Shown here in pieces: positions 1-64,000 of a stretch of DNA of 64,000 nt. Source of the stretch: Paenirhizobium selenitireducens ATCC BAA-1503 (GTDB lineage: Bacteria; Pseudomonadota; Alphaproteobacteria; Rhizobiales; Rhizobiaceae); assembly GCF_000518785.1 (NCBI RefSeq), contig NZ_JAEG01000007.1:124001-188000 (forward strand), in the 5' to 3' direction. The notes beneath the pieces are model-generated. The model made no database searches. It was not told where the DNA came from and saw nothing but the letters and a program-made list of their open reading frames with translations. Position 1 is the first letter of the stretch. The number at the start of each line of letters is the position of its first letter. The position numbers and the translations under genes were made by a program.

Positions 1-24
1 CGCAAGGCGACCCCCGGTGACGCG

Positions 25-1041
25 TCAGTTGACGCGGGCAATGCAGAAATCGATGACGTCCATCAGTGCCGACTTCCATTCGCTCTCGGGGAGCGGCGCC
101 AGTGCATCGCGGGCGATCGTGCCGTAATGCAGGGCGCGGGCAATGGTGTCGTTCAGTGCGCCGTATTTGGTGATGAGGCCGAGCGCCTTGTCCAGCCGGG
201 CGTCGTCGTTCTGCCCCTGCTCAATGGCCTCCCGCCAGAACTCGCGCTCTTCCTTGGTGCCGCGCCGATAGGCGAGGATGACCGGAAGGGTGATCTTGCC
301 CTCGCGGAAATCGTCGCCGACATTCTTGCCGAGATCGGCCGCCTTGCCGCCGTAGTCGAGCGCATCGTCGACCAGCTGGAAGGCCAGCCCGAGATTCATG
401 CCGTAGGATTTCAGCGCATTGCGCCCGGCCTTGTCGGCGCCGGCGATGATCGGGCCGACCTCGGCCGCGGCGGCAAAGAGCGCCGCCGTCTTGGCGCGGA
501 TGACCGACAGATAGTCGTCCTCGGTGGTCTCCATGTTCTTGGCGACGGAAAGCTGCAGCACCTCGCCCTCGGCGATTACCGATGCGGCGGCCGACAGAAC
601 ATCGAGCGCTTCCAGCGAACCGACCTCGACCATCATGCGGAAGGCCTGGCCGAGCAGGAAGTCGCCGACCAGCACGCTGGCCTGGTTGCCCCAGATCATG
701 CGGGCGGTCGACTTGCCGCGGCGAAGATCGCTCTCGTCGACCACATCGTCGTGCAGCAGCGTCGCGGTATGCATGAATTCCACGCTGGTCGCGAGCTTCA
801 CGTCGCCATCGCCCTGGTAGCCGAACAGCGCGGCGGAGGCGAGCGTCAGCATCGGCCGCAGCCGCTTGCCGCCGGACGAGATCAGGTGGTTCGCCACTTC
901 GGGAATCATCTGAACGTCGGATCCGGCCTTCGACAGAATGAGCTGGTTCACCCGTTCCATGCCCGGCTTGGCCAGGTCCACCAGAGGCTGGATGGATGCC
1001 TGTTTGTTTTTGTTTTCCTCAAGCGGTATGACTACGCCCAA
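25..1041 (-). CDS. ispB: Octaprenyl diphosphate synthase (polyprenyl synthetase)
   Basis: Long-chain trans-prenyltransferase that extends farnesyl or geranylgeranyl diphosphate with isopentenyl diphosphate to make the ubiquinone side chain. The 338-residue protein has both aspartate-rich motifs: the first in LLHDDVVDESDLRRG and the second in QLVDDALDY, which bind the Mg-diphosphate groups. GGKRLRP near the N-terminus binds isopentenyl diphosphate. The chosen start is a TTG at 1041, giving the N-terminus MGVVIPLEE that I recall from rhizobial homologues; no in-frame ATG lies close by. A ubiA prenyltransferase that would use the product lies at 25.5 kb. Family assignment is very safe; the chain length (C40 against C50) is inferred from the alphaproteobacterial background. 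Confidence 0.93.
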   Translation of the reverse strand: MGVVIPLEENKNKQASIQPLVDLAKPGMERVNQLILSKAGSDVQMIPEVANHLISSGGKRLRPMLTLASAALFGYQGDGDVKLATSVEFMHTATLLHDDVVDESDLRRGKSTARMIWGNQASVLVGDFLLGQAFRMMVEVGSLEALDVLSAAASVIAEGEVLQLSVAKNMETTEDDYLSVIRAKTAALFAAAAEVGPIIAGADKAGRNALKSYGMNLGLAFQLVDDALDYGGKAADLGKNVGDDFREGKITLPVILAYRRGTKEEREFWREAIEQGQNDDARLDKALGLITKYGALNDTIARALHYGTIARDALAPLPESEWKSALMDVIDFCIARVN

Positions 1042-1148
1042 CGCACCGGACTCCTATTGCATTCTCGGCGCGACAATAAAAAGCGGCCGCATGATGGGCA
1101 AGCCCGAATCGGCCGCATAGACCTTTTTAGGGAGGGTTTTGAGGCGCA

Positions 1149-1379
1149 ATGCACGAGATAATCCGCAGCAACGACGTCGTTCTCCTGTCCTTTGCCGAGA
1201 GTCTGATGAAAGATGCGGGAATTTCCTGCATGATCGCCGATCAATCCATGAGCATTCTCGAAGGTTCGCTCGGAATGTTGGCGCGTCGCCTGCTGGTGGA
1301 GAGTGATCGGGCAGACGAGGCGCGCCGCATCCTCACCGATGCCGGCCTCGGCGACGAGCTGCGTGATCCGGTGAACTGA
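1149..1379 (+). CDS. DUF2007 domain protein
   Basis: Small 76-residue soluble protein of the DUF2007 type (putative signal-transducing, ferredoxin-like fold). Visible features are the N-terminal ELI/EIIRSNDVVLLSF strand, the MIADQSMSILEGSLG segment and the closing RRLLVESDRADEARRILTDAG helix that define the family. It is preceded by a GAGG ribosome binding site. The next gene starts 3 bp after its stop, so the two are almost certainly cotranscribed, an arrangement also seen in other rhizobia. The molecular role is unknown. Confidence 0.8.
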   Translation: MHEIIRSNDVVLLSFAESLMKDAGISCMIADQSMSILEGSLGMLARRLLVESDRADEARRILTDAGLGDELRDPVN

Positions 1380-1382
1380 ACC

Positions 1383-2174
1383 GTGCCCGCCTCCGAGCAG
1401 ATCGCCGAAACCATCGACGCCTTTCACCGCGGACGCTTCCATCTTGTCCAGCCGAAGGGCCGGGGGCATCGGGCCGGCATGGATGCCATGCTGCTAGCGT
1501 CTCTGGTCGACGCCACGGATGCCGTGTCCGTGGCCGACCTTGGCGCCGGCGCCGGTGCTGCGGGTCTGGCCGTCGCCGCCCGGCTCGCGGATGCCAAGGT
1601 CACCCTGGTCGAGCGATCCCCCGAAATGATCGCCTATGCGGCACGGAGCCTGGGGCTTGCCGAGAATGCGGCGCTTGCTCACCGCATCTCGCTGATCGAA
1701 GCCGACGTCACCTTGACGGGCCGGGCGCGGGTCGCCGCCGGCCTCGTCGACGACGTGTTCGACCACGTCATCATGAACCCGCCTTTCAACGATGCCGGCG
1801 ACCGCAAGACACCGGACGCGCTGAAGGCCGAAGCCCATGCGATGACCGAGGATCTCTTCGAAAGCTGGATCCGCACGGCAGGCGCCATCATGGTGCCGGG
1901 TGGCCAGTTGTCGCTGATCGCCCGGCCGCAATCGATTGCCGACATCATCGACGCCTGCGGCCGGCGTTTCGGCGGGCTCGAGGTGACGCCGGTCTATCCG
2001 CGGGCCGGCGAGAATGCCGTGCGCATCCTGGTCACGGCGATCAAGGGCTCGCGCGCAAGGCTGAACCTGCGCGCGCCGCTCCTCATGCACGACGATCCGG
2101 CAAGCCACAAATTCTCCGCCTTCGTCGATGATCTCAACAACGGCCGCGCTTCCTACCCCCGCCGCGGGCGATGA
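1383..2174 (+). CDS. tRNA1(Val) A37 N6-methyltransferase-like protein (TrmN6 family)
   Basis: Class I SAM-dependent methyltransferase of 263 residues. The SAM-binding glycine-rich loop is DLGAGAGAAGLAVAAR, followed by the acidic VERSPEM strand end. The catalytic NPPF motif (VIMNPPFNDAGD) indicates N6-adenine methylation, as in TrmN6/YfiC, which modifies A37 of tRNA-Val. The start is GTG at 1383, 3 bp after the DUF2007 stop. The substrate is inferred from the family; other NPPF enzymes methylate rRNA or protein glutamine, so the exact target is less certain than the fold. Confidence 0.8.
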   Translation: MPASEQIAETIDAFHRGRFHLVQPKGRGHRAGMDAMLLASLVDATDAVSVADLGAGAGAAGLAVAARLADAKVTLVERSPEMIAYAARSLGLAENAALAHRISLIEADVTLTGRARVAAGLVDDVFDHVIMNPPFNDAGDRKTPDALKAEAHAMTEDLFESWIRTAGAIMVPGGQLSLIARPQSIADIIDACGRRFGGLEVTPVYPRAGENAVRILVTAIKGSRARLNLRAPLLMHDDPASHKFSAFVDDLNNGRASYPRRGR

Positions 2175-2257
2175 TTTTCGAAGGCCCGCCATTGTGTTTG
2201 TGGCCCCGCATCTTACATCTCGGTGCGAGATGAACGACAATGCGAGGTAAGCGATCG

Positions 2258-3124
2258 ATGGCGGGTTTGTTGAAGCGTCTGGTGCCAAAACGGTTCCGCA
2301 ATGACGGGCTGCTGATCCCGGTCGTGCGGCTGCATGGCGCAATCATGAGCGGAGGCGGTCGTTTCAAGCAGCAGCTCAATCTCGCAAGCGTCGCACCGGC
2401 ACTCGAAAAGGCCTTCTCGAAGAAGGACAGCCCTGCCGTCGTGCTGTCGATCAATTCGCCCGGTGGCTCGCCGGTGCAGTCCCGCATGATCTTCGACCGC
2501 GTCCGTGCGCTTGCCGAGGAGAAGAACAAGCGCGTTCTGGTCTTCGTCGAGGACGTGGCGGCTTCCGGCGGTTATATGATCGCGCTGGCCGGCGACGAGA
2601 TCTTTGCCGATGCCACCTCGATCGTCGGCTCGATCGGCGTCGTCTCCGGCGGCTTCGGTTTCCCTGAACTGCTGAAGAAGATCGGCGTCGAGCGCCGTGT
2701 GTACACGTCCGGTGAAAACAAGGTGATCCTCGATCCCTTCCAGCCGGAAAAGGAAAGCGACATCGACTATCTGAAATCGCTTCAGCTCGAGATCCACGAG
2801 ATCTTCATCGACATGGTCAAATCCCGCCGGGGCAGTGTGCTGGCCGACGATCCGGACCTTTTCTCCGGCCTGTTCTGGACCGGGCGCCGCGGCCTACAAC
2901 TGGGCCTCGTCGACAGCCTGGGCGATATGCGCGAGGAGATCAAGAAGCGCTACGGCCGGGATGCCAAGCTGGAACTGGTCTCGGGCTCCAGGGATTTCTT
3001 CGGTCGCAGACTTCCGGGAGTAGGCGCCAGCGGCGCCGGCATGGAGCAGATGGCCGCAGCCGCCGTATCCGGGCTTGCCGACACGCTGGAAGAAAAGGCA
3101 TTGTGGAGCCGTTACGGGCTCTGA
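2258..3124 (+). CDS. S49 family serine peptidase (SppA/SohB-like)
   Basis: Protein of 288 residues in the signal-peptide-peptidase family. The substrate-binding loop is SINSPGGSPVQ (about residues 64-74). The nucleophile is Ser103 in VAASGGYM, and Lys155 in TSGENKVILDPF is the likely general base, forming the Ser/Lys dyad of S49 peptidases. The protein has a single catalytic domain, like SohB and archaeal SppA rather than the double-domain E. coli SppA. No convincing N-terminal membrane helix is visible, so it may be cytoplasmic or peripheral. I prefer ATG 2258 (MAGLLKRLVPKR), preceded by GAGGTAA, over ATG 2240. A small membrane protein follows after 14 bp, suggesting cotranscription. Confidence 0.85.
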   Translation: MAGLLKRLVPKRFRNDGLLIPVVRLHGAIMSGGGRFKQQLNLASVAPALEKAFSKKDSPAVVLSINSPGGSPVQSRMIFDRVRALAEEKNKRVLVFVEDVAASGGYMIALAGDEIFADATSIVGSIGVVSGGFGFPELLKKIGVERRVYTSGENKVILDPFQPEKESDIDYLKSLQLEIHEIFIDMVKSRRGSVLADDPDLFSGLFWTGRRGLQLGLVDSLGDMREEIKKRYGRDAKLELVSGSRDFFGRRLPGVGASGAGMEQMAAAAVSGLADTLEEKALWSRYGL

Positions 3125-3138
3125 CAGCGCGAGGGGAC

Positions 3139-3330
3139 ATGTCGCGGATCATCTTTTTCGTCATTCTGATCGGTGGAGCCTATTTCCTCTATCGCCGCTT
3201 CGTGTCCGATGCCGAGAAGCTTCAGGCCAAGTCCAGGACCGAGGAAAAGGAACGCCAGACCGGCGCCATGGGCACGCTGGTCAAGGACGAGGTGACCGGC
3301 GAGTATCGCGTGAAGCGCGAGGGAGAATGA
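3139..3330 (+). CDS. Small single-pass membrane protein
   Basis: Protein of 63 residues with one N-terminal membrane helix (IIFFVILIGGAYFLYRRF) followed by a charged tail with LVKDEVTGEYRVKREGE. The ATG at 3139 has an upstream GAGGGG ribosome binding site. It lies 14 bp downstream of the S49 peptidase and probably shares its transcript. The tail sequence VKDPVTGxY resembles a motif found in short proteins that rhizobial genomes carry next to S49 peptidases, but I do not know a function. It could be a membrane partner or anchor for the peptidase; this is inference from position only. Confidence 0.65.
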   Translation: MSRIIFFVILIGGAYFLYRRFVSDAEKLQAKSRTEEKERQTGAMGTLVKDEVTGEYRVKREGE

Positions 3331-3353
3331 CGCCAGCCTTGTAGGGCGTTCTT

Positions 3354-3385
3354 CCATGATATACATTACGGCTCGTATATCATGG
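3354..3385. promoter_or_regulatory. Perfect inverted repeat upstream of the VapB-like antitoxin (probable operator)
   Basis: Two 11-bp arms, CCATGATATAC and GTATATCATGG, match perfectly and are separated by 10 bp. The right arm ends 8 bp before the antitoxin ATG at 3394 and overlaps its ribosome binding site GGAGG (3384-3388). Type II antitoxins with AbrB-like domains repress their own promoter by binding such palindromes, so this is the expected autoregulatory operator. Confidence 0.65.
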
Positions 3386-3393
3386 AGGCTTCG

Positions 3394-3630
3394 ATGCAGG
3401 TTGCAAAATGGGGTAACAGCCTTGCCATCCGCATACCGGCGGCTGTCGCCGAGGCTCTCGATCTGAAGGTCGGCGATGAGGTCGCTGTTCGTGTGAGCGA
3501 ACACCGCACCTTTGACATCGAACGCGATGACAGCCGTGAGCAGGCCCTGGAGCGCATCCGCGCGTCGAAGATCAAACTCCCTGCCGACTGGAAATTCGAT
3601 CGGGACGCGGCCAACGAGCGGCGCGAATGA
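3394..3630 (+). CDS. AbrB/MazE-family antitoxin of a VapBC-like locus
   Basis: Antitoxin of 78 residues with a SpoVT/AbrB swapped-hairpin DNA-binding domain: QVAKWGNSLAIRIP, then the DLKVGDEVAVRV turn. The C-terminal tail (about 35 residues, PADWKFDRDAANERRE) is the usual toxin-neutralising segment. The start is ATG 3394, because GGAGG sits 5 bp before it; the upstream ATG 3382 lies inside the operator palindrome. The stop overlaps the toxin start by 4 bp (ATGA at 3627-3630), so translation is coupled. The locus is expected to be autorepressed through the palindrome at 3354-3385. Confidence 0.82.
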   Translation: MQVAKWGNSLAIRIPAAVAEALDLKVGDEVAVRVSEHRTFDIERDDSREQALERIRASKIKLPADWKFDRDAANERRE

Positions 3631-4025
3631 AGCCGCCGTTCCTCGACACGAACATCCTGATCTACGCCTTCTCCGACGACCCGCGCTCGGTGAAGGCGCA
3701 GGAATGCCTGGCGAATCCGTTCATCCTGTCGACGCAAGCACTGAACGAATTCAGCAATGTTGCGCTTCGCAAGCTGGGCATGACCGTCGCCGATGTGCGC
3801 GGTGCACTTTCCGATATCTGTCTCTTGGCAGAGGATGTGTTGCCCCTGGATCGGGACTTGCAGAGCCTTGCCCTCGATATCATCGAGCGGCACCGACTGT
3901 CATTCTATGACGGGCTCATGCTCGCGGCGGCCTGTCAGGCCGGTTGCGAAATTTTCCTCACCGAAGACATGCAGCATGGCTTGACCATCGATCATGGTCC
4001 GCAGGTCGTCAATCCGTTCGTCTGA
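3627..4025 (+). CDS. PIN-domain ribonuclease toxin (VapC-like)
   Basis: Toxin of 132 residues with a PIN fold. The Mg-binding acidic residues are visible: Asp in FLDTNILIYAF near the N-terminus, Glu in QALNEFSNVA, Asp in SFYDGLMLAAA and the acidic pair in LTEDMQHG near the C-terminus. PIN toxins cleave RNA, often initiator tRNA or rRNA. The gene starts inside the antitoxin stop codon (ATGA overlap) and forms a two-gene operon with it. A ParDE-like locus follows immediately on the other strand, convergent with this one. Confidence 0.85.
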   Translation: MKPPFLDTNILIYAFSDDPRSVKAQECLANPFILSTQALNEFSNVALRKLGMTVADVRGALSDICLLAEDVLPLDRDLQSLALDIIERHRLSFYDGLMLAAACQAGCEIFLTEDMQHGLTIDHGPQVVNPFV

Positions 4026-4054
4026 GAAGCGCAGAGCAGAAGTGAGTGTGGTCC

Positions 4055-4372
4055 CTAATCCCGCTCCGCCACGCGGCTCGACCAATCGGCTCCAGCATAG
4101 GTGATCGCAATGATCAGCACGGTTCGGCGTTCGTCGTCGACGGTGAAGCAGATCACGCCCTTGCCCGCAGTGGGGATGGCGCGCAGATTTGCACGAATGT
4201 CGTGGCGCAGAGTGCCGATGTGCGGAAAATCTTCGAGATTACGCACCACTTCCTCGATTTCCTCGAGTTTTCGGTTCGCGGCCTCAAGGCCTGCAAATTC
4301 TGCAATCAGAGTCGCGATATCCATCAGATCGCCATCGACATACGGGTGGTAGTCGATCCGAAAGCGTGTCAT
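4055..4372 (-). CDS. RelE/ParE-superfamily toxin
   Basis: Toxin of 105 residues with the compact ParE/RelE fold: RIDYHPYVDGDLMDIATLIAEFAG, the central FPHIGTLRHDI segment and a C-terminal strand VLIIAITYAGADW. It starts at ATG 4372, which shares one base with the TGA stop of the antitoxin (TGATG), so the two genes are translationally coupled. A TTG three bases upstream is a possible alternative start. ParE-type members poison gyrase and RelE-type members cut mRNA on the ribosome; the sequence alone does not decide which applies here. Confidence 0.8.
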   Translation of the reverse strand: MTRFRIDYHPYVDGDLMDIATLIAEFAGLEAANRKLEEIEEVVRNLEDFPHIGTLRHDIRANLRAIPTAGKGVICFTVDDERRTVLIIAITYAGADWSSRVAERD

Positions 4373-4647
4373 CAACGCGATCCGTAGCGTTCCTTCAGGC
4401 GGCGCCTGACGTCATCAAAGACGTTGTCACCTTCCATCGAAATCCACTGGTCGCGCGGCAGTTCCATCCGGCGGTTGATCTCGCCGGCCATCGCGGAAAC
4501 TGGATCCTGTTCGCTCTCGGCGGCCTTCATCTGTTCGAGGCCCGCCTCGATCACACTGGAGATCGACGGATACTGTCCTTCCGCCACCAGCTTTTCAGCG
4601 TAGCGCAAATGGTCTTCCGAAAGGGCGATCGTGGTCTTGATGGTCAT
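4372..4647 (-). CDS. ParD-like ribbon-helix-helix antitoxin
   Basis: Antitoxin of 91 residues. The N-terminus [20 protein letters not shown] and the following [15 protein letters not shown] helix are typical of CopG/ParD ribbon-helix-helix proteins; the C-terminal half, rich in charged residues, is the toxin-binding tail. ATG 4647 is preferred over an upstream in-frame start because the conserved fold begins there and GGGAG precedes it. The gene is the first of a two-gene operon with the toxin. The locus is transcribed toward the VapBC-like pair, so the two toxin genes face each other with about 30 bp between their stops. Confidence 0.8.
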
Positions 4648-4802
4648 GGGGGTTCTCCCGCAGTAAGAACAGAAATAGCATTTGTCCCTGCTGCAAACAA
4701 TGTCGCGGCAAAAGCGCATCCGTCACGCATGACTTGACCGTCCGCCCCCGGCATGGCACCAGACGGACCATCCTCGAAGACAAGTTCCGGACGACAAATC
4801 CC

Positions 4803-5762
4803 ATGACCGAGACCAGCCTCGCCCCGCATATGGACCCCAAGCGCTCGTTCCAGGCCCTGATCCTGACGCTGCACAACTATTGGGCCGACAAGGGCTGCGC
4901 CGTTCTCCAGCCCTATGACATGGAAGTGGGCGCCGGCACCTTCCACCCGGCAACCACGCTGCGCGCGCTTGGCCCCAAGCCGTGGAAGGCCGCCTATGTG
5001 CAGCCCTCCCGCCGTCCCTCCGACGGCCGCTACGGCGAAAACCCGAACCGTCTTCAGCATTATTACCAGTACCAGGTCATCCTGAAGCCGAACCCGTCCA
5101 ACCTGCAGGAGCTTTATCTCGGCTCGCTCGCCGCGATCGGCCTCGACCCGCTGCTGCACGACATCCGTTTCGTCGAGGACGACTGGGAAAGCCCGACGCT
5201 CGGCGCCTGGGGCCTTGGCTGGGAATGCTGGTGCGACGGCATGGAAGTCTCGCAGTTCACTTACTTCCAGCAGGTCTGCGGCATCGAATGCGCGCCGGTG
5301 GCCGGCGAACTGACATACGGTCTTGAACGCCTCGCCATGTATGTGCAGGGCGTCGACAACGTCTATGACCTGAACTTCAACGGCCGCGAAGGCGACGAGA
5401 AGATCTCCTATGGCGATGTCTTCCTGCAGGCCGAGCAGGAATATTCGCGGCACAATTTCGAATTCGCCAATACCGAGATGCTGCACCGGCATTTCATCGA
5501 TGCCGAGAAGGAATGCCAGGCGCTGCTTGCGGCCGGCGCTCCCGGCGAGAACGACAACCAGCGCCTGCACAAATGCGTCTTCCCGGCCTATGACCAGTGC
5601 ATCAAGGCGTCTCACGTCTTCAACCTCTTGGACGCCCGCGGCGTCATTTCGGTGACCGAGCGCCAGAGCTACATCCTGCGTGTCCGCACGCTCGCCAAGG
5701 CCTGCGGCGAAGCCTTCCTGCTGACCGACGCCGGCGGGGTCAATCTCGGCAAGGCTGCATGA
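4803..5762 (+). CDS. glyQ: Glycyl-tRNA synthetase alpha subunit
   Basis: Catalytic alpha chain (319 residues) of the bacterial alpha2-beta2 glycyl-tRNA synthetase, which charges tRNA-Gly. The protein opens with [20 protein letters not shown] and contains the class II catalytic-core features of the family, including [20 protein letters not shown] and the [12 protein letters not shown] motif 3 region. ATG 4803 gives the usual length; an in-frame start further upstream would add unconserved residues. Unlike many bacteria, where glyQ and glyS are adjacent, the beta subunit gene lies 5.4 kb downstream, beyond five unrelated genes. The next gene begins inside the glyQ stop (ATGA), so at least those two are coupled. 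Confidence 0.97.
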
Positions 5763-6535
5763 CGCAAAGCCGGATCACTCCGGCGAAATCCCTGGCCGGC
5801 GGTCTCACCTGGGCCCGCCGTGCCTGGGTCCTGACGGCCAGCGTGGCGGGCGCGATGCTGGCCCTGTCGGCGGTCTTCTATCTCTACCTCGCCTTCGTCA
5901 GCTATGTTGTGGAAAAGACCGGTTCGGCCTTTCGCACCGGCGCCGAGAGCTCGGCCTTTCAAACCCTGCTTGACCTTTCGGGTTCCTTCGATCTCTGCCT
6001 GACAGTGTTTCAGTTGCTGACACTCCTGTTCTTCCTGCGCTGGATCTGGCTCTCCGTGACGCTTTCGCGTGCCGTGCGCCGGAGCAGCGTGCGCTATGCC
6101 CCATGGATGGCAGTCGCCGGATTTTTCGTGCCGATTGCCAATCTGTGGATGCCGCTCCTGACCATGGTGGATATCGAAGAGTTTGCCGCCGCCCAGGAGA
6201 CACGGCCGACCGCCGTCCTGCCGTGGTATCCCGCCGGCATGGTTCTGTCGGGCATCCTTGTCTATGGCCTGTGGCAGATCGTCAGTGCCGCTCCCGTCGA
6301 TGGCTTCTCCGATCCCTCCGCAAGCCAGAGGCTGATGCAGGTCGCCGCATTTGGCGCGATCGCCAATATGGTTCTGCTGATGCTGACCTATGCCTATATG
6401 CACGCGGTATCGCCGGGGCTGGAACTGGCGCTGCGCGAGCTTGCCGAAGCCGAAGGGCTGGTATCCACGGCATCGCTTCCGGATGACTCAGGCCCCTCGC
6501 GATCGGCTGATGACTTTTCCGGAGCGAACCCCTAA
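5759..6535 (+). CDS. DUF4328-type polytopic membrane protein
   Basis: Membrane protein of 258 residues with about six hydrophobic segments, in the order [78 protein letters not shown] and [17 protein letters not shown]. The pairing of LRWIWLSV with [11 protein letters not shown] resembles DUF4328 proteins. The start overlaps the glyQ stop codon by 4 bp, indicating translational coupling to glyQ. Function is unknown. Rhizobial glyQ-glyS regions commonly carry a membrane protein in this position. Confidence 0.7.
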
Positions 6536-6570
6536 GGTCCGCCTATCCTCGCATAGGCCGGAGCATTGCC

Positions 6571-7122
6571 ATGTATATCACGCTTGCTGTTCTCGTTGTC
6601 GTCGCCCTCTATGCCGTTATGATCTACAACGGACTGGTCAAATCCCGGCAGATGACCGAGGAAGCCTGGTCCGGCATCGATGTCCAGCTGAAGCGCCGCG
6701 CCGACCTCATCCCCAACCTGATCGAGACCGTGAAGGGCTATGCCGCACACGAAAAATCGACCTTCGAGGAAGTGGTCGAACTGCGCAATCGCGCCCAGGC
6801 CGTGCCGGCCGGAGACGTTGCCGGCCGTGCCGCCGCCGAAGGGCTTCTCGGCCAGGCGCTTGGCAGGATCGTCGCTCTGGCCGAAGCCTATCCGGAACTC
6901 CAGGCCAACGAGAACTTCATGGAACTGCATCGTTCGCTCGATACGATCGAAGGCGAGATCCAGATGTCGCGTCGCTACTATAACGGTGCCGCGCGCGATC
7001 TGAACGTCAAGGTCGACAGCTTCCCGTCCAACCTCGTCGCAAACCAGTTCGGATTCTCCAAGGCCGGCTATTTCGAGATCGCCAACGACGCCGATCGTGC
7101 GGTCCCCACGGTGAAATTCTAA
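6571..7122 (+). CDS. LemA family protein
   Basis: Protein of 183 residues: a short periplasmic end, one N-terminal membrane helix (TLAVLVVVALYAVMIYNGLV) and a long alpha-helical domain. The LemA signature is clear: YNGLVKSRQMTEEAWSGIDV, LKRRADLIPNLIETVKGY and the closing RRYYNGAARDLN region. LemA proteins are membrane-anchored helical bundles of poorly known function, repeatedly paired with DUF2207 proteins. A DUF2207 gene does lie downstream, but here an aroA gene is inserted between the two. Confidence 0.9.
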   Translation: MYITLAVLVVVALYAVMIYNGLVKSRQMTEEAWSGIDVQLKRRADLIPNLIETVKGYAAHEKSTFEEVVELRNRAQAVPAGDVAGRAAAEGLLGQALGRIVALAEAYPELQANENFMELHRSLDTIEGEIQMSRRYYNGAARDLNVKVDSFPSNLVANQFGFSKAGYFEIANDADRAVPTVKF

Positions 7123-7156
7123 GCGCGGTCGATTTCCGGCCGCTTCGAGACACAGC

Positions 7157-8413
7157 ATGAAAACCGACAAACTGACCATCATTCCGCCGGGCCGTCCGCT
7201 TTCCGGGCGCGTCAGCCCGCCCGGCTCGAAATCGATCACCAATCGCGCGCTTCTGCTGGCTGGCCTTGCCAAAGGCACGAGCCGGCTGACGGGTGCGCTG
7301 AAGAGCGACGACACGCGCTACATGGCCGACGCCCTACGGGCCATGGGGGTCACGGTCGACGAGCCCGACGCCACCACCTTCGTCGTCACCGCAAACGGCG
7401 AGTTGAAGCCCCCCGCCGCGCCGCTCTTCCTCGGCAATGCCGGAACGGCCACGCGCTTCCTCACGGCAGCGCTGGCGCTCGGCAAGGGCCGCTATGTGGT
7501 CGACGGCGATGAACATATGCGCAAGCGGCCGATCCGGCCGCTGGTCGAGGCCTTGCAGTCGCTCGGTGTGTCGATCGAGGCGCCGACCGGTTGCCCGCCG
7601 GTGACCATCGACGCGACCGGCGCCTTTGCGCGCAACAAGGTGGTGATCGACGCGGGGCTTTCGAGCCAGTATGTCTCGGCTCTGCTGATGGCCGCCGCCT
7701 GCGCCGCCGAACCCTTCGAGATCGAGCTGGCCGGTGCCGATATCGGCGCGCGCGGCTATATCGACCTGACGCTGTCCGCCATGCGGGCCTTCGGCGCGGC
7801 GGTCACCCAGCCGACCCCGGCCTCCTGGCGCATCGCGCCGACGGGCTACACGGCGACCGATTTCCACATCGAGCCCGACGCCTCCGCCGCCACCTATCTC
7901 TGGGGCGCGGAGGTCGTCACCGGCGGTTCGATCGACATCGGCACGCCGTCGGGCGATTTTACCCAGCCGGATGCGAGAGCCCATGAGGTGATCGCCGCCT
8001 TCCCGCGCATGCCCGCCGTCATCGACGGATCGCAGATGCAGGACGCCATCCCGACGATTGCCGTGCTCGCTGCCTTCAACGAGACGCCGGTGCGCTTCGT
8101 CGGCATCGCCAATCTCAGGGTCAAGGAATGCGACCGCATCCGCGCCCTGTCGACCGGCCTCAACAATATTCGCGGCGGTCTTGCGGAGGAGCAGGGAGAC
8201 GACCTGATCGTTCATTCCGATCCGGCACTTGCCGGCCAGAGCCTGCCGGCCGACATCGACACCTTCGCCGATCATCGCATCGCCATGAGCTTTGCGCTCG
8301 CCGGCCTGAAGATCCGCGACATCACCATTCTCGACCCCGGCTGCGTCGCCAAGACCTATCCCGGCTACTGGGATGCGCTGGCCTCGCTCGGCGTTCAGTT
8401 CAGCCAAGGATAA
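7157..8413 (+). CDS. aroA: 3-phosphoshikimate 1-carboxyvinyltransferase (EPSP synthase), AROM-like
   Basis: Catalyses transfer of enolpyruvyl from phosphoenolpyruvate to shikimate 3-phosphate, the sixth shikimate-pathway step. The 418-residue protein has [16 protein letters not shown] (substrate-binding Lys and Ser), [15 protein letters not shown] (residues 91-105), [12 protein letters not shown] and [10 protein letters not shown]. The [10 protein letters not shown] and VKECDRI forms resemble the EPSP synthase domain of fungal AROM proteins more than the CP4-like class II enzyme typical of agrobacteria. The residue matching E. coli Pro101 is Phe101. The gene lies between lemA and the DUF2207 gene, 34 bp after the former and 5 bp before the latter. 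A second, standard aroA is likely elsewhere in the genome, but that cannot be seen here. Confidence 0.93.
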
Positions 8414-8418
8414 CGATA

Positions 8419-10350
8419 ATGAGCAAGATGCTCGGCCTCCTGACAGCAGTCCTCGTCCTTCTTGCTGCGGCCGGGCAGGCTATAGCCGCCGAGGTCATCC
8501 GCGACTATCACGCCGATATCGCGCTTGCCCCCGATGCGACGCTCAGCGTGACCGAGACGATCACGGTCCGCGCCGAGGGCCAGGACATCAAGCGCGGCAT
8601 CTTCCGCGACTTTCCGCTCTATGCCGAAGATGCCGACGGCCGCCGCATCAAGGTCGATTTCGACCTCGTTTCGGTCGAACGCGACGGCGAGCCGGAGGAT
8701 TACCACACCGAGAGCATTTCCGGCGGCATCCGCATCTATGCCGGTTCCGCCGACGTCTTCCTCGACCCGGGCGACTACACCTATACCATCACCTATACGA
8801 CCGGCCGGCAGATCCGCTATTTCGACGATCACGACGAACTCTACTGGAACGTCACCGGCAATGGCTGGCAGTTCCCGATCCTGAAAGCGTCCGCCAATGT
8901 CATCCTGCCGGATGGCGTGGCGCCCACGCAGACGGCCTACTACACCGGCTATCGCGGCTCCACGGAGACCAATGCGCGCTATCAGCGCTCCAACGACGGT
9001 GCGTATTTCGAAACGACGGAGCCGCTGGGTATCGGTGACGGGCTGACGATCGTCGTCGGCCTGCCCAAGGGGGTCGTCCTTGCGCCGTCGAGCGAGAAGA
9101 GCACCTGGTGGTGGCTGCGCGACAACATCAATTCGATCATCGGCTATGGCGGCCTCGGCCTTGTCTTCTTCTATTACCTGCGCTCGTGGATCGCGGTCGG
9201 CCGCGATCCCGAAGCGGGCGTCATGGTGCCGCGCTGGGATCCGCCGGAGGGCATATCCCCCGCTCTGGTCAACTACATCGACAACAAGGGTTTTTCCGGC
9301 GAAGGCTGGACGGCGCTTTCCGCCTCGCTGCTCGATCTTGCGGTCAAGGGCTATGTGGTGCTCGACGATCTGGAGCGTTCGATCGTCGTCAACCGCACCG
9401 ACAAGCCGGTCAGGGGCAAACTGCCGGCCGGCCTGGCAAGCCTGATCGAGGCGATCGGCGGGCCGGGCGACAGCCTCACCATCGACAAGGCCAACGGCAA
9501 GCGGGTTCAGAGCGTCGGCAAGAAGTTCCGCGACGCGATCGAGAAGGAGCATCGCGGCAAGTACTACCGCGGCAATGGCGGCTATATCTTCGGCGGCGTG
9601 GCGCTGAGCGTCGCCGCGCTCGCAGCACTTCTGATCTTCGGTTCGCTGACCGAGGACACGATAGGGCTCCTCTTCGCCCCGGTCGTCATCTCGGCCTTCC
9701 TCGGCGGTTTCGCCGTGCGGCTCGGCCGTGGCGTACGGCGGGGGGCGCCGCTGGTCGTCAGGATCATTTCCATCGTCGGGCTGGCGATCCTCGGCTTCGT
9801 TGCCGTCGCCATGTCTCTGGTGTCCTTGCTGGCGATCTTCATCGACCTTTCGGAGGTCCATCAGATTTCGGTGCTCGTTGCTGTGGGCGGCATCGTGCTG
9901 CTCAATGCGCTGTTCTTCTTCCTGATGGGGGCACCCACGCCGGTCGGGCGCAAGCTGATGGACGGCATCGAGGGGCTTCGCACCTATCTGACGCTCGCCG
10001 AAAAGGACCGGCTCAACATGCAAGGGGCGCCAAAAATGTCACCGCAGCATTTCGAGACGCTTCTTCCCTATGCCGTGGCGCTCGGCGTGGAAAAGCCATG
10101 GACCGAGACCTTCGATATCTGGCTCGCCTCGGCCGCCGCCGGTGCGGCTGCCGCCAGCTATCAGCCAGCCTGGTATCACGGCTCCCATCCCGGCGATTTC
10201 GGCGGACGGATCGGCGGGTTCTCCTCCGCCATGGCCTCGACCATCGCCTCCACCATCCCGGCCCCGCCCAAGAGCTCGTCCTCCGGCTTCTCCTCCGGCG
10301 GCGGCTCCTCGGGCGGCGGCGGTGGCGGCGGCGGCGGGGGAGGCTGGTAG
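8419..10350 (+). CDS. DUF2207 membrane protein with glycine-rich tail
   Basis: Protein of 643 residues. A signal peptide ([18 protein letters not shown]) is followed by the extracytoplasmic DUF2207 beta-rich domain with [20 protein letters not shown] and [16 protein letters not shown]. One membrane helix follows ([19 protein letters not shown]), then a cytoplasmic domain, four further helices around residues 395-510, and a C-terminal domain with [12 protein letters not shown]. The protein ends in an extremely glycine-rich tail ([12 protein letters not shown]), typical of this family. It normally partners LemA. It starts 5 bp after aroA, so the lemA-aroA-DUF2207 set is likely one transcript. 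The biochemical role is unknown. Confidence 0.9.
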
Positions 10351-10356
10351 GCCAAA

Positions 10357-10404
10357 CCTCCCCCTTGAGGGGGGAGGTCGCCGCGAAGCGGCGGGTGGGG
10401 GTGA
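10357..10404 (+). repeat. Palindromic repeat, family A, copy 1 (forward)
   Basis: A 48-bp element beginning CCTCCCCCTTGAGGGGGGAG and ending GCGGGTGGGGGTGA. It contains two hairpins, one around TTGA and one around GCGAAGC. It is identical to copy 3 at 10993-11040 and lies 6 bp after the DUF2207 stop codon. Confidence 0.9.
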
Positions 10405-10505
10405 CCTTTGCAGCGGGCTGACTCGTCAGGAAGATTTCGCGCTGTAGTTGCTGTTCTGTCTCGTCCGGTTTAGATTTTCCTTCGCGCAGATCCGTTGACA
10501 GACCC

Positions 10506-10967
10506 ATGGTGAGCTTTATGGCAAAGCCTCCGTCTCCACTTGATCGCTTCAAGCGCGTCAATGCGCGCCGTCTGCGGGCAACCATGACCGATGCCGAATG
10601 CAGGCTCTGGCGGCATTTGTGGCGCATCCCAATCGCGGGAACCCATTTTCGCCGGCAGGTGCCGATTGGCCGCTTCTTTGCGGATTTTGCCTGCCACCAG
10701 GTCGGGCTGGTGATCGAACTGGATGGCAGTCAGCACGCCGAGGATGCCGCCCGGCGGTATGATCTCGCAAGGGCCCTTGTCCTTGAGGCAGCAGGCTACA
10801 AGGTCATCCGTTTCTGGAATCACGAAGTGCTGAGCGAACTCGACGCGGTGCTCGATACAATTTTCGCGGCGGTGGAAGAGCGGCAGGCCGCGCTGGCTGG
10901 TTCAGCCGTCGCTCACCCCACCCCGGACCTGCGGTCCGACCCTCCCCCTCAAGGGGAGGGTGGTTGA
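10506..10967 (+). CDS. DUF559 endonuclease-like protein
   Basis: Protein of 153 residues in the DUF559 group, related to very-short-patch repair (Vsr) and other PD-(D/E)xK nucleases. Key features are RRLRATMTDAECRLWRHL, the substrate-grip segment HFRRQVPIGRFFADFAC and the catalytic core with Asp in FFADF and Glu/Asp in GLVIELDGSQH, followed by GYKVIRFWNHEVL. ATG 10506 is used; ATG 10518 is also possible. The last 17 residues ([17 protein letters not shown]) are not protein-family sequence: they are the translation of repeat copy 2, which supplies the stop codon context. The gene sits between inverted copies of the same repeat family. No DNA-modification partner is nearby. Role unproven; it could be a repair nuclease or a mobilising nuclease. 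Confidence 0.85.
   Translation: MVSFMAKPPSPLDRFKRVNARRLRATMTDAECRLWRHLWRIPIAGTHFRRQVPIGRFFADFACHQVGLVIELDGSQHAEDAARRYDLARALVLEAAGYKVIRFWNHEVLSELDAVLDTIFAAVEERQAALAGSAVAHPTPDLRSDPPPQGEGG
10913..10963 (-). repeat. Palindromic repeat, family A, copy 2 (inverted)
   Basis: A 51-bp element beginning TCACCCCACCCCGGACCTGC and ending CTCAAGGGGAGGGTGG. It is the reverse-oriented form of family A and nearly identical to copy 4. It encodes the C-terminal residues of the DUF559 protein. Confidence 0.9.
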
Positions 10968-10992
10968 CGCTGCATCCGCGGCGGGGCCCTCA

Positions 10993-11040
10993 CCTCCCCC
11001 TTGAGGGGGGAGGTCGCCGCGAAGCGGCGGGTGGGGGTGA
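10993..11040 (+). repeat. Palindromic repeat, family A, copy 3 (forward)
   Basis: A 48-bp element identical to copy 1 at 10357-10404. It forms an inverted pair with copy 4, 95 bp further on, in the DUF559-glyS gap. Confidence 0.9.
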
Positions 11041-11134
11041 TGCCGGCGCCTCGCTTCCCTGTTCTCTCCGCCCACATGCCAAATTCACGATTGTACGGAC
11101 CGGGCAAATTTTGCTAGCAGGGGCTAGCTTTTTG

Positions 11135-11185
11135 TCACCCCACCCCGGACCTGCGGTCCGACCCTCCCCCTCAAGGGGAGGGTGA
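11135..11185 (-). repeat. Palindromic repeat, family A, copy 4 (inverted), abutting glyS
   Basis: Near-identical to copy 2. Its end (GGGGAGGGTG) runs directly into GAGGAAAGAGAAC and the glyS ATG at 11197, so the element forms the glyS leader and may contribute to its ribosome binding site. Confidence 0.88.
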
Positions 11186-11196
11186 GGAAAGAGAAC

Positions 11197-13779
11197 ATGC
11201 CCGATCTTCTGCTCGAACTCCGCTCCGAAGAGATTCCCGCCCGCATGCAGCGCAAGGCGGCCGGCGATCTGAAGAAGCTCGTCACCGACGCGCTGGTCGA
11301 GGCCGGCCTCCACTACGAGGGTGCGCGGGAATACTGGACGCCGCGGCGCCTGACGCTGGACATCCGCGGCCTCTCGGCCCGGTCGGCCGATATCCGCGAA
11401 GAGAAGAAGGGCCCGAGCGTCAGCGCGCCTCAAGCGGCGATCGACGGCTTCCTGCGCGGCGCGGGGCTTTCCTCGATCGACCAGGCGATCATCAAGACCG
11501 ATCCGAAGAAGGGCGATTTTTACGTCGCCTTTCTCGACAAGCCGGGCCGCGCGGCCCAGGACATCGTCGCCGACGTCATGCCCGGCATCATCCGCACCTT
11601 CCCCTGGCCAAAGCCGATGCGCTCGGGCGCTGCCTCCATGCCCAAGGGCATGACCTATGCCGGCGTCGAGGGCAGGGGGCCAGAAGTGCTGCGCTGGGTC
11701 CGCCCGCTGCAGTCGATCGTCTGCACCTTTGGCACCGATCACGACGAAACCGTCGTCATCCCCTTCGAGATCGACGGCATCGTCGCCGGCAATGTCACCT
11801 ACGGCCACCGTTTCCACGCGCCCGACGCCATCACCGTGCGTCGTTTCGACGACTATGTCGCGAGCCTGGAAAAGGCCAAGGTCATCCTCGATGCCGAGCG
11901 CCGCAAGCAGATCATCGCCCAGGACGCCGCCAATCTCGCCTTCGCCAACGGTCTCGATCTTGTCGAGGACGAAGGCCTGCTGGAGGAAGTCTCCGGCCTC
12001 GTCGAATATCCGCACGTCCTGCTCGGCACCTTCGAACAGGATTACCTGGCGATCCCGGCCGAAATCATCCGGCTGACCATCAAGACCAACCAGAAGTGCT
12101 TCGTCACCCGCCCGCATGGCTCCCACCTCCCCCTTGAGGGGGGAGGTCGCGCGGAACGCGCGGGTGGGGGTGCCCCTTCGGCGCCTGCGGCTCACCCCAC
12201 CCCGGCCCTTCGGTCCGACCCTCCCCCTCAAGGGGAGGGTGTGCTGTCCAACCATTTCGTTCTCGTCTCCAACATCGAGGCGAAGGATGGCGGTCGCGAG
12301 ATCATGCACGGCAACGGCAAGGTCGTGCGCGCCCGCCTGTCGGATGCCAAGCATTTCTGGACCCGCGACCAGGGCGACCTGCCGGATCTCGAGACGCTGA
12401 AGGCCTCGGCCGAAAGGTTCGGCCTCGACCTGAAAAAGCCGCTCGACCAGCGCATGGCCAAGCTCGACGCGCTGAACGTCACCTTCCACGCCAAGCTCGG
12501 GACGCAAGGCGAGCGTGTCGCCCGCATCCGTGCTTTGGCGAAGGAGTTGGCGCCGATCGTCGGCGCCGACGCAGCGCTCGTTGACCGCGCCGCGGTTCTG
12601 GCCAAGGCGGATCTCCGCACCGAAGCCGTCGGCGAGTTCCCCGAGCTTCAGGGCCTGATGGGCCGCCGCTATGCGCTCCTGCAGGGCGAAGACGCCGCCG
12701 TCGCCGCGGCCATCGAGGATCACTGGAAGCCGAACGGCCCCTCCGACCGCCTGCCGCAAGACAAGGTCGGCCTCACCGTGGCGCTGGCCGACAAGCTGGA
12801 TACGCTGGTGGGCTTCTGGGCGATCGACGAAAAGCCGACCGGCTCGAAGGACCCCTACGCTCTGCGTCGTGCGGCGCTGGGTGTGGTGCGGATGATTCTT
12901 GAGAAGGGGATTCGACTAAATCTTGCAACGATCTTCGTTCGCATGATTGGTCGGCAGCTAGCGGAAAATTATCTACGGGGTCTAGCCGTGCCTTTAGCTA
13001 TGGCTACCCGGTTGGAGACAGAGGGCTTCCTGCCAATTGGTACGGCAGAAGCTGAAATTGAACGGCATGTGAGCAGCGAAAGAGCTGAGGCGCTGGCCGA
13101 CCTTACGTTTAGGTATGCGCATGATACTGCTGCCGACCTCCTCTCCTTCTTCCACGACCGCCTGAAAGTCTACCTGCGCGACCAGGGCGCCCGCCATGAC
13201 ATCATCGACGCCGTGCTCGCCGCCCCCTCATCCGGTCCTGCGGACCACCTTCTCCCCGCTGGGGAGAAGAGGGAGCGGGCCGAAACGGCGGCGGTCTCCT
13301 CTCCCCAGCGGGGAGAGGGTGGCGCGGTAGCGCCGGGTGAGGGGGGAGCCCCGAGCGCCGACGACCTGCTGATGGTCGCCCGCCGCGCCGAGGCGCTGAC
13401 CGCCTTCATCACCTCGGAGGATGGCATCAACCTGCTCGCCGGCACCAAGCGCGCCACCCAGCTGCTGGCCGCGGAAGAAAAGAAGGGCACTGTCGTCGCC
13501 GACGGCGTGTCGGAAGCGCTGTTGACGCTCGATGCGGAGAAGGCGCTGTTTGCCGCGATCAAGACCGCCAGCGCCGAAGCAGCCGACGCTGTGGCGAAGG
13601 AAGACTTCCGCTCGGCCATGCAGGCGCTGTCGAAGCTGCGCGCCCCGGTCGACACCTTCTTCGATGACGTTCTGGTCAACGACGACGACGCCGCGATCCG
13701 CGCCAACCGTCTCGCCCTGCTGAAAGCCATCCGCGAAGCCACCGGCACCGTCGCCGACTTCTCGAAGATCACGGGGTGA
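11197..13779 (+). CDS. glyS: Glycyl-tRNA synthetase beta subunit with in-frame repeat insertions
   Basis: The beta chain binds tRNA and completes the alpha2-beta2 enzyme with GlyQ. Family sequence is unmistakable: [18 protein letters not shown] at the start, [36 protein letters not shown], the [12 protein letters not shown] segment and a C-terminal anticodon-binding region ending in [22 protein letters not shown] 11197 follows GAGGAAA. At 860 residues it is far longer than the roughly 690-700 residues usual for the family. The excess comes mainly from two in-frame repeat pairs (translated near residues 308-350 and 676-720) and an atypical stretch encoded by 12895-13140 with unusual codons (CTA, TTA, AGA-rich). 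Frame and core motifs are intact, so I expect a functional protein with extra surface loops. Confidence 0.95.
12126..12172 (+). repeat. Family A repeat, copy 5 (forward), inside glyS
   Basis: Element CCTCCCCCTTGAGGGGGGAG followed by a GCGCGGAACGCGC hairpin and GGGTGGGGGTG. It lies within the glyS coding sequence and is translated as [16 protein letters not shown] without breaking the frame. Confidence 0.92.
12192..12241 (-). repeat. Family A repeat, copy 6 (inverted), inside glyS
   Basis: Element TCACCCCACCCCGGCCCTTC through CTCAAGGGGAGGGTG, inverted relative to copy 5 and only 19 bp from it. It is translated in frame as [17 protein letters not shown]. Copies 5 and 6 together form a REPIN-like pair. 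Confidence 0.92.
13224..13346. repeat. Family B palindromic repeat pair inside glyS
   Basis: Two inverted copies of a different element. The first runs from CCCCTCATCCGGTC to CTTCTCCCCGCTGGGGAG and the second from CTCTCCCCAGCGGGGAGAGG to GCGCCGGGTGAGGGG. Both have a CTCCCC/GGGGAG hairpin and a GC-rich hairpin. The pair is translated in frame in glyS as residues including [12 protein letters not shown] and [17 protein letters not shown]. Confidence 0.88.
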
Positions 13780-13784
13780 GGCGC

Positions 13785-13981
13785 GGTCCCGCGCAAGCGG
13801 GATCAATCGATCCAGCGAATCGATTGAAGCGCCGAACGCCCTGAGCCCAAAGCGAAGGGCCGGGCAGGGCGGGTCCCGCGCAAGCGGGATCAATCGATCC
13901 AGCGGCCCGATTGAAGCGCCGAACGCCCTGAGCCCAAAGCGAAGGGCCGGGCAGGGCGCGGTCCCGCGCAAGCCCGGACGC
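13785..13981. repeat. Tandem 87-88 bp repeat downstream of glyS
   Basis: Two full units begin at 13785 and 13872 (GGTCCCGCGCAAGC), and a truncated third begins at 13960. Each full unit contains small palindromes, for example TCCCGCGCAAGCGGGA and TCAATCGAT/ATCGATTGA, and ends with CCTGAGCCCAAAGCGAAGGG. The array starts 6 bp after the glyS stop. No gene is visible here. Confidence 0.88.
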
Positions 13982-14027
13982 TGACGCAGGGGCCGTGAGC
14001 GCCGATCCTCGACCCCGTAGGCCGGTC

Positions 14028-14050
14028 ATCCTCGGCCTTGAGCCGAGGAT
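14028..14050. repeat. Short palindrome of the ATCCTCGG type
   Basis: ATCCTCGGC and GCCGAGGAT form perfect 9-bp arms around CTTGA. Palindromes of this form are dispersed in rhizobial genomes. It follows the 87-bp tandem array and lies 130 bp upstream of the second ParDE-like locus. Confidence 0.6.
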
Positions 14051-14116
14051 CCAGTCTCTACGCCACCACCCGTCCGGCCGAGGCACGGCGGTGGCATGGA
14101 ACAGCGACGACCTTTT

Positions 14117-14130
14117 GTCTCGTTCGAGAC
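14117..14130. promoter_or_regulatory. Possible operator upstream of the second antitoxin gene
   Basis: GTCTCG-TT-CGAGAC is a perfect 6-bp-arm palindrome about 48 bp before the antitoxin start. Its position suits an autoregulatory operator for a ribbon-helix-helix antitoxin. The match is short, so this is tentative. Confidence 0.35.
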
Positions 14131-14177
14131 GCTGTGATAATCTGCAGATCTCAGCTTCCCCGTCCCAGGAGCAATCC

Positions 14178-14429
14178 ATGAACAAGCCAGTTCACGTCAC
14201 GATCGGCGAGCCCTTCGACAGTTTTATCGACAGCCAGGTGGAGAGCGGCCGTTTCAGTTCGGCCGAGGCCGTTGTCGAGGCCGGATTGCGGCTGCTCGAA
14301 GAGGAGCAGGCGAAGATCGAGAGATTGCGCGAGGCGTTGATCGAGAGCGAAAATTGCGGGCCGGCGCGCGATTTTGATCGTGACGCTTTCATGGAGTCCA
14401 TGCGCGAAGCCTGGCGATCTCGTGGTTAA
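14178..14429 (+). CDS. ParD-like antitoxin
   Basis: Antitoxin of 83 residues. The ribbon-helix-helix part is KPVHVTIGEPFDSFIDSQVESGRFSSAEAVVEAGLRLLEE, a strong ParD signature (VESGRYxSxSEVVREGLRLLE type). The charged C-terminus (RDFDRDAFMESMREAW) is the toxin-binding tail. ATG 14178 follows AGGAGCAATCC. The gene overlaps the toxin start by 8 bp. It is a second, independent ParDE-type locus, not closely similar to the one at 4.1-4.6 kb. Confidence 0.87.
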   Translation: MNKPVHVTIGEPFDSFIDSQVESGRFSSAEAVVEAGLRLLEEEQAKIERLREALIESENCGPARDFDRDAFMESMREAWRSRG

Positions 14430-14721
14430 GGTCCGGTTTCGGCAGACCGCGGAACGGGACCTTCGCGAAATCGGGCTGTACACCGCAGAGCATTGGTCCC
14501 CGGCGCAGGCGGAAATCTATCTCGGCCAGTTGCTGGACGTCATCGAGCAGATCTCCGTGCATCCGTCTTCCGGCCACGATGTCGGGTGGTTGCGCCCCGG
14601 TTACCGGCGCCGTCGGGCCGGGTCGCATTTGATCTTCTACGTCCTGACTGGCGATGGTGTCATCGAGATAGCGCGCGTGCTGCATGAGAGAGCGGACGCC
14701 GCGCGACAGTTGGACGATTAG
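14422..14721 (+). CDS. ParE-like toxin
   Basis: Toxin of 99 residues in the ParE/RelE superfamily: KVRFRQTAERDLREIGLYTAEHW, the central IEQISVHPSSGHDVG segment, then RRRRAGSHLIFYVLTGDGVIEIARVLHERADAARQL, which matches the ParE C-terminus (hxIFYxxxxxxIxIxRVLHxxMD). The start is GTG 14422, overlapping the antitoxin gene; an upstream ATG at 14374 would add an unrelated N-terminus. ParE toxins inhibit DNA gyrase. The DUF523 gene begins immediately after its stop. Confidence 0.85.
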   Translation: MVKVRFRQTAERDLREIGLYTAEHWSPAQAEIYLGQLLDVIEQISVHPSSGHDVGWLRPGYRRRRAGSHLIFYVLTGDGVIEIARVLHERADAARQLDD

Positions 14722-14722
14722 C

Positions 14723-15229
14723 ATGCCCCCAAAGATCATCATCAGCGCCTGCCTGCTCGGCCGTCCGGTCCGTTACGACGGCAAGGGCAAGCCGCTACAT
14801 CATCCCGCCATCACCCGCTGGCAGGCCGACGGCCGGATCGTCGGTTACTGTCCCGAACAGGCCGGTGGCCTGCCCACGCCGCGCCCGCCGGCGGAGATCG
14901 AGGGTGGCATGGGCGGCGAGGATGTCATCGAGGGCCGGGCGCGGGTGGTGGAGAGCACCGGGCGCGATGTGTCGGCCGCTTTCGTCGAGGGTGGCCGCAA
15001 GGCGGTCGAATTCGCCCGCGCCAATGGCTGCGCCTTTGCCCTTCTGATCGACGGCAGCCCGTCCTGCGGCTCCGGCTTCATCTATGACGGCAGCTTTTCC
15101 GGTATCCGCCATCCGGGTCTTGGCGTGACGGCGGCGCTGATGCGCCGGGCCGGCATTGCGGTCTATTCCGATCGCGAGATCGACGCGCTTGTGGCGCGCC
15201 TGGACGGCGAGTCGGAAGTCGCGTCCTGA
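14723..15229 (+). CDS. DUF523 family protein
   Basis: Protein of 168 residues with the DUF523 (YbbK-like) hallmarks: ISACLLGRPVRYDG at the N-terminus, VGYCPEQAGGLPTPRPPAEI in the middle and LIDGSPSCGSGFIYDG. The conserved cysteines in these three motifs suggest metal or Fe-S binding, but no function is established to my knowledge. It starts one base after the ParE stop, so it may be read from the toxin-antitoxin transcript. Confidence 0.85.
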   Translation: MPPKIIISACLLGRPVRYDGKGKPLHHPAITRWQADGRIVGYCPEQAGGLPTPRPPAEIEGGMGGEDVIEGRARVVESTGRDVSAAFVEGGRKAVEFARANGCAFALLIDGSPSCGSGFIYDGSFSGIRHPGLGVTAALMRRAGIAVYSDREIDALVARLDGESEVAS

Positions 15230-15248
15230 AACCGTACCCGCAAATGAC

Positions 15249-15284
15249 GAAAGCCGCCGGAGTGTTCCCCGGCGGCTCGTGTTG
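15249..15284 (-). terminator. Terminator of the first Cache chemoreceptor
   Basis: Hairpin of GCCGCCGG and CCGGCGGC arms (15253-15276) with a T-rich run on the minus strand after it. It lies between two convergent genes and best serves the chemoreceptor gene ending at 15304. Confidence 0.65.
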
Positions 15285-15303
15285 AAGGGTGGTACCGTCC
15301 GGC

Positions 15304-17151
15304 TCAGCCAGCCATGCGCATCGGTTGGGCCACGCCGCCGGGCTGGCCCGAACGGGCGCCGTTGGACACCTTGAAGCCGCGGATCAGTTCCAAGAGGTCG
15401 CCGGTGTCGTTGGCCAGAACTTCGGCCGAGGCCGTCGTCTCTTCGGCCATGGCGGCATTCTGCTGCGTGGCGGTGTCGAGCAGGTTGACGGCGCTGGAGA
15501 TGCTCCGGAGCGTGGTGTCCTGCTCCTGGGCGCTATGGGCGATCTTCGACACGACGTCATTGGCACGCTCGATCTGCCCGGAGATCCGCTTCAGCGCCTC
15601 GCCGGTCTGTGCGACCAATTGAACGCCCTGGCTGACCTGCTCGGAGGAGCGGGAAATCTGCGTCTTGATTTCCTTGGCCGCATTGGCAGAACGCTGGGCC
15701 AGTTCGCGCACTTCCTGGGCGACGACGGCAAAGCCCTTGCCGCTTTCGCCGGCGCGTGCCGCCTCGACGCCGGCGTTCAGCGCCAGCAGGTTGGTCTGGA
15801 AGGCGATCTCGTCGATCACGCCGATGATCTTGGTGATTTCGGCCGACGAGTTCTCGATGCCGCTCATTGCCGCAATGGCGTGGCCGACGATCACATCGCT
15901 CTGGCGCGCTTCGTCGCTCACCGACTTGACCTGGCCGGCCGCCTCGCGCGCACCGTCCGCGGTCTGGCGAACGGCGACCGTCAGCTCGTCGAGCGCCGCC
16001 GACGTTTCTTCCAGGTTCGCGGCCTGGCGCTCGGTGCGCTGGGCGAGTTCGCCGGAAGCGCGACGGATTTCTTCCTTGCTCACCGCGATGTCGTTGCCCT
16101 TGAGATTAACACGACCCATGGCCTCTTCCAGCCGCCCCAGCGCTTCGTTGAAATTGTCGCGCAGTCCGGCATATTTCGGTCCGAGATCGGCACAGCGGAC
16201 CGTCAGGTCGCCATGGGCCAGCTGTTCCAGCGAGGCGCCGATGGTGGAGACGACGCGCGCCTGCTGGGCTGCCTCGGCCTGCTGCATCTCGGCATTCTGC
16301 CGGCGCTCGGCGCCGATGGCGGCCTCCTGCAGGGCCTGGCGCTCGGCCATGGCATGGCGTTCGCGGATCTTCTCCTGCAGCGATTGCGTGGCCTTGGCCA
16401 TCATGCCCACTTCGTTGCGCATGTCGGTATGCGGAATGGCAATGCTGACATTTTCGTCCGCCACGGCTTCAAGGGCTCCGTGGATGGCCTTGAGCGGTTG
16501 CGTGATGCCGCGGATGATGAACCAGGCGACCCCCAGGCCGACGGCAAAGATCACCAGGCCGACCGACAGTACGCCGATCACATTCGCCATGATGGTGGCG
16601 TTGAGGTCGTCAAGATAGGCACCTGTTCCGACCGTCATAGCCCAAGGCTCGAAGGCTAGAGCATAGGCAGCCTTCGGAAAGAGCTGGTCTTCCGCAAGGC
16701 CCGGCTTCGGCCACTCATATTCGGTCCAGCCACCGCCGGCCCGGGCCTTCTTGATGATCTCGACGAGAAACAGGTTGCCCGCCTTGTCCGCGACCTTGGC
16801 GAAGTTCTTGCCGACGCCTTTCTTCTCCGGATAGATGACCCGGTTGGCGTCATAGTCATAGCCAAAATAATAGCCGTCCGGCACGAAGCGCATGTCGTTG
16901 ATGACATCATAGGCGGCGGTCTGGGCCTGCTCGCGGGTCATCTCGCCCTTGGTTTCGAGCGCGTGGAAGCGGGCCAGCACCGAGATCGCGGTCTCGGTCT
17001 GGGTGCGCAACATGTCGTAGCGCTCCTTGTAGATGGCCGAGGCCGAAGCCCTGATCTGGAACGTGGTGGCGATGGCGAAGGCTGCCAGAAGCAGGCCTAT
17101 GAGCACCATCAACTGTGCGGAAATCCTGAGGTTCTTCATCGATTTGTCCAT
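15304..17151 (-). CDS. Methyl-accepting chemotaxis protein with sCache_2 sensor
   Basis: Chemoreceptor of 615 residues. An N-terminal membrane helix ([18 protein letters not shown]) is followed by a periplasmic single-Cache domain (about residues 40-185, with [20 protein letters not shown] and [18 protein letters not shown]), a second helix ([22 protein letters not shown]), HAMP, and the cytoplasmic signalling coiled coil with the hairpin tip [30 protein letters not shown]. sCache_2 domains often bind small carboxylates. There is no C-terminal CheR-binding pentapeptide; the protein ends PMRMAG. It is a close paralogue of the next upstream gene, and each has its own terminator and AT-rich leader. 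Confidence 0.95.
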
Positions 17152-17343
17152 GACTGGATAAAGGGCTTGGCCGGCTCGGAACGGCGCGCGGCCACGCTGA
17201 CGGAAAAGTGGCGCTTCATGCCCAGGCTATTGCTGCATCGCAATTTGGAGTTTGATAATCCTATGAAAACCCATAAGAAAATACTAAAATTGAATATATT
17301 GATGCGAAATTTTCGAGTTGATTGGGCCGAATAAATGAGAAAA

Positions 17344-17375
17344 GCCGCCGGAGTTTCCTCCGGCGGCTTTTCAGT
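17344..17375. terminator. Terminator of the second Cache chemoreceptor
   Basis: A 10-bp perfect stem, GCCGCCGGAG and CTCCGGCGGC, with loop TTTC at 17344-17367, flanked by A-rich and T-rich runs so that it works in both directions. It ends the minus-strand gene at 17394. Confidence 0.85.
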
Positions 17376-17393
17376 TTTGGGGGACGTGAAGCC

Positions 17394-19232
17394 TTAGCTG
17401 GCGCGACGCATCTGCTGGGCCATGCCGCCGAGCGAGGAGGCGGACTGCGATGCGCCGGAGACGCGGAAGCTGCGGATCAGGTTCAGCAGTTCTTCGGTGT
17501 CGCTGGCCAGCGCCTCGGCCGAAGCCGTGGTTTCCTCGGCCATGGCGGCATTGTGCTGGGTCGCGGCGTCGAGCTGGTTCATCGAGGACGAGATCGAGCG
17601 CAGCGTGGTGTCCTGTTCGGAAGCCGAGTGGGCGATCTTGGTGACGATGTCGCTCGCCGCCTTGATCTGGTCGGAGATGCGCTTCAGCGCCTCGCCGGCC
17701 TCGCCGACCAGCTGTACGCCGTTCTGCACCTGCGAGGACGACTTGGAGATCTGTTCCTTGATCTCCTTGGCGGCTGCGGCAGAACGCTGGGCCAGTTCGC
17801 GCACTTCCTGGGCGACGACGGCAAAACCCTTGCCGCTTTCGCCGGCACGTGCTGCCTCGACACCGGCGTTCAGCGCCAGCAGGTTGGTCTGGAAGGCGAT
17901 CTCGTCGATCACGCCGATGATCTTGGTGATCTCGGCCGAAGACTGCTCGATGCCGCTCATGGCGCCGATCGCCTGGGCGACGACAGCGTCGGAACGCGAG
18001 GCTTCGGTGCTGACCGAGGTGACGCGCTTGGCGGCTTCATGGGCGCCTTCCGCCGTCTGGCGGACCGCGACCGTCAGTTCGTCGAGAGCCGCCGAGGTTT
18101 CTTCCAGGTTTGCAGCCTGGCGCTCGGTGCGCTGCGACAGTTCGTTGGAGGCGCGGCGGATCTCTTCCTTCGAACCGGAGATATCGACGCCCTTGGCATT
18201 GACCTTGGCCATGGCGGCCTCGAGATGGGACAGGGCATCGTTGAAGTTGTCGCGCAGCGTGGCATATTTTGGGCCAAGTTCGCCGCAACGCACGGTCAGG
18301 TCGCCCCGGGCCAGTTCTTCGAGCGCCGCACCGATGGTGGAGACGACGCGGGCCTGCTGGGCGGCTTCGGCCTGCTGCATCTCGGCATTCTGGTTGCGCT
18401 CGGAATCCAGCTCGCGGGACTGTTCTTCCTGGCGGCGTGCCATGGCATGGCGCTCGCGCACCTTTTCCTGCAGCGCCTTGGTGGCCTTGGCCATCATGCC
18501 CACTTCGTTGCCCATGTCGGTGTGCGGGATGGCGATCGACACGTTCTCTTCGGCCACGGCCTCAAGCGCGTCGTGGATGGCGGTGAGCGGCTTGGTGATG
18601 CCGTTGATGATGAAGTAGGCAGCGATCAGGCCAAGCGCGACGACGGCGCCGCCGATCATCACGGCCTTCCAGATCATCGCATTGATCTTGAGCTGCAGGT
18701 CGTCGATGTAGACGCCGGTGCCGACCATGATCTTCCAGGGTTCATAGGACTGGCTGTAGGCCGCCTTGAGGAATACGTCACCACCCGGATTGGTGGGCTT
18801 TTCCCAATAGTATTCGGTGACGCCGCCACCCTTGCGTGCCTTTTCGATCATCTCTTCGCGGAAGAGATTGCCCATCTTGTCGGGCTGGCCCTTCTGCGTG
18901 AGGCCGACCTGCTTCTGCACGGGGTGGAAGATCATGGTGACGTCATAGTCGAGACCGAACAGGTAGCCGTTCGGTTCATACTTGATCGAGGTCAGCGTCT
19001 TGAAGGCCTGTGCCTTGGCCTCCTCCTGGCTCATCTCGCCCGCCTTCACCCGTTCATCATAGCCCTTGATGATGGCGATGCCGGATTCCACCTGCGTGCG
19101 CAGCATGTCGTAGCGCTCGGCATAGATGGAGTCGGATGCGGTCTTGATCTGGAAGTAAGTGGCTACGCCGAACGCGACCATCAGGGCGCCGATCAGCAGA
19201 AAGAGTTGGTGGGAGATTCTCAGATTTTTCAT
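17394..19232 (-). CDS. Methyl-accepting chemotaxis protein with sCache_2 sensor (paralogue)
   Basis: Chemoreceptor of 612 residues with the same architecture as the neighbour: helix ([20 protein letters not shown]), sCache_2 domain ([36 protein letters not shown]), second helix ([20 protein letters not shown]), HAMP and signalling domain. From the HAMP domain onward the two are near-identical, while the Cache domains differ more, which suggests duplication followed by change of ligand specificity. It ends MAQQMRRAS, without a CheR tether. The ATG at 19232 follows GAGGA. Confidence 0.95.
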
Positions 19233-19677
19233 AGGTCCTCGCTCAATCGAATGATCCGGTCGGTGTCCTACCGATCCTGCGAGGTTGGTGTGCGCTCGCG
19301 AGCGTATGCATCATGCTGCTACCGGGTTATATCGTCACATTCCGATAAAATTCGTAAAATTTGATTTATGGTCCGGCGACTATAAATAAACCCCAACAAT
19401 TTATAGTAAAATAGTATCAAATGATACGAATTGAATCATCGGCAGGAACAAGTTCGTTCCGAATGAAACATCAGGTTGCATTCGTCTGGTGAAGGCAATC
19501 GCGATACTGCGGTTTGAAGCCGCTTTACGTGGCGTTCTCGCCGGATTTTTAGACCGAAAGCTTGGCCCGCAAACGAAACGCCCCGGCAGGGCCGAGGCGT
19601 TTGTCCCGCTTTACAGCGGAAAGCCCGCGCAGCCCGGATCGTATGGCTGGGTTGGGGCAGGGAAGTGGCGTGCGTCC
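19233..19677. other. Gene-free stretch: chemoreceptor leader and convergent gap
   Basis: This 445-bp stretch holds no credible gene. Its first half is AT-rich and is the probable promoter region of the chemoreceptor at 17394-19232. It contains the perfect palindrome GTATCA-AA-TGATAC (19414-19427). The second half holds the terminator at 19576-19602. Confidence 0.6.
19576..19602 (-). terminator. Terminator of the HPE1-like gene
   Basis: Hairpin AAACGCC-C-CGGC / GCCG-A-GGCGTTT with loop AGG, 75 bp downstream of the minus-strand gene ending at 19678. Confidence 0.6.
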
Positions 19678-20154
19678 TCAGTTGAGGCGCAGATCGTAGG
19701 TCGTCACGTCGAGGGGCTTGGGTCCGGCGGGGCCGACCAACATCGCCTTCACCGGCGCGCCAGCCGCACCGCCGGAGACGGCGGCCGTGGTCGCGTTGAC
19801 GTCGATGCCGTCGTCCGGGCCAATGGCTGCTGCGGCGATCACGCTGCCGTCGGTGCTCCAGCCCTCGGCCTTGCTGATGAAGACGACCGGCGAGCCGCCG
19901 AGCCAGGATTCCGTGCGCCGCAGCTTGGCCTCGCCGTCCATCTCGACGATCTCGGCGGCCTGGGTTCCGGGCGCGATCTGCGGCACCTTGTAGGCCTTCT
20001 TGTCCTCGACCGCCTTGAGAGGCGGGCAGGTCGTGCAGTTGACGACGAGGATGCTGGCGCCCTTGGCGGGCGCGGGGCCGACGATTTCGATCGACGAGGC
20101 AAGAGCCGGACCGGTGACGGCCAGGAATGCTGCAGTGAGAAAAAGGTGGCGCAT
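19678..20154 (-). CDS. Secreted HPE1-like small protein
   Basis: Exported protein of 158 residues with a signal peptide (LFLTAAFLAVTGPALASS). The mature part has a close CxxC motif (VVNCTTCPPLKAVEDKK), APGTQAAEIVEMDGE, RRTESWLGGSPVVFISKAEGW and DGIDVNATTAAV. The pattern matches rhizobial proteins annotated as 'plant virulence effector HPE1-like domain', a name that rests on weak similarity and does not prove a plant role. The ATG at 20154 follows GGAGAG. Monocistronic. The function is unknown; the CxxC could bind metal or form a disulfide. Confidence 0.65.
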   Translation of the reverse strand: MRHLFLTAAFLAVTGPALASSIEIVGPAPAKGASILVVNCTTCPPLKAVEDKKAYKVPQIAPGTQAAEIVEMDGEAKLRRTESWLGGSPVVFISKAEGWSTDGSVIAAAAIGPDDGIDVNATTAAVSGGAAGAPVKAMLVGPAGPKPLDVTTYDLRLN

Positions 20155-20278
20155 CGCGAACTCTCCGAATTGCTTACACGCAGAGTTTTACCCGCGGAGT
20201 CTTGCGATCCGGTCAGATCGATCGGTCAAATTTTACCGATCTCGGCCTTTTTTGTCGGTTTTCGGAACGATTTCGCCG

Positions 20279-21544
20279 TCAATCGCGGCCGATGGCGCGC
20301 CAGCCGATGTCCCGGCGGCAAAAGCCGTTGTCCCATTCGACCTGTTCGACCAACTGATAGGCGGTCGCCTGGGCTTCCGCAACGTTCGAGCCGAGCGCAG
20401 TGGCGTTGAGCACGCGCCCGCCGGTCGCGACCAGCTGATGGTCCTTCAGCGCCGTGCCGGCATGGAAGACCTTGGCCTTGTCCGTCGCGTCCGGCAGCGA
20501 GCGGATCGGCGTGTTCTTCTCGTAAGCGCCGGGATAGCCCTTCGAGGCAAGCACCACGGTCAGCGCCGTCTCATTGCGCCATTCTGCCGAAACCCGGTCC
20601 AGCGTACCGGTCGCGGTCGCATGCAGCAGCGCCAGCAGATCGCTTCCCAGCCGCATCATCAGCACCTGGCATTCCGGATCGCCGAAGCGGACATTGTATT
20701 CGATCAGTTCCGGACCCTTCTGCGTGATCATCAGCCCGGCGAAGAACACGCCGGAAAAGGGCGTGCCCATGTCCGCCATGCCGCGCATGGTCGGCTCGAT
20801 GATCTCCTTCATCGTCCTTTCGACCAGTTCCGGCGTCATCACCGGGGCCGGCGAATATGCGCCCATGCCGCCGGTGTTCGGCCCCGTGTCGCCGTCGCCG
20901 ACGCGCTTGTGGTCCTGGGCGGTCGCGAGCGGCAGAAGCGTCTTGCCATCGCACAGGCAGAAGAAGCTTGCCTCCTCGCCGTCGAGAAAGGCCTCGACCA
21001 CGACCTCGGCGCCGGCTTCGCCAAACGCGCCCTCGAAGCAGTCGTCAATGGCGGCAAAGGCTTCATCCAGCGTCATGGCCACGGTCACGCCCTTGCCGGC
21101 GGCAAGTCCGTCGGCCTTGATGACGATCGGCGCACCCTGGGCCCGCACATAGGCCTTGGCCTTCGGCGCATTGTTGAAGCGCTGATAGGCACCGGTCGGG
21201 ATGTTGTAACGGGCGCAGAGGTCCTTGGTGAAGCCCTTGGATCCCTCGAGCTGGGCGGCGGCCGCCGACGGGCCGAACACAGCAAAACCCTCGGCGCGCA
21301 GCCGGTCGGCGAGGCCGGCGACGAGCGGCGCTTCCGGCCCGACGACGACGAATTCGATGTCGTGGCCGCGGCAGAAGGCGAGGATCGCCTCGTCGTCGTC
21401 GCCGCTGATCGGAACGAGTTCGGCATGATCGGCGATGCCCGGATTGCCCGGCGCGGCGTAGAGCGTCGTCAGCCAGGGCGATTGGGCGATTTTCCAGGCC
21501 AGTGCGTGCTCGCGTCCGCCCGAACCGATCAACAGAACCTTCAT
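20279..21544 (-). CDS. purD: Phosphoribosylamine-glycine ligase
   Basis: Second step of purine synthesis: ATP-dependent joining of glycine to 5-phosphoribosylamine. The 421-residue protein starts [19 protein letters not shown], then shows YAAPGNPGI, the ATP-grasp segments [20 protein letters not shown] and [11 protein letters not shown], and [15 protein letters not shown]. The length is normal. ATG 21544 is the conserved start. It is transcribed away from tex across a 166-bp divergent promoter region. Confidence 0.97.
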
Positions 21545-21710
21545 AGCCCGACCTCCGAATGCCTTGGGGTTAGCTGCGCGGTTAAGGGCAGGGGCCGGAA
21601 AGGTCAAGAAAAAACCCGGAACCTCTGCATTCCTGTGGAGCGGTGGCGCGATTTCTTGCCTTCGGCGCAGCCGCCGCTATGGTCGCCGCTCGCAAATCTG
21701 GAGAATACCC

Positions 21711-24029
21711 ATGGCCGACGACATCAAATCCATCGCCGCGATCATCGCCTCCGAGGTCAATGCCCGCCATGAGCAGGTGATCGCCGCCGTGGAACTGCTG
21801 GACGGCGGTGCGACCGTGCCCTTCATCGCCCGTTACCGCAAGGAAGTGACCGGCGGCCTCGACGATACGCAGTTGCGCAATCTGGCCGAAAGGCTGACCT
21901 ATCTGCGCGAGCTCGGCGCCCGCCGCAAGGCGATCGTGGAATCGATCACCTCGCAGGGCAAGATGACCGACGAACTGATGGGCAAGATCTTCAAGGTCGC
22001 CACCAAGGCCGAGCTCGAAGACATCTACCTGCCGTTCAAGCCGAAGCGCCGGACCCGCGCCGAGATCGCCCGCGAGAAGGGACTTCAGCCGCTCGCCGAT
22101 GCGATCTGGGCCGATCGGACCGCCGATCCGGCCAGGCTCGCCGAGGCCTACATCACCGCTGAGGTGCCGGACGTGAAGGCAGCGCTCGAGGGCGCCCGCG
22201 ACATCGTCGCCGAGGCCATCTCGGAAAACGCCGACCTGATCGGTCGGCTGCGCAACGACATGAAGGACCGCGCCATCCTCTATTCCAAGGTGGTCGACGG
22301 CAAGGAGCAGGCCGGCGAGAAGTTCGCCGACTATTTTGCCCATTCCGAACGCTGGGCAACCGTACCCGGCCACCGGGCGCTGGCCATGCTGCGTGGCTGG
22401 AACGAGGAAATGCTGACGCTGTCGATCGAGGTCGACAAGGACGATCCGTCGCCGGTCAAGCCGGCCCAGCGCACCATCGCGCTCGCATACGAAATCTCCG
22501 GCAAGGGACCTGCCGATCAGTGGCTGATGGAAGTCGCCGGCTGGACCTGGCGTGTGAAGCTCTCCGTCTCGCTGTCGCTCGACCTGATGCGCGACCTGCG
22601 CGAACGGGCCGAAGAGGAGGCGATCCACGTCTTCGCCCGCAACCTGAAGGACCTGTTGCTGGCCGCCCCCGCCGGCTCGCGCCCGACCATGGGGCTCGAT
22701 CCGGGCATCCGCACCGGCGTCAAGGTCGCTATCGTCGACGGCACCGGCAAGGTGCTGGAGACCACCACCGTCTATCCCTTCCCGCCGAAGAACGACATTC
22801 GCGGCACCCAGGCCGAGCTTGCCTCGCTGATCCGCAAGCACAATGTCGAGCTGATCTCCATCGGCAACGGCACCGGCAGCCGCGAGACCGAACGACTGGT
22901 CGCCGACATGCTGGCCCAGTTCCCGGCCACCGCGCCGAAGCCGACCAAGGTCATCGTCTCGGAAGCCGGCGCCTCGGTCTATTCGGCCTCGGAGACGGCC
23001 GCTAAGGAATTTCCCGGCCTCGACGTGTCGCTGCGCGGCGCCGTCTCCATCGCCCGCCGCCTGCAGGATCCGCTGGCTGAACTCGTCAAGATCGAGCCGA
23101 AGTCGATCGGTGTCGGCCAGTACCAGCACGACGTCGATCAGGGCCGACTCGGCCGTTCGCTCGATGCCGTGGTCGAAGACGCGGTGAACGCCGTCGGCGT
23201 CGATCTCAACACGGCTTCCGTGCCGCTTCTGGCCCGCGTCTCCGGCCTCGGCAGCTCGATCGCCGAAGCCATCGTCACCCATCGCGACGAGACCGGTCCC
23301 TTCCAGAGCCGCAAGGATCTCCTCAAGGTTCCGCGGCTTGGCGCCCGCACCTTCGAACAGTGCGCCGGTTTCCTGCGCATCCCGAACGGCAAGGAACCGC
23401 TCGACGCCTCCTCGGTTCACCCGGAAGCCTATGGCGTGGCGAAGAAGATCGTCGCCGCCTGCGGCCGCGACCTGCGGACCCTGATGGGCGATAGCGCGAC
23501 CCTGAAAGGCCTCGATCCGAAGAAATTCATCGACGAGCAGTTCGGCCTGCCGACCGTCAAGGACATCATCGCCGAGCTGGAAAAGCCCGGCCGCGACCCG
23601 CGCCCGAGCTTCAAGACCGCCACCTTCGCCGACGGTATCGATGAAATTACCGACCTGAAGCCCGGCATGATGCTCGAAGGAACGGTGACCAACGTCGCCG
23701 CCTTCGGCGCCTTCGTCGATATCGGCGTGCATCAGGACGGCCTCGTGCACGTCTCCCAGCTCGCCGACCGCTTCGTCAAGGATCCGCATGAAGTGGTGAA
23801 GGCCGGCGACGTGGTGAAGGTCCGCGTGGTCGAGGTCGACGTCAAGCGCAAGCGCATCGCGCTCACCATGCGCAAGGACGGCGGCGAGGCCCCCCAGCCG
23901 TCGATGCGCGATGCACGTGGCTCGGCGGGTGCCATGCGCCACGCCAATGCCAAGCCCCCGGCCAAGCCGGAAACCCCGGCGATGGGTGGCTTGGGCGCTG
24001 CATTGGCCGAGGCGATGCGCAAGAAATAA
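21711..24029 (+). CDS. tex: Tex family RNA-binding transcriptional accessory protein
   Basis: Protein of 772 residues homologous to bacterial Tex and the core of eukaryotic Spt6. Domains in order are the N-terminal helical Tex domain with the [16 protein letters not shown] signature, a YqgF-like RNase H fold (about residues 320-450, [19 protein letters not shown]), helix-hairpin-helix repeats ([21 protein letters not shown] and [17 protein letters not shown]), and a C-terminal S1 RNA-binding domain ([19 protein letters not shown]). ATG 21711 follows GGAGAATACCC. Tex affects transcription and toxin expression in several bacteria. It is divergent from purD and monocistronic. Confidence 0.95.
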
Positions 24030-24177
24030 GGTCGCCGGGGAGCGGCCGCTTGGTCTCTCCCCGGGCCCATGCCTCAACAAATATGAAGCTTCTATAACAA
24101 ACTGGCGCTTGTCTCCGGTCAAGAACGCGTTAGATTTTGCCGCATTCGTGGAAGCTAGTCGTATTTCGGGGGTATGC

Positions 24178-25434
24178 ATGACCTCTTCACTACGCAGTCT
24201 GCTCAACAGGATAGTCCGCAAAGGCTCACTCCAGATCACCGGCGCGGATGGTCGAAGCGAGGTTTTCGGCGATGGCAGTGGTGAGATGATCACCCTGCGG
24301 TTTACCGATGCGGAAGCCGAGCAGCAGCTCCATGCCGACCCCCAGCTCAAGCTCGCCGAGCTCTACATGGACGGCCGCATGGTGGTCGAGGCCGGCGACA
24401 TCTACCAGCTGCTGGCGCTGATCAAGTCGAACACGCTGTCCGAGGACCTGACCTTCGGCATGATCTGGCGCGGGCTTGCCCGCTATGCGGCATCCGAGCT
24501 GCGCAAGCTTCTGCCGATCAACCGCAATCGCCAGAACGTCGCCCATCACTACGACCTGTCGGCCAAGCTCTTCGATCTCTTTCTCGACGCCGACTGGCAA
24601 TATTCCTGCGGCTGTTTCTGTCCCGAACGCATCTCGCTCGACGAGGCCCAGGTCGCCAAGAAGCGCCACATCGCCGCCAAGCTGCTGCTGGAAGAGGGGC
24701 AGCGGGTTCTGGAAATAGGCTCCGGCTGGGGCGGGATGGCGATGTACCTGGCGGAGTCCTCGAGGGTGACGGTCGACGGCATCACGCTTTCGACCGAACA
24801 GTTGCGGGTCTCGCGGGGGCGCGTCGACAAGCGTCGGCTCACCGACCGCGTCCGCTTCGAACTGCAGGACTATCGCACCATGAAGGCGGCGCCCTATGAC
24901 CGGATCGTCTCGGTCGGCATGTTCGAACATGTCGGTCGCGGCAACTACGCCGCCTTCTTCCGCAAGGCCGCCGAAATGCTGAAGGACGACGGCGTGATGG
25001 TGCTGCATTCGATCGGTCAGCCCTATCCCTCGCGCTTCAACAATCCCTTCATCGAACGTTATATCTTCCCCGGCGGCTACATTCCCTCGCTCGCCGAGGT
25101 TCTTCCGGCGGTCGAAAAGGCCGGCCTTCTGGTGCGCGACATCGAGATCCTGCCACATCACTACGCCCGGACGCTGCGCCTGTGGCGCGAACGTTTTCTT
25201 GCCCGGCGGACAGAGGCGGCGGCGCTTTATGACGAGCGGTTCGTGCGCATGTGGGAGTTCTATCTCGCCGGCTCGGAAATGGCCTTCACCCACGAGAACT
25301 TCTTCATCTTCCAGATGCAGCTGTCGAAGAGCAACTTCGCCGTGCCCGACAACCGCGACTACATCGCCGAGCGGGAGAGGGCGCTCGCCGCCTTCGATAC
25401 CAACCGGCCGCCGCTGGAAAAGGTGATATTCTGA
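24178..25434 (+). CDS. cfa: Cyclopropane-fatty-acyl-phospholipid synthase
   Basis: Transfers a methylene group from SAM to cis double bonds of membrane phospholipid acyl chains. Visible features of the 418-residue protein are NVAHHYDLSAKLFDLFLD, the YSCGCF segment, the SAM-binding loop VLEIGSGWGGMAMYLAE, ITLSTEQL, SVGMFEHVGRGNY, and FPGGYIPSL before the helical C-terminus. The chosen start is ATG 24178 (MTSSLRSLLNRIV). Rhizobia usually have more than one cfa gene, and expression is often acid or stationary-phase induced. Here the gene stands between tex and ubiA with its own 148-bp leader. Confidence 0.93.
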   Translation: MTSSLRSLLNRIVRKGSLQITGADGRSEVFGDGSGEMITLRFTDAEAEQQLHADPQLKLAELYMDGRMVVEAGDIYQLLALIKSNTLSEDLTFGMIWRGLARYAASELRKLLPINRNRQNVAHHYDLSAKLFDLFLDADWQYSCGCFCPERISLDEAQVAKKRHIAAKLLLEEGQRVLEIGSGWGGMAMYLAESSRVTVDGITLSTEQLRVSRGRVDKRRLTDRVRFELQDYRTMKAAPYDRIVSVGMFEHVGRGNYAAFFRKAAEMLKDDGVMVLHSIGQPYPSRFNNPFIERYIFPGGYIPSLAEVLPAVEKAGLLVRDIEILPHHYARTLRLWRERFLARRTEAAALYDERFVRMWEFYLAGSEMAFTHENFFIFQMQLSKSNFAVPDNRDYIAERERALAAFDTNRPPLEKVIF

Positions 25435-25514
25435 ATGCCGCCGGCTGGCCTTTGCAGGGTGCCGGGCCAATCCCCCGGTTCCCTTGATCGCGACTTTGTT
25501 CTATCAATCCGCCC

Positions 25515-26468
25515 ATGAACACCGCCGCCGATCAGAACGGGCGCGTTGCCGACGCGCCATCCGACAACTGGGTCTACCGGGTCCTGCCGCCCGCCGCCTG
25601 GCCCTATGCGCAACTGGCCCGCTGGGACCGGCCGATCGGCTGGCAATTGCTGATGTGGCCGTGCTTCTGGTCGTCGGCGCTGGCGGCCAATGTGCTGGCC
25701 GAGAGGGGGCAGCTGAGCGTCCTGCTGTTCCTCTTCCATCTCTTCTTGTTCTTCGCCGGTTCGGTCGCCATGCGCGGTGCCGGCTGCACCTATAACGATC
25801 TCGTCGATGAGGAGATCGACATGGCCGTGGCGCGCACCCGTTCGCGGCCGCTGCCGTCCGGCCGTGTGACGCGGCGCGACGCCAAGCTTTTCCTCGTGGC
25901 GCAGGCGCTGGTCGGCCTGGTGGTTCTGCTCTGCCTCAACCGCTTTGCCGTGGTTCTCGGCATTACCTCGCTGCTGATCGTCGCCATCTACCCGTTTGCC
26001 AAGCGCTTCACCGACTGGCCGCAGTTCTTCCTCGGGCTTGCCTTTTCCTGGGGTGCGCTGATGGGCTGGGCGGCGCTGGCCGGCTGGCTGTCGCCCGCCA
26101 GCCTGTTCCTTTATGGGGCGGCGATCGCCTGGACGATCGGTTACGACACGATCTACGCCCACCAGGACAAGGAGGACGACGCCCTTGTCGGCGTGCGTTC
26201 CACCGCGCGCCTGTTCGGCGATGACACGCGCCGCTGGCTGGTCGGCCTCTACGGCCTGACGCTCTTCCTGCTGTTCGTCGCCTTTGCGCTGGCCGGCGTC
26301 GGCGTCCTTGCCTATGTCGGCCTGGCGATCGCCGCCGGCATGTTCGCCTATCAGATCCGCGTGCTCGACATCGACGATCCGGCCCAGTGCCTGGCGCTGT
26401 TCAAGTTCAACAACAAGGTCGGCGCGATCCTGTTCCTCGGCCTGCTGGCGGCTGTGCCCTTCGCCTGA
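25515..26468 (+). CDS. ubiA: 4-hydroxybenzoate octaprenyltransferase
   Basis: Integral membrane prenyltransferase of 317 residues that attaches the octaprenyl chain to 4-hydroxybenzoate in ubiquinone synthesis. Both catalytic aspartate motifs are present: NDLVDEEIDMAVARTRSRPL and YDTIYAHQDKEDD. Eight to nine hydrophobic segments follow the usual UbiA layout, starting with RWDRPIGWQLLMWPCFWSS. It would use the product of the polyprenyl synthase at the start of the window. The gene ends before a strong terminator shared with the convergent gene at 26574. Confidence 0.95.
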   Translation: MNTAADQNGRVADAPSDNWVYRVLPPAAWPYAQLARWDRPIGWQLLMWPCFWSSALAANVLAERGQLSVLLFLFHLFLFFAGSVAMRGAGCTYNDLVDEEIDMAVARTRSRPLPSGRVTRRDAKLFLVAQALVGLVVLLCLNRFAVVLGITSLLIVAIYPFAKRFTDWPQFFLGLAFSWGALMGWAALAGWLSPASLFLYGAAIAWTIGYDTIYAHQDKEDDALVGVRSTARLFGDDTRRWLVGLYGLTLFLLFVAFALAGVGVLAYVGLAIAAGMFAYQIRVLDIDDPAQCLALFKFNNKVGAILFLGLLAAVPFA

Positions 26469-26495
26469 TCCATTCTGTGCCGATGTGGAACACGC

Positions 26496-26525
26496 AAACG
26501 GCCCGGATTTGCATCCGGGCCGTTT
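26496..26525. terminator. Bidirectional terminator between ubiA and the DUF6101-like gene
   Basis: Perfect 13-bp stem (AAACGGCCCGGAT / ATCCGGGCCGTTT) with loop TTGC, in the gap between convergent genes. The A and T ends let it serve both strands. Confidence 0.88.
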
Positions 26526-26573
26526 CTCGATCAGCTGAAATTAACGGGTCGGGTCGGCCCGTGCCGCCCGCCC

Positions 26574-27146
26574 TCAATTGCGGGCGATGATTTCCTTGCC
26601 GGAGATCTTCATCGTCACGCCGAGCTTGCCGGTCGTGCGGCGCACCAGGAAGCGCGGACGGCGCTCGGCGAAATAGGAGTGGCGGCGGCGCGGCTGGGTT
26701 TCGCGGGCACGGACGTCGCCGAGATGTTCTTCGAGCGGGCGGGCGACGCCGTCTGCCTCGACCATCAGCATGGGAATGCGGAAGGCATCCGACCAGCCGC
26801 GCCAGTCGGCGGCGATGTCGCACAGGTCATGGGCGACCAGAAGCGGGATGCAGAGCTCCGGATCCTCGTGATGCAGTTCGAGCGTAACGGTCACTTCGCC
26901 GTCTCCATGGTCGATCGCCCGTGCAGCCACGCCTTTGAAGGCACGCGCCGGCAAGGCGAATGAAAGAGGCAGGCCGCTCGAGGCCAGGATCTTGCGCAGC
27001 ACGGCACCACGTTCGTCGATGGTTATCGTCACATCGCCGGAAGCACCCCGGGCTGCGTAGGTGACCTGCTGCGGAAACCGAGTCGGATCCAGCCGCAACG
27101 TTGCGCCTGCCCATGCGGGCTTCATAACCGTGTTCGTCATCTTCAT
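26574..27146 (-). CDS. Conserved rhizobial protein, DUF6101-like
   Basis: Soluble protein of 190 residues with no signal peptide or membrane helix. The order of features is LRLDPTRFPQQVTYAARG, a beta-rich part with ITIDERGAVLRK, LELHHEDPELCIPLLVAHDL, a WRGWSDAFRIPMLMVE segment and a basic C-terminus rich in Arg (RRRHSYFAERRPRFLVRRTTG). The layout matches the DUF6101 proteins of Rhizobiaceae as I recall them; no function is known. The basic tail suggests binding to nucleic acid or an anionic surface, which is inference. Confidence 0.6.
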   Translation of the reverse strand: MKMTNTVMKPAWAGATLRLDPTRFPQQVTYAARGASGDVTITIDERGAVLRKILASSGLPLSFALPARAFKGVAARAIDHGDGEVTVTLELHHEDPELCIPLLVAHDLCDIAADWRGWSDAFRIPMLMVEADGVARPLEEHLGDVRARETQPRRRHSYFAERRPRFLVRRTTGKLGVTMKISGKEIIARN

Positions 27147-27411
27147 GCTACCCTTGTTTTACCCGAGAGCGCTTCATGCGTTCATCTGACTGGGACTTTT
27201 CGTCCTCTATGGCGTGAAGGTAGCGTCTCCCCATGAGAGACAGCTTAAAAATCGCGGTTAAAAAAACTTTGCCGGCTCAAATGGTTAGCGTTTTCGAATG
27301 GGGCACGGTTTCGAAAGCGTGAACAGGCCGGGCCCGTGTCAGGCCGGGACAAGCCTCGTTCGCCAGTATCTGCGAAATTTGTAATGCTTCGTTCGCAAGA
27401 GAGCCGATCCC

Positions 27412-30030
27412 ATGGTTTCGACCTATCTGAGCTACGACCTCGTCGTGCGCGATATCAAATCCAGCCTCAACCGTACCGCCAGCGACGCGCAGGTCGCGCG
27501 CGAATCGGCCTATTACGAAGAGAATATCGGCAAGGTGACGTCGGTCGACGAGTTCCTCGACGACTACCGGCTCTACTCCTTCGCCATGAAGGCGCACGGC
27601 CTGGAAGACATGACCTATGCCAAGGCCTTCATGCGCAAGGTCCTGGAAAGCGACCTGACCGACGATAACAGCTATGCCAACAAGCTGACCGACGACCGCT
27701 ACCGCAATTTCGCCGCCGCCTTTTCGTTTTCGTCGTCGACCAAGATCCCGCAGACCGAGGCGCAGACGGACGAGGTGATCGGGCTCTACAACGCGACCAT
27801 CGTCAACAGGGACGAGCAGCTCGCCGAAGATACCCGCTACTACGAGATCATGGTCGATCGTGCGACCAATGTGGATGTCTTCCTGCACGACGAACGGCTG
27901 CGGGACTACGTGCTGACGGCCTACGGCATCGACCGGAAGAACTACAATTACGACATGGTCCGCGGCGCGATGTCGAGCAATGTCAGCGATCCGGCCAGCT
28001 ACTACAATACGGTCATTCTTCCCCAGGCGAACGGTGCTTCCACCCAGATCACCAACAACAACACCATCCTGACCGCAGTCAACGGTCGGGTGACGGCCAT
28101 GACGCTGGCCGCGACCATGCAGAGTGTCATCGACCAGCAGCCAGTGATCCAGGGGCAGATCGACAATCTCGAACTGCAGAAGCTCGAACCGGCCGCCGAC
28201 ATCCCGGCGCTCGATGCGCAGATCGCCACGCTGCAGGCGCAGATCCAGGCGATGTACACCGCCGTCGGCGTCACGGACGTCAGCGAGGTGCCGCCGCTTC
28301 TTTCAGCCCAGCAGACCATCATCGACAACTACAACGCCATCCTGCCGCCGATCGGCACGGAGACGACGGCGCTGGTCAACAAGCTCAAGGCAGACAACAA
28401 GCGGCTGCAGAGCGTCGTCTCGGGTTTTTCCGCCTATGAACAGCTGGCCAATGCCTTCGGCTTTGCCAGCGACGGAACCGTGGCCGCCGGCTCGGCGCAA
28501 ACCGCCGAGAACAAGAAGGCTACGACCAATCTCTATGTCTTCGGCCAGGATCGGCTCACCCGAACCGGCGCCATGCTGAACGACGAATACTACAAGTCTA
28601 AGATCGGCGGCATGGCAACGGTCGACGACCTTCTGGCCGACAGCCGGCTGGTATCCTACATCAGGACCGCTTTCGGGCTGACCAGCGCCGCCATCGTCTC
28701 CTCCACGCTGAAATTCGTCATCACCAGCGATCCGGACGATCCGGCGAGCTATCTCAACCAGCAGTACAAGACGAACAAGAATTACGACAATTTCGTCGCG
28801 CTGGCCCGGGCGACCAACTACCAGGCGGACGGCACGCTTGCCGCCGGTGATCCGCCGCAGACCCCGCAGCAGCTGTTGCAGACCTCGAGCCGCTACTTCT
28901 CGGGTTATGACGATACCTTCGAGGAAGCCGACGACCGGGCGATCAAGGCTTACAAGAACGCGCTGGCCGGATTCAACACCGACAGCGGCAGCATTCGCAC
29001 CGTCGACGAACTGGTGAATACCAATGCCGTCTACACCTTTGCCATGCAGGCCGTCGGCCTCGATCCCGACGAAATCTCCAAGCGGACGATGAAAAAGGTG
29101 CTGATGAGCGACCTCGACGATCCGAAGAGCTTTGCCAATTCGCTGAAGGACGATCGCTACGTCAAGTTCTCCCGCCTGTTCAACTTCGATGAGAAGGGCG
29201 AGCTGAGCTGGCCTGCGATGGCCCAGGACGAAGGTACGATCAAGAAATACGCCAAGAACTACATCGTCCAGAAGACCCGCTTCGCCGACGAGGATCAGAA
29301 GGAAAAGCTCAAGAAGGATGCCGAAACCGAGGCCGAGTATTACCAGGACAAGATTTCCAGCCTGAAGACGCTCGACGAATTCCTCGGCGACAAGCGGCTC
29401 GTCGACGTGGCGCTCGTCGCCAAGGGGATCGCACCCGAGAACGTGACCGCCGATTTCATGAAGAAGGTCTTCGCCTCCGATCTCGGCGATCCGAAGAGCT
29501 TCGTTCACGAACAGCCGGACAGCCGCTTCGCCGAGCTTCTGGCCTCGTTCAATTTCAACGAAAACGGCAAGGTCGCCAGCACCCCCAACGATGGCATCCA
29601 GACGCCGGGGGAAGTGCGCGAGGAGCTCAACCTGTTCCTCCGCCAGACCCTCGAGACGGAGGAGGGCAACAACAATGCCGGCGTCCGGCTCGCGCTCTAT
29701 TTCGAGCGCATGGCCGGGTCGATCACCTCGGCCTACGACATTCTCGGCGATACGGCGCTGCTCGAATTCTTCCGCACCACCTACAGCCTGCCGGCCGAAC
29801 TCTCCAGCATGGACATCGACCAGCAGGCACGTATCGTCGAGAAGAACCTGAAACTTGCCGATCTGGCCGATACGGAGAAGCTCTCCAAGCTGGTCCGGCG
29901 CTTCACGATTATGTACGACCTGGAAAACGGCGGCGGCTCGTCTCCCTCCCTGTCGATCCTGACGGGCGGCGGCAATGTCGGCATCAATGCCGACCTGCTG
30001 ATGTCGATTTCGCAGCTGCGCGCGGGTTGA
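27412..30030 (+). CDS. Giant DUF1217 protein with six repeats (first of a tandem pair)
   Basis: Protein of 872 residues built from about six copies of the DUF1217 unit. A unit begins like YYEENIGKVTSVDEFLDDYRLYSFAMKA, continues with a KKVLESDLTDxxSYANKL segment and ends AFxFxxxG. An extra coiled-coil-like stretch of about 130 residues, rich in Gln, Leu and Ala, splits the second unit (around residues 210-340). There is no signal peptide or membrane helix. The N-terminus MVSTYLSYDLVVRDIKSSLN is conserved in the next gene. DUF1217 genes in alphaproteobacteria tend to lie with flagellar genes, so export through the flagellar apparatus is possible, but no flagellar gene is in this window. Function unknown. 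Confidence 0.85.
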   Translation: MVSTYLSYDLVVRDIKSSLNRTASDAQVARESAYYEENIGKVTSVDEFLDDYRLYSFAMKAHGLEDMTYAKAFMRKVLESDLTDDNSYANKLTDDRYRNFAAAFSFSSSTKIPQTEAQTDEVIGLYNATIVNRDEQLAEDTRYYEIMVDRATNVDVFLHDERLRDYVLTAYGIDRKNYNYDMVRGAMSSNVSDPASYYNTVILPQANGASTQITNNNTILTAVNGRVTAMTLAATMQSVIDQQPVIQGQIDNLELQKLEPAADIPALDAQIATLQAQIQAMYTAVGVTDVSEVPPLLSAQQTIIDNYNAILPPIGTETTALVNKLKADNKRLQSVVSGFSAYEQLANAFGFASDGTVAAGSAQTAENKKATTNLYVFGQDRLTRTGAMLNDEYYKSKIGGMATVDDLLADSRLVSYIRTAFGLTSAAIVSSTLKFVITSDPDDPASYLNQQYKTNKNYDNFVALARATNYQADGTLAAGDPPQTPQQLLQTSSRYFSGYDDTFEEADDRAIKAYKNALAGFNTDSGSIRTVDELVNTNAVYTFAMQAVGLDPDEISKRTMKKVLMSDLDDPKSFANSLKDDRYVKFSRLFNFDEKGELSWPAMAQDEGTIKKYAKNYIVQKTRFADEDQKEKLKKDAETEAEYYQDKISSLKTLDEFLGDKRLVDVALVAKGIAPENVTADFMKKVFASDLGDPKSFVHEQPDSRFAELLASFNFNENGKVASTPNDGIQTPGEVREELNLFLRQTLETEEGNNNAGVRLALYFERMAGSITSAYDILGDTALLEFFRTTYSLPAELSSMDIDQQARIVEKNLKLADLADTEKLSKLVRRFTIMYDLENGGGSSPSLSILTGGGNVGINADLLMSISQLRAG

Positions 30031-30143
30031 CGGCCGCCATTGCGGCCTCCCTGACGTCTGTTGGATACAGCTAAGCCCTGAGCAAGTTTCGGGTTGCATG
30101 TTAGTCGTTATATTTAACGTCATTTTCCCGTGAAGGACCCGCC

Positions 30144-32345
30144 ATGGTCTCGACCTACCTGAGCTACGACCTCGTCGCGCGTGACATAAAGGCCAGCCTT
30201 GACCGCACCGCATCCGACGCGCAGGTGGCGCGGGAGGCGGCCTATTACGAAGAGAATATCGGCAAGGTGACGTCGGTCGAAGAGTTCCTCGACGACTACC
30301 GGCTCTATTCCTACGCGATGAAGGCCTACGGCCTGGAAGACATGACCTATGCCACCGCCTTCATGAAGAAGGTGCTGGAAAGCGACCTGACCGACGAGGA
30401 CAGCTACGCCAACAAGCTGACCGACGACCGCTATCGCAACTTCGCCACTGCCTTCCAGTTCACCGCTGCCACCAAGGACGCCCAGTCGGATGCGCAGGAG
30501 ACGGCGGTCTTCGACCTCTATGCGCTGGCCCAGCTGGAAGAGACGGCGGACATCAAGGAGGCGACCGATTATTACGAGTCGGTGATCGACAACATCTCCT
30601 CGGCAGAGGGCCTGGTCGGCACCAACAAGCTGTTCGGCTACATCCTCGACGCCTACGGGATCGACCGCACCTATTATACCGACGAACATTTCATCAAGGT
30701 GCTGACCAGCGATCTCGATGACGAGAACAGCTATGTCAACCAGCTGGTCGCCACCGACGAAGCGTCCGACAACGACTACAATTCGGCGGCCTTCCTGGCG
30801 CTTGCCCAGGCTTTCAGCTTCAACACCGACGGCTCGCTGTCGGGTGACAGCGCCCAGACCGACGCGCAGAAGGAGGCTACCGTCTCCGCCTATGTCGCTG
30901 CCAATGCGACCTATGCCTCGGAATACACCCTGGAACGCGAGCAGGCCTATTTCGAATCGAAGATCACGACGATCACGACGGTCGACGAAATCACCGGCGA
31001 CGAGCGGCTGTTCGAATATGTCAAGGCTGCCTTCCAGCTCGATTCCGGCCTCCTGAAGTCGGAATTCTACAATATCGTCACCAGCGATCTCGACGACGAG
31101 AACAACTACGCCGCCATCAATGGCGGCTCGGCCTGGACCAGCATCGCCGCCATGTTCAATTTCGGCGAGGACGGCAACGTCAAGGATGGTCTGCCGGCCC
31201 AGGACGAGGATCAGCTGGCAACCACGCAGTCGGCCTACGAGAACCATTACGACGATGCCGACACCGAGGACCTGCAGACGCTCCTCGACTACTATTCCGA
31301 CGCAATGGCCGACATCACCTCGGTCGACGACCTGCTGGACGACAGCTCGATCCGCGCCATCCTGTTCAAGGCCTTCGGCATCGAGGAGGGCGAATATACC
31401 GATGCGCAGCTGAAAAAGGCACTGACCAGCGATCTCACCGATTCGAAGAGCTATGCGAACAAGACGCGCGATGAACGCCTGATCAATCTGGCCAGCGCCT
31501 TCAACTTCAATTCCGACGGCGAGTCGGAAGCGCCGCTGCTGGCGCAGAACGAGATCACCATCACGACGATGGCCAAGGCCTATATCATCAACCAGATCCG
31601 CTATCTCGAAGATACGGAGCTCGAAACGGCGCAGGCGGATGCGGAGGCGGAGGCGGAATACTACCAGGAGACGATCCTCGGCATCACCAGCGCCTCGGAA
31701 CTCCTGGCGGATCGCCGGCTGGTCGACGTGGTGCTGGTCGCAAAGGGGTTCGACCCGGAGGAGGTGACCGACGACTTCCTCAAGCAGATCTTCCAGTCCG
31801 ACCTCTCGGACGAAAAGAGCTTCGTCAACCAGCAGGAGGACGAATCCTGGGCCGAGCTGCTCTCATCCTTCAATTTCGACAGTGATGGCCTGCTGACCCG
31901 TGATGCAGTGGGCACCGTCCAGCAGCGCGGTGCGGTGCTCGAAACGCAGAACCTCTACCTTCATCAGATCCTCGAGGAAGACCAGGGCAACAGCAATGCC
32001 GGCGTGCGCCTGGCGCTCTATTTCGAGCGCGTCGCCCCGACGCTCACCGATGCCTACGACCTGCTCGGCGACGACGCCCTTCTGGAGACCTTCCGTGTCG
32101 CCTTCGGCTTCACCGAGGACTTCTCCAACATGGACATCGACATGCAGGCGGCGCTGGTCGACAAGAACCTCAATTTGTCGGACATGCAGGATCCGGAAAA
32201 GGTCAAGAAGTTCCTGCAGCGCTTCACCGCCATGTACGACACCGAAAACGCCGACTATTCCTCCTCCGCGCTTTCCATCCTGTCAGGCAGCACCGGCGGC
32301 ATCAGCGCCGATCTCCTCCTGTCGATCGCCACCCTCAAGAGCTGA
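30144..32345 (+). CDS. Giant DUF1217 protein with six repeats (second of a tandem pair)
   Basis: Protein of 733 residues and paralogue of the preceding gene, with near-identical first 110 residues. Six DUF1217 units can be counted by their starts: YYEENIGKVTS, YYESVIDNISS, YFESKITTITT, YYSDAMADITS, YYQETILGITS and YFERVAPTLTD. Each ends in a FxFxxDG-type turn (for example FSFNTDG, FNFGEDG, FNFNSDG). It lacks the coiled-coil insertion of its neighbour, so all units are compact. It is very acidic and has no signal peptide. The 113-bp gap after the first gene may hold its own promoter. A hairpin (32349-32367) follows the stop. Confidence 0.85.
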   Translation: MVSTYLSYDLVARDIKASLDRTASDAQVAREAAYYEENIGKVTSVEEFLDDYRLYSYAMKAYGLEDMTYATAFMKKVLESDLTDEDSYANKLTDDRYRNFATAFQFTAATKDAQSDAQETAVFDLYALAQLEETADIKEATDYYESVIDNISSAEGLVGTNKLFGYILDAYGIDRTYYTDEHFIKVLTSDLDDENSYVNQLVATDEASDNDYNSAAFLALAQAFSFNTDGSLSGDSAQTDAQKEATVSAYVAANATYASEYTLEREQAYFESKITTITTVDEITGDERLFEYVKAAFQLDSGLLKSEFYNIVTSDLDDENNYAAINGGSAWTSIAAMFNFGEDGNVKDGLPAQDEDQLATTQSAYENHYDDADTEDLQTLLDYYSDAMADITSVDDLLDDSSIRAILFKAFGIEEGEYTDAQLKKALTSDLTDSKSYANKTRDERLINLASAFNFNSDGESEAPLLAQNEITITTMAKAYIINQIRYLEDTELETAQADAEAEAEYYQETILGITSASELLADRRLVDVVLVAKGFDPEEVTDDFLKQIFQSDLSDEKSFVNQQEDESWAELLSSFNFDSDGLLTRDAVGTVQQRGAVLETQNLYLHQILEEDQGNSNAGVRLALYFERVAPTLTDAYDLLGDDALLETFRVAFGFTEDFSNMDIDMQAALVDKNLNLSDMQDPEKVKKFLQRFTAMYDTENADYSSSALSILSGSTGGISADLLLSIATLKS

Positions 32346-32348
32346 AGC

Positions 32349-32370
32349 GGGACGCAAGGGGCGTCCCTTG
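32349..32370 (+). terminator. Possible terminator after the second DUF1217 gene
   Basis: GGGACGC / GCGTCCC hairpin with a short loop, directly after the stop and before the Mod-box. There is no long T-run, so it may be a weak or non-intrinsic terminator. Confidence 0.45.
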
Positions 32371-32391
32371 TCGGGGGCCTTCCTTTCGGCT

Positions 32392-32419
32392 ATCGATATA
32401 TCCATTGAGATATATCGAT
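32392..32419. promoter_or_regulatory. Mod-box (ModE operator) upstream of modA
   Basis: Perfect 11-bp inverted repeat, ATCGATATATC and GATATATCGAT, with spacer CATTGA. It matches the E. coli ModE operator pattern of a TATAT-rich palindrome with about 6 bp between arms. It lies 16 bp before the modA ATG, so bound ModE-molybdate would block transcription or initiation when molybdate is plentiful. Confidence 0.88.
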
Positions 32420-32435
32420 TCCCTGGGAGGTTTTC

Positions 32436-33239
32436 ATGCTTGCTTCATTCCACTCGCTTCGGGGTCTGGCAAAGGTCGCCATAGTCGCCGCGGCCTTTCT
32501 CGCCCAGCCCGTAACATCTGTCTTCGCCGAAGACGGCGTAACGGTCTTTGCCGCCGCCAGCCTGAAGGACGTTCTCGGCGAGATCTCCACGGCCTGGAAG
32601 GCCGAGACGGGCATGGAGACGACACTGTCGTTTGCCGGGAGCTCGGCGCTGGCCAAGCAGATCGAGGAGGGTGCGCCGGCCGACCTCTTCATCTCCGCCG
32701 ACCTGAAATGGATGGACCATCTGGAAAAGGCCGAGCTGCTCCGCGCCGAGAGCCGCGTCAATCTGCTCGGTAACCGCATCGTGCTGGTGGCGCCGAAGGA
32801 TGCGGCGACCACAGCGACGATCGCCGACGGTTTTCCGCTCGCGGATCTGCTGGCTGGCGGGCATCTCGCCATGGCCAATACCGATTCCGTGCCGGCCGGC
32901 ATCTATGGCAAGGCGGCGCTGCAGACGCTCGGCGTCTGGAATGGCGTCAAGGACCATGTGGCCCAGGCGGAAAACGTGCGCGCCGCGCTGCTGCTCGTTT
33001 CGCGGGGCGAGGCGCCGCTCGGCATCGTTTACGAGACCGACGCCAAGGCGGACGCCGGCGTCAAGGTCGTGGACCGCTTCCCCGAATCGAGCCATCCTGC
33101 CATCGTCTATCCCGCTGCCGTGCTGAAGGAGGCGAAGAATGCCGATGACGCCGCCGCCTTCCTCGCTTATCTGCAGGGAGCAAAGGCGCACGCCATCTTC
33201 ACGGCCGCCGGCTTCACCGTGCTGGCCAAGACCAACTAG
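32436..33239 (+). CDS. modA: Molybdate ABC transporter substrate-binding protein
   Basis: Periplasmic molybdate-binding protein of 267 residues. The signal peptide (LAKVAIVAAAFLAQPVTSVFA) is followed by the ModA core: VTVFAAASLKDVLGEI, LSFAGSSALAKQIEEGAPADLFISAD, then GIVYETDAKAD and the C-terminal FLAYLQGAKAHAIF. The Ser residues in AAASL and AGSSA contact the oxyanion. It is the first gene of modABC, 16 bp behind a perfect Mod-box, so it should be induced by molybdate starvation. It supplies molybdenum cofactor enzymes. Confidence 0.95.
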   Translation: MLASFHSLRGLAKVAIVAAAFLAQPVTSVFAEDGVTVFAAASLKDVLGEISTAWKAETGMETTLSFAGSSALAKQIEEGAPADLFISADLKWMDHLEKAELLRAESRVNLLGNRIVLVAPKDAATTATIADGFPLADLLAGGHLAMANTDSVPAGIYGKAALQTLGVWNGVKDHVAQAENVRAALLLVSRGEAPLGIVYETDAKADAGVKVVDRFPESSHPAIVYPAAVLKEAKNADDAAAFLAYLQGAKAHAIFTAAGFTVLAKTN

Positions 33240-33251
33240 GATCGATCCGGC

Positions 33252-33944
33252 GTGGCGTTGACCGCGGAAGAATTGACGGCCATGCTGCTCAGCCTGAAGG
33301 TCGCGGCAACCGCCGTGGCCTTCTCGCTGCCCTTCGGCATTGCGGTCGCTTGGGCTTTGTCCCGGCGCGACTTCTGGGGCAAGAGCCTGCTCAACGGCCT
33401 CGTCTATCTTCCATTGATCATGCCGCCGGTGGTGACCGGCTATCTTCTGCTGCTGACCTTCGGCCGGCGCGGTGCCGTCGGCGCCTTCCTCGATGAATGG
33501 TTCGGCCTGGTCTTTTCCTTCCGCTGGACCGGCGCGGCGCTCGCCGCCGCCGTCATGGGTTTTCCCCTGCTGGTGCGGTCCATCCGCCTGTCGCTGGATG
33601 CCGTCGACCGCCGGCTCGAAACGGCGGCCTCCACCCTCGGCGCCAATCCGCCCTGGGTCTTCGCCACCGTCACCCTGCCGCTGATCCTGCCGGGCATCGC
33701 TGCCGGCTCGGTGCTGGCCTTCGCCAAGGCCATGGGCGAGTTCGGCGCGACGATCACCTTCGTTTCCAATATTCCGGGCGAAACCCAGACGCTTGCCTCT
33801 GCCATCTACACCTATACCCAGGTGCCCGGTGGCGATCTCGCGGCCATGCGGCTGACGCTGATCTCGATCGTCATCTCGCTTGGCGCCGTCATCGCTTCGG
33901 AAGTCCTGTCGCGCCACATGGCGGCAAGGGTCGGTGCGGCATGA
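33252..33944 (+). CDS. modB: Molybdate ABC transporter permease
   Basis: Inner-membrane permease of 230 residues with about five helices. The permease EAA-type loop (AASTLGANPPWVFATVTLPLILPGI) couples it to ModC. It starts with GTG at 33252, 12 bp after modA, and its TGA overlaps the modC ATG by 4 bp. It forms the membrane channel of the ModABC importer. Confidence 0.95.
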   Translation: MALTAEELTAMLLSLKVAATAVAFSLPFGIAVAWALSRRDFWGKSLLNGLVYLPLIMPPVVTGYLLLLTFGRRGAVGAFLDEWFGLVFSFRWTGAALAAAVMGFPLLVRSIRLSLDAVDRRLETAASTLGANPPWVFATVTLPLILPGIAAGSVLAFAKAMGEFGATITFVSNIPGETQTLASAIYTYTQVPGGDLAAMRLTLISIVISLGAVIASEVLSRHMAARVGAA

Positions 33945-35026
33945 CGCTGGCGATCGATGTCGAGCACAGGCTGGGTGCCTTCGACCTGACGGTCGACCTC
34001 GCCGTTGGCGGCGGCCTGACGGCGCTGTTCGGCCCCTCCGGGTCGGGCAAGACCACGCTGGTCAATCTGGTGGCGGGGCTTATCCGGCCTGACAGCGGCA
34101 GCATCGCCTTCGACGGCGAGACCTGGGTGGACGGTTCGGGTCGGCGCTTCGTGCCGCCGCATCGGCGCCGGATCGGCTATGTCTTCCAGGAGGCGCGGCT
34201 CTTCCCCCACATGACGGTGCGCGGCAACCTGCGCTACGGCGCCCGCTTTGCCCCGCGCGGCGAGCCCGGCGAGACGCTGGAGAGGGTGGTCGAACTGCTG
34301 CGCATCGGACACCTGCTCGACCGCCGCCCGGCGCTTCTCTCCGGCGGCGAGAAGCAGCGCGTTGCTCTCGGCCGCGCCCTGATGGCCAAGCCGCGCCTGC
34401 TCTTGATGGACGAGCCTTTGTCCGCCCTCGACAACGATCTCAAGGCGGCCATCCTGCCGGATATCGAGCGCATGCGCGACGAGGCCGGCATCCCGATCCT
34501 CTATGTCAGCCATTCCATCGAGGAGGTCACGCGGCTGGCGACGCGGGTGGTGGTCATGGCCGCCGGCAAGTCGGTCGCCATCGGCCGGCCGGACGAGGTG
34601 CTGAACGTCGTGCCGACCGCCGCAGGTGCGATGAAGTCAGGCAGTTTCCTGCACGCTGTGGTCACCGGGCACAGTTCTGACGAGGGCCTGACCTTCGCCG
34701 AATCCCGGGCCGGCCCGCTCTTCCTGCGCGCCACCGACATTCCGGTCGGCGCCCATATCCGGGCCTTCGTTCCGACCAGTGAGGTCGTGCTCGCGACATC
34801 CCTGCCGGACGGGATTTCGACGCTCAACCGGCTGAAGGGCAGGGTGGAGGAGATCGGCGACGCCGGCAGCGTCATCATGGTGTCGATCGACTGCAATGGC
34901 GACAGGGTGCTGGCTGAGATCACCCGGCGCTCCGCCGCCAATCTCGGCCTGGTGCAGGGCATGCCGATCAATCTGCTGTTCAAGACGGTCTCGATCGGTG
35001 CCGAGGGCATCTATCGCACGACCTGA
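33941..35026 (+). CDS. modC: Molybdate ABC transporter ATP-binding protein
   Basis: ATPase subunit of 361 residues. Walker A (FGPSGSGKTTLVNLVAG), Q-loop (GYVFQEARLFPHMTV), signature LSGGEKQRVALGRAL and Walker B LLLMDEPLSALD are all intact. A C-terminal TOBE/Mop-like domain (about residues 290-360, STLNRLKGRVEEIGDAGS) can bind molybdate and give feedback inhibition, as in other ModC proteins. Its ATG overlaps the modB stop. It converges on the one-domain modE gene 27 bp downstream. Confidence 0.96.
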   Translation: MTLAIDVEHRLGAFDLTVDLAVGGGLTALFGPSGSGKTTLVNLVAGLIRPDSGSIAFDGETWVDGSGRRFVPPHRRRIGYVFQEARLFPHMTVRGNLRYGARFAPRGEPGETLERVVELLRIGHLLDRRPALLSGGEKQRVALGRALMAKPRLLLMDEPLSALDNDLKAAILPDIERMRDEAGIPILYVSHSIEEVTRLATRVVVMAAGKSVAIGRPDEVLNVVPTAAGAMKSGSFLHAVVTGHSSDEGLTFAESRAGPLFLRATDIPVGAHIRAFVPTSEVVLATSLPDGISTLNRLKGRVEEIGDAGSVIMVSIDCNGDRVLAEITRRSAANLGLVQGMPINLLFKTVSIGAEGIYRTT

Positions 35027-35053
35027 AACGGTCCGTTTCCGAGATCCGGGGGC

Positions 35054-35449
35054 TCAGTCTTCGTCAGCGGCTTTTGCCGTTGCCCTCTGTGCGACGAAGC
35101 CGGTGTCCGCCATCGATTCCAGCCAGTGGATATCTTCGGAGAGCACCCGCCGGGCTTCTGCCTCCATCTGCCGGCAGCGGGCGAGCAAGGCCTCGCCAAA
35201 CGGGGTCAGTCCCGCGCCGCCGCCGCTCTTTCCGCCGTGCCGGGTGAAGATCGACGGCTCCCTGAACATCCGGTTGATCTCGTCGGCGAGCAGCCAGGCG
35301 CGCCGATAGGACATGCCCATGGCGACGCCTGCTGCCCGGATCGAACCGTGTTCGGCAATGCCCGACAGCAGCCCGACCTTGCCGGGTCCGAGCCGCACGC
35401 CGTTGGCGAGGTCGATGCGCAGCGTCAGCCGTGTCGCCTTGCCGCTCAT
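35054..35449 (-). CDS. One-domain ModE-like winged helix-turn-helix regulator
   Basis: Regulator of 131 residues equal to the N-terminal DNA-binding domain of ModE: LLSGIAEHGSIRAAGVAMGMSYRRAWLLADEINRMF, then FTRHGGKSGGGAGLTPFGEALL. The C-terminal molybdate-binding Mop domains of full ModE are absent, as is common in alphaproteobacteria. It is the obvious candidate to bind the perfect Mod-box upstream of modA. How it senses molybdate without Mop domains is unclear; it may need another Mop protein. The start overlaps the stop of the upstream FAD oxidoreductase by 4 bp, so it belongs to that operon and not to modABC. Confidence 0.88.
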   Translation of the reverse strand: MSGKATRLTLRIDLANGVRLGPGKVGLLSGIAEHGSIRAAGVAMGMSYRRAWLLADEINRMFREPSIFTRHGGKSGGGAGLTPFGEALLARCRQMEAEARRVLSEDIHWLESMADTGFVAQRATAKAADED

Positions 35450-36879
35450 CGGGTGGCGACCATTTTGCCGGGGTTCATGATGCCGGCCGGGTCGAAGGCC
35501 TGCTTGATGCGGTTCATCAACTCGGTCTCGATTGCCGGGCGGCTGGCGATCAACTCGTCGCGCTTCAACTGGCCGACGCCGTGCTCGGCGGAGATCGAGC
35601 CGCCATGGGCGTGCACGACCGCATGCACGACGGCATTGACCTCGCGCCAGCGGGCGATGAAGGCCGCCTTGTCGGCGCCCACCGGCTGGCTGATATTGTA
35701 ATGGATATTGCCGTCGCCGAGATGGCCGAAGGCGAAGACCCGGGCATCCGGAATGAGCGCCAGAACCGCCGCATCGGCATCGGCGAGGAAGCGCGGCACG
35801 CGCGACACCGGCACCGACACGTCATGCTTGATCGACCCGCCCTCCGGTTTTTGCGCCTCCGACATGCTTTCGCGCAAGTGCCAGAAGGCCTTCTGCTGGG
35901 CAAGCGATGAGGCGATCGCCGCATCCTTCACCAGACCCGCTTCGAAGGCCTCCTCCAGCAGCGTGTCGATCATCCTCTCGGCGGTCGCCGCCGAATCCGA
36001 AGTCGAGATGTCGATCAGCGCATACCACGGGTGGGGCGAGGAGAGCGGATCGCGCACACCCGGAATGTGGCGCGTGGTGAAGTCGATGCCGATGCGCGGC
36101 ATCAGTTCGAAGCCGGTCAGCGCCGTGCCGCACAGGAGCGACGCCCGCTCGAACAGCGCCAGCGCGTCCTGCGGCGAGCTGACGGCGGCAAAGGCCACCT
36201 GCCGGCCGCGCGGCTGCGGATAGAGTTTCAGCACCGCGCCGGTGATGATGCCAAGCGTGCCTTCCGCGCCGATGAACAGGTCGCGCAGGTCATAGCCCGA
36301 ATTGTCCTTCTTCAGCCGCCGCAAACCGTCCCAGATCTCGCCGGTCGGCAGCACCACTTCGAGCCCCAGGCACAGTTGGCGGACATTGCCGTAGGCGAGC
36401 ACGGCCGTGCCGCCGGCATTGGTCGACAGGTTGCCGCCGATCCGGCACGAGCCCTCCGAACCGAGCGACAGCGGGAAGAGCCGGCCGTTTTCTTCGGCCG
36501 CCTTCTGGATGTCGGCAAGGATGGTCCCGCCATCGGCGACGATGACGTCGGCCACCGTGTCGATCTCGCGGATGCGGTTCATGCGCTCAAGCGAGAGAAC
36601 GACGTCCGAGCCGCCTTCGCGCGGCACATGACCGCCGACATGGCCGGTGCGTCCGCCGGCCGGCACGATCGGCGTGCCGGTTTCGCTGGCGAGCTTCAGG
36701 ATGGCGGAAACCTCCTGCGTCGAGCCGGGTTTCAGCACCAGCGGCGAGGTGCCGTGATAGAGGCCCCGGCTCTCGACCAGATAGGGCGCGATGTCGGCGG
36801 CGGCCGTCAGCACATTCGCCTCGCCGACGATCGCAACGAAGGCTTTCAACGTCTCGGGCAGGTTGTCGCTCACGGTCAC
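35446..36879 (-). CDS. FAD-binding oxidoreductase (D-2-hydroxyacid dehydrogenase/GlcD type)
   Basis: Flavoprotein of 477 residues with an FAD_binding_4 domain (LVLKPGSTQEVSAILKLA, IVPAGGRTGHVGGHVP, GSEGSCRIGGNLSTNAGGTAVLAYG, FIGAEGTLGIITGAVLKLYP) and the C-terminal FAD-oxidase domain with AFGHLGDGNIHYNIS and the SAEHGVGQLKRDEL active-site histidine region. Members oxidise D-lactate, glycolate or D-2-hydroxyglutarate; the substrate here is not resolved by sequence. The start is GTG 36879, because AGGAGG (36886-36891) lies 6 bp before it; an ATG at 36897 sits upstream of that site. The ribosome binding site overlaps the end of the Sua5-like gene, linking the two. Confidence 0.9.
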   Translation of the reverse strand: MTVSDNLPETLKAFVAIVGEANVLTAAADIAPYLVESRGLYHGTSPLVLKPGSTQEVSAILKLASETGTPIVPAGGRTGHVGGHVPREGGSDVVLSLERMNRIREIDTVADVIVADGGTILADIQKAAEENGRLFPLSLGSEGSCRIGGNLSTNAGGTAVLAYGNVRQLCLGLEVVLPTGEIWDGLRRLKKDNSGYDLRDLFIGAEGTLGIITGAVLKLYPQPRGRQVAFAAVSSPQDALALFERASLLCGTALTGFELMPRIGIDFTTRHIPGVRDPLSSPHPWYALIDISTSDSAATAERMIDTLLEEAFEAGLVKDAAIASSLAQQKAFWHLRESMSEAQKPEGGSIKHDVSVPVSRVPRFLADADAAVLALIPDARVFAFGHLGDGNIHYNISQPVGADKAAFIARWREVNAVVHAVVHAHGGSISAEHGVGQLKRDELIASRPAIETELMNRIKQAFDPAGIMNPGKMVATR

Positions 36880-36889
36880 CTCGAACCTC

Positions 36890-37870
36890 CTAAACATTCC
36901 TCGGGGCGGCGGCGCGTTGCAGCCGGTCGTTGATTGCCTCGCCAAGCCCGTGGTCCGGGATCGGCGTCACCGCAATGCCGGCGGCGCCGGTCTGGTCGGC
37001 TTTCTTGAGTAAACCGAAGAGGTTGGCTGCCGCCTCCCCAAGGTCGCCCGTGGGGCTGAGTTCGAGCACGGCGGCTGCTTGCCCCATGCCATCGACCGGC
37101 TGGCTGCCGAAGCGGATCAGCGCCTCGCCGGGCATGACGCTTATGGCATCGAGCCGCACATGGGCATTTGGCGCGTAGTGCGAGGCGAGCATGCCCGGCG
37201 CTTCGATCGCCGCGGTGCCGGTGCCCTTGGGGCGCTCAACCACAAGCCCCGTGGCTTCCTCGATCGCCTCGACCGGCACACCGCCGGGCCGCAACAGCCG
37301 GATGCGGCCGTCCTCAACCTTGAGAATGGTCGATTCGACGCCGACCTGGCAGGGGCCTCCGTCGATGACGAGGTTGATGCGGTCGCCGAGATCGGCGTCC
37401 ACGTGCTGCGCCGTGGTCGGGCTGATCTTGCCCGAGGAGTTGGCGCTGGGTGCCGCGAGCGGCCGCCCGAAGGCACGGATCAGTTCGCCGGCAAAGCCCC
37501 TAGGCACGCGGATGCCGACCGTGTCGAGGCCGGCGGTCGCCAGCGGATGGATGGCGCTGTCGGGTTTGAGCGGCAGGACGAGCGTCAGCGGACCCGGCCA
37601 AAAACGCTCCGCAAGGCTGCGCGAGATCGGGTCGAAGATCGCGTAGCGCTCGGCCATTTCAAGGTCGGCCATGTGGCAGATCAGCGGATTGAAGCGCGGC
37701 CGGCCCTTGGTTTCGTAGATGCTGGCAATGGCCGCCGGATCGGTCGCGTCGGCGGCAAGCCCGTAGACCGTCTCGGTCGGCATCGCCACGGGGCGCGCCT
37801 TCGACAGGACGCCGATCGCGGCATCGACGGCCTCGCGCCTTTCGCCTTCGATCGGGATGATCCGCGCCAT
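36890..37870 (-). CDS. L-threonylcarbamoyladenylate synthase, Sua5 type
   Basis: Enzyme of 326 residues that makes threonylcarbamoyl-AMP from threonine, bicarbonate and ATP for the universal t6A37 tRNA modification. The YrdC domain is clear: PVAMPTETVYGLAADATD, KGRPRFNPLICHM, FWPGPLTLVLP, GIRVP and PSANSSGKISPTTAQHV. The extra 110-residue C-terminal Sua5 domain follows ASHYAPNAHVRLD, marking it as Sua5 rather than short TsaC. ATG 37870 (MARIIPIEG) is the conserved start. It is the first gene of the operon that continues with the FAD oxidoreductase and the one-domain ModE. Confidence 0.93.
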   Translation of the reverse strand: MARIIPIEGERREAVDAAIGVLSKARPVAMPTETVYGLAADATDPAAIASIYETKGRPRFNPLICHMADLEMAERYAIFDPISRSLAERFWPGPLTLVLPLKPDSAIHPLATAGLDTVGIRVPRGFAGELIRAFGRPLAAPSANSSGKISPTTAQHVDADLGDRINLVIDGGPCQVGVESTILKVEDGRIRLLRPGGVPVEAIEEATGLVVERPKGTGTAAIEAPGMLASHYAPNAHVRLDAISVMPGEALIRFGSQPVDGMGQAAAVLELSPTGDLGEAAANLFGLLKKADQTGAAGIAVTPIPDHGLGEAINDRLQRAAAPRNV

Positions 37871-38103
37871 GGATGGAAGCCTTCCTGCTCTTTGTTTTCC
37901 GTCCATAGCGCGACAGCACCGGGTCGATCAAATCCTCATTTGACGGAGGTTCCGCGTTTTAGTTTTGGCTTAAGGAAACCCCTTGAATCTACTGATCTTG
38001 GCATCGCTAAAACTTTATCCATCGGCGTAACCGAAAGAAAGAAATCTTGCGCCTATAGTCCCGCCACATCGAGCCTTTCGCCTTCTCTGTCGGGAAACGA
38101 ACC

Positions 38104-39171
38104 ATGCAGCAAGTCAAGAACCCAGCCTCGAGCATCGCACTCCGTGTCGCCACGGCCATGCATCAGATGGGAATAGAGGGCCTGCCGCGAAACTACGAGC
38201 TGGTCTACGAAGCCTATGCCGGCAGCAATCCGGAACTGGTTCGCGAATTCATCGCGCTCGGCAAGAACAAGACCCAGGAAGCGCTCGACGCGCTCGGCCG
38301 CAAATATCTTCCGCATCATCATGAGGACGGCCTGCTCGGCCGGCAGAACGGCCAGGTGCGTGCCGAGATGAGCAATTTTATCAGCCTTCTCAACCAGGAA
38401 AAGGTCTCGCTGACCGACTATGGCCGCCTGATCGGCCATGCCTCCAAGGCGATCATGACCGAGGACATCGACCACGTCGAGCTTGGCCATTCGATCAAGG
38501 CGCTGAAGGTCGCGACCGAGCAGCGCGCCAGCCAGAACAGCAATGTGGTGCGCGCCGTGGTCGACAAGACGGTTGCCTTGGCCGACCTGCAGCGCGAGGC
38601 GGAGGACGCGGAGGCGACGAAATTCGTCGACCCGCTGACCGGTCTGGCGAGCCGCCGCGCCTTCAACAAGGCGCTTGCCAAGGTCTATGCCAATCCGGAA
38701 ATGCCGGTACTGTGCAGCATGGTGATCGGCGAGATCGATGATTTCTCCAGGCTGTCCGAGCTTATGGGCCCCGCCGTCGCCGAACGATTCCTCAAGCAGG
38801 TCGCCAAGGTGGTGGAAGCCGTTGCCGGCACCGAGGACCTGGCCTGCCGCTTCGACGGCGGACGGTTTGGCATTCTGCTCTATACGTCGGAACAGGACGA
38901 GGTGACCCGCATCGTCGATCTGGTCCGCTCCAAGCTCAGCACGACGGTGGTCAATTTCGGCAACGGCCGCGCGCTCGGCCAGGTGCCGATGTCCTTCGGC
39001 ATCTGCTTCTCGGAACAAGCGCCGAACGCCTTCGACTTTACCAATTTCACCGAAAAGGCGCTCGCCGCCTCCAAGGCTGCCGGCGGCAATACCGTCACCA
39101 TCTACGGCACCAACGACTATGCGCCGAAGGATTGGCTGATCTACAAGAAGCAGCCGGTCGGCGGCTTCTGA
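38104..39171 (+). CDS. GGDEF-domain protein with a degenerate active site
   Basis: Protein of 355 residues. The first 170 residues are a soluble helical domain (RVATAMHQMGIEGLPRNYELVYEAYAG). A GGDEF-fold domain then begins with the canonical DPLTGLASRRAFNKAL. At the active site, the usual GGDEF is replaced by DGGRF (residues 251-255, in CRFDGGRFGILL), removing the catalytic Asp/Glu pair. It is therefore unlikely to make cyclic di-GMP and may act as an effector or scaffold. There is no membrane helix or receiver domain. A 230-bp leader separates it from the divergent Sua5 gene. Confidence 0.88.
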   Translation: MQQVKNPASSIALRVATAMHQMGIEGLPRNYELVYEAYAGSNPELVREFIALGKNKTQEALDALGRKYLPHHHEDGLLGRQNGQVRAEMSNFISLLNQEKVSLTDYGRLIGHASKAIMTEDIDHVELGHSIKALKVATEQRASQNSNVVRAVVDKTVALADLQREAEDAEATKFVDPLTGLASRRAFNKALAKVYANPEMPVLCSMVIGEIDDFSRLSELMGPAVAERFLKQVAKVVEAVAGTEDLACRFDGGRFGILLYTSEQDEVTRIVDLVRSKLSTTVVNFGNGRALGQVPMSFGICFSEQAPNAFDFTNFTEKALAASKAAGGNTVTIYGTNDYAPKDWLIYKKQPVGGF

Positions 39172-39264
39172 GGCGGGACAGGGCGTTCGGCTCCATAGGT
39201 CCGCGCACGGTTGTGCAGCGCCAAGTGCGAAAACCGCCCCGGCGGCAACGGGAGCGCGTTCAGT

Positions 39265-39870
39265 TCAGAGCTTGGCGATGATCTTGCGCAGTTCCGCGTC
39301 GCGGGCCCCCAGCATCAGCACGTTCTTCAACGCTTCCTTGGGATCATGGGTGCGGAACAGAAGGCCGTTTTCTCGGATCGAGCGGTCGATCGCCATCGAC
39401 CGCGTCTCCTTGTCCGGATGGATTGCCACGGCAAAATACATGCGCGAATAGTTCGGCCGGATGTGCTTGAAGAACTGATCCGCGTCGCCCACCTCGGCAA
39501 AGAAGTTGGCGATGTAGAACGCCCATTTGACGTCGGCATATTTGGCGAAATTGGTTTTCGCCGCGGTCACGTGGCAATAGCCCAGATGCGGGCTGTTCTC
39601 CAGCGTCTTGTGGAAGATCTGCTTGGGAAACTGGATCGAGCGGTGAAAGCCGTTGATGTGCTTGTGGGTGGTCTCGCCTGCCGCTTCCAGCTTGCGCCCC
39701 GTGCGCTCCGCCACTTCCTCATAGGTGAGGTAGCGTTTTTCTTCCGCCAGCCAGTCCTCGCGATGGCGGGAAATGCGGCCGGTGCGCAGGAATTCGGTAT
39801 GCACGGCCTTGCCCGGCAGGCCGGGCTTGGCGCCGGGTTTGGAGGCGGCGAAATATCTCAGCTTCTGCAT
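39265..39870 (-). CDS. Conserved hypothetical protein
   Basis: Soluble protein of 201 residues that I do not recognise with confidence (possibly DUF6656). It has a basic N-terminus (KLRYFAASKPGAKPGLPGK), a helical part (LTYEEVAERTGRKLEAAGETT), an aromatic-rich central region (WAFYIANFFAEVGDADQFFKHI, MYFAVAIHPD) and ends LKNVLMLGARDAELRKIIAKL. There is no signal peptide, membrane helix or cysteine-rich motif. It is monocistronic, with about 300 bp of upstream DNA shared with the riboswitch transcription unit on the other strand. No function is assigned. Confidence 0.75.
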   Translation of the reverse strand: MQKLRYFAASKPGAKPGLPGKAVHTEFLRTGRISRHREDWLAEEKRYLTYEEVAERTGRKLEAAGETTHKHINGFHRSIQFPKQIFHKTLENSPHLGYCHVTAAKTNFAKYADVKWAFYIANFFAEVGDADQFFKHIRPNYSRMYFAVAIHPDKETRSMAIDRSIRENGLLFRTHDPKEALKNVLMLGARDAELRKIIAKL

Positions 39871-40180
39871 GTCGTGGCTCTGATCCTAAGGCCGTTGCGC
39901 CGATCATACGGCACCGAGATTAATGACATTTTGCCGCATCCTGACGCGCTTCGGTTTCGCGAGGCTTGCGGAAGCGATGTCGCAATCGGCGAAGCCCCTC
40001 TTGCTTGTCTCTTTGCGCCACCACTGCCGAGGGTCCCGCCACAATGAAAATTTACTCTTTTGAAAACACGATGTATTTTGCATTGTCGTGTTGATTGCGA
40101 GCAAGATCGCCGATGTCGCAAATGTTTGGGTCGGTGTCGTTTCGCAGTGCACCAGCGGATCTGCGACTGTGGTTAGATAG
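39871..40180. other. Gene-free divergent promoter region
   Basis: This 310-bp stretch lies between the minus-strand hypothetical gene and the plus-strand cobalamin riboswitch. No gene is visible. It should carry the promoters of both. An AT-richer part near 40050-40100 contains a hairpin with AACACGA and TCGTGTT arms. Confidence 0.5.
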
Positions 40181-40372
40181 GTGCGAACTCGAGGTGCCGC
40201 CCGGCTAGGGAAGGGTGGGAAATCGGGAAGCCGGTCGAATTCCGGCGCTGCCCCCGCAACGGTAGTGGAGAATGCGTGACGGCCAAAGACCACTGGGACA
40301 TCTGTCCTGGGAAGGTGCCGAACGCGGTCCGCAAGGATCATCTCCAGAGCCCGGAAACCAGCCTTTGAGAAG
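40181..40372 (+). ncRNA. Cobalamin (adenosylcobalamin) riboswitch
   Basis: The aptamer core is plain: GGTGCCG at the 5' side, GGGAAGCCGGT with AATTCCGGC, the invariant CTGCCCCCGCAACGGTA, then CCACTGGG, a variable stem with GGGAAGGTG, and the 3' B12-box AGCCCGGAAACCAGCC (40348-40363). All conserved blocks are in the right order and spacing for the B12 riboswitch. It is on the plus strand and ends about 115 bp before the gbcA ATG. B12 riboswitches turn genes off when cobalamin is abundant. The outer boundaries are approximate. Confidence 0.93.
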
Positions 40373-40446
40373 GAATTGGATTGACGGTCGCGGCGGGCGG
40401 CCCGAGACGGCTTTGTCCGGTGTCATGCGACGCCGTGGCCTTGCAT

Positions 40447-40484
40447 GTTCTCGATCTCCGTCACGGCAGAACGGATACGAGGAC
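40447..40484 (+). promoter_or_regulatory. Hairpin masking the gbcA ribosome binding site
   Basis: GTTCTCG (40447-40453) pairs with CGAGGAC (40478-40484), which holds the gbcA ribosome binding site AGGA. A second helix, TCCGT (40457-40461) with ACGGA (40471-40475), closes a 9-base loop. The ATG follows 4 bases after the stem. This has the form of a riboswitch expression platform acting on translation. No intrinsic terminator with a T-run was seen between riboswitch and gene. Confidence 0.65.
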
Positions 40485-40488
40485 GACA

Positions 40489-41733
40489 ATGGACTTGCAG
40501 AGCACGGTATTGCGGCAGTTGAAGAACCGCCGGGAAGGCTTCAGCCTCGAGCAGCCTTTCTACATCGACCAGGATTATTTCAAGCTCGACATGGAGACGA
40601 TCTGGTATCGCAACTGGCTGTTCGTCGGCCATGATTGCGAGATCCCGCGCGCCGGCAACTATTTCACCGCCCAGATCGGCGACTACCCGGTGGTGATCGT
40701 GCGCGGCAAGGATCAGGTGATCCGCGCTTTCCACAACACCTGCCGCCATCGCGGCCACCGCGTCTGCACCCAGGATCGCGGCGCCTCGGCCAAGCTGGTC
40801 TGCCCCTACCACCAGTGGACCTACGACCTTGACGGCTCGCTCGTCTTTGCCCGCCAGATGGGCGAAACCTTCGACAAGGCCGAATTCGGCCTGAAGCCGG
40901 TGCATTGCGAAAGCGTCGCCGGCTATATCTTCATCTGTCTCGCCAACGAGGCCGCCGATTTCGCCCCGGTGCGGGCGACGATCGAACCCTTCATGGCGCC
41001 GCATCGCCTGTCCGAAGCCAAGGTCGCTCACCGCAACACCATCATCGAGAAGGGCAATTGGAAGCTCGTCTGGGAAAACAACCGCGAGTGCTACCACTGC
41101 GCCGGCAACCATCCGGAACTCTGCCGCACCTATCCGGAAGCGCCGTCGGCCACCGGCGTGCAGGGCGCCAAGGACGATCCGGTGATCACCGAGCACTGGG
41201 CGCGCTGCGAAGCCGCCGGCCTGCCGTCGGAGTTCACCATGGATCCGTCCGGCCAGTTCCGCGTCGCCCGCATGCCGCTCATCCAGGACGCCGAGAGCTA
41301 CACCATGGACGGCAAGCCGGCGGTCAGGAAGCCGCTTTCGGGCGACGTCAACATTTCGCACATCGGCACCATGCTCCTGTTCCACTATCCGACCACCTGG
41401 AACCACATCCTCGGTGATCACGCGATTTCCTTCCGCGTCCTGCCGATCTCGGCCGAGGAAACCGCGGTCACGACCACCTGGCTGGTCCATAAGGATGCGG
41501 TCGAGGGTGTCGACTACGACGTCGACCAGCTTACCCATGTGTGGAACATGACCAACGACCAGGACCGCTCGATCGTCGAGGAAAACGCCTTCGGCATCCG
41601 CTCGCCGGCCTACGAGCCCGGACCCTATTCCGTCGACCACGAGGGCGGCGTAATGCAGTTCGTCGAATGGTATGCGAACTTCATGGTGAGCCGCCTCCAG
41701 GGCGACAAGGCCCGTCTGTCGGCGGTGGCGTGA
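40489..41733 (+). CDS. gbcA: Glycine betaine demethylase, Rieske oxygenase subunit
   Basis: Ring-hydroxylating-type oxygenase of 414 residues resembling GbcA, which converts glycine betaine to dimethylglycine and formaldehyde. The Rieske [2Fe-2S] ligands are in CRHRGHRVC and CPYHQWTYDLDG. The mononuclear iron site is in NNRECYHCAGNHPELC with a later Asp. Features favouring GbcA over aromatic dioxygenases are WLFVGHDCEIPRAGNYFTAQIGDYPVV and the pairing with a GbcB-like reductase. ATG 40489 follows GAGGAC. A cobalamin riboswitch and a site-masking hairpin precede the gene, so it is expected to be repressed by B12. Other trimethylammonium substrates, such as stachydrine or carnitine, cannot be excluded. 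Confidence 0.88.
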   Translation: MDLQSTVLRQLKNRREGFSLEQPFYIDQDYFKLDMETIWYRNWLFVGHDCEIPRAGNYFTAQIGDYPVVIVRGKDQVIRAFHNTCRHRGHRVCTQDRGASAKLVCPYHQWTYDLDGSLVFARQMGETFDKAEFGLKPVHCESVAGYIFICLANEAADFAPVRATIEPFMAPHRLSEAKVAHRNTIIEKGNWKLVWENNRECYHCAGNHPELCRTYPEAPSATGVQGAKDDPVITEHWARCEAAGLPSEFTMDPSGQFRVARMPLIQDAESYTMDGKPAVRKPLSGDVNISHIGTMLLFHYPTTWNHILGDHAISFRVLPISAEETAVTTTWLVHKDAVEGVDYDVDQLTHVWNMTNDQDRSIVEENAFGIRSPAYEPGPYSVDHEGGVMQFVEWYANFMVSRLQGDKARLSAVA

Positions 41734-41734
41734 G

Positions 41735-42820
41735 ATGAACATCGCTCTCCCCAGCTACCGCCATGTCGACGAGATGCGCCCGTGGTCCGACCGGGAGCAC
41801 AGGCTCGAATGCGTCGCCGTCACGCCCGAAGCCCCGGACGTGATGACCTTCACCTTCCGCCCGGACCGGCCGGGCCACTGGTTCCGCTACCAGCCGGGCC
41901 AGTTCGTCACGCTGGAGATCCCGGTCGGGCCGGAGCCGGTGATGCGCACCTACACGCTCTCGTCCAGCCCCTCGCGCCCCTATACGGTGGCCGTCACCGT
42001 CAAGGCGCAGAAGGATTCGATCGGCACGCGTTGGATGTTCGATCACCTGAAGCCCGGCATGCAGCTGAAGGCGATCGGCCCGCTCGGCGACTTCTCCTAT
42101 GCCCGCCATCCCGGCAGCAAGTACCTGTTCGTCTCGGCCGGCTCGGGCATCACGCCGATGGTGTCGATGACGCGCGATCTCTCGGATCGCCAGCCGGATT
42201 CGGACATCGCCTTCCTGCATTGCGCCCGCTCGCCCGACGACATCATCTTCCGCTGGGAGCTTGAGGCGAAGGCACGGGAAATGCCGAAGTTCACCCTCGG
42301 CTTCATCATCGAGCAATTGACGCACGGTCAGCTCTGGTCGGGCCTCAAGGGCCGGATCGACAAGGCGAAGATCGCGCTGCTCGCGCCCGACTTCCTCGAT
42401 CGCACGGTGTTCTGCTGCGGGCCCGAGCCGTTCATGGCGACGGTGCGGGAATCGCTCGCCAGCGCCGGCTTCGACATGGCGAACTATCACGAGGAGACGT
42501 TTCAGCCCGCCAAGCCGCAGCCGCCGGTGGTGGTTGCCGATCACGGCGGCGAGGCCAAGGCGACGAGGGTTGCCTTCGCCATGTCCGGCAAGGAGGGTTT
42601 CTGTGAACCCGGCCATACGATCCTGCAGGCGGCGCGGGCCTCCGGCGTGCGCATCGGGGCTGCCTGCGAATCCGGCCTGTGCGGCACCTGCAAGGTGATG
42701 AAGCTCTCCGGCGAGGTCGAGATGGACCACAATGGCGGCATCCTCGACGACGAGATCGACGAGGGTTACATCCTCGCCTGCTGTTCGCGGCCGAAGGGCG
42801 ATGTCGAGATCGAAGCCTGA
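41735..42820 (+). CDS. gbcB: Glycine betaine demethylase reductase subunit
   Basis: Electron-transfer partner of GbcA, 361 residues. It has an FAD-binding ferredoxin-reductase domain (HWFRYQPGQFVTLEIPV, RTYTLSSSPSRPY), an NAD-binding domain (YLFVSAGSGITPMVSM and FCCGPEPFMATV) and a C-terminal plant-type [2Fe-2S] ferredoxin domain with CESGLCGTCKVMKLSGEV and a final Cys in ILACCSRP. This order (reductase then ferredoxin) is that of GbcB. It begins two bases after the gbcA stop, in the same B12-regulated operon. Confidence 0.9.
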   Translation: MNIALPSYRHVDEMRPWSDREHRLECVAVTPEAPDVMTFTFRPDRPGHWFRYQPGQFVTLEIPVGPEPVMRTYTLSSSPSRPYTVAVTVKAQKDSIGTRWMFDHLKPGMQLKAIGPLGDFSYARHPGSKYLFVSAGSGITPMVSMTRDLSDRQPDSDIAFLHCARSPDDIIFRWELEAKAREMPKFTLGFIIEQLTHGQLWSGLKGRIDKAKIALLAPDFLDRTVFCCGPEPFMATVRESLASAGFDMANYHEETFQPAKPQPPVVVADHGGEAKATRVAFAMSGKEGFCEPGHTILQAARASGVRIGAACESGLCGTCKVMKLSGEVEMDHNGGILDDEIDEGYILACCSRPKGDVEIEA

Positions 42821-42928
42821 CACAAACAAAGGGCAGCGCGAGCGCCGCGCTGCCATCATGCTGACAAACCCACCGGCGATTGTAACGGGACTGGTCGTGG
42901 ACCGGTCGGGACGTGTCGGGAGCATGCG

Positions 42929-43219
42929 ATGAATATCAGGTGGGTGCTTACATCTCTGTTGGCGATGACGCTTCTGTCGCCGCACGCGCAGGCGGCTATG
43001 CCGACCATGCCCGTGGATGCACCGGCCTCGGCCGTGCAGTTGGTCAATGATACGACGAAGCCCAAACCCGTCTATCGCAAATCCGCGCCGCGCGGCGCCA
43101 CCTACCAGGGCTATCCCTGTTCGCAGACCCGTAAGACCGGCTATGTTCTCTACAATGGCTGCTGGTATCCGCGCGAGGTCATCCGCAATGGCCGCCTGGT
43201 CGTTCCGCAAGGTAACTGA
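42929..43219 (+). CDS. Small secreted protein
   Basis: Protein of 96 residues with a signal peptide (WVLTSLLAMTLLSPHAQA). The mature part is basic and has two cysteines in GYPCSQTRKTGYVLYNGCWYPREVI, which probably form a disulfide. ATG 42929 follows GGGAG. It is 109 bp downstream of gbcB. I do not recognise a family; short secreted proteins with a YxxxGCWYPR-like motif occur in rhizobia. Confidence 0.7.
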   Translation: MNIRWVLTSLLAMTLLSPHAQAAMPTMPVDAPASAVQLVNDTTKPKPVYRKSAPRGATYQGYPCSQTRKTGYVLYNGCWYPREVIRNGRLVVPQGN

Positions 43220-43499
43220 CAGCGAACGTTTCTGCTGCTCGCCTGACAATCGCCAAACGGTGCGAAATGGAACCTAACGCGCGTTGGCGCGTTGTTCGCC
43301 GTGAAGTCAGCGCGGCGAAAAACAGACGCCCGCGCCAGATTGCATTTCGATATCGTTAATGCCCGGTTCAGGCAGATTTATCTACTGAAGGTTTGAGCTT
43401 TCGCGTATCCTATCGCTTGTCGGCCGACGGTCGCGACGATGGTGCGAAGCGCATTTCGGCAGAACACTTGCACAGAAACGCAGGGAATGGAGAACTGAA
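43220..43499. other. Gene-free stretch upstream of the BA14K gene
   Basis: 280 bp without a credible gene. It should hold the promoter of the BA14K gene. No clear terminator or regulatory palindrome was recognised. Confidence 0.4.
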
Positions 43500-43916
43500 A
43501 TGATAACCTCGATGAAGCGCTGGGCCGCGCTTGCCTTGGCCTCCGCAGTCGTCCTGACGAGCTTCGTGCCGTCGCAGGCGATGCCGCTGCCGACCACGGT
43601 GATCACCGCGCCGTCCGACGTGACCAATGTCGATCACCGCCGTCGTTCGCCTTACTACTACCGTGGATACCGTGGCTACGACCACCGCCGTTCGGGCTAT
43701 CGCTACCACAACGGCTACTGGTTCCCGCTGGCTGCCTTCGCCGCCGGTGCGATCATTGGAGGCGCGATCGTCTCGTCGCCCCCGCCGCGCGCCGGTGGCA
43801 TCAATCCGAGGCACTACCAGTGGTGCGCCAATCGCTACCGGTCTTACGACGGCTACAGCAACACGTTCCAGCCGTATAACGGCCCGCGTCAGCGTTGCTA
43901 CTCGCCGTACTACTGA
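43500..43916 (+). CDS. BA14K family protein
   Basis: Exported protein of 138 residues. A signal peptide (WAALALASAVVLTSFVPSQA) is followed by a Tyr/Arg-rich linker (SPYYYRGYRGYDHRRSGYRYHNGYW), a hydrophobic stretch (FPLAAFAAGAIIGGAIV) and the C-terminal BA14K motif HYQWCANRYRSYDGYSNTFQPYNGPRQRCYSPY. The family is named after a Brucella lectin-like immunoreactive protein and is widespread in Rhizobiales. ATG 43500 follows GGAG. A strong terminator ends the transcript at 43943. Confidence 0.92.
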   Translation: MITSMKRWAALALASAVVLTSFVPSQAMPLPTTVITAPSDVTNVDHRRRSPYYYRGYRGYDHRRSGYRYHNGYWFPLAAFAAGAIIGGAIVSSPPPRAGGINPRHYQWCANRYRSYDGYSNTFQPYNGPRQRCYSPYY

Positions 43917-43942
43917 TCGGCTGAGGCCCACTCACATCAAGG

Positions 43943-43970
43943 ATGCCCGGCGCAAAGCCGGGCATTTTTG
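43943..43970 (+). terminator. Terminator of the BA14K gene
   Basis: ATGCCCGG / CCGGGCAT stem with loop CGCAAAG and a T-run (TTTTT). It lies 26 bp after the BA14K stop and before the convergent transporter gene. Confidence 0.9.
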
Positions 43971-43984
43971 TTTGGGTAGCGGGC

Positions 43985-44980
43985 TCACAGAATGCCCGCC
44001 CGCCGCAGCAGCCACCATGCCGCCAGGATCGACAGCACGATTGCGGTGAGCGCATAGGCCGTGCCGCCAATGCCTTCGGCGAAGGGCAGCGACGAGGTGT
44101 TCATGCCGAAGAAGCCGGTCACCAGCGAGGGCGGCAGCAGGAAGGCCGTCATCAGCGACAGGATGTAGAGGTGGCGGTTAGTCTCCGACGACAGTTTCGA
44201 GTCGATTTCCTCATGCAGCAGGCGGGCCCGTTCCTGCAGCGCATAGACGTCGTTGTCGGCCGCCTCCAACCGATTGGCGAGGCGGTCGACGATCTCGTCG
44301 AAGCCGGCGGGCTTGTCCTCGTCGTCGGCCGCCGCCGCCCGGCGCATCAGGGCGAGCATGGTGCGCAGGTGCCGGTGCAGCCTGACGACGACCCGCCGCA
44401 CCGGCGCCAGTCGCCGCCGCTCATCGCGCAGCTCGCTGTCGTAGACGATATCCTCGATGACGTTCAGTTCATCGGTCAGTTCGAGCACCGTCGACATGAT
44501 GCCGCGCTGGAACTCGGCAACCAGCCCCTCGAAGATCTGAATCGGTCGCGCATATCGTGCCGCGTTCTTCTCGATCGCGGTGCGCACCGGGTCGATGGAG
44601 CGGATCGGCTGCAATCGCGTGGTGATGATGATGCGGTCCGAGAGGGCGAAATGCAGCCAGCCGATGTCGCGCGTCGCCGCGTCGAACTCGCGCTGGAAAT
44701 CGACCAGCGTCCCGAACAGCAGCCGGTCGTCGGCGGCAAGGGTCGCATGGGTCTCGTGGGTCGTCAGTGCGGCGCGGGCGGCGTCGGTCAGGCCGGGGAA
44801 GCTCTCGAGAAAAGCGCCGACATGCACGTCCGCCAGGTTGAGATGCAGCCAGACGAAACCCTCGCCCTCTTTCAGCGCCGCCGGCGCGCAGTCGACCGGA
44901 AGCCGCTCGGCGCGGCCGGTCTGCGGCATGATGCGATAGGCCCAGACGAGGCCGGGAACGGCATTGATCAGCGGAAGCAT
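43985..44980 (-). CDS. CorA/ZntB-family divalent cation transporter
   Basis: Protein of 331 residues with a large N-terminal cytoplasmic domain (LVWAYRIMPQTGRAERLPVD, FVWLHLNLAD), a long stalk helix and two C-terminal membrane helices. The family signature GMN is in LVTGFFGMNTSSLPF. The WLHL and RIIITTRLQPIRSIDPVR segments resemble ZntB (zinc) more than classical CorA (magnesium). ATG 44980 (MLPLINAVPG) is preceded by AGGAGG 10 bp upstream, which favours it over an upstream in-frame start. Confidence 0.88.
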   Translation of the reverse strand: MLPLINAVPGLVWAYRIMPQTGRAERLPVDCAPAALKEGEGFVWLHLNLADVHVGAFLESFPGLTDAARAALTTHETHATLAADDRLLFGTLVDFQREFDAATRDIGWLHFALSDRIIITTRLQPIRSIDPVRTAIEKNAARYARPIQIFEGLVAEFQRGIMSTVLELTDELNVIEDIVYDSELRDERRRLAPVRRVVVRLHRHLRTMLALMRRAAAADDEDKPAGFDEIVDRLANRLEAADNDVYALQERARLLHEEIDSKLSSETNRHLYILSLMTAFLLPPSLVTGFFGMNTSSLPFAEGIGGTAYALTAIVLSILAAWWLLRRAGIL

Positions 44981-45069
44981 GGGCGGCGATCCTCCTGCGG
45001 CATCGGTCTGGCGGATCTTTGACGGAAGCGGCCATCGGATCAAGCGAGGGGTCGATCATGAAGGCCGCG

Positions 45070-45108
45070 CGGAAAAATGGAAAGAGGCGCCGGGCTGGCC
45101 GGCGCCTC
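45070..45108 (-). terminator. Terminator of phoX
   Basis: GGCGCCGG / CCGGCGCC stem around 45086-45107, followed on the minus strand by a run containing CATTTTT. It lies 23 bp past the phoX stop. Confidence 0.75.
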
Positions 45109-45130
45109 CAGGTCGATCGAGAATGCGCGA

Positions 45131-47053
45131 TCAGCCGATCATGGCGTTGTCGTCGCGCTTGACGGCGACGACCGTCGAGCGCGGCAGCTTGCCTTCGCCG
45201 TCCGGGAACGGCGCGTCGGGGTGCTGGATGCCGACGAAGTGGGTGCGCTTGTCGGCCGACCAGGTCTGGCCGGTGACTTCCGCGCCCTTCGGAGCGGTGA
45301 GGAAGCGTTCGATGCGGCCGGTGACCGGATCGCCGGCGAGCATCTGGTTGTTGCCCTGGCCGAGGAACTCGCCCTCATTGCTGTCTTCGCCGTCGGTCTG
45401 GATCCACAGGAGACCGGTCGAGTCGAACATCATGCCGTCCGGCGAGTTGAACATGTTGCCGGAGTTGATGTTGGACGAGCCGGCATAGGCGTCGCCCTTG
45501 TGCACGTCCGGATTGCCGGCCATGACGAACAGGTCCCATTTGAACTTGCCATCGGCATGGTCGTCGTTTTCCGGATACCAGCGCACGATCTGGCCGTACT
45601 CGTTCTTTTCGCGCGGGTTGACGGCGCTCAGTTCCATCACGTCGCCGCCGGCATTGGTGCGCATCTTGCCGTCCTTCAGAACGCCGCGATTGCTGTTGTT
45701 GGTCAGCGCGCAATAGGCTTCGATGGCGACCGGGTTGATGGCGACCCATTCCGGGCGGTCCATGGTGGTGGCGCCCACCTTGGAGGCTGCCTGACGGGTG
45801 AAGACGCAGATTTCGTCCATCTTCATGCCGGTCGATTCCGGCGTCAGCGCGACCCATTCGCCGGTGCCGTCATCGGAGAACTTGGCGACGAAGAGCGTGC
45901 CTTCGTCGAGCAGCTTCGAGGTGTCGCCGCCCGGTACGTAGATGCCGTTGGAGACGTACTTGTAGAGGAACTCGCCACGCTCATCGTCACCCATGTAGAC
46001 GACCACGCGGCCGTCACGTGCGATGACGACAGCGGCATTCTCGTGCTTGATGCGGCCGAGCGCGGTGCGCTTGACCGGGGTGGAGGACGCATCCGACGGA
46101 TCGATCTCGACGATATAGCCGGCGCGGCGCGGTTCGTTCGGGTTCTTCGCCACGTCGAACCGCTCGTCGAACTTCTCGTAGGCATAGCGGGTCTCGGCGA
46201 CGATGCCGTAGCGCTTGTAGTCGTCCGGCAGCTTGAAGGCGGCGTCGGTCGTGCCGAAATAGCCGTTGAAATTCTCTTCGCAGGTCAGGTAGGTGCCCCA
46301 CGGCGTCTTGCCGGCGCCGCAATTGTTGAAGGTCCCGAGACAGTCGGTGCCGTTCGGGTCGGCGGCGGTCTTGATCAACTCGGAGCCGGCGGCCGGGCCG
46401 GAGAGCTTCATCGGCGTGTTGTGGTGGATGCGGCGGTTGAACGGGCTGTCGAGAACGATCTCCCAGCCATTCTCCCCTTCGGCCACTTCCATGACGGTCA
46501 CGCCCTGCATGTTCTGCAGGATCTTCACGTCGTCGGCGCTGGCCGGCACGCCCTTTTCGGTGTGCGGCAGGTTGATTTCCGGATTTACGTATTCGTGGTT
46601 GATGGCGATGATCTGGTGCTCGCCGACCACAAACAGTTCCATGCCGTCGGTGTTTTCACCGAAGACCTTGTCGGAATGTTCGACGGAAACGCCCTTGGCG
46701 GGATCGACGTCAGGAACGTTGGAAAACAGCGGCTGGCCCCATTTGGCAAGCGGCTTCCAGCTGTAGCCTTCCGGAACATGCACCGTGGCATCGGTCTGGA
46801 TGGCGATCGGCTTGAAGGAGAAGCGCGAGGCGGCGTCCTGCGCCTGGGCGGAGGTCGAGGACATCAGGTTGGCGGCGGTGCCAAGCGTGCCCATGGCGGC
46901 CGCAGCCGAACCGAGCGCCAGCACGCCACCGAGGAAGCCGCGGCGGGAAAGGGCGGTCTCGACGATGCGGTCGAAATCGGTTTCGGCCGGCGGCGGGTTC
47001 TGCAGTTCGTCCCATTCGTCCCAGGACAGTTTGCTCTTGTTCAGATCGGTCAT
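45131..47053 (-). CDS. phoX: PhoX-type alkaline phosphatase
   Basis: Calcium/iron-dependent secreted phosphatase of 640 residues (DUF839/PhoX family) that releases phosphate from organic esters. The N-terminus has a twin-arginine motif (ALSRRGFLGGVLALGSAAAAMG) ending near AQAQDA, so it is exported folded through Tat. The body has INHEYVNPE, GTYLTCEENFNGYFG and KHENAAVVIARDGRVVVYMGDDERGEFLYKYVS, the metal-binding segments of PhoX. A Pho-box (47112-47129) about 60 bp upstream predicts induction under phosphate starvation by PhoB. It is monocistronic with its own terminator. Confidence 0.93.
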   Translation of the reverse strand: MTDLNKSKLSWDEWDELQNPPPAETDFDRIVETALSRRGFLGGVLALGSAAAAMGTLGTAANLMSSTSAQAQDAASRFSFKPIAIQTDATVHVPEGYSWKPLAKWGQPLFSNVPDVDPAKGVSVEHSDKVFGENTDGMELFVVGEHQIIAINHEYVNPEINLPHTEKGVPASADDVKILQNMQGVTVMEVAEGENGWEIVLDSPFNRRIHHNTPMKLSGPAAGSELIKTAADPNGTDCLGTFNNCGAGKTPWGTYLTCEENFNGYFGTTDAAFKLPDDYKRYGIVAETRYAYEKFDERFDVAKNPNEPRRAGYIVEIDPSDASSTPVKRTALGRIKHENAAVVIARDGRVVVYMGDDERGEFLYKYVSNGIYVPGGDTSKLLDEGTLFVAKFSDDGTGEWVALTPESTGMKMDEICVFTRQAASKVGATTMDRPEWVAINPVAIEAYCALTNNSNRGVLKDGKMRTNAGGDVMELSAVNPREKNEYGQIVRWYPENDDHADGKFKWDLFVMAGNPDVHKGDAYAGSSNINSGNMFNSPDGMMFDSTGLLWIQTDGEDSNEGEFLGQGNNQMLAGDPVTGRIERFLTAPKGAEVTGQTWSADKRTHFVGIQHPDAPFPDGEGKLPRSTVVAVKRDDNAMIG

Positions 47054-47111
47054 GGATGTGCTCCGCGGTTGGTCAGGGGTGGACTTTCCAACCTGCGGTT
47101 AGCGGGCCTGC

Positions 47112-47129
47112 GTTACAGCCCTATGACGG
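47112..47129 (-). promoter_or_regulatory. Pho-box upstream of phoX
   Basis: On the minus strand, CCGTCAT-AGGG-CTGTAAC matches the PhoB direct repeat (consensus CTGTCAT-N4-CTGTCAT) at 6/7 and 5/7 positions with the right 4-bp spacing. It lies 59 bp before the phoX ATG, a fitting distance for a PhoB-activated promoter. Confidence 0.65.
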
Positions 47130-47153
47130 TCCGGCCCGTATCCACAGCGCCGC

Positions 47154-48224
47154 TCAAAGGAGCGATCTTGCCACGGAGCAGATGCAGATAAGGACGAAGC
47201 TGGTCGGCACGCTGTAGCGGATATTGTCGCGGATGGCGGTTTCGAGATGCGGGTAGCGATGCTTGCCCGGGAAGTTCGAGTACACCAGGATGATGTTCAA
47301 CAGCAGCACGAAGACGAGATAGAAATAGCCGAGCGAGACCATGAAGGCGACCGGCGAATTCATCGAGATCGAGCCCGGAAAGCTCGATTCGTAGGTAAAG
47401 CTCAGCGCGGCGAGCGCCAAGAGCGCCGAATAGGTCATCGGCGCCTTGTCGCCGAGAAGCTTTTCCGGTGCCCACAGGATGAACAGCGACACCGAGAGCA
47501 CGGCGACGAACGGAATGAAGATCGGCAACAGATAATAAGGCCATTGCCGTTCGATCACCGTCGAGGCCTTGATGCGCACGAAGGGCTTGGCGTTCCAGCC
47601 ATGGAAGCGCTCCATGACGAACTGCAGCGACCGCGCCGTCCAGTTGGTGGCGGAAAGCTCCTCGGCGACCGACGACAGTTCCCGGTCGATGTCGTTCATC
47701 ACGAAGATCACCTCGTCGGCCGAATGACGCGGCGTCACGAAGGACAAGGTGAGCTTCTGCCGGTCGAACGGGAAGGTCGTCATGTCGACGTCGACGCGGA
47801 AATCCGCGTCAAGCCGGCGAATGCGCGTCACGGTGCCGTCGGCGCGCAGCGAAAGTGACACCGAGCCCGAGCGCGGTTTGCTGATCTGGTTCTCGATCTC
47901 GGTTCCTGGCGTCCACATCTCGGCGAGCTTGGCCTCGGCATCGGCTCCCACATGGTCGAAGCGGCCGAAGCCCGTCACCTTCGGGTCGAAGGCCTGGCCG
48001 GGGTCCGTCCAGCGTTCGGTGATCTCTACCATCATAGAGGCTTCCCCGGCGGTCTCGCTGAGCCTCGAGAGGCTGAGCACCCGCATGGAGAAGTGCACGG
48101 GCAGGGGAAGATGGATGCCGGACGGCAGCGGCCGCGCGGTCTCCTCGGCGCAAGCGGATCCCGCGATCGCCAGCCACCCGGACAGGAGAAGCAGGCCGAG
48201 GCTTCGGACGAACCGCGCCGTCAC
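47154..48224 (-). CDS. Pentameric ligand-gated ion channel (prokaryotic Cys-loop-like receptor)
   Basis: Protein of 356 residues. A signal peptide (LGLLLLSGWLAIAGSACA) precedes a beta-rich extracellular domain with the pro-loop signature TTFPFDRQKLTLSF. Three strong helices follow: WPYYLLPIFIPFVAVLSVSL (M1), YSALLALAALSFTYES (M2, pore lining) and AFMVSLGYFYLVFVLLLNII (M3). A shorter M4 (YSVPTSFVLICICSVA) ends the protein. Layout and length match GLIC and ELIC. The pro-loop lacks the cysteine pair of animal receptors, as in all bacterial members. The GTG start overlaps the stop of the upstream Cache-HAMP gene (GTGA), so the two are translationally coupled. Ligand and ion selectivity are unknown. 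Confidence 0.92.
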   Translation of the reverse strand: MTARFVRSLGLLLLSGWLAIAGSACAEETARPLPSGIHLPLPVHFSMRVLSLSRLSETAGEASMMVEITERWTDPGQAFDPKVTGFGRFDHVGADAEAKLAEMWTPGTEIENQISKPRSGSVSLSLRADGTVTRIRRLDADFRVDVDMTTFPFDRQKLTLSFVTPRHSADEVIFVMNDIDRELSSVAEELSATNWTARSLQFVMERFHGWNAKPFVRIKASTVIERQWPYYLLPIFIPFVAVLSVSLFILWAPEKLLGDKAPMTYSALLALAALSFTYESSFPGSISMNSPVAFMVSLGYFYLVFVLLLNIILVYSNFPGKHRYPHLETAIRDNIRYSVPTSFVLICICSVARSLL

Positions 48225-49345
48225 GCGGCACCTCCATCGGGCGTCCTTGTCGATGCCCTGTCTGACAGTGCGCCGACGGCGCGGCGCAGGCGCCTGTAGT
48301 CGGCCAGTCCATCCTCTGCGGGGGAGGCTTTTGCGCCTGTGCCCGCAGCTTCGGCCTCGGCATAGTCCGCGAGTTCCGCGAGCGGCCGGATCACCATGGC
48401 ACGAATGGCGATCGTCACCACGGAGAAGGCGGCGATCATGCCGACGATCGTGACGATGGCGGCGGTGGCGACGGCGCGGCGGAAGCCGCTGTCGAGGTCG
48501 GAGAAGTCGCGCGCGATCAGGATGGTGCCGATCATGCGGCCGGAATAGTCTAGCAGCGGCTGGGCAAACGTGCCGAAACGCTTTCCCTCGACCTCGGCCA
48601 TGCCCTGCACCGGTTCCCGCGACAGGCCGATCTCGCGCCGGTCGTAGAGCGTCTGGAACAAGGCGGTGTCGGTCGCGGCCTCGATCGCAAGGCCCGCGAG
48701 GTCCTTCGGCGGGGTTGCACCCTGCGGCGAAAGGCCTGTCATCGCCGGGCTCAGAAACAGCGCGAAATCGGCGCCGGACGCGGATTTCGCCAGCTCGATC
48801 AGGGATTTCAGCTCGACCCCGACTTCCACCGTGCCGATGAGGGTGTCGCCCTCGACGATCGGCGCGACGGCGCGCAGGCTGAGGCCCGCCAGCCCCACTT
48901 CGAGCCCCTTCTGCAGCACGCGGCTGCGATTGGCGGCAAGGATCATCGGGCGGATCGAGGAGAGGTCCTGGCCGAAATTCTTCGGGTCCTGGACGCGCAG
49001 GAAGCTCTTGATGTCGGCGGTGTGGAAATGCAGCATGTTGACGCCGGCTTCGCTGGCGAGCGCCGCGTAGGCCGGCTGCAGCAGCCGGGTCAATCCGTCC
49101 CGGTCCCCGGCCTTCATCAGGGCGATCACCAGGGGGTCCTTGGCCATGCGATCGGCATGGGTGGCCGACAGGCTGGCGGCCTGCGCCATGGACGAGGTGA
49201 GCAGCAGCGCGGTGGCCTGCATCTCGTTCATCTTGCTGGTGGAAAGCTGCCTATTGCCGCCGCCGACGACCACGAAGGCGCCCGCAGACAGGATGAGACC
49301 GAACAGCACAGCGATGACAAGGGCGAGCGATCTGTCGAGTGTCAT
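48221..49345 (-). CDS. Membrane sensor with double Cache and HAMP-like region but no output domain
   Basis: Protein of 374 residues. An N-terminal helix (LALVIAVLFGLILSAGAFVV) and a second helix (ATAAIVTIVGMIAAFSVVTIAI, about residues 290-312) frame a periplasmic dCache-type domain: FHTADIKSFLRVQDPKNFGQDL, APIVEGDTLIGTVEVGVELKSL and the second lobe ending FAQPLLDYSGRMIGTILIARDF. A HAMP-like segment follows (MVIRPLAELADYAEAEAAG). The protein then ends after about 40 residues with no methyl-accepting, kinase or GGDEF domain. The stop codon is not caused by an obvious frameshift: the next gene, the ion channel, starts within it. Such a sensor must signal by direct contact or act as an accessory subunit. 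Confidence 0.88.
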   Translation of the reverse strand: MTLDRSLALVIAVLFGLILSAGAFVVVGGGNRQLSTSKMNEMQATALLLTSSMAQAASLSATHADRMAKDPLVIALMKAGDRDGLTRLLQPAYAALASEAGVNMLHFHTADIKSFLRVQDPKNFGQDLSSIRPMILAANRSRVLQKGLEVGLAGLSLRAVAPIVEGDTLIGTVEVGVELKSLIELAKSASGADFALFLSPAMTGLSPQGATPPKDLAGLAIEAATDTALFQTLYDRREIGLSREPVQGMAEVEGKRFGTFAQPLLDYSGRMIGTILIARDFSDLDSGFRRAVATAAIVTIVGMIAAFSVVTIAIRAMVIRPLAELADYAEAEAAGTGAKASPAEDGLADYRRLRRAVGALSDRASTRTPDGGAA

Positions 49346-49513
49346 GGATTTCCGTTTTTTGCTTCAGCTTCGCTGACGCCGTTCGTAGGCCAGTTGCGAC
49401 GTTCAGGTAACGTCCAACTTTGGGCGTATCCCGGTTCGCCGGCCCTGTTGCGAACCGGCGCGATGCGATAGCCTTGCGCCAGCGGCCCGAACGTTTGGGG
49501 AGCGCAAAACGGT

Positions 49514-49529
49514 TTGACGTTTACGTAAA
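49514..49529. promoter_or_regulatory. MerR/LiuR-like operator upstream of the acyl-CoA dehydrogenase gene
   Basis: TTGACGTTTACGTAAA is a 16-bp near-perfect palindrome (TTGACGT and ACGTAAA arms, one mismatch). It resembles the operators reported for MerR-type regulators of branched-chain amino acid and fatty acid degradation in proteobacteria (LiuR). It lies 89 bp before the predicted start at 49619. The regulator gene is not in the window. Confidence 0.45.
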
Positions 49530-49618
49530 AATCAATTAGCCAAATCGACACGTTTCCGCCACCGCCGCAAGGCCGGACGCGCGGCAAACCGCCAGTCGCA
49601 AGCAGGAGGAGCATGCCC

Positions 49619-51397
49619 ATGTACAAGGCGCCGGTAGACGAAATCGCGTTCACCCTCAAGCATGTCGCCGGAATGGCCGAGGCGCTCGAACAGGGCCGGC
49701 TCGGTGATCTGAGCGACGACCTCGTCGATGCCATCCTGACCGAAGCCGGCCGTTTTGCCTCCGATGAAGTCGCGCCTCTCGCCGAGATCGGCGACAAGCA
49801 GGGCGCCCGCATGGTCGATGGCAAGGTTCTCGTGCCGGACGGCTGGGCCGACCTCTATCGCCACTGGGCCGAAGGCGGCTGGAACGCGCTTGTCGCGCCT
49901 GAGGAATTCGGCGGCCAGGCCCTGCCGCACATGCTCAACGTGGCAGCACTGGAAATGTGGAATTCCGGCTCCATGGCCTTCGCGCTTGGCCCGACGCTGA
50001 CCATGGGCGCCTCGGAAGCCTTGGCCACGCACGGCAGCGCCGCGCTCAAGGAAAAGTTCCTGCACAAGATGGTGTCCGGCGAGTGGACCGCCTCGATGAA
50101 CCTGACCGAGCCGCATGCCGGCTCCGACCTCGGCGTGATGAAGTCGCGCGCCGAGCGCCGCGACGACGGCAGCTACCGCATCTTCGGCCAGAAGATCTTC
50201 ATCACCTGGGGCGAGCATGAGATCACCGAGAACATCGTCCACCTGGTTCTCGCCCGTCTGCCCGACGCACCGGCCGGCACGCGCGGCATCTCGCTGTTCC
50301 TCGTGCCCAAGTTCCTGGTGAACGACGACGGCTCGATCGGCGCCCGAAACGACCTGCATTGCCATTCGCTCGAGCACAAGCTCGGCATCCACGGCTCGCC
50401 GACCTGCACGATGATCTACGGCGACGGCAAGTTCGGCGACGAGCCGGGCGCCATCGGTTATTTGATCGGCGAGGAGAACAAGGGCCTCGCCTGCATGTTC
50501 ACCATGATGAACAATGCCCGGCTGGCGGTCGGCATGCAGGGCGTGGCGATCTGCGAAGCCGCCACCCAGAAGGCGGTCGAATACGCCAGGGAGCGCACCC
50601 AGGGCAAGGCGCCGGGCTGGACCGGTTCGGGCATGAGCCCGATCATCGAGCATCCGGACGTCGCCCGCACGCTCGTCACCATGAAGGCGCTGACGCAAGG
50701 CTCGCGCGCCATCTGCTATTCCTGTGCCCACGCCATCGACATGTCGCACCACACGGACGGCGCGGACGCGAAGAAGTGGGCCGAGCGCGGCGCACTTTTG
50801 ACCCCGATCGCCAAGTCCTTCGCCACCGATGCCGGCGTCGACGTCGCGTCCATGGGCATCCAGGTGCATGGCGGCATGGGCTTCATCGAGGAGACCGGTG
50901 CCGCCCGCTACCTGCGCGACGCCCGCATCGCCCCGATCTATGAAGGCACCAACGGCATCCAGGCCGCCGACCTCGTCACCCGCAAGCTTCCCCTGTCGGA
51001 CGGCGCCCAGGTGCGCGGCTTCATCGCCGAGTTGAAGGAGATCGCCAAGGCCGTGCGCGGCTCCAACCTCGAAGGCTTCGGCACCACCGCCGACCGCCTC
51101 GATGCGAGCCTCGTCGACCTCGAGGACACCACGGAATGGCTGCTCGCCCGCCTCGCTGAAGGCAATGCCGCCGCAGCCCTTGCCGGCGCTACCCCTTACC
51201 AGCGGCTGTTCGGCCTGGCGTTGACCGGAACCTATCTCGCCAAGGGCGCGCTCGCCGACGAGGACCACGGCCGCGACAACCGCATCGCGCTCTGCCGCTT
51301 TTCCGCCGAGAACCTGATCGCCGAGACCGCGGCGCTCAAGGATCGCGTCATCAACGGTGAAGCGAGCCTGACTGCGGCGCGTGTGCTTTTCGCCTAA
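49619..51397 (+). CDS. Long-form acyl-CoA dehydrogenase
   Basis: FAD enzyme of 592 residues that makes trans-2-enoyl-CoA. It belongs to the ~590-residue group with an added C-terminal helical domain. Visible features: ASMNLTEPHAGSDLGVMKSRAER (substrate and FAD binding), FLVPKFLVNDDG, GENKGLACMFTMMNNARLAVG, MGIQVHGGMGFIEETGAARYLRDARIAPIYEGTNGIQAADLV with the conserved catalytic Glu in YEGTNG. ATG 49619 (MYKAPVDEIAF) is preferred because AGGAGG lies 9 bp upstream; ATG 49613 would leave only 3 bp. An enoyl-CoA hydratase gene follows in the same direction, with repeats between. The acyl-chain preference is not evident. Confidence 0.92.
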   Translation: MYKAPVDEIAFTLKHVAGMAEALEQGRLGDLSDDLVDAILTEAGRFASDEVAPLAEIGDKQGARMVDGKVLVPDGWADLYRHWAEGGWNALVAPEEFGGQALPHMLNVAALEMWNSGSMAFALGPTLTMGASEALATHGSAALKEKFLHKMVSGEWTASMNLTEPHAGSDLGVMKSRAERRDDGSYRIFGQKIFITWGEHEITENIVHLVLARLPDAPAGTRGISLFLVPKFLVNDDGSIGARNDLHCHSLEHKLGIHGSPTCTMIYGDGKFGDEPGAIGYLIGEENKGLACMFTMMNNARLAVGMQGVAICEAATQKAVEYARERTQGKAPGWTGSGMSPIIEHPDVARTLVTMKALTQGSRAICYSCAHAIDMSHHTDGADAKKWAERGALLTPIAKSFATDAGVDVASMGIQVHGGMGFIEETGAARYLRDARIAPIYEGTNGIQAADLVTRKLPLSDGAQVRGFIAELKEIAKAVRGSNLEGFGTTADRLDASLVDLEDTTEWLLARLAEGNAAAALAGATPYQRLFGLALTGTYLAKGALADEDHGRDNRIALCRFSAENLIAETAALKDRVINGEASLTAARVLFA

Positions 51398-51400
51398 AAC

Positions 51401-51527
51401 CCCTCCCCAACCCCTCCCCACAAGGGGAGGGGCTTAACGTGCCGCTGCTGTTCGCGGTATGGCGGAAGGCCCGCCCCGGATTTTCTCCCCCCTTGTGGGG
51501 GAGATGGCCGGCAGGCCAGAGGGGGAA
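51401..51527. repeat. Two palindromic repeats between beta-oxidation genes
   Basis: The first contains CCCCTCCCC-ACA-AGGGGAGGGG-like arms (51411-51432). The second, around 51486-51527, has CTCCCCCC-TTGT-GGGGGAG followed by GGCCGGCAGGCC. They resemble families A and B near glyS but are not identical, and they sit 4 bp after the acyl-CoA dehydrogenase stop. Confidence 0.8.
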
Positions 51528-51582
51528 TTCGTTTGAACCGGCCTCCCTCATCGGGAGTGCGACACCAACTGGGAACATACCC

Positions 51583-52347
51583 ATGAACGACCATATCCTG
51601 ATCGAACGGCCGCAAGCCCATCCCGGCGTGCTGGTGATCCGCTTCAACCGCCCGGAAAAGAAGAACGCCATCACGCAAGCCATGTATGGGCGCATGACCG
51701 AGGGTCTGCTGGAGGCTGAAGATGATGCGGGTATCCGCGCCGTCGCTTTCCTCGGCACCGAAGGCTGTTTCTCGGCCGGCAACGACATGGCCGACTTCCT
51801 CGCCTTCGCCATGGCCGGCGCCGTCGGCGAGCCCGCCGCCTTCGGCTTCCTGAAGGCCCTGTGGAGCGTGTCCAAGCCCGTCGTCTCCGGCGTCGACGGC
51901 CTCGCCATCGGCATCGGCACGACGATCCAGATGCACTGCGACCTGACGATCGCCTCCGATCGCAGCCTGTTCAAGACGCCTTTCGTCGATCTGGCACTGG
52001 TGCCGGAAGCCGGCTCCAGCCTGCTGGCACCGAAGATGATGGGCCATCAGCGCGCCTTTGCCATGCTCGCTGCCAGCGAAGGTTTCTCCGCCGAGCAGGC
52101 GACGGAAGCCGGGCTGATCTGGAAGGTCGTCGCCCCGGCCGAGGTCGAGGCGGAGACGCTGAAGCTTGCCGCCTCGCTCGCCGCCAAGCCGCCGGAAGCC
52201 ATGCGCATTGCCCGCGACCTGATCCGCGGCGACCGCGGCGAACTCGCGGCCCGCATGGACGAGGAGCTGAAATTCTTCGTCGAGCGGCTGAAGAGCGCCG
52301 AGGCCCGCACCGCCTTCGAAGCCTTCATGACGAAGGGGCGTGGCTGA
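51583..52347 (+). CDS. Enoyl-CoA hydratase/isomerase (crotonase family)
   Basis: Crotonase-fold enzyme of 254 residues. The oxyanion-hole segments are LGTEGCFSAGNDMADFL and VDGLAIGIGTTIQMHCDLTIAS. The region that holds the two catalytic glutamates in true hydratases reads DLALVPEAGSSLLAPKMMG: one Glu (LVPEAGSS) is clear. The presence of only that glutamate fits an isomerase or a hydratase of the PaaG-like group. It probably works with the upstream acyl-CoA dehydrogenase. ATG 51583 gives MNDHILIERPQAHPG. The upstream 185 bp hold palindromic repeats. Confidence 0.88.
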   Translation: MNDHILIERPQAHPGVLVIRFNRPEKKNAITQAMYGRMTEGLLEAEDDAGIRAVAFLGTEGCFSAGNDMADFLAFAMAGAVGEPAAFGFLKALWSVSKPVVSGVDGLAIGIGTTIQMHCDLTIASDRSLFKTPFVDLALVPEAGSSLLAPKMMGHQRAFAMLAASEGFSAEQATEAGLIWKVVAPAEVEAETLKLAASLAAKPPEAMRIARDLIRGDRGELAARMDEELKFFVERLKSAEARTAFEAFMTKGRG

Positions 52348-52426
52348 CCACAATCTTGCCCCTTCGCGCTTCTTTAATGCTTTCGCGGTTTCTTGTTGAA
52401 AACCGACTGAGGAGAAGGAGCGGACG

Positions 52427-52729
52427 ATGCGCAAAGGGATGAAGGGCCTTGCCCTGATGCTGGTGGCAATTCTCGCGGGAGCGGCCGAGCCGGTCTTCTC
52501 CGGCGCGGCTGTCGCGCTGGCCGACAGCGACGATGTGATCGTCGAAAGCCATTCGAACCGCGATCCGTTGCCGCCCGGTGTGCGGCCGCAGCGTTTCTTC
52601 TGCGTCATCCAGCCGCCGGACAGTGCTGAAACCTCGATGATGTATTCCTGTCCGGCCAGCCCGGGACGGGTCGGCGGCCGTTGCCGCTGCTCCGGCATGG
52701 TCGGCAGCGGCACGCTCTACGCGCGATAG
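52427..52729 (+). CDS. Small secreted cysteine-containing protein
   Basis: Exported protein of 100 residues with a signal peptide (GLALMLVAILAGAAEPVFSGAAVALA). The mature part has four cysteines in RFFCVIQPPD, MMYSCPASPG and GRCRCSGMVG, suggesting two disulfides or metal binding. ATG 52427 follows GGAG. It converges on the RNA methyltransferase gene 12 bp downstream. I do not recognise a family. Confidence 0.7.
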   Translation: MRKGMKGLALMLVAILAGAAEPVFSGAAVALADSDDVIVESHSNRDPLPPGVRPQRFFCVIQPPDSAETSMMYSCPASPGRVGGRCRCSGMVGSGTLYAR

Positions 52730-52741
52730 GCGGGGCTCGTC

Positions 52742-53995
52742 TCAGCCCTTGACGAGGGTTGCCACCACTTCGACATGCGACGTCCAGAGGAACTGGTCGA
52801 TCGGCGTGACCGATGTGACCCGATAGCCGGCGCCGGTCAGGATCGACAGGTCGCGGGCCAGCGTCAGCGGATTGCAGCTGACGGCGACGATCTTCTTCAC
52901 CACCGAGCGGGCGAGTTCCTTGCACTGCTCTTCGGCGCCTGCCCGTGGCGGGTCGAAGACGACCGCATCGAAGGTCTTCAGTTCCGACACCATCAGCGGA
53001 CGACGGAAGAGGTCGCGTCGTTCGACGGAGACGGGCTTCAGCCCCTGCGCATTGCGCGCCGCATGGTCGAGCGCCTTGATCGCCTTTTCGTCGCTCTCGA
53101 CCGCGTGAACCTGGGCGACGCGTGCGAGCCTGAGCGCAAACGTGCCCACCCCGGCAAACAGGTCGGCGACTCGCTTGGCCTTGCCGATATGTTCGAGCGT
53201 CAGGCGCACCATGGCCTCCTCCGCGGCAACCGTCGCCTGGGCAAAGGCGCCGGGCGGCGGCGCGACATTGACGCCGGACATGTCGATCAGCGGACGGCGC
53301 TGCTCGATGACGATCTCGCCGTTGAACGAGACGCGGGCAATGCCGCGCATCGCCAGCACGGTCTCGGTGACCGCGCGGCGTTCCTTGTCGGCCAGCGTCT
53401 TGATTCCGTCGATCGCCACGTCGAGGCCGGAAAGTGTCTCCATCACCGTCATGCGGAATGGTTCGGCCGTGGTCGCGGCCGCGTTGCCAATCTTCTTCAG
53501 GGCGTCGAGGCCGGCCAGAATGCCCGGCGCGGCGATCGGACATTCCTCGATGGCGACGATGTGGTGGCTTTCGGCCTGGTTGTAGCCGATCAGCAATTCC
53601 TTTTCGGTGCGCCGCGCGGCGAACACCACGCGCCGGCGCTCGCCGGGATGGGCCTCGATCAGCTCGCCGACGGGCACGTCGATGCCCTTGGACTTCAGCG
53701 CCGCGATCACCAGCGATCGCTTGAAGGCGTTGTAGGCGGGTCTCGCCATGTGCTGCAGAGAACAGCCGCCGCAGCTGCCGCCCTTGCCTTCCGGGCCGAA
53801 ATGCCGGCAGGCGGGGGCGATACGGTCCGGCGAGGTCTCGCCATAGGAGATGATTGTGCCATGGTTCTTCACCCGTGCGATGGCGAGCGTTTCTCCGGGC
53901 AGGGAGAAGGGCACATAGACGGGGCCGTTCGATGCATGGAAGATGCCGTCGCCCTGGGCGCCGAGCATGTCGATGGTGACGGTTTCCGTGCTCAT
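52742..53995 (-). CDS. TrmA/RlmD-family RNA (uracil-5-)methyltransferase
   Basis: Enzyme of 417 residues. An N-terminal TRAM domain (VTIDMLGAQGDGIFH) binds RNA; cysteines in CRHFGPEGKGGSCGGCSLQH with ECPI match the [4Fe-4S] cluster of RlmD-type enzymes. The SAM-binding part is VADLFAGVGTFALRLARV, followed by FDPPRAGAEEQ and the catalytic Cys in VAVSCNPLTLARDL. The likely role is m5U formation in 23S rRNA or tRNA; the exact nucleotide is not determined. The ATG overlaps the stop of tlyA by 4 bp, making a two-gene operon of RNA methyltransferases. Confidence 0.93.
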   Translation of the reverse strand: MSTETVTIDMLGAQGDGIFHASNGPVYVPFSLPGETLAIARVKNHGTIISYGETSPDRIAPACRHFGPEGKGGSCGGCSLQHMARPAYNAFKRSLVIAALKSKGIDVPVGELIEAHPGERRRVVFAARRTEKELLIGYNQAESHHIVAIEECPIAAPGILAGLDALKKIGNAAATTAEPFRMTVMETLSGLDVAIDGIKTLADKERRAVTETVLAMRGIARVSFNGEIVIEQRRPLIDMSGVNVAPPPGAFAQATVAAEEAMVRLTLEHIGKAKRVADLFAGVGTFALRLARVAQVHAVESDEKAIKALDHAARNAQGLKPVSVERRDLFRRPLMVSELKTFDAVVFDPPRAGAEEQCKELARSVVKKIVAVSCNPLTLARDLSILTGAGYRVTSVTPIDQFLWTSHVEVVATLVKG

Positions 53996-54756
53996 TCGCT
54001 GTCCTCGGATTTTTTCCCGGCGAGCAGAAATTCCTCGTTACCGTCGCCGCCGGCAATCGGCGAGGGGATCAGTCCGAGGCTTTCCCAACCCATCTCCTCG
54101 ACCAGCCAGCGTTCCAGCTCTGCCGCGACGAGGGGGGCCGTTTCGGGCTCCTTCAGCAGTCCCGCCTTGCTGATCGCTTCGCGCCCTGCCTCGAATTGCG
54201 GCTTGACCAGCAGCAGGCAGTGGCTGCCAGGTTCTGCCATGTCGAGGGCAGGGGCCAGCGCCAGTTTCAGCGAGATGAAGGACACGTCGGAGACGATGAA
54301 ATCGATCGGCCGGTCGCCGATGTCTTCGGGTTCCAGGTAGCGGGCGTTCAGCCCTTCGATGTTGGTGACGCGCGGATCGTCGGCAAGCCGGGGATGGAAC
54401 TGGCCGTGCCCGACGTCGATCGAGGTCACGTGCGCAGCACCACGCTTCAACAGCACTTCGGTGAAGCCGCCGGTCGATGCGCCGACGTCGAGACAGTCGT
54501 GGCCTTCAGGATTAAGCCCGAAATGGTCGAGCCCCGCCACGAGCTTCAAGGCAGCGCGCGAAACATAGTCCTGGGCGGGATCGTCGATGGTGAACTCGTG
54601 TTCGGCGGAAAAGACCAGGCTTGGCTTGGTGACGACCTTGCCGTCGACCTTGACGGTGCCGCGCTGGATCGCGTCGCGCGCGCGCGAGCGGCTGGCGAAA
54701 AGATCGAGGGCGACCAGGAGCTGGTCGAGACGCTGGGGTTCGGGAAGTGATGACAT
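53992..54756 (-). CDS. tlyA: TlyA family rRNA 2'-O-methyltransferase/hemolysin-like protein
   Basis: Protein of 254 residues with an N-terminal S4 RNA-binding domain (RLDQLLVALDLFASRSRARDAIQRGTVKVDG) and an FtsJ-like methyltransferase domain (CLDVGASTGGFTEVLLKRGA, IDVGHGQFHPRL, DFIVSDVSFISL, LVKPQFEAG). TlyA methylates cytidines of 16S and 23S rRNA; the older hemolysin name is historical. It is the first gene of an operon with the TrmA/RlmD-type enzyme. In many alphaproteobacteria tlyA follows dxs, which is not present here. Confidence 0.93.
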   Translation of the reverse strand: MSSLPEPQRLDQLLVALDLFASRSRARDAIQRGTVKVDGKVVTKPSLVFSAEHEFTIDDPAQDYVSRAALKLVAGLDHFGLNPEGHDCLDVGASTGGFTEVLLKRGAAHVTSIDVGHGQFHPRLADDPRVTNIEGLNARYLEPEDIGDRPIDFIVSDVSFISLKLALAPALDMAEPGSHCLLLVKPQFEAGREAISKAGLLKEPETAPLVAAELERWLVEEMGWESLGLIPSPIAGGDGNEEFLLAGKKSEDSE

Positions 54757-55018
54757 AGCCTGTCAATGGCGGTCTGGGCGCACAAGTGCAAGCCTTTTGT
54801 TGGGTGAGGGCAGGCAGGGGCGTGCCTCACCGCCGCCTTCAAATTGAATATTGTCAAATTATAAATTAGCAATGCTTTAACAAGCCTCGGCTAGAATTAG
54901 CTCGCAAATTCCATTCGAGCCGCCATGAGAGCGGCATTCCAGCTGACACGAGCGCCATGAAGGCACGTCCGTGATGTACACCCATCCGTCGGGATGGCGA
55001 ACCGAGGATCGAACGCCT

Positions 55019-56944
55019 ATGCGGCGCCCAAGCATCAAGACTTCTCTCATTGCCATCTTCGTGACCATTGCCGTCGTCTCGTCCGGCTATGCGTGGATGA
55101 CAATCCGCTCCCTCGGCTCGATCGACCGCGCAGCCGGCGACGTGGCCACCAACTGGTTGCCGAGCGTGAAGACGGTGAAGGACCTGGAGACGGAGATCTT
55201 CAATCTTCGCATTTCCTATCTCAATCACATCACGGTCCGCACGCCGGAGGCCATTGCCGCCGCCGACAAGGCGATTGCGGAAAATCAGGGCAAGGTCGAG
55301 GAAGCCGCCAAGCGCTACGAGCCGTTGATCTCCTCCCCCCACGAGGCCGAACTCATGAAGCAGATCGTAGACGGCGTGCACGCCTACGAGAAGCGGGGCG
55401 AGGACATGCTCGAACTCTCCCGCGTCAACCGCAATGAGGAAGCCGTCGTCGTCCTGAACGACATGCGCGGCCTGATGAAGCCCGTTCTGGCGCTGGTGGA
55501 GGAACTGGTTCAGGTCAATGTCGACGGCGCCGCCAAGTCCGTGGCCATTGCCGAAGGATCCTACCATTCGGCTCTGACGGAAACCTACATAACGGTCGCC
55601 GTCCTCATGCTGATTATCATCGGCGCTTCTGTCTTCGCCGTCATTGGCATCGCTCAGCCGGTCCAGAAGATCACGGGCGCCATGCGTAAGCTTGCGGATG
55701 GTGACACCGCATCCGAAGTTCCCTTCGCTGGCCGTCAGGACGAGATCGGTGCCATGGCCGCCACCGTCCAGGTGTTCCGCGATGCCGCGATCGCCAACAT
55801 CCGCATGACGCAGGAGGCCGAGGAAAGCCGCCGCTCCAACGAGGAACAGCGTATCGCTCTCCAGCGCCGCGCCGAGGAAGATGCACGTCGCAAGCTGATC
55901 GAGGCGACCAGCGCACTCGCCGTCGGCATGAAGGCGCTCGCCGCCGGAGACCTGACCTACCAGATCAACGAGCCGGTTTCGGAAGACTTCGAGGCCCTGC
56001 GCGACGACTTCAACTCTGCCGTCAAGCAGCTCGGCGACACGCTCGCCTCCGTTGCCTCCGCCACCCGCACCATCGACGGCGGCACGCGGGAGATTTCCGC
56101 CGGCACCGAGGACCTGTCGAAGCGCACGGAGCAGCAGGCAGCTTCGCTCGAGGAAACCGCTGCCGCGCTTGACCAGATCACGGTCAACGTCACGAATTCC
56201 ACGCAGCGCGCCGAAGAGGCCAGAGAAATCGCGACGCGGGCGAAGTCCAGCGCGACGAAGTCCGGGGAAGTCGTTGCCCAGGCGGTCGATGCCATGAGCC
56301 GGATCGAGGGATCTTCGAACCAGATCTCCAACATCATCGGCGTGATCGATGAGATCGCCTTCCAGACCAACCTGCTGGCGCTCAATGCCGGCGTCGAGGC
56401 GGCCCGTGCGGGCGAAGCCGGCAAGGGCTTTGCCGTCGTCGCCCAGGAAGTCCGTGAACTGGCCCAGCGCTCGGCGCAGGCCGCCAAGGAGATCAAGGGC
56501 CTGATCCAGAACTCGGCCGGCGAGGTCGGTAACGGCGTGAAACTCGTGCGGGAGACCGGCGAGGCGCTGAAGGGCATCGAAAACCTCATCCTCTCGATCA
56601 ACGACCACATGAACGCCATCGCCACCTCGGCGCGGGAACAGTCCAGCGGGCTGAGCGAGGTCAACACCGCCGTCAACCAGATGGACCAGGTGACCCAGCA
56701 GAATGCCGCGATGGTGGAAGAATCCAACGCCGCGAGCGCCAGCCTTGCCATGGAAAGCGAGCGTCTGAGCGACCTGATTGCCCGCTTCAAGCTCAGCCAT
56801 GGCTGGGCGCCGTCGGCAGCAACCGCGGCCCCACGTGCCGCCTCGCACGTCAGCGCGCCGCGGGCCGCCATGCCGGCTCGCCGCGCCACGCTTGCGAGCC
56901 ACGGCAATGCGGCCTTGAAAACCGAGGAATGGACCGAGTTCTGA
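55019..56944 (+). CDS. Methyl-accepting chemotaxis protein with four-helix-bundle sensor
   Basis: Chemoreceptor of 641 residues. The first helix (SLIAIFVTIAVVSSGYAWMT) is followed by a helical periplasmic 4HB_MCP sensor (about residues 40-190), a second helix (TYITVAVLMLIIIGASVFAVIGI), HAMP and the signalling domain with [30 protein letters not shown]. It ends in EEWTEF, which matches the W-containing pentapeptide that tethers CheR/CheB. The upstream region (54757-55018) is AT-rich and divergent from tlyA. ATG 55019 (MRRPSIKTSL) is preferred to upstream in-frame starts because hydrophobic and conserved sequence begins there. Confidence 0.95.
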   Translation: MRRPSIKTSLIAIFVTIAVVSSGYAWMTIRSLGSIDRAAGDVATNWLPSVKTVKDLETEIFNLRISYLNHITVRTPEAIAAADKAIAENQGKVEEAAKRYEPLISSPHEAELMKQIVDGVHAYEKRGEDMLELSRVNRNEEAVVVLNDMRGLMKPVLALVEELVQVNVDGAAKSVAIAEGSYHSALTETYITVAVLMLIIIGASVFAVIGIAQPVQKITGAMRKLADGDTASEVPFAGRQDEIGAMAATVQVFRDAAIANIRMTQEAEESRRSNEEQRIALQRRAEEDARRKLIEATSALAVGMKALAAGDLTYQINEPVSEDFEALRDDFNSAVKQLGDTLASVASATRTIDGGTREISAGTEDLSKRTEQQAASLEETAAALDQITVNVTNSTQRAEEAREIATRAKSSATKSGEVVAQAVDAMSRIEGSSNQISNIIGVIDEIAFQTNLLALNAGVEAARAGEAGKGFAVVAQEVRELAQRSAQAAKEIKGLIQNSAGEVGNGVKLVRETGEALKGIENLILSINDHMNAIATSAREQSSGLSEVNTAVNQMDQVTQQNAAMVEESNAASASLAMESERLSDLIARFKLSHGWAPSAATAAPRAASHVSAPRAAMPARRATLASHGNAALKTEEWTEF

Positions 56945-56971
56945 AGGCGGATCTGTCCTCCCGGATCCGCT

Positions 56972-57019
56972 GACAAGCAAAGCCCTTCGGTATTCGGCGC
57001 CGGAGGGCTTTTGCTTGTC
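56972..57019 (+). terminator. Terminator of the 4HB chemoreceptor gene
   Basis: Long hairpin with arms GACAAGCAAAGCCCTTCGG and CCGGAGGGCTTTTGCTTGTC. It lies 28 bp after the stop codon. Confidence 0.8.
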
Positions 57020-57148
57020 CGGGGCCCGGAATAGCGACGCGGCCGAACCGCCCAGATCAGGCCGTCTCGGCCGATTGACTTGCTGAGGCTTTGCCGCCTA
57101 ACTGCGGCAAAGGCCGCTTCGGCCGTTCGTTACTTCTGGGAGAGCGTG

Positions 57149-58147
57149 ATGAAGAAAGCGATGCTTGGCGGGCTTGCCGCCCTGACGATGGCGGCTACGG
57201 CGATGGCCAACGACACGTCCGCGGTGCTCGAGGCTGGCGGGCTCGTCTACACCCGCCAGGATTCGGTCGACATGCTGAGCGAGGACCTGTTCATCTCCCA
57301 GGAAGAGATCACGGTCGACTACGTCTTCAAGAACCAGGCGGAAACCGATCTGGAAACTGTGGTCGCCTTTCCGATGCCCGCGATCGGCGGTTTCCTGGAG
57401 TTCAATGCCGCGCTCGACGACTACGAGCACGACAATTTCATGAGCTTCACCGTCTCGCAGGATGGCAAGGAGATCGAACCCGAACTGCAACAGCGGGTCA
57501 CCGTCAACGGCATCGATATGACAGAAGAGGTGAAGAGCAAGGGCGTCTCGCTTCTGCCGCTCAGCGAAACGACCCGCGCGGCCATCGCCAAGCTGCCGGA
57601 AGACGTGCTGAAGGACTGGGAGACGCGCGGCCTCATCCTCAACACCGCCTACGACCCGGAAAAGCCGGTGGCGCCGGACTACTACCCCCTGTGGAAGCTG
57701 GAGACCGTCTTCTGGTGGCGCACCACCTTCCCGGCGGGCAAGGAGGTCAAGGTTCACCACAGCTACAAGCCGAGCGTTGGCGGAACGGTGGCGATGACCT
57801 TCGTGCGCGACGGCGCGCCGACCCCGGAGCTGGAAGAATACCGCGAGCGCTACTGCGTCGACGACGCCTTGCTCAAGACGGCGATCAAGCTCGAGAAGCA
57901 GCAGAACTACGATGCCGGCATCTATTTCTACGAAAAATGGATGTCCTACATCCTGACCACCGGTGCCAACTGGGCCGGCCCGATCGGCCAGTTCAAGCTG
58001 ACCGTCGACAAGGGCGACACGAAGAACTACGTCAGTTTCTGTGGCCAGAACGTCCGCAAGGTCGGGCCGACCACCTTCGAAATGACGGCCACCGATTTCT
58101 ATCCGGAGAAGGACCTCCACATCCTGCTGGTGGTTCCGAGCCAGTAA
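57149..58147 (+). CDS. DUF4424 family secreted protein
   Basis: Exported protein of 332 residues. Signal peptide KKAMLGGLAALTMAATAMA, then the DUF4424 pattern: NDTSAVLEAGGLVYTRQDSVDMLSEDLFIS, VDYVFKNQAETDLETVVAFPMP, a long central segment with ETVFWWRTTFPAGKEVKVHHSYKPSVGG and the C-terminal FYEKWMSYILTTGANWAGPIGQFKLTVDKG. It is predicted to be beta-rich and periplasmic; the function is unknown. ATG 57149 follows GGGAGAG. It lies between two chemoreceptor genes, separated from the upstream one by a terminator and from the downstream one by 207 bp. Confidence 0.87.
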   Translation: MKKAMLGGLAALTMAATAMANDTSAVLEAGGLVYTRQDSVDMLSEDLFISQEEITVDYVFKNQAETDLETVVAFPMPAIGGFLEFNAALDDYEHDNFMSFTVSQDGKEIEPELQQRVTVNGIDMTEEVKSKGVSLLPLSETTRAAIAKLPEDVLKDWETRGLILNTAYDPEKPVAPDYYPLWKLETVFWWRTTFPAGKEVKVHHSYKPSVGGTVAMTFVRDGAPTPELEEYRERYCVDDALLKTAIKLEKQQNYDAGIYFYEKWMSYILTTGANWAGPIGQFKLTVDKGDTKNYVSFCGQNVRKVGPTTFEMTATDFYPEKDLHILLVVPSQ

Positions 58148-58354
58148 ATTCCGGCAGGCCAAATTTTGCACTGCGTCATAACGGAATTCTAACAGCTTTT
58201 GTGCAAGTTCGGTACGATTGTACAAACTCCGCGACCCAATGGTGCACCATGACGGCAGCGCTGCGGCAGGACGCAATCATGCGTCAGTCCCAGCGTGTCC
58301 GCATGCTCAATCCCGAGTCCTTCGGGACGGGCGTCCGCGAGAGAGTAGTCCTGC

Positions 58355-60304
58355 ATGTCCCTCAAGAACCTGTCCCTGAACAAGAAGCTGATCCTCACCT
58401 TCCTCGGCATCATGGCCAGTTGTTTTCTCGCGACGGCGATTGTTTTCGTCGAGGCCTATCGCGCCAAGCTTGCTTCGGTGGAGCAGCAGCGCTCCGAAGA
58501 GATCCTCTCCCTCTCCGACCGCGCGCTGGAATCCATGCTCGAGCAGGCAGTGAACCAGCGCGGGTTCCTGCTGTTCCGCAGCGAAAGCACCTACAAGGAC
58601 GTCTTCGCCCAGCGCGAAAAGATGCTCGGCTATATCGAGGAAGCGAAGAAGGCCGCCGCCGGCGATGCCACGATCGTCGCCTCGCTCGACGCGATGAAGG
58701 CCGCCGCCGACGTTTTCCACACCCAGTTGACCGAGCCGCAGCTTGCCGCCCGCAAGAACACCGAGGCTCCGATTGCCGAGATCATCGAGATCGGCCGCAA
58801 CGCTTCCAAGGGTCAGCTCGACGCCTTCCGTGAAGAGGCGGCAAAGATCAAGGAACAGATCGCTTCCATGTCGGCCAAGAACCAGGCGGCCCTTGCCAAC
58901 GCCCATCTCACGCTTGAGCTCGCCCTGCTGATCGGCGGTTCGATCGCCGGCTTCGTTGCCGTCGCCTTGATCTGGCTTCTTTCGCGCTCGATCGTCACGC
59001 CGATCGTCGGTATGACGAGCGCCATGTCGCGGTTGGCCGATGGCGATCACGACGTCGACGTGCCGGCCCTCGACCGCGAAGACGAAGTCGGTCAGATGGC
59101 CAAGGCGGTCGTCGTGTTCAAGGATGCCGCCGTCGAGAAGCAGCGGCTTGCCGGCGAGACGGAAGCCATGCGCGCCAGCGCCGAGCAGGAGCGTCGTCGC
59201 GCCGAGGCCGACAAGGCCCGCGAGGCCGAGGAGATCGCCTTTGCCGTCAATCAACTGGCGGCCGGCCTGTCGGCGCTCGCCGACGGCAATGTCGCCCACC
59301 GCATCGACACGACCTTCGCCGAGCGCCTCGACGCGCTCCGGCTGAACTTCAACGCCTCTTTGGAGAAGCTCCAGGATGCGCTTCGCTCGGTCGGCGCCAA
59401 TGCTGCGGCGATCAATGCCGGTGCCTCTGAAATCCGCGCTTCGGCCGACGATCTCGCCCGCCGCACCGAGCAGCAGGCAGCCTCCGTCGAGGAAACGGCT
59501 GCTGCGCTCGAGCAGGTGACGACGACGGTCAAGGACACCGCGCGCCGGGCCGAGGATGTCGGCCAGCTGGTCGCCAGCACCCGCACCGGCGCCGAACGCT
59601 CCGGCCAGGTGGTGCGCAACGCCGTCACCGCCATGACCCAGATCGAGAAGTCATCCGGCGAGATCGGCAATATCATCGGTGTCATCGAGGATATCGCCTT
59701 CCAGACCAACCTGCTGGCCTTGAATGCCGGTGTCGAAGCGGCTCGTGCAGGCGAGGCCGGCAAGGGCTTTGCCGTCGTCGCCCAGGAAGTGCGCGAATTG
59801 GCGCAGCGCTCGGCCAATGCCGCCAAGGAGATCAAGGCGCTCATCTCGACGTCCTCCACCCAGGTCGGCAACGGCGTGGCTCTGGTTGGCGAGACCGGTA
59901 CGGAACTCGAGAAGATCGTCTCTGCGGTCGAAGAGATCAGCGCCCATGTCTCGGCGATCGTCACCGCCAGCCGCGAACAGTCGACCGGCCTTCAGGAGAT
60001 TAACACCGCGGTCAACACCATGGACCAGGGCACCCAGCAGAATGCCGCCATGGTGGAAGAGCAGACGGCCGCCAGCCATTCGCTGGCAACCGAGGCCGCA
60101 TCGCTGAACGCGCTTCTGGCCCAGTTCCAGCTCGGCCAGGCTCAGCCGGCGGCGCCTGTGCGCGGAACCCGCAGCGCCCCGCCTTCCGCAGCCGATCGCA
60201 ACGCGAGGCCCGCCGCCTCTCCGGCCCGTGCGCTTGCCGGCCGTATCTCCCAGGCGTTTGCCGGTGGCAACACGGCCGCCAAGCAGGAATGGTCGGAATT
60301 CTGA
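58355..60304 (+). CDS. Methyl-accepting chemotaxis protein with CHASE3 sensor
   Basis: Chemoreceptor of 649 residues. An N-terminal helix ([22 protein letters not shown]) is followed by a helical CHASE3-like domain ([30 protein letters not shown]), a second helix ([23 protein letters not shown]), HAMP and the signalling domain with the tip [30 protein letters not shown]. It ends EWSEF, a CheR-tether type pentapeptide shared in form with the receptor at 55 kb. ATG 58355. A strong terminator follows at 60334. Confidence 0.95.
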
Positions 60305-60333
60305 TCTCCGCCCTCTGGCGGACGGACCATACG

Positions 60334-60372
60334 AAAACACCCGGCTCTCTTGCGAGGGCCGGGTGTTTTTTT
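60334..60372 (+). terminator. Terminator of the CHASE3 chemoreceptor gene
   Basis: AAAACACCCGGC / GCCGGGTGTTTT stem with a long T-run (TTTTTTT), 30 bp after the stop and 27 bp before the convergent DUF883-like gene. Confidence 0.92.
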
Positions 60373-60398
60373 GACTCTTGGACCTGTGTCCGGAGGGC

Positions 60399-60731
60399 TT
60401 AGAGCCAGCGACGCGGCGAATGGCTCGGCGCCTGCGACGAGGTGGCGAGAAAATAGCCGATCAGGCCGCCGACGAGACCGGCGGTGAGCAGCGCGGTCGA
60501 GGTCGCCGTCGGGTGTTCGCGTGCCACCGAACCGATGCTGACGGCCTCGTCCTTGGCATAGTTCGCAACGTCCTGAGCCTTGCGGCCGGCACCGTTCAGC
60601 AGCGTCGCAGCCCGGCCACGCGCCTCGCCGGCGACCTTTTCGCCTTCTTCCGAAAGCAGGTCCTTGAAGTGCATGACCTGAGCCTGGAGGCTGCGCAGTT
60701 CGTTCATCATGTCGCTGTTGTTGCTGGCCAT
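60399..60731 (-). CDS. DUF883-like membrane-anchored protein (paralogue 1)
   Basis: Protein of 110 residues. An N-terminal helical, probably coiled-coil part (MNELRSLQAQVMHFKDLLSE) is followed by an amphipathic stretch (AGRKAQDVANYAKDEAVSIGSVAREHP) and one C-terminal membrane helix (STALLTAGLVGGLIGYFLATS). The VREHP-TALLTAGLVGGLIGYFL pattern is that of ElaB/YqjD/DUF883 proteins, whose E. coli relatives anchor stalled ribosomes at the membrane in stationary phase. A second copy lies at 62508-62831. ATG 60731 follows a purine-rich AGGAAAGGATCCCCC leader. Confidence 0.82.
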   Translation of the reverse strand: MASNNSDMMNELRSLQAQVMHFKDLLSEEGEKVAGEARGRAATLLNGAGRKAQDVANYAKDEAVSIGSVAREHPTATSTALLTAGLVGGLIGYFLATSSQAPSHSPRRWL

Positions 60732-60825
60732 GGGGGATCCTTTCCTGTTGAGGGCATTGTTCCCGGGGGAAACGCGGTGCCGAGGGTAAGGTTCCTTTGC
60801 CCCGTGCGAAGGCCCGCCGGGTGCC

Positions 60826-61110
60826 TCAGGCGGGCAGGGTCGCCACCCGCTCGACGACGGTGAAACTCGGCGGCGCCAGCGCCCCGCCCGAGGCCATGGT
60901 GCCGGGAACCTCCGGATCCGCGCGGAAGGCGGCAAAGGCCGCCTCGCTCGGCCAGTCGATCAGCACGAAGACGCGACCGGGCTCAGTCGTGGCAAGCACG
61001 CTTGCACCGAGGCTGCCGTGCCTGGCGCGCATTTTCGCGCCGCCGGTGGCAAAGATGGATATGAAACGGCCGAGATCCTCGATTCGGACCTCTGCGAGTG
61101 TGGTGTACAT
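60826..61110 (-). CDS. Small dimeric alpha/beta-barrel protein, DUF1330-like
   Basis: Soluble protein of 94 residues: MYTTLAEVRIEDLGRFISIFATGG, then LGASVLATTEPGRVFVLIDWPSEAAFAAFRADPEV and TVVERVATLPA. The layout of two beta-alpha-beta units resembles antibiotic-biosynthesis-monooxygenase, DUF1330 and EthD-type proteins. ATG 61110 follows GAGGAG. It starts 11 bp after the YdhR-like gene, forming an operon divergent from a LysR regulator. The substrate is unknown. Confidence 0.65.
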   Translation of the reverse strand: MYTTLAEVRIEDLGRFISIFATGGAKMRARHGSLGASVLATTEPGRVFVLIDWPSEAAFAAFRADPEVPGTMASGGALAPPSFTVVERVATLPA

Positions 61111-61121
61111 GTCGTTTCTCC

Positions 61122-61424
61122 TCACAGCGGCGCGCGGGTGATCGCGGAGAGGTCGGCATTGACGACGAAGGACCGTGCGACGATGCCGGTCACGCCAAAG
61201 CCTTCCAGCCTTGCCTTGTGCTTGTCCGCATAACGGGCGGCCGAGAGCGGATCGGCGAACAGGTAGATGCCGCCGGCGCGGCCCTCGGCCTCGTTCTCGG
61301 TCCAGATCTTCCAGATCAGTCCGTCCTCGGCGGCTATGTCGTGAGCGAGACCCGAAAGGGCGGCGGTCATCTCGGCGCCGAAGGGGCCGTCGAAGGGGAA
61401 ATCGAATTGCAGCAACGTCGTCAT
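61122..61424 (-). CDS. YdhR-like monooxygenase family protein
   Basis: Protein of 100 residues close in pattern to E. coli YdhR: TTLLQFDFPFDGPFGAEMTAAL, GLIWKIWTENEAEGRAGGIYLFADPLSAARYADKHKARLEGFGV and VARSFVVNADLSAITRAPL. Members have a dimeric alpha/beta-barrel fold and are suspected, not proven, to act on aromatic compounds. ATG 61424 is chosen since the conserved strand begins there; ATG 61433 is also possible. It is the first gene of a pair transcribed away from the LysR regulator gene, which probably controls it. Confidence 0.8.
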   Translation of the reverse strand: MTTLLQFDFPFDGPFGAEMTAALSGLAHDIAAEDGLIWKIWTENEAEGRAGGIYLFADPLSAARYADKHKARLEGFGVTGIVARSFVVNADLSAITRAPL

Positions 61425-61541
61425 TCTGGTCATCCGCTAAAGAGTTTGGTGGAATGGCGCGGTTGTATCGGAGCGCATCCTGCGGCAGAAGCGTGCGGCG
61501 GGTAAACGGACCCGTTACTGCCAGTGAACGGTGGAGGGGGC

Positions 61542-62465
61542 ATGGACACACTGGAGAGCATGCAGGTCTTCGTGCGGGTCGTAGAGCTCGGCAGCTTTGC
61601 GGCAGCCGCGCGCGGTCTTGATCTCTCGCCGGCCATGGTCAGCAAGCATATCGCTCATCTGGAAGGGAGAACCGGCGCGCGTTTGCTGAATCGCACCACG
61701 CGGCATGTGCGGCCGACCGAGGCCGGCGCTACCTATTTCGAGCAATGCACCGCGATCCTGCGCAGCATTGATGCGGCCGAGGCGGAGGCGGGCGCCGATA
61801 CGAGCACGCCGCGCGGCACGCTCCGGATCACCGCGCCCACCGAGTTCGGCAACCTGCATCTGCCCCTGGTGATCGCGGCCTTTCTCGAACGCCACCCGGC
61901 GATCGACATTGCGCTCGATCTTACCAATCGCAGCGTCGACATCGTCCAGGAGGGCTATGATCTGGCGATCCGTATCGCCCGCGATCTCGACACCAGCCTC
62001 GTCGGCCGGCGCATCGCCCTGTCGCGTTTCCATATCGTCGCGAGCCCGGCCTATCTCGCGCGGGAGGGCCATCCGGTGGAGCCGGCGGAACTGGCGCGCC
62101 GGCATTGCCTGACCTTTGCCGTTCCCCAGCCATGGACCACCTGGGCTATCAGGCATGGCGGCGAGGCGCGGCAGGTGAAGATCACGCCGCGCATGTTGTC
62201 CACCAGCGCCGAAGCCCTGCTCCAGGCCGCACGCGCCGGCGTCGGCATCGGGCTCCTGCCGACCTTCGTCTGCGGCGAGGCCCTTGCACGCGGCGAACTC
62301 GTATCGCTCTTCCCGGATTGCGAATGCGGCGTGCTGGGGATCTATATCCTGTTTCCCCACCGCGCCTTGCTGCCGGCGCGGGTGCGCCTGTTCATCGATT
62401 TCCTCGTCGAGGCGATCGGTGGCGGTGCTGACCGGGATCCGTGGGAATTCACGCCGGAGAGATGA
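61542..62465 (+). CDS. LysR-family transcriptional regulator
   Basis: Regulator of 307 residues. The N-terminal winged helix-turn-helix (MQVFVRVVELGSFAAAARGLDLSPAMVSKHIAHLEGRTGARLLNRTTRHV) is of the CrgA/AaeR subgroup with the LSPAMVSKHI recognition helix. The substrate-binding domain starts near GTLRITAPTEFGNLHLP and includes VDIVQEGYDLAIRI. ATG 61542 (MDTLESMQVF) follows GGAGGGGGC. It is divergent from the YdhR-like/DUF1330-like pair across 117 bp, the usual arrangement for a LysR regulator and its target. The inducer is unknown. Confidence 0.93.
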   Translation: MDTLESMQVFVRVVELGSFAAAARGLDLSPAMVSKHIAHLEGRTGARLLNRTTRHVRPTEAGATYFEQCTAILRSIDAAEAEAGADTSTPRGTLRITAPTEFGNLHLPLVIAAFLERHPAIDIALDLTNRSVDIVQEGYDLAIRIARDLDTSLVGRRIALSRFHIVASPAYLAREGHPVEPAELARRHCLTFAVPQPWTTWAIRHGGEARQVKITPRMLSTSAEALLQAARAGVGIGLLPTFVCGEALARGELVSLFPDCECGVLGIYILFPHRALLPARVRLFIDFLVEAIGGGADRDPWEFTPER

Positions 62466-62507
62466 CGGGGCGCACCGGCAGGCACGCCCGGCTAATTTGC
62501 TACAACG

Positions 62508-62831
62508 TCAATACCAGCGGCGGTGCGGATGATGGGGGGCCTGCGACGACCCGATCAGGTAGCCGAGGAGCCCGCCGATCAGCCCGGCGGTCAGCAGCGC
62601 CGTCGAGGTTGCTGCCGGATGCTCGCGCACGATGCCGGCGACGCTCTCCGCCTCCGACCTGGCATAGTCTGCGACCTCCTCGGCGGTGTGAGACGCGTCG
62701 CGCATCGCGGCCGTGGTGCGCTTGCGCAGCCGCCCCGCCGCCGCGTCGCCCTGTTCCGCCAGGCTCTCCGTCAGTGCGGTCACTTGTGCCTGAAGCTCGC
62801 GGAGTTGTGCCTGCAGGGAATTGTCGGCCAT
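62508..62831 (-). CDS. DUF883-like membrane-anchored protein (paralogue 2)
   Basis: Protein of 107 residues, paralogue of the gene at 60399-60731: QAQLRELQAQVTALTESLAEQ coiled coil, EEVADYARSEAESVAGIVREHP and the C-terminal membrane helix STALLTAGLIGGLLGYLIGS, ending with a similar RRWY (RRWL in the other copy). ATG 62831 follows AAGGAG. The two paralogues lie 1.8 kb apart on the same strand, with the LysR and alpha/beta-barrel genes between them. Confidence 0.82.
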   Translation of the reverse strand: MADNSLQAQLRELQAQVTALTESLAEQGDAAAGRLRKRTTAAMRDASHTAEEVADYARSEAESVAGIVREHPAATSTALLTAGLIGGLLGYLIGSSQAPHHPHRRWY

Positions 62832-62928
62832 GGATGGCTCCTTCTGGTCTGATGAAATCCGAACCGTTCGACAAATCCGACTGTTTCACTCGGCGGTCGT
62901 CCCCGCAAGCGGCTTCATGCCAAAAGAA

Positions 62929-62958
62929 AACCCGGCGTCTTTCGGCGCCGGGTTCCCT
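62929..62958 (-). terminator. Terminator of sodB
   Basis: AACCCGGCG / CGCCGGGTT stem around TCTTTCGG at 62929-62954, followed on the minus strand by TTTCTTTTGG. It lies 28 bp past the sodB stop. Confidence 0.85.
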
Positions 62959-62981
62959 GCATTTTCGACGTCGGACGAAGC

Positions 62982-63584
62982 TTACTTCGATGCGGCTTCG
63001 TACATTTCCAGGACGTAGTCCCAGTTGATCAGGCTGTCGACGAAGGCTTCGAGATACTTCGGACGGGCGTTGCGGTAGTCGATGTAGTAGGAGTGTTCCC
63101 ACACGTCGACGCCGAGGATCGGCGAGGCGCCGTGAACCAGCGGGTTTTCGCCGTTCGGGGTCTTGGAGATGGCAAGCTTGCCGTCCTTGACCGAGAGCCA
63201 GGCCCAGCCCGAGCCGAACTGGGTGGTGCCGGCGGCAATGAAGTCGGCCTTGAACTTGTCGTAGCCGCCGAGATCCGAAGCGATCGCCGCTTCGAGCTTG
63301 CCCGGAAGCTTGGTGCCGCCGCCGTCCTTCTTCATCCACTTCCAGAAATGGATGTGGTTGTAGTGCTGGGCGGCATTGTTGAAGAGGCCCTGGTTGGTGC
63401 CGAACGACTTCTTGACGACTTCCTCGACCGAGAGATCACCGAGGCCGGCTTCGGCAGCGAGCTTGTTGCCGTTGTCGACATAGGCCTTGTGATGCTTGTC
63501 GTGGTGATATTCGAGCGTCTCGGCCGACATGAAGGGCGCAAGCGAGTCGTAGGCGTAGGGAAGTTCGGGCAATTCGAAAGCCAT
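62982..63584 (-). CDS. sodB: Superoxide dismutase, iron type (Fe/Mn family)
   Basis: Cytoplasmic enzyme of 200 residues that dismutes superoxide to hydrogen peroxide and oxygen. The metal ligands are in HHDKHHKAYVDNGN, QHYNHIHFWKWM and DVWEHSYYIDYRNARPKYLEAF. A Gln in LFNNAAQHYNH near the metal favours the Fe over the Mn subclass, though this is not absolute. ATG 63584 (MAFELPELPYAYDS) follows AAGGAG. It is monocistronic with a terminator at 62929. Confidence 0.96.
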   Translation of the reverse strand: MAFELPELPYAYDSLAPFMSAETLEYHHDKHHKAYVDNGNKLAAEAGLGDLSVEEVVKKSFGTNQGLFNNAAQHYNHIHFWKWMKKDGGGTKLPGKLEAAIASDLGGYDKFKADFIAAGTTQFGSGWAWLSVKDGKLAISKTPNGENPLVHGASPILGVDVWEHSYYIDYRNARPKYLEAFVDSLINWDYVLEMYEAASK

Positions 63585-63776
63585 GGTAAAATCTCCTTTT
63601 GGCAACTGAATGCGGAAATCGGTGATCGGGAACATAGGAGCGGAACCCTACCGAGGCAACCTGCCAAAGGTCAAAATCGTTCCCCGTGGGGGAAGATTTA
63701 TCTTCTCCGGTGAACTAGAAAGGGAAGCATTTTCTGCGGTCGCGGACGCGGCCCCTCTCGTCGAAAGGATGTCTTC

Positions 63777-64000
63777 ATGCCACGTCTCGCTCCAGCCCTT
63801 CTGCTGCTTCTCGCTGCTGCCGTTCCGGCTCTGGCCTCCTCCGACGATGCCTGGCAGGAATTCGCCAAGGAGGTCGGGAAGAAGTGCCTCGAAGCCGCAG
63901 CACCGATGCTGGAAAGCGCCCGCGTCGCGGTCGATCCGTTCGGCAGCGAGCGCTTCGGCCTTGCCGTCTTGTCGGGCAAGGCGAAGGGCGCGGATGCGAC
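63777..64000 (+). CDS. Secreted protein, 3' end outside the window
   Basis: The first 74 codons of a gene that runs off the window. They encode a signal peptide (RLAPALLLLLAAAVPALASS) and the beginning of a mature domain (DAWQEFAKEVGKKCLEAAAPMLESARVAVDPFGSERFGLAVLSG). ATG 63777 follows AAGGA. Divergent from sodB over 192 bp. The visible part is too short to name a family. Confidence 0.7.
   Translation, partial: MPRLAPALLLLLAAAVPALASSDDAWQEFAKEVGKKCLEAAAPMLESARVAVDPFGSERFGLAVLSGKAKGADA

Follow-up and report, generated by a model that had tools for sequence, protein, structure and literature searches.

A complete cobalamin riboswitch was found ahead of a two-gene operon encoding a GbcAB-like demethylase in Paenirhizobium selenitireducens ATCC BAA-1503. 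The same genome encodes a corrinoid betaine-methyltransferase module, and across the family the riboswitch co-occurs with an MTTB-family methyltransferase. The best explanation, to which we assign a probability of roughly three in four, is an isozyme switch in betaine demethylation that is controlled by cobalamin and resembles that of metE/metH. Here, we infer that the aptamer responds to its ligand, that the response is translational repression and that glycine betaine is the substrate of both enzymes.

The riboswitch and the demethylase operon

The window (the whole stretch of 64,000 nucleotides analyzed, from contig NZ_JAEG01000007.1) contained a single match at the Rfam gathering threshold, to the cobalamin riboswitch family RF00174. 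With the whole model covered and a score well above the gathering score of 31.5 bits, the aptamer belongs to this family. An earlier note on this DNA had claimed a complete B12 aptamer ahead of gbcA-gbcB at 40181-42820 and had proposed an Rfam covariance scan; the scan confirmed the aptamer, and the span was correct to within a few bases.

The ATG of the oxygenase gene is located 107 nt past the aptamer end. The first hairpin of this leader has six predicted pairs, and in a comparison of 29 sequences two of these showed changes on both sides that preserved pairing (in 12 and 5 sequences, respectively), with a total of three broken cells. The second hairpin is predicted to mask the ribosome-binding site; its Shine-Dalgarno pairing probability comes from a fold of the last 70 nt of the window's leader, taken without a shuffle control. 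The same stem was present in the fold of the 166-nt leader, the total energy of which was ordinary (z -0.23). Neither a terminator-like nor a sigma-70-like site was found in 39880-40620. Since no terminator-like site was found there, control at translation is preferred, and the leader of the GbcA-like gene is predicted probably to act at this level. At least five further cobalamin riboswitches were located ahead of cobalt or B12 genes in the genome, in a search that scored 150 of 386 candidates.

Features of the riboswitch and demethylase locus in the window
Feature	Coordinates	Strand	Evidence
Cobalamin riboswitch aptamer RF00174, complete	40175..40381	+	92.4 bits, E 1.2e-21, model 1-189/189
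Hairpin directly 3' of the aptamer, part of the presumed expression platform	40386..40402	+	6-bp stem, 5-nt loop GGCGG
Hairpin GTTCTCG / CGAGGAC, predicted to mask the ribosome-binding site	40447..40484	+	Shine-Dalgarno pairing probability 1.0
Shine-Dalgarno GAGGA	40479..40483	+	Sequence; 5 nt ahead of ATG
GbcA-like Rieske oxygenase, 414 aa, quaternary-amine demethylase class	40489..41733	+	GbcA model; Rieske and ring-hydroxylating domains
GbcB-like reductase, 361 aa	41735..42820	+	GbcB model, 369.1 bits; FAD, NAD and 2Fe-2S ferredoxin domains

The reductase gene directly follows the oxygenase gene. This is the same type of two-gene operon as gbcAB of Pseudomonas and Chromohalobacter, and GbcA (NF058607) and GbcB (NF058606) were the top NCBIfam models for the two proteins. 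However, the oxygenase scored 522.8 bits against an equivalog cut-off of 670 and the reductase fell short of a cut-off of 500, and the oxygenase clade is separate from the near-GbcA proteins L300 and L301. Because both scores are below the cut-offs the name GbcAB-like is safe, while that of a proven equivalog gbcAB is not; the earlier naming holds for the betaine-type demethylase/reductase operon, but not at equivalog level.

The oxygenase carries a Rieske and a ring-hydroxylating alpha domain (its model, domain and structure searches used a longer frame starting at 40381). Its nearest solved structures were 3n0q, 4qup and 3vca, the last of which we take to be the stachydrine demethylase Stc2. 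Stc2 is of the same Rieske group, but 3vca matched the homologue L326 with 796 bits compared to 518 for the window oxygenase, which falls in a separate clade and outside the Stc2-like group. ECYHC was recognized by eye in the oxygenase translation and in the aligned structures. It contains the Cys-X-X-Cys that, next to the catalytic iron site, marks some Group V Rieske oxygenases of the quaternary-amine type (PMC10952381, excerpt, where Stc2 is also described). The predicted substrate class is a betaine-type quaternary amine, with glycine betaine the presumed substrate.

A corrinoid module and its co-occurrence with the riboswitch

The genome encodes a corrinoid betaine-methyltransferase module of the MtgB, MtgC, MtgD and MtgE types, assigned by domain and model. 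It has one MTTB-family gene (781 bits), the protein of which contains no in-frame stop, is close to 4yyc (1053 bits) and is related to 9yce, a solved "Glycine betaine methyltransferase" (427.9 bits). The 19.9 kb containing this gene also hold a corrinoid protein, an MTHFR-domain protein and matches above cut-off to the models for methyl-THF:corrinoid methyltransferase and betaine--homocysteine methyltransferase (MtgE type). These MTTB, corrinoid, methyl-THF and homocysteine modules match MtgBCDE of Ruegeria pomeroyi; in Ruegeria the corrinoid betaine route is experimentally supported (PMC12478193, excerpt).

We propose that when adenosylcobalamin is plentiful the aptamer would be bound, the leader would mask the ribosome-binding site and the O2- and NADH-dependent GbcAB-like demethylase would not be made. 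Betaine demethylation would then fall to the corrinoid route (MtgB-MtgC-MtgD), and the methyl group would be delivered to tetrahydrofolate and, via MtgE, to homocysteine. Under cobalamin scarcity this route would fail, repression would be lifted and the Rieske enzyme would take the betaine methyl off as formaldehyde; low B12 would be expected to give more demethylation.

The earlier note had also proposed a survey of related genomes, and among 120 family genomes with a demethylase orthologue the riboswitch was found ahead of that orthologue in 85. MTTB was present in 81 of these 85, the other four representing one genus with a weak aptamer. Neither element was found in 33 genomes, and the six discordant genomes belong to two genera. 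Riboswitches were called by covariance model, replacing calls by a three-pattern motif; loci L064 and L033 each have one of the three patterns, and the model detects L064 but not L033. The 21 training sequences of the model were chosen by core motifs, so that the conserved core and B12 box kept in the 21 aligned leaders are invariant partly by construction. Among the 85 riboswitches of the family survey, which were not picked by motif, 80 scored at least 105 bits with covariance model R1. Matches of at most 16 bits inside genes were left out of the count. One further genome (G245) was left out of the 120, as its demethylase is a broken copy at a contig end (60% over 319 residues, two in-frame stops); its 176 bp of upstream sequence hold a partial, cut-off match of 22.3 bits. 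The upstream region examined was 600 bp for 90 of the 120 orthologues, and in the remaining 30 cases the prediction was noted only once the motif result was known.

In a set of 50 genomes, chosen from 80 loci when the motif result was already known but MTTB had yet to be scored, 48 were concordant (24 with both elements and 24 with neither). This set overlaps with the 120 genomes (the genome of L069, G342 and G179 share identical MTTB coordinates), and the two are therefore not independent samples.

For MTTB, up to four candidates per genome were scored in the family survey. The negatives are supported by agreement with a search for the corrinoid protein in which all candidates were scored: an orthologue (89-100% identical) was found in all 13 genomes tested that have both elements and in none of the 33 with neither. 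Among the exceptions, MTTB without riboswitch was found in C. lividus (L017) and genus g103 (G102 and G174), and a weak riboswitch without MTTB in genus g95 and in Leaf371 (L064). The weak g95 aptamers coincide with absence of both MTTB and the corrinoid protein. In G061 MTTB is present and the aptamer is weak (68.8 bits) and partly altered.

Riboswitch and MTTB were both clustered on a GbcA tree of 117 rows, where on average 6.6 of 8 independent pairs agreed and none were opposite (sign test, median p 0.016, range 0.016-0.06). This is a quick tree, to which 40 rows had been added by hand across genera, including discordant genomes. A tree of 77 rows gave median p-values of 0.0625 in one direction and 0.125 in the other. 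Tree-corrected support for the association is modest.

Outside the family, 20 loci from other families of the class were scanned. A riboswitch preceded the GbcA-like gene in three, and each of these genomes encodes both MTTB and the corrinoid protein. MTTB was also encoded in the genomes of 11 of the 17 loci lacking a riboswitch; of these 11, L298 and L299 were placed on the tree, where they group with the Stc2-type clade. Two of the three riboswitch loci, at 636 and 653 bits, nearly reach the GbcA cut-off of 670.

Alternative explanations

The strongest competitor keeps the isozyme logic but supposes a quaternary amine other than glycine betaine, matching the substrate of the genome's MTTB protein. 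We consider this possible although unlikely. The oxygenase is under the GbcA cut-off, a presumed Stc2 structure is among its nearest solved relatives, and substrates vary among MTTB-family enzymes (PMC12478193, excerpt). On the other hand, the Stc2-type homologues (at most 57% identity) form their own clade with the riboswitch in none of eight, whereas MTTB is present in seven of those eight genomes, and the riboswitch loci from other families include two near-GbcA proteins.

Two further readings were set aside on the genomes with neither element. One is a rescue of methionine or one-carbon supply: MetH would stall without B12, and oxidative demethylation would give one-carbon units or relieve betaine-linked methionine synthesis. 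A corrinoid core is common to betaine demethylation and methionine synthesis (PMC12478193, excerpt) and the module has a betaine--homocysteine methyltransferase-type gene, but all 33 genomes with neither element retain MetH with its activation domain, as well as other cobalamin riboswitches. The rescue would call for the riboswitch at their demethylase genes as well, where it was not found; we regard it as improbable.

The other, that low B12 raises betaine breakdown so that corrin synthesis is supplied with glycine and methyl groups, was favored in the earlier note and is judged slightly less probable still. Industrial B12 fermentations are supplied with betaine, which raises output (PMC8123684, excerpt), and the B12-synthesis genes of the window genome include CobN and CbiC. 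However, this idea predicts a riboswitch wherever a B12-making genome has the demethylase, and 24 of the 33 genomes with neither element, which retain CbiC, speak against it; since CbiC is missing in the other nine, the pattern is partly accompanied by loss of B12 synthesis. Nor would it lead one to expect the link to MTTB and the corrinoid protein. Control of a B12-independent isozyme, a usual role that the earlier note had named but set aside, fits better.

Passive inheritance, in which an ancestral riboswitch without current role was lost by drift with other B12 genes, is very improbable: it would suit the clustering on the tree and the weak aptamers of g95 and G061, but not the joint changes in independent pairs, the high R1 scores or the fact that the weak g95 aptamers track missing MTTB and corrinoid protein.

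Relation to known systems and significance

A 2003 comparative study by Rodionov and colleagues reportedly named B12-regulated genes "ardX-frdX", which are perhaps the window operon; this naming lowers our claim to novelty. In Sinorhizobium meliloti, a cobalamin riboswitch upstream of smc00982 was listed by 2007 (PMC2245857, excerpt) and in Table 3 of PMC2573895 (excerpt), and the gene was described as "likely encoding a dioxygenase" (PMC2848018, excerpt). Judged from strand layout, smc00982 is probably the orthologous locus of the window gene. In the excerpts of these listings no reason for the pairing and no link to betaine or MtgB was found.

Isozymes of B12-dependent enzymes form a category of their own in PMC3766115 (excerpt). 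In the metE/metH switch a cobalamin aptamer likewise controls the B12-independent enzyme while the B12-dependent one is also encoded (PMC9600662, excerpt). The present pair differs in being catabolic, with a Rieske demethylase and an MTTB-type corrinoid methyltransferase. The excerpt of PMC12478193 treats GbcAB as the route of other bacteria and not as a B12-controlled backup, and contains "riboswitch" once, in a reference title.

On balance we lean toward a wider reading, in which cobalamin status routes betaine methyls either to folate and methionine or to O2-dependent burning to formaldehyde, and in which this catabolic B12-dependent/B12-independent pair would have been retained by selection across Rhizobiaceae-type bacteria and would also occur in other families of the class, there on near-GbcAB operons.

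If the isozyme switch is true, it would provide a reason for a riboswitch listed since at least 2007 (provided that smc00982 is the orthologue), and the B12 isozyme switches known so far would gain a catabolic pair. It may also be relevant to the second route for glycine betaine in S. meliloti, noted by Barra et al. and ascribed to MtgBCD (according to PMC12478193, excerpt). The isozyme-switch reading predicts that vitamin B12 supply sets the mode of betaine use in soil and plant bacteria.

Cobalamin aptamer and demethylase operon

The earlier note placed a cobalamin aptamer before a betaine-type demethylase operon. This was borne out by an Rfam covariance scan, in which a complete aptamer was the sole match at the gathering threshold in the whole window. 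The two proteins of the operon carry Rieske, ring-hydroxylating alpha, FAD, NAD and 2Fe-2S Pfam domains. The best NCBIfam models were GbcA for the oxygenase (522.8 bits, 670 required) and GbcB for the reductase (369.1 bits, 500 required), both under the cut-off.

Features of the operon region and its surroundings in the window
Feature	Position	Strand	Evidence
DUF6656 gene	39265-39870	-	351.8 bits
Cobalamin aptamer	40175-40381	+	Rfam, 92.4 bits
Rieske oxygenase, GbcA-like	40489-41733	+	NCBIfam, Pfam; starts 107 nt past aptamer
Reductase, GbcB-like	41735-42820	+	NCBIfam, Pfam; directly after oxygenase gene
Open frame, 356 aa	47154-48224	-	PF02931, 58.8 bits

The nearest solved structures to the oxygenase were 3n0q, 4qup and 3vca, the last of which we take to be the entry for the stachydrine demethylase Stc2. 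Judged by eye from the translation and the aligned structures, the oxygenase has a Cys-X-X-Cys close to its iron ligands (ECYHC). According to excerpts of PMC10952381, S. meliloti Stc2 is a group V enzyme of solved structure, and some quaternary-amine enzymes have a Cys-X-X-Cys near the iron ligands. The oxygenase has no second close copy in the window genome, the other match being weak (26% over 86 residues), and its nearest named relatives were from Ciceribacter and Rhizobium, setting aside one MAG labelled Arenimonas.

A cobalamin riboswitch is listed upstream of smc00982 in passages of PMC2245857 and PMC2573895, and a passage of PMC2848018 describes this gene as "likely encoding a dioxygenase". 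The strand layout suggests that smc00982 is the orthologue of the window oxygenase gene.

Two neighboring genes were recorded. Upstream of the riboswitch, a divergently oriented gene encodes a DUF6656 protein. The 356-aa frame has the ligand-binding domain of neurotransmitter-gated ion channels and is a candidate bacterial Cys-loop-type channel.

Distribution of the riboswitch and the corrinoid methyltransferase

Pairing of aptamer and GbcA-like gene in relatives was also confirmed. A riboswitch was found just upstream in 54 of 80 loci with an oxygenase orthologue from named genomes, using R1, a covariance model trained on 21 riboswitch sequences. Rfam scanning of 13 of the 27 loci without full motifs found one riboswitch, in Leaf371 (locus L064). 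MTTB, the corrinoid (B12-dependent) betaine-type methyltransferase family, was present in 25 of the 50 genomes searched among these 80: 24 had both riboswitch and MTTB, 24 had neither, C. lividus (L017) had MTTB only and Leaf371 had the riboswitch only.

For the family, the link between riboswitch and MTTB was predicted before the MTTB states were known, save that of the window genome, while the motif result had been seen beforehand for 30 of the 120 genes. Orthologues, defined by at least 66% identity, were present in 120 of 297 genomes (next intact matches at most 57%; a broken copy in G245 excluded), and MTTB in 218 of the 297. By covariance scoring of upstream regions, 85 of the 120 had the riboswitch; both were present in 81 and neither in 33, with riboswitch only in four, all from one genus (g95), and MTTB only in two, likewise from one genus (g103). 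The association had a Fisher p of 1e-22, kinship ignored. States also differed within genera: in that of the window G000 and G237 had both and G107 and G289 neither, and in g48 G047 and G140 had both and G204 neither.

Descent was corrected for with a protein tree of 117 rows, on which the riboswitch requires 12 changes and MTTB 10. Eight independent pairs on supported branches gave a mean of 6.6 in the same direction, 1.4 without difference and 0 opposite (sign test, median p 0.016, range 0.016-0.06). With an earlier 77-row tree, the median p was 0.0625 in one direction and 0.125 in the other.

R1 scored 80 of the 85 family riboswitches at 105 bits or more. Low-scoring aptamers (56-61 Rfam bits) were those of g95 (L163, L165, L169, L171) and L064, all in genomes without MTTB; in L163, the one g95 example aligned, the CCACTG and GGGAAGG elements are missing. 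Possibly these riboswitches are decaying after loss of the partner enzyme. G061 speaks against a clean rule, having MTTB and likewise a weak aptamer (68.8 bits).

Eight more distant family homologues (at most 57% identity) form one clade, and none had the riboswitch although MTTB was present in seven of the eight genomes; the sole one compared, L326, matched 3vca at 796 bits. Outside the family, 289 genomes of the class yielded 29 new loci, and Rfam was run on 20 of them. In three, a cobalamin riboswitch precedes the GbcA-like gene: L297 (67% identical), L300 (50%) and L301 (48%), scoring 509, 636 and 653 of 670 bits with the GbcA model. L300 and L301 form a clade of their own, each with a GbcB-like gene next downstream (457 and 446 bits, 500 required). 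All three genomes had MTTB and the corrinoid protein (78-83%). Eleven of the 17 scanned loci without riboswitch lay in MTTB-bearing genomes; two of these, L298 and L299, were placed in the tree and cluster with the Stc2-type clade.

Corrinoid betaine module and B12 use

The window genome has one MTTB-family methyltransferase, with nearest solved relatives 4yyc (1053 bits), 2qne (431.1) and 9yce (427.9), the last named "Glycine betaine methyltransferase". The 19.9-kb stretch that holds its gene also encodes a corrinoid protein carrying both B12-binding domains, proteins matching the models for methyl-THF:corrinoid methyltransferase (391 bits, 259 required) and betaine--homocysteine methyltransferase (571 bits, 338 required), an MTHFR-domain protein and a DUF1638 protein. 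The DUF1638 gene (L125:7058-8050, minus strand, contig C1) adjoins the corrinoid protein and MTTB genes, and its product is a possible partner in corrinoid methyl transfer. According to part of PMC12478193, MtgBCDE of S. meliloti (Mtg being the corrinoid betaine demethylation module of Ruegeria) is co-located with the B12-synthesis operon.

Controls were 52 family genomes: the 33 with neither, the six discordant and 13 of the 81 with both. All 52 had at least one cobalamin riboswitch somewhere in the genome, and 50 had a MetH activation domain, the search finding none in either g103 genome. The corrinoid-protein orthologue was found in 13/13 with both (89-100% identity) and 2/2 of g103 (79%), and in 0/33 with neither and 0/4 of g95; leftover matches lay in long MetH-like frames at 33-37% or were weak. 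Thus, where genomes lack both the corrinoid betaine module and the riboswitch, they have still kept the demethylase and B12 use. The B12-synthesis marker CbiC was present in 43 of the 52. The purpose first proposed for the riboswitch, feeding betaine into B12 supply, is unsupported, since 24 of the 33 genomes with neither carry CbiC and lack the riboswitch at the gene.

The g103 genomes (G102, G174) carry MTTB and the corrinoid protein, along with two CbiC matches, and lack the gbcA riboswitch. As a guess, it may be absent because these genomes depend on a split corrinoid methionine synthase.

At least six cobalamin riboswitches turned up in the window genome when 150 of its 386 candidates were scored. 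Downstream of the other five, the first genes encode CbiM, CbtA, a nitroreductase-family protein (presumably BluB), a DBI-phosphoribosyltransferase of CobT type, and CobU-CobW-CobN, so that the demethylase is the sole target beyond cobalt/B12 supply among the six. In two relatives, second cobalamin-riboswitch-like matches lie shortly downstream of the operon at L018:7773-7932 (minus strand, 129.9 bits) and L068:7794-7962 (plus strand, 33.8 bits). Three riboswitches (G075:C28:148339-148555, G219:C1:1933659-1933874, G145:C30:68502-68717) lie near the expected start of a MetH-sized gene on the same strand, a candidate pairing; a B12 riboswitch on B12-dependent methionine synthase would be odd, were it real.

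Presumed expression platform and proposed regulation

No terminator-like site was found between aptamer and oxygenase gene. A hairpin is predicted directly 3' of the aptamer across 29 sequences, with compensating changes in two of six pairs, and the ribosome-binding site is predicted to be paired (mean probability at least 0.75) in 23 of 29 leaders, the lowest being 0.46, values that carry no shuffle baseline. The whole leader was no stabler than shuffles (z -0.23). Cobalamin binding would hide the ribosome-binding site and turn the demethylase off.

Among the literature matches listed, with subscription literature mostly outside their scope, no title or opening abstract explained the pairing of cobalamin riboswitch and demethylase. 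A 2003 study is said to have perhaps predicted regulation of this operon. In the accessible text of PMC12478193 "riboswitch" occurs solely inside a reference title. Isozymes of B12-dependent enzymes form a category of their own in PMC3766115, and the word "betaine" is absent from its main text. Such isozyme logic is described for metE and metH in part of PMC9600662. Our best reading of the operon is a B12-independent isozyme for betaine demethylation that is repressed through a cobalamin riboswitch.
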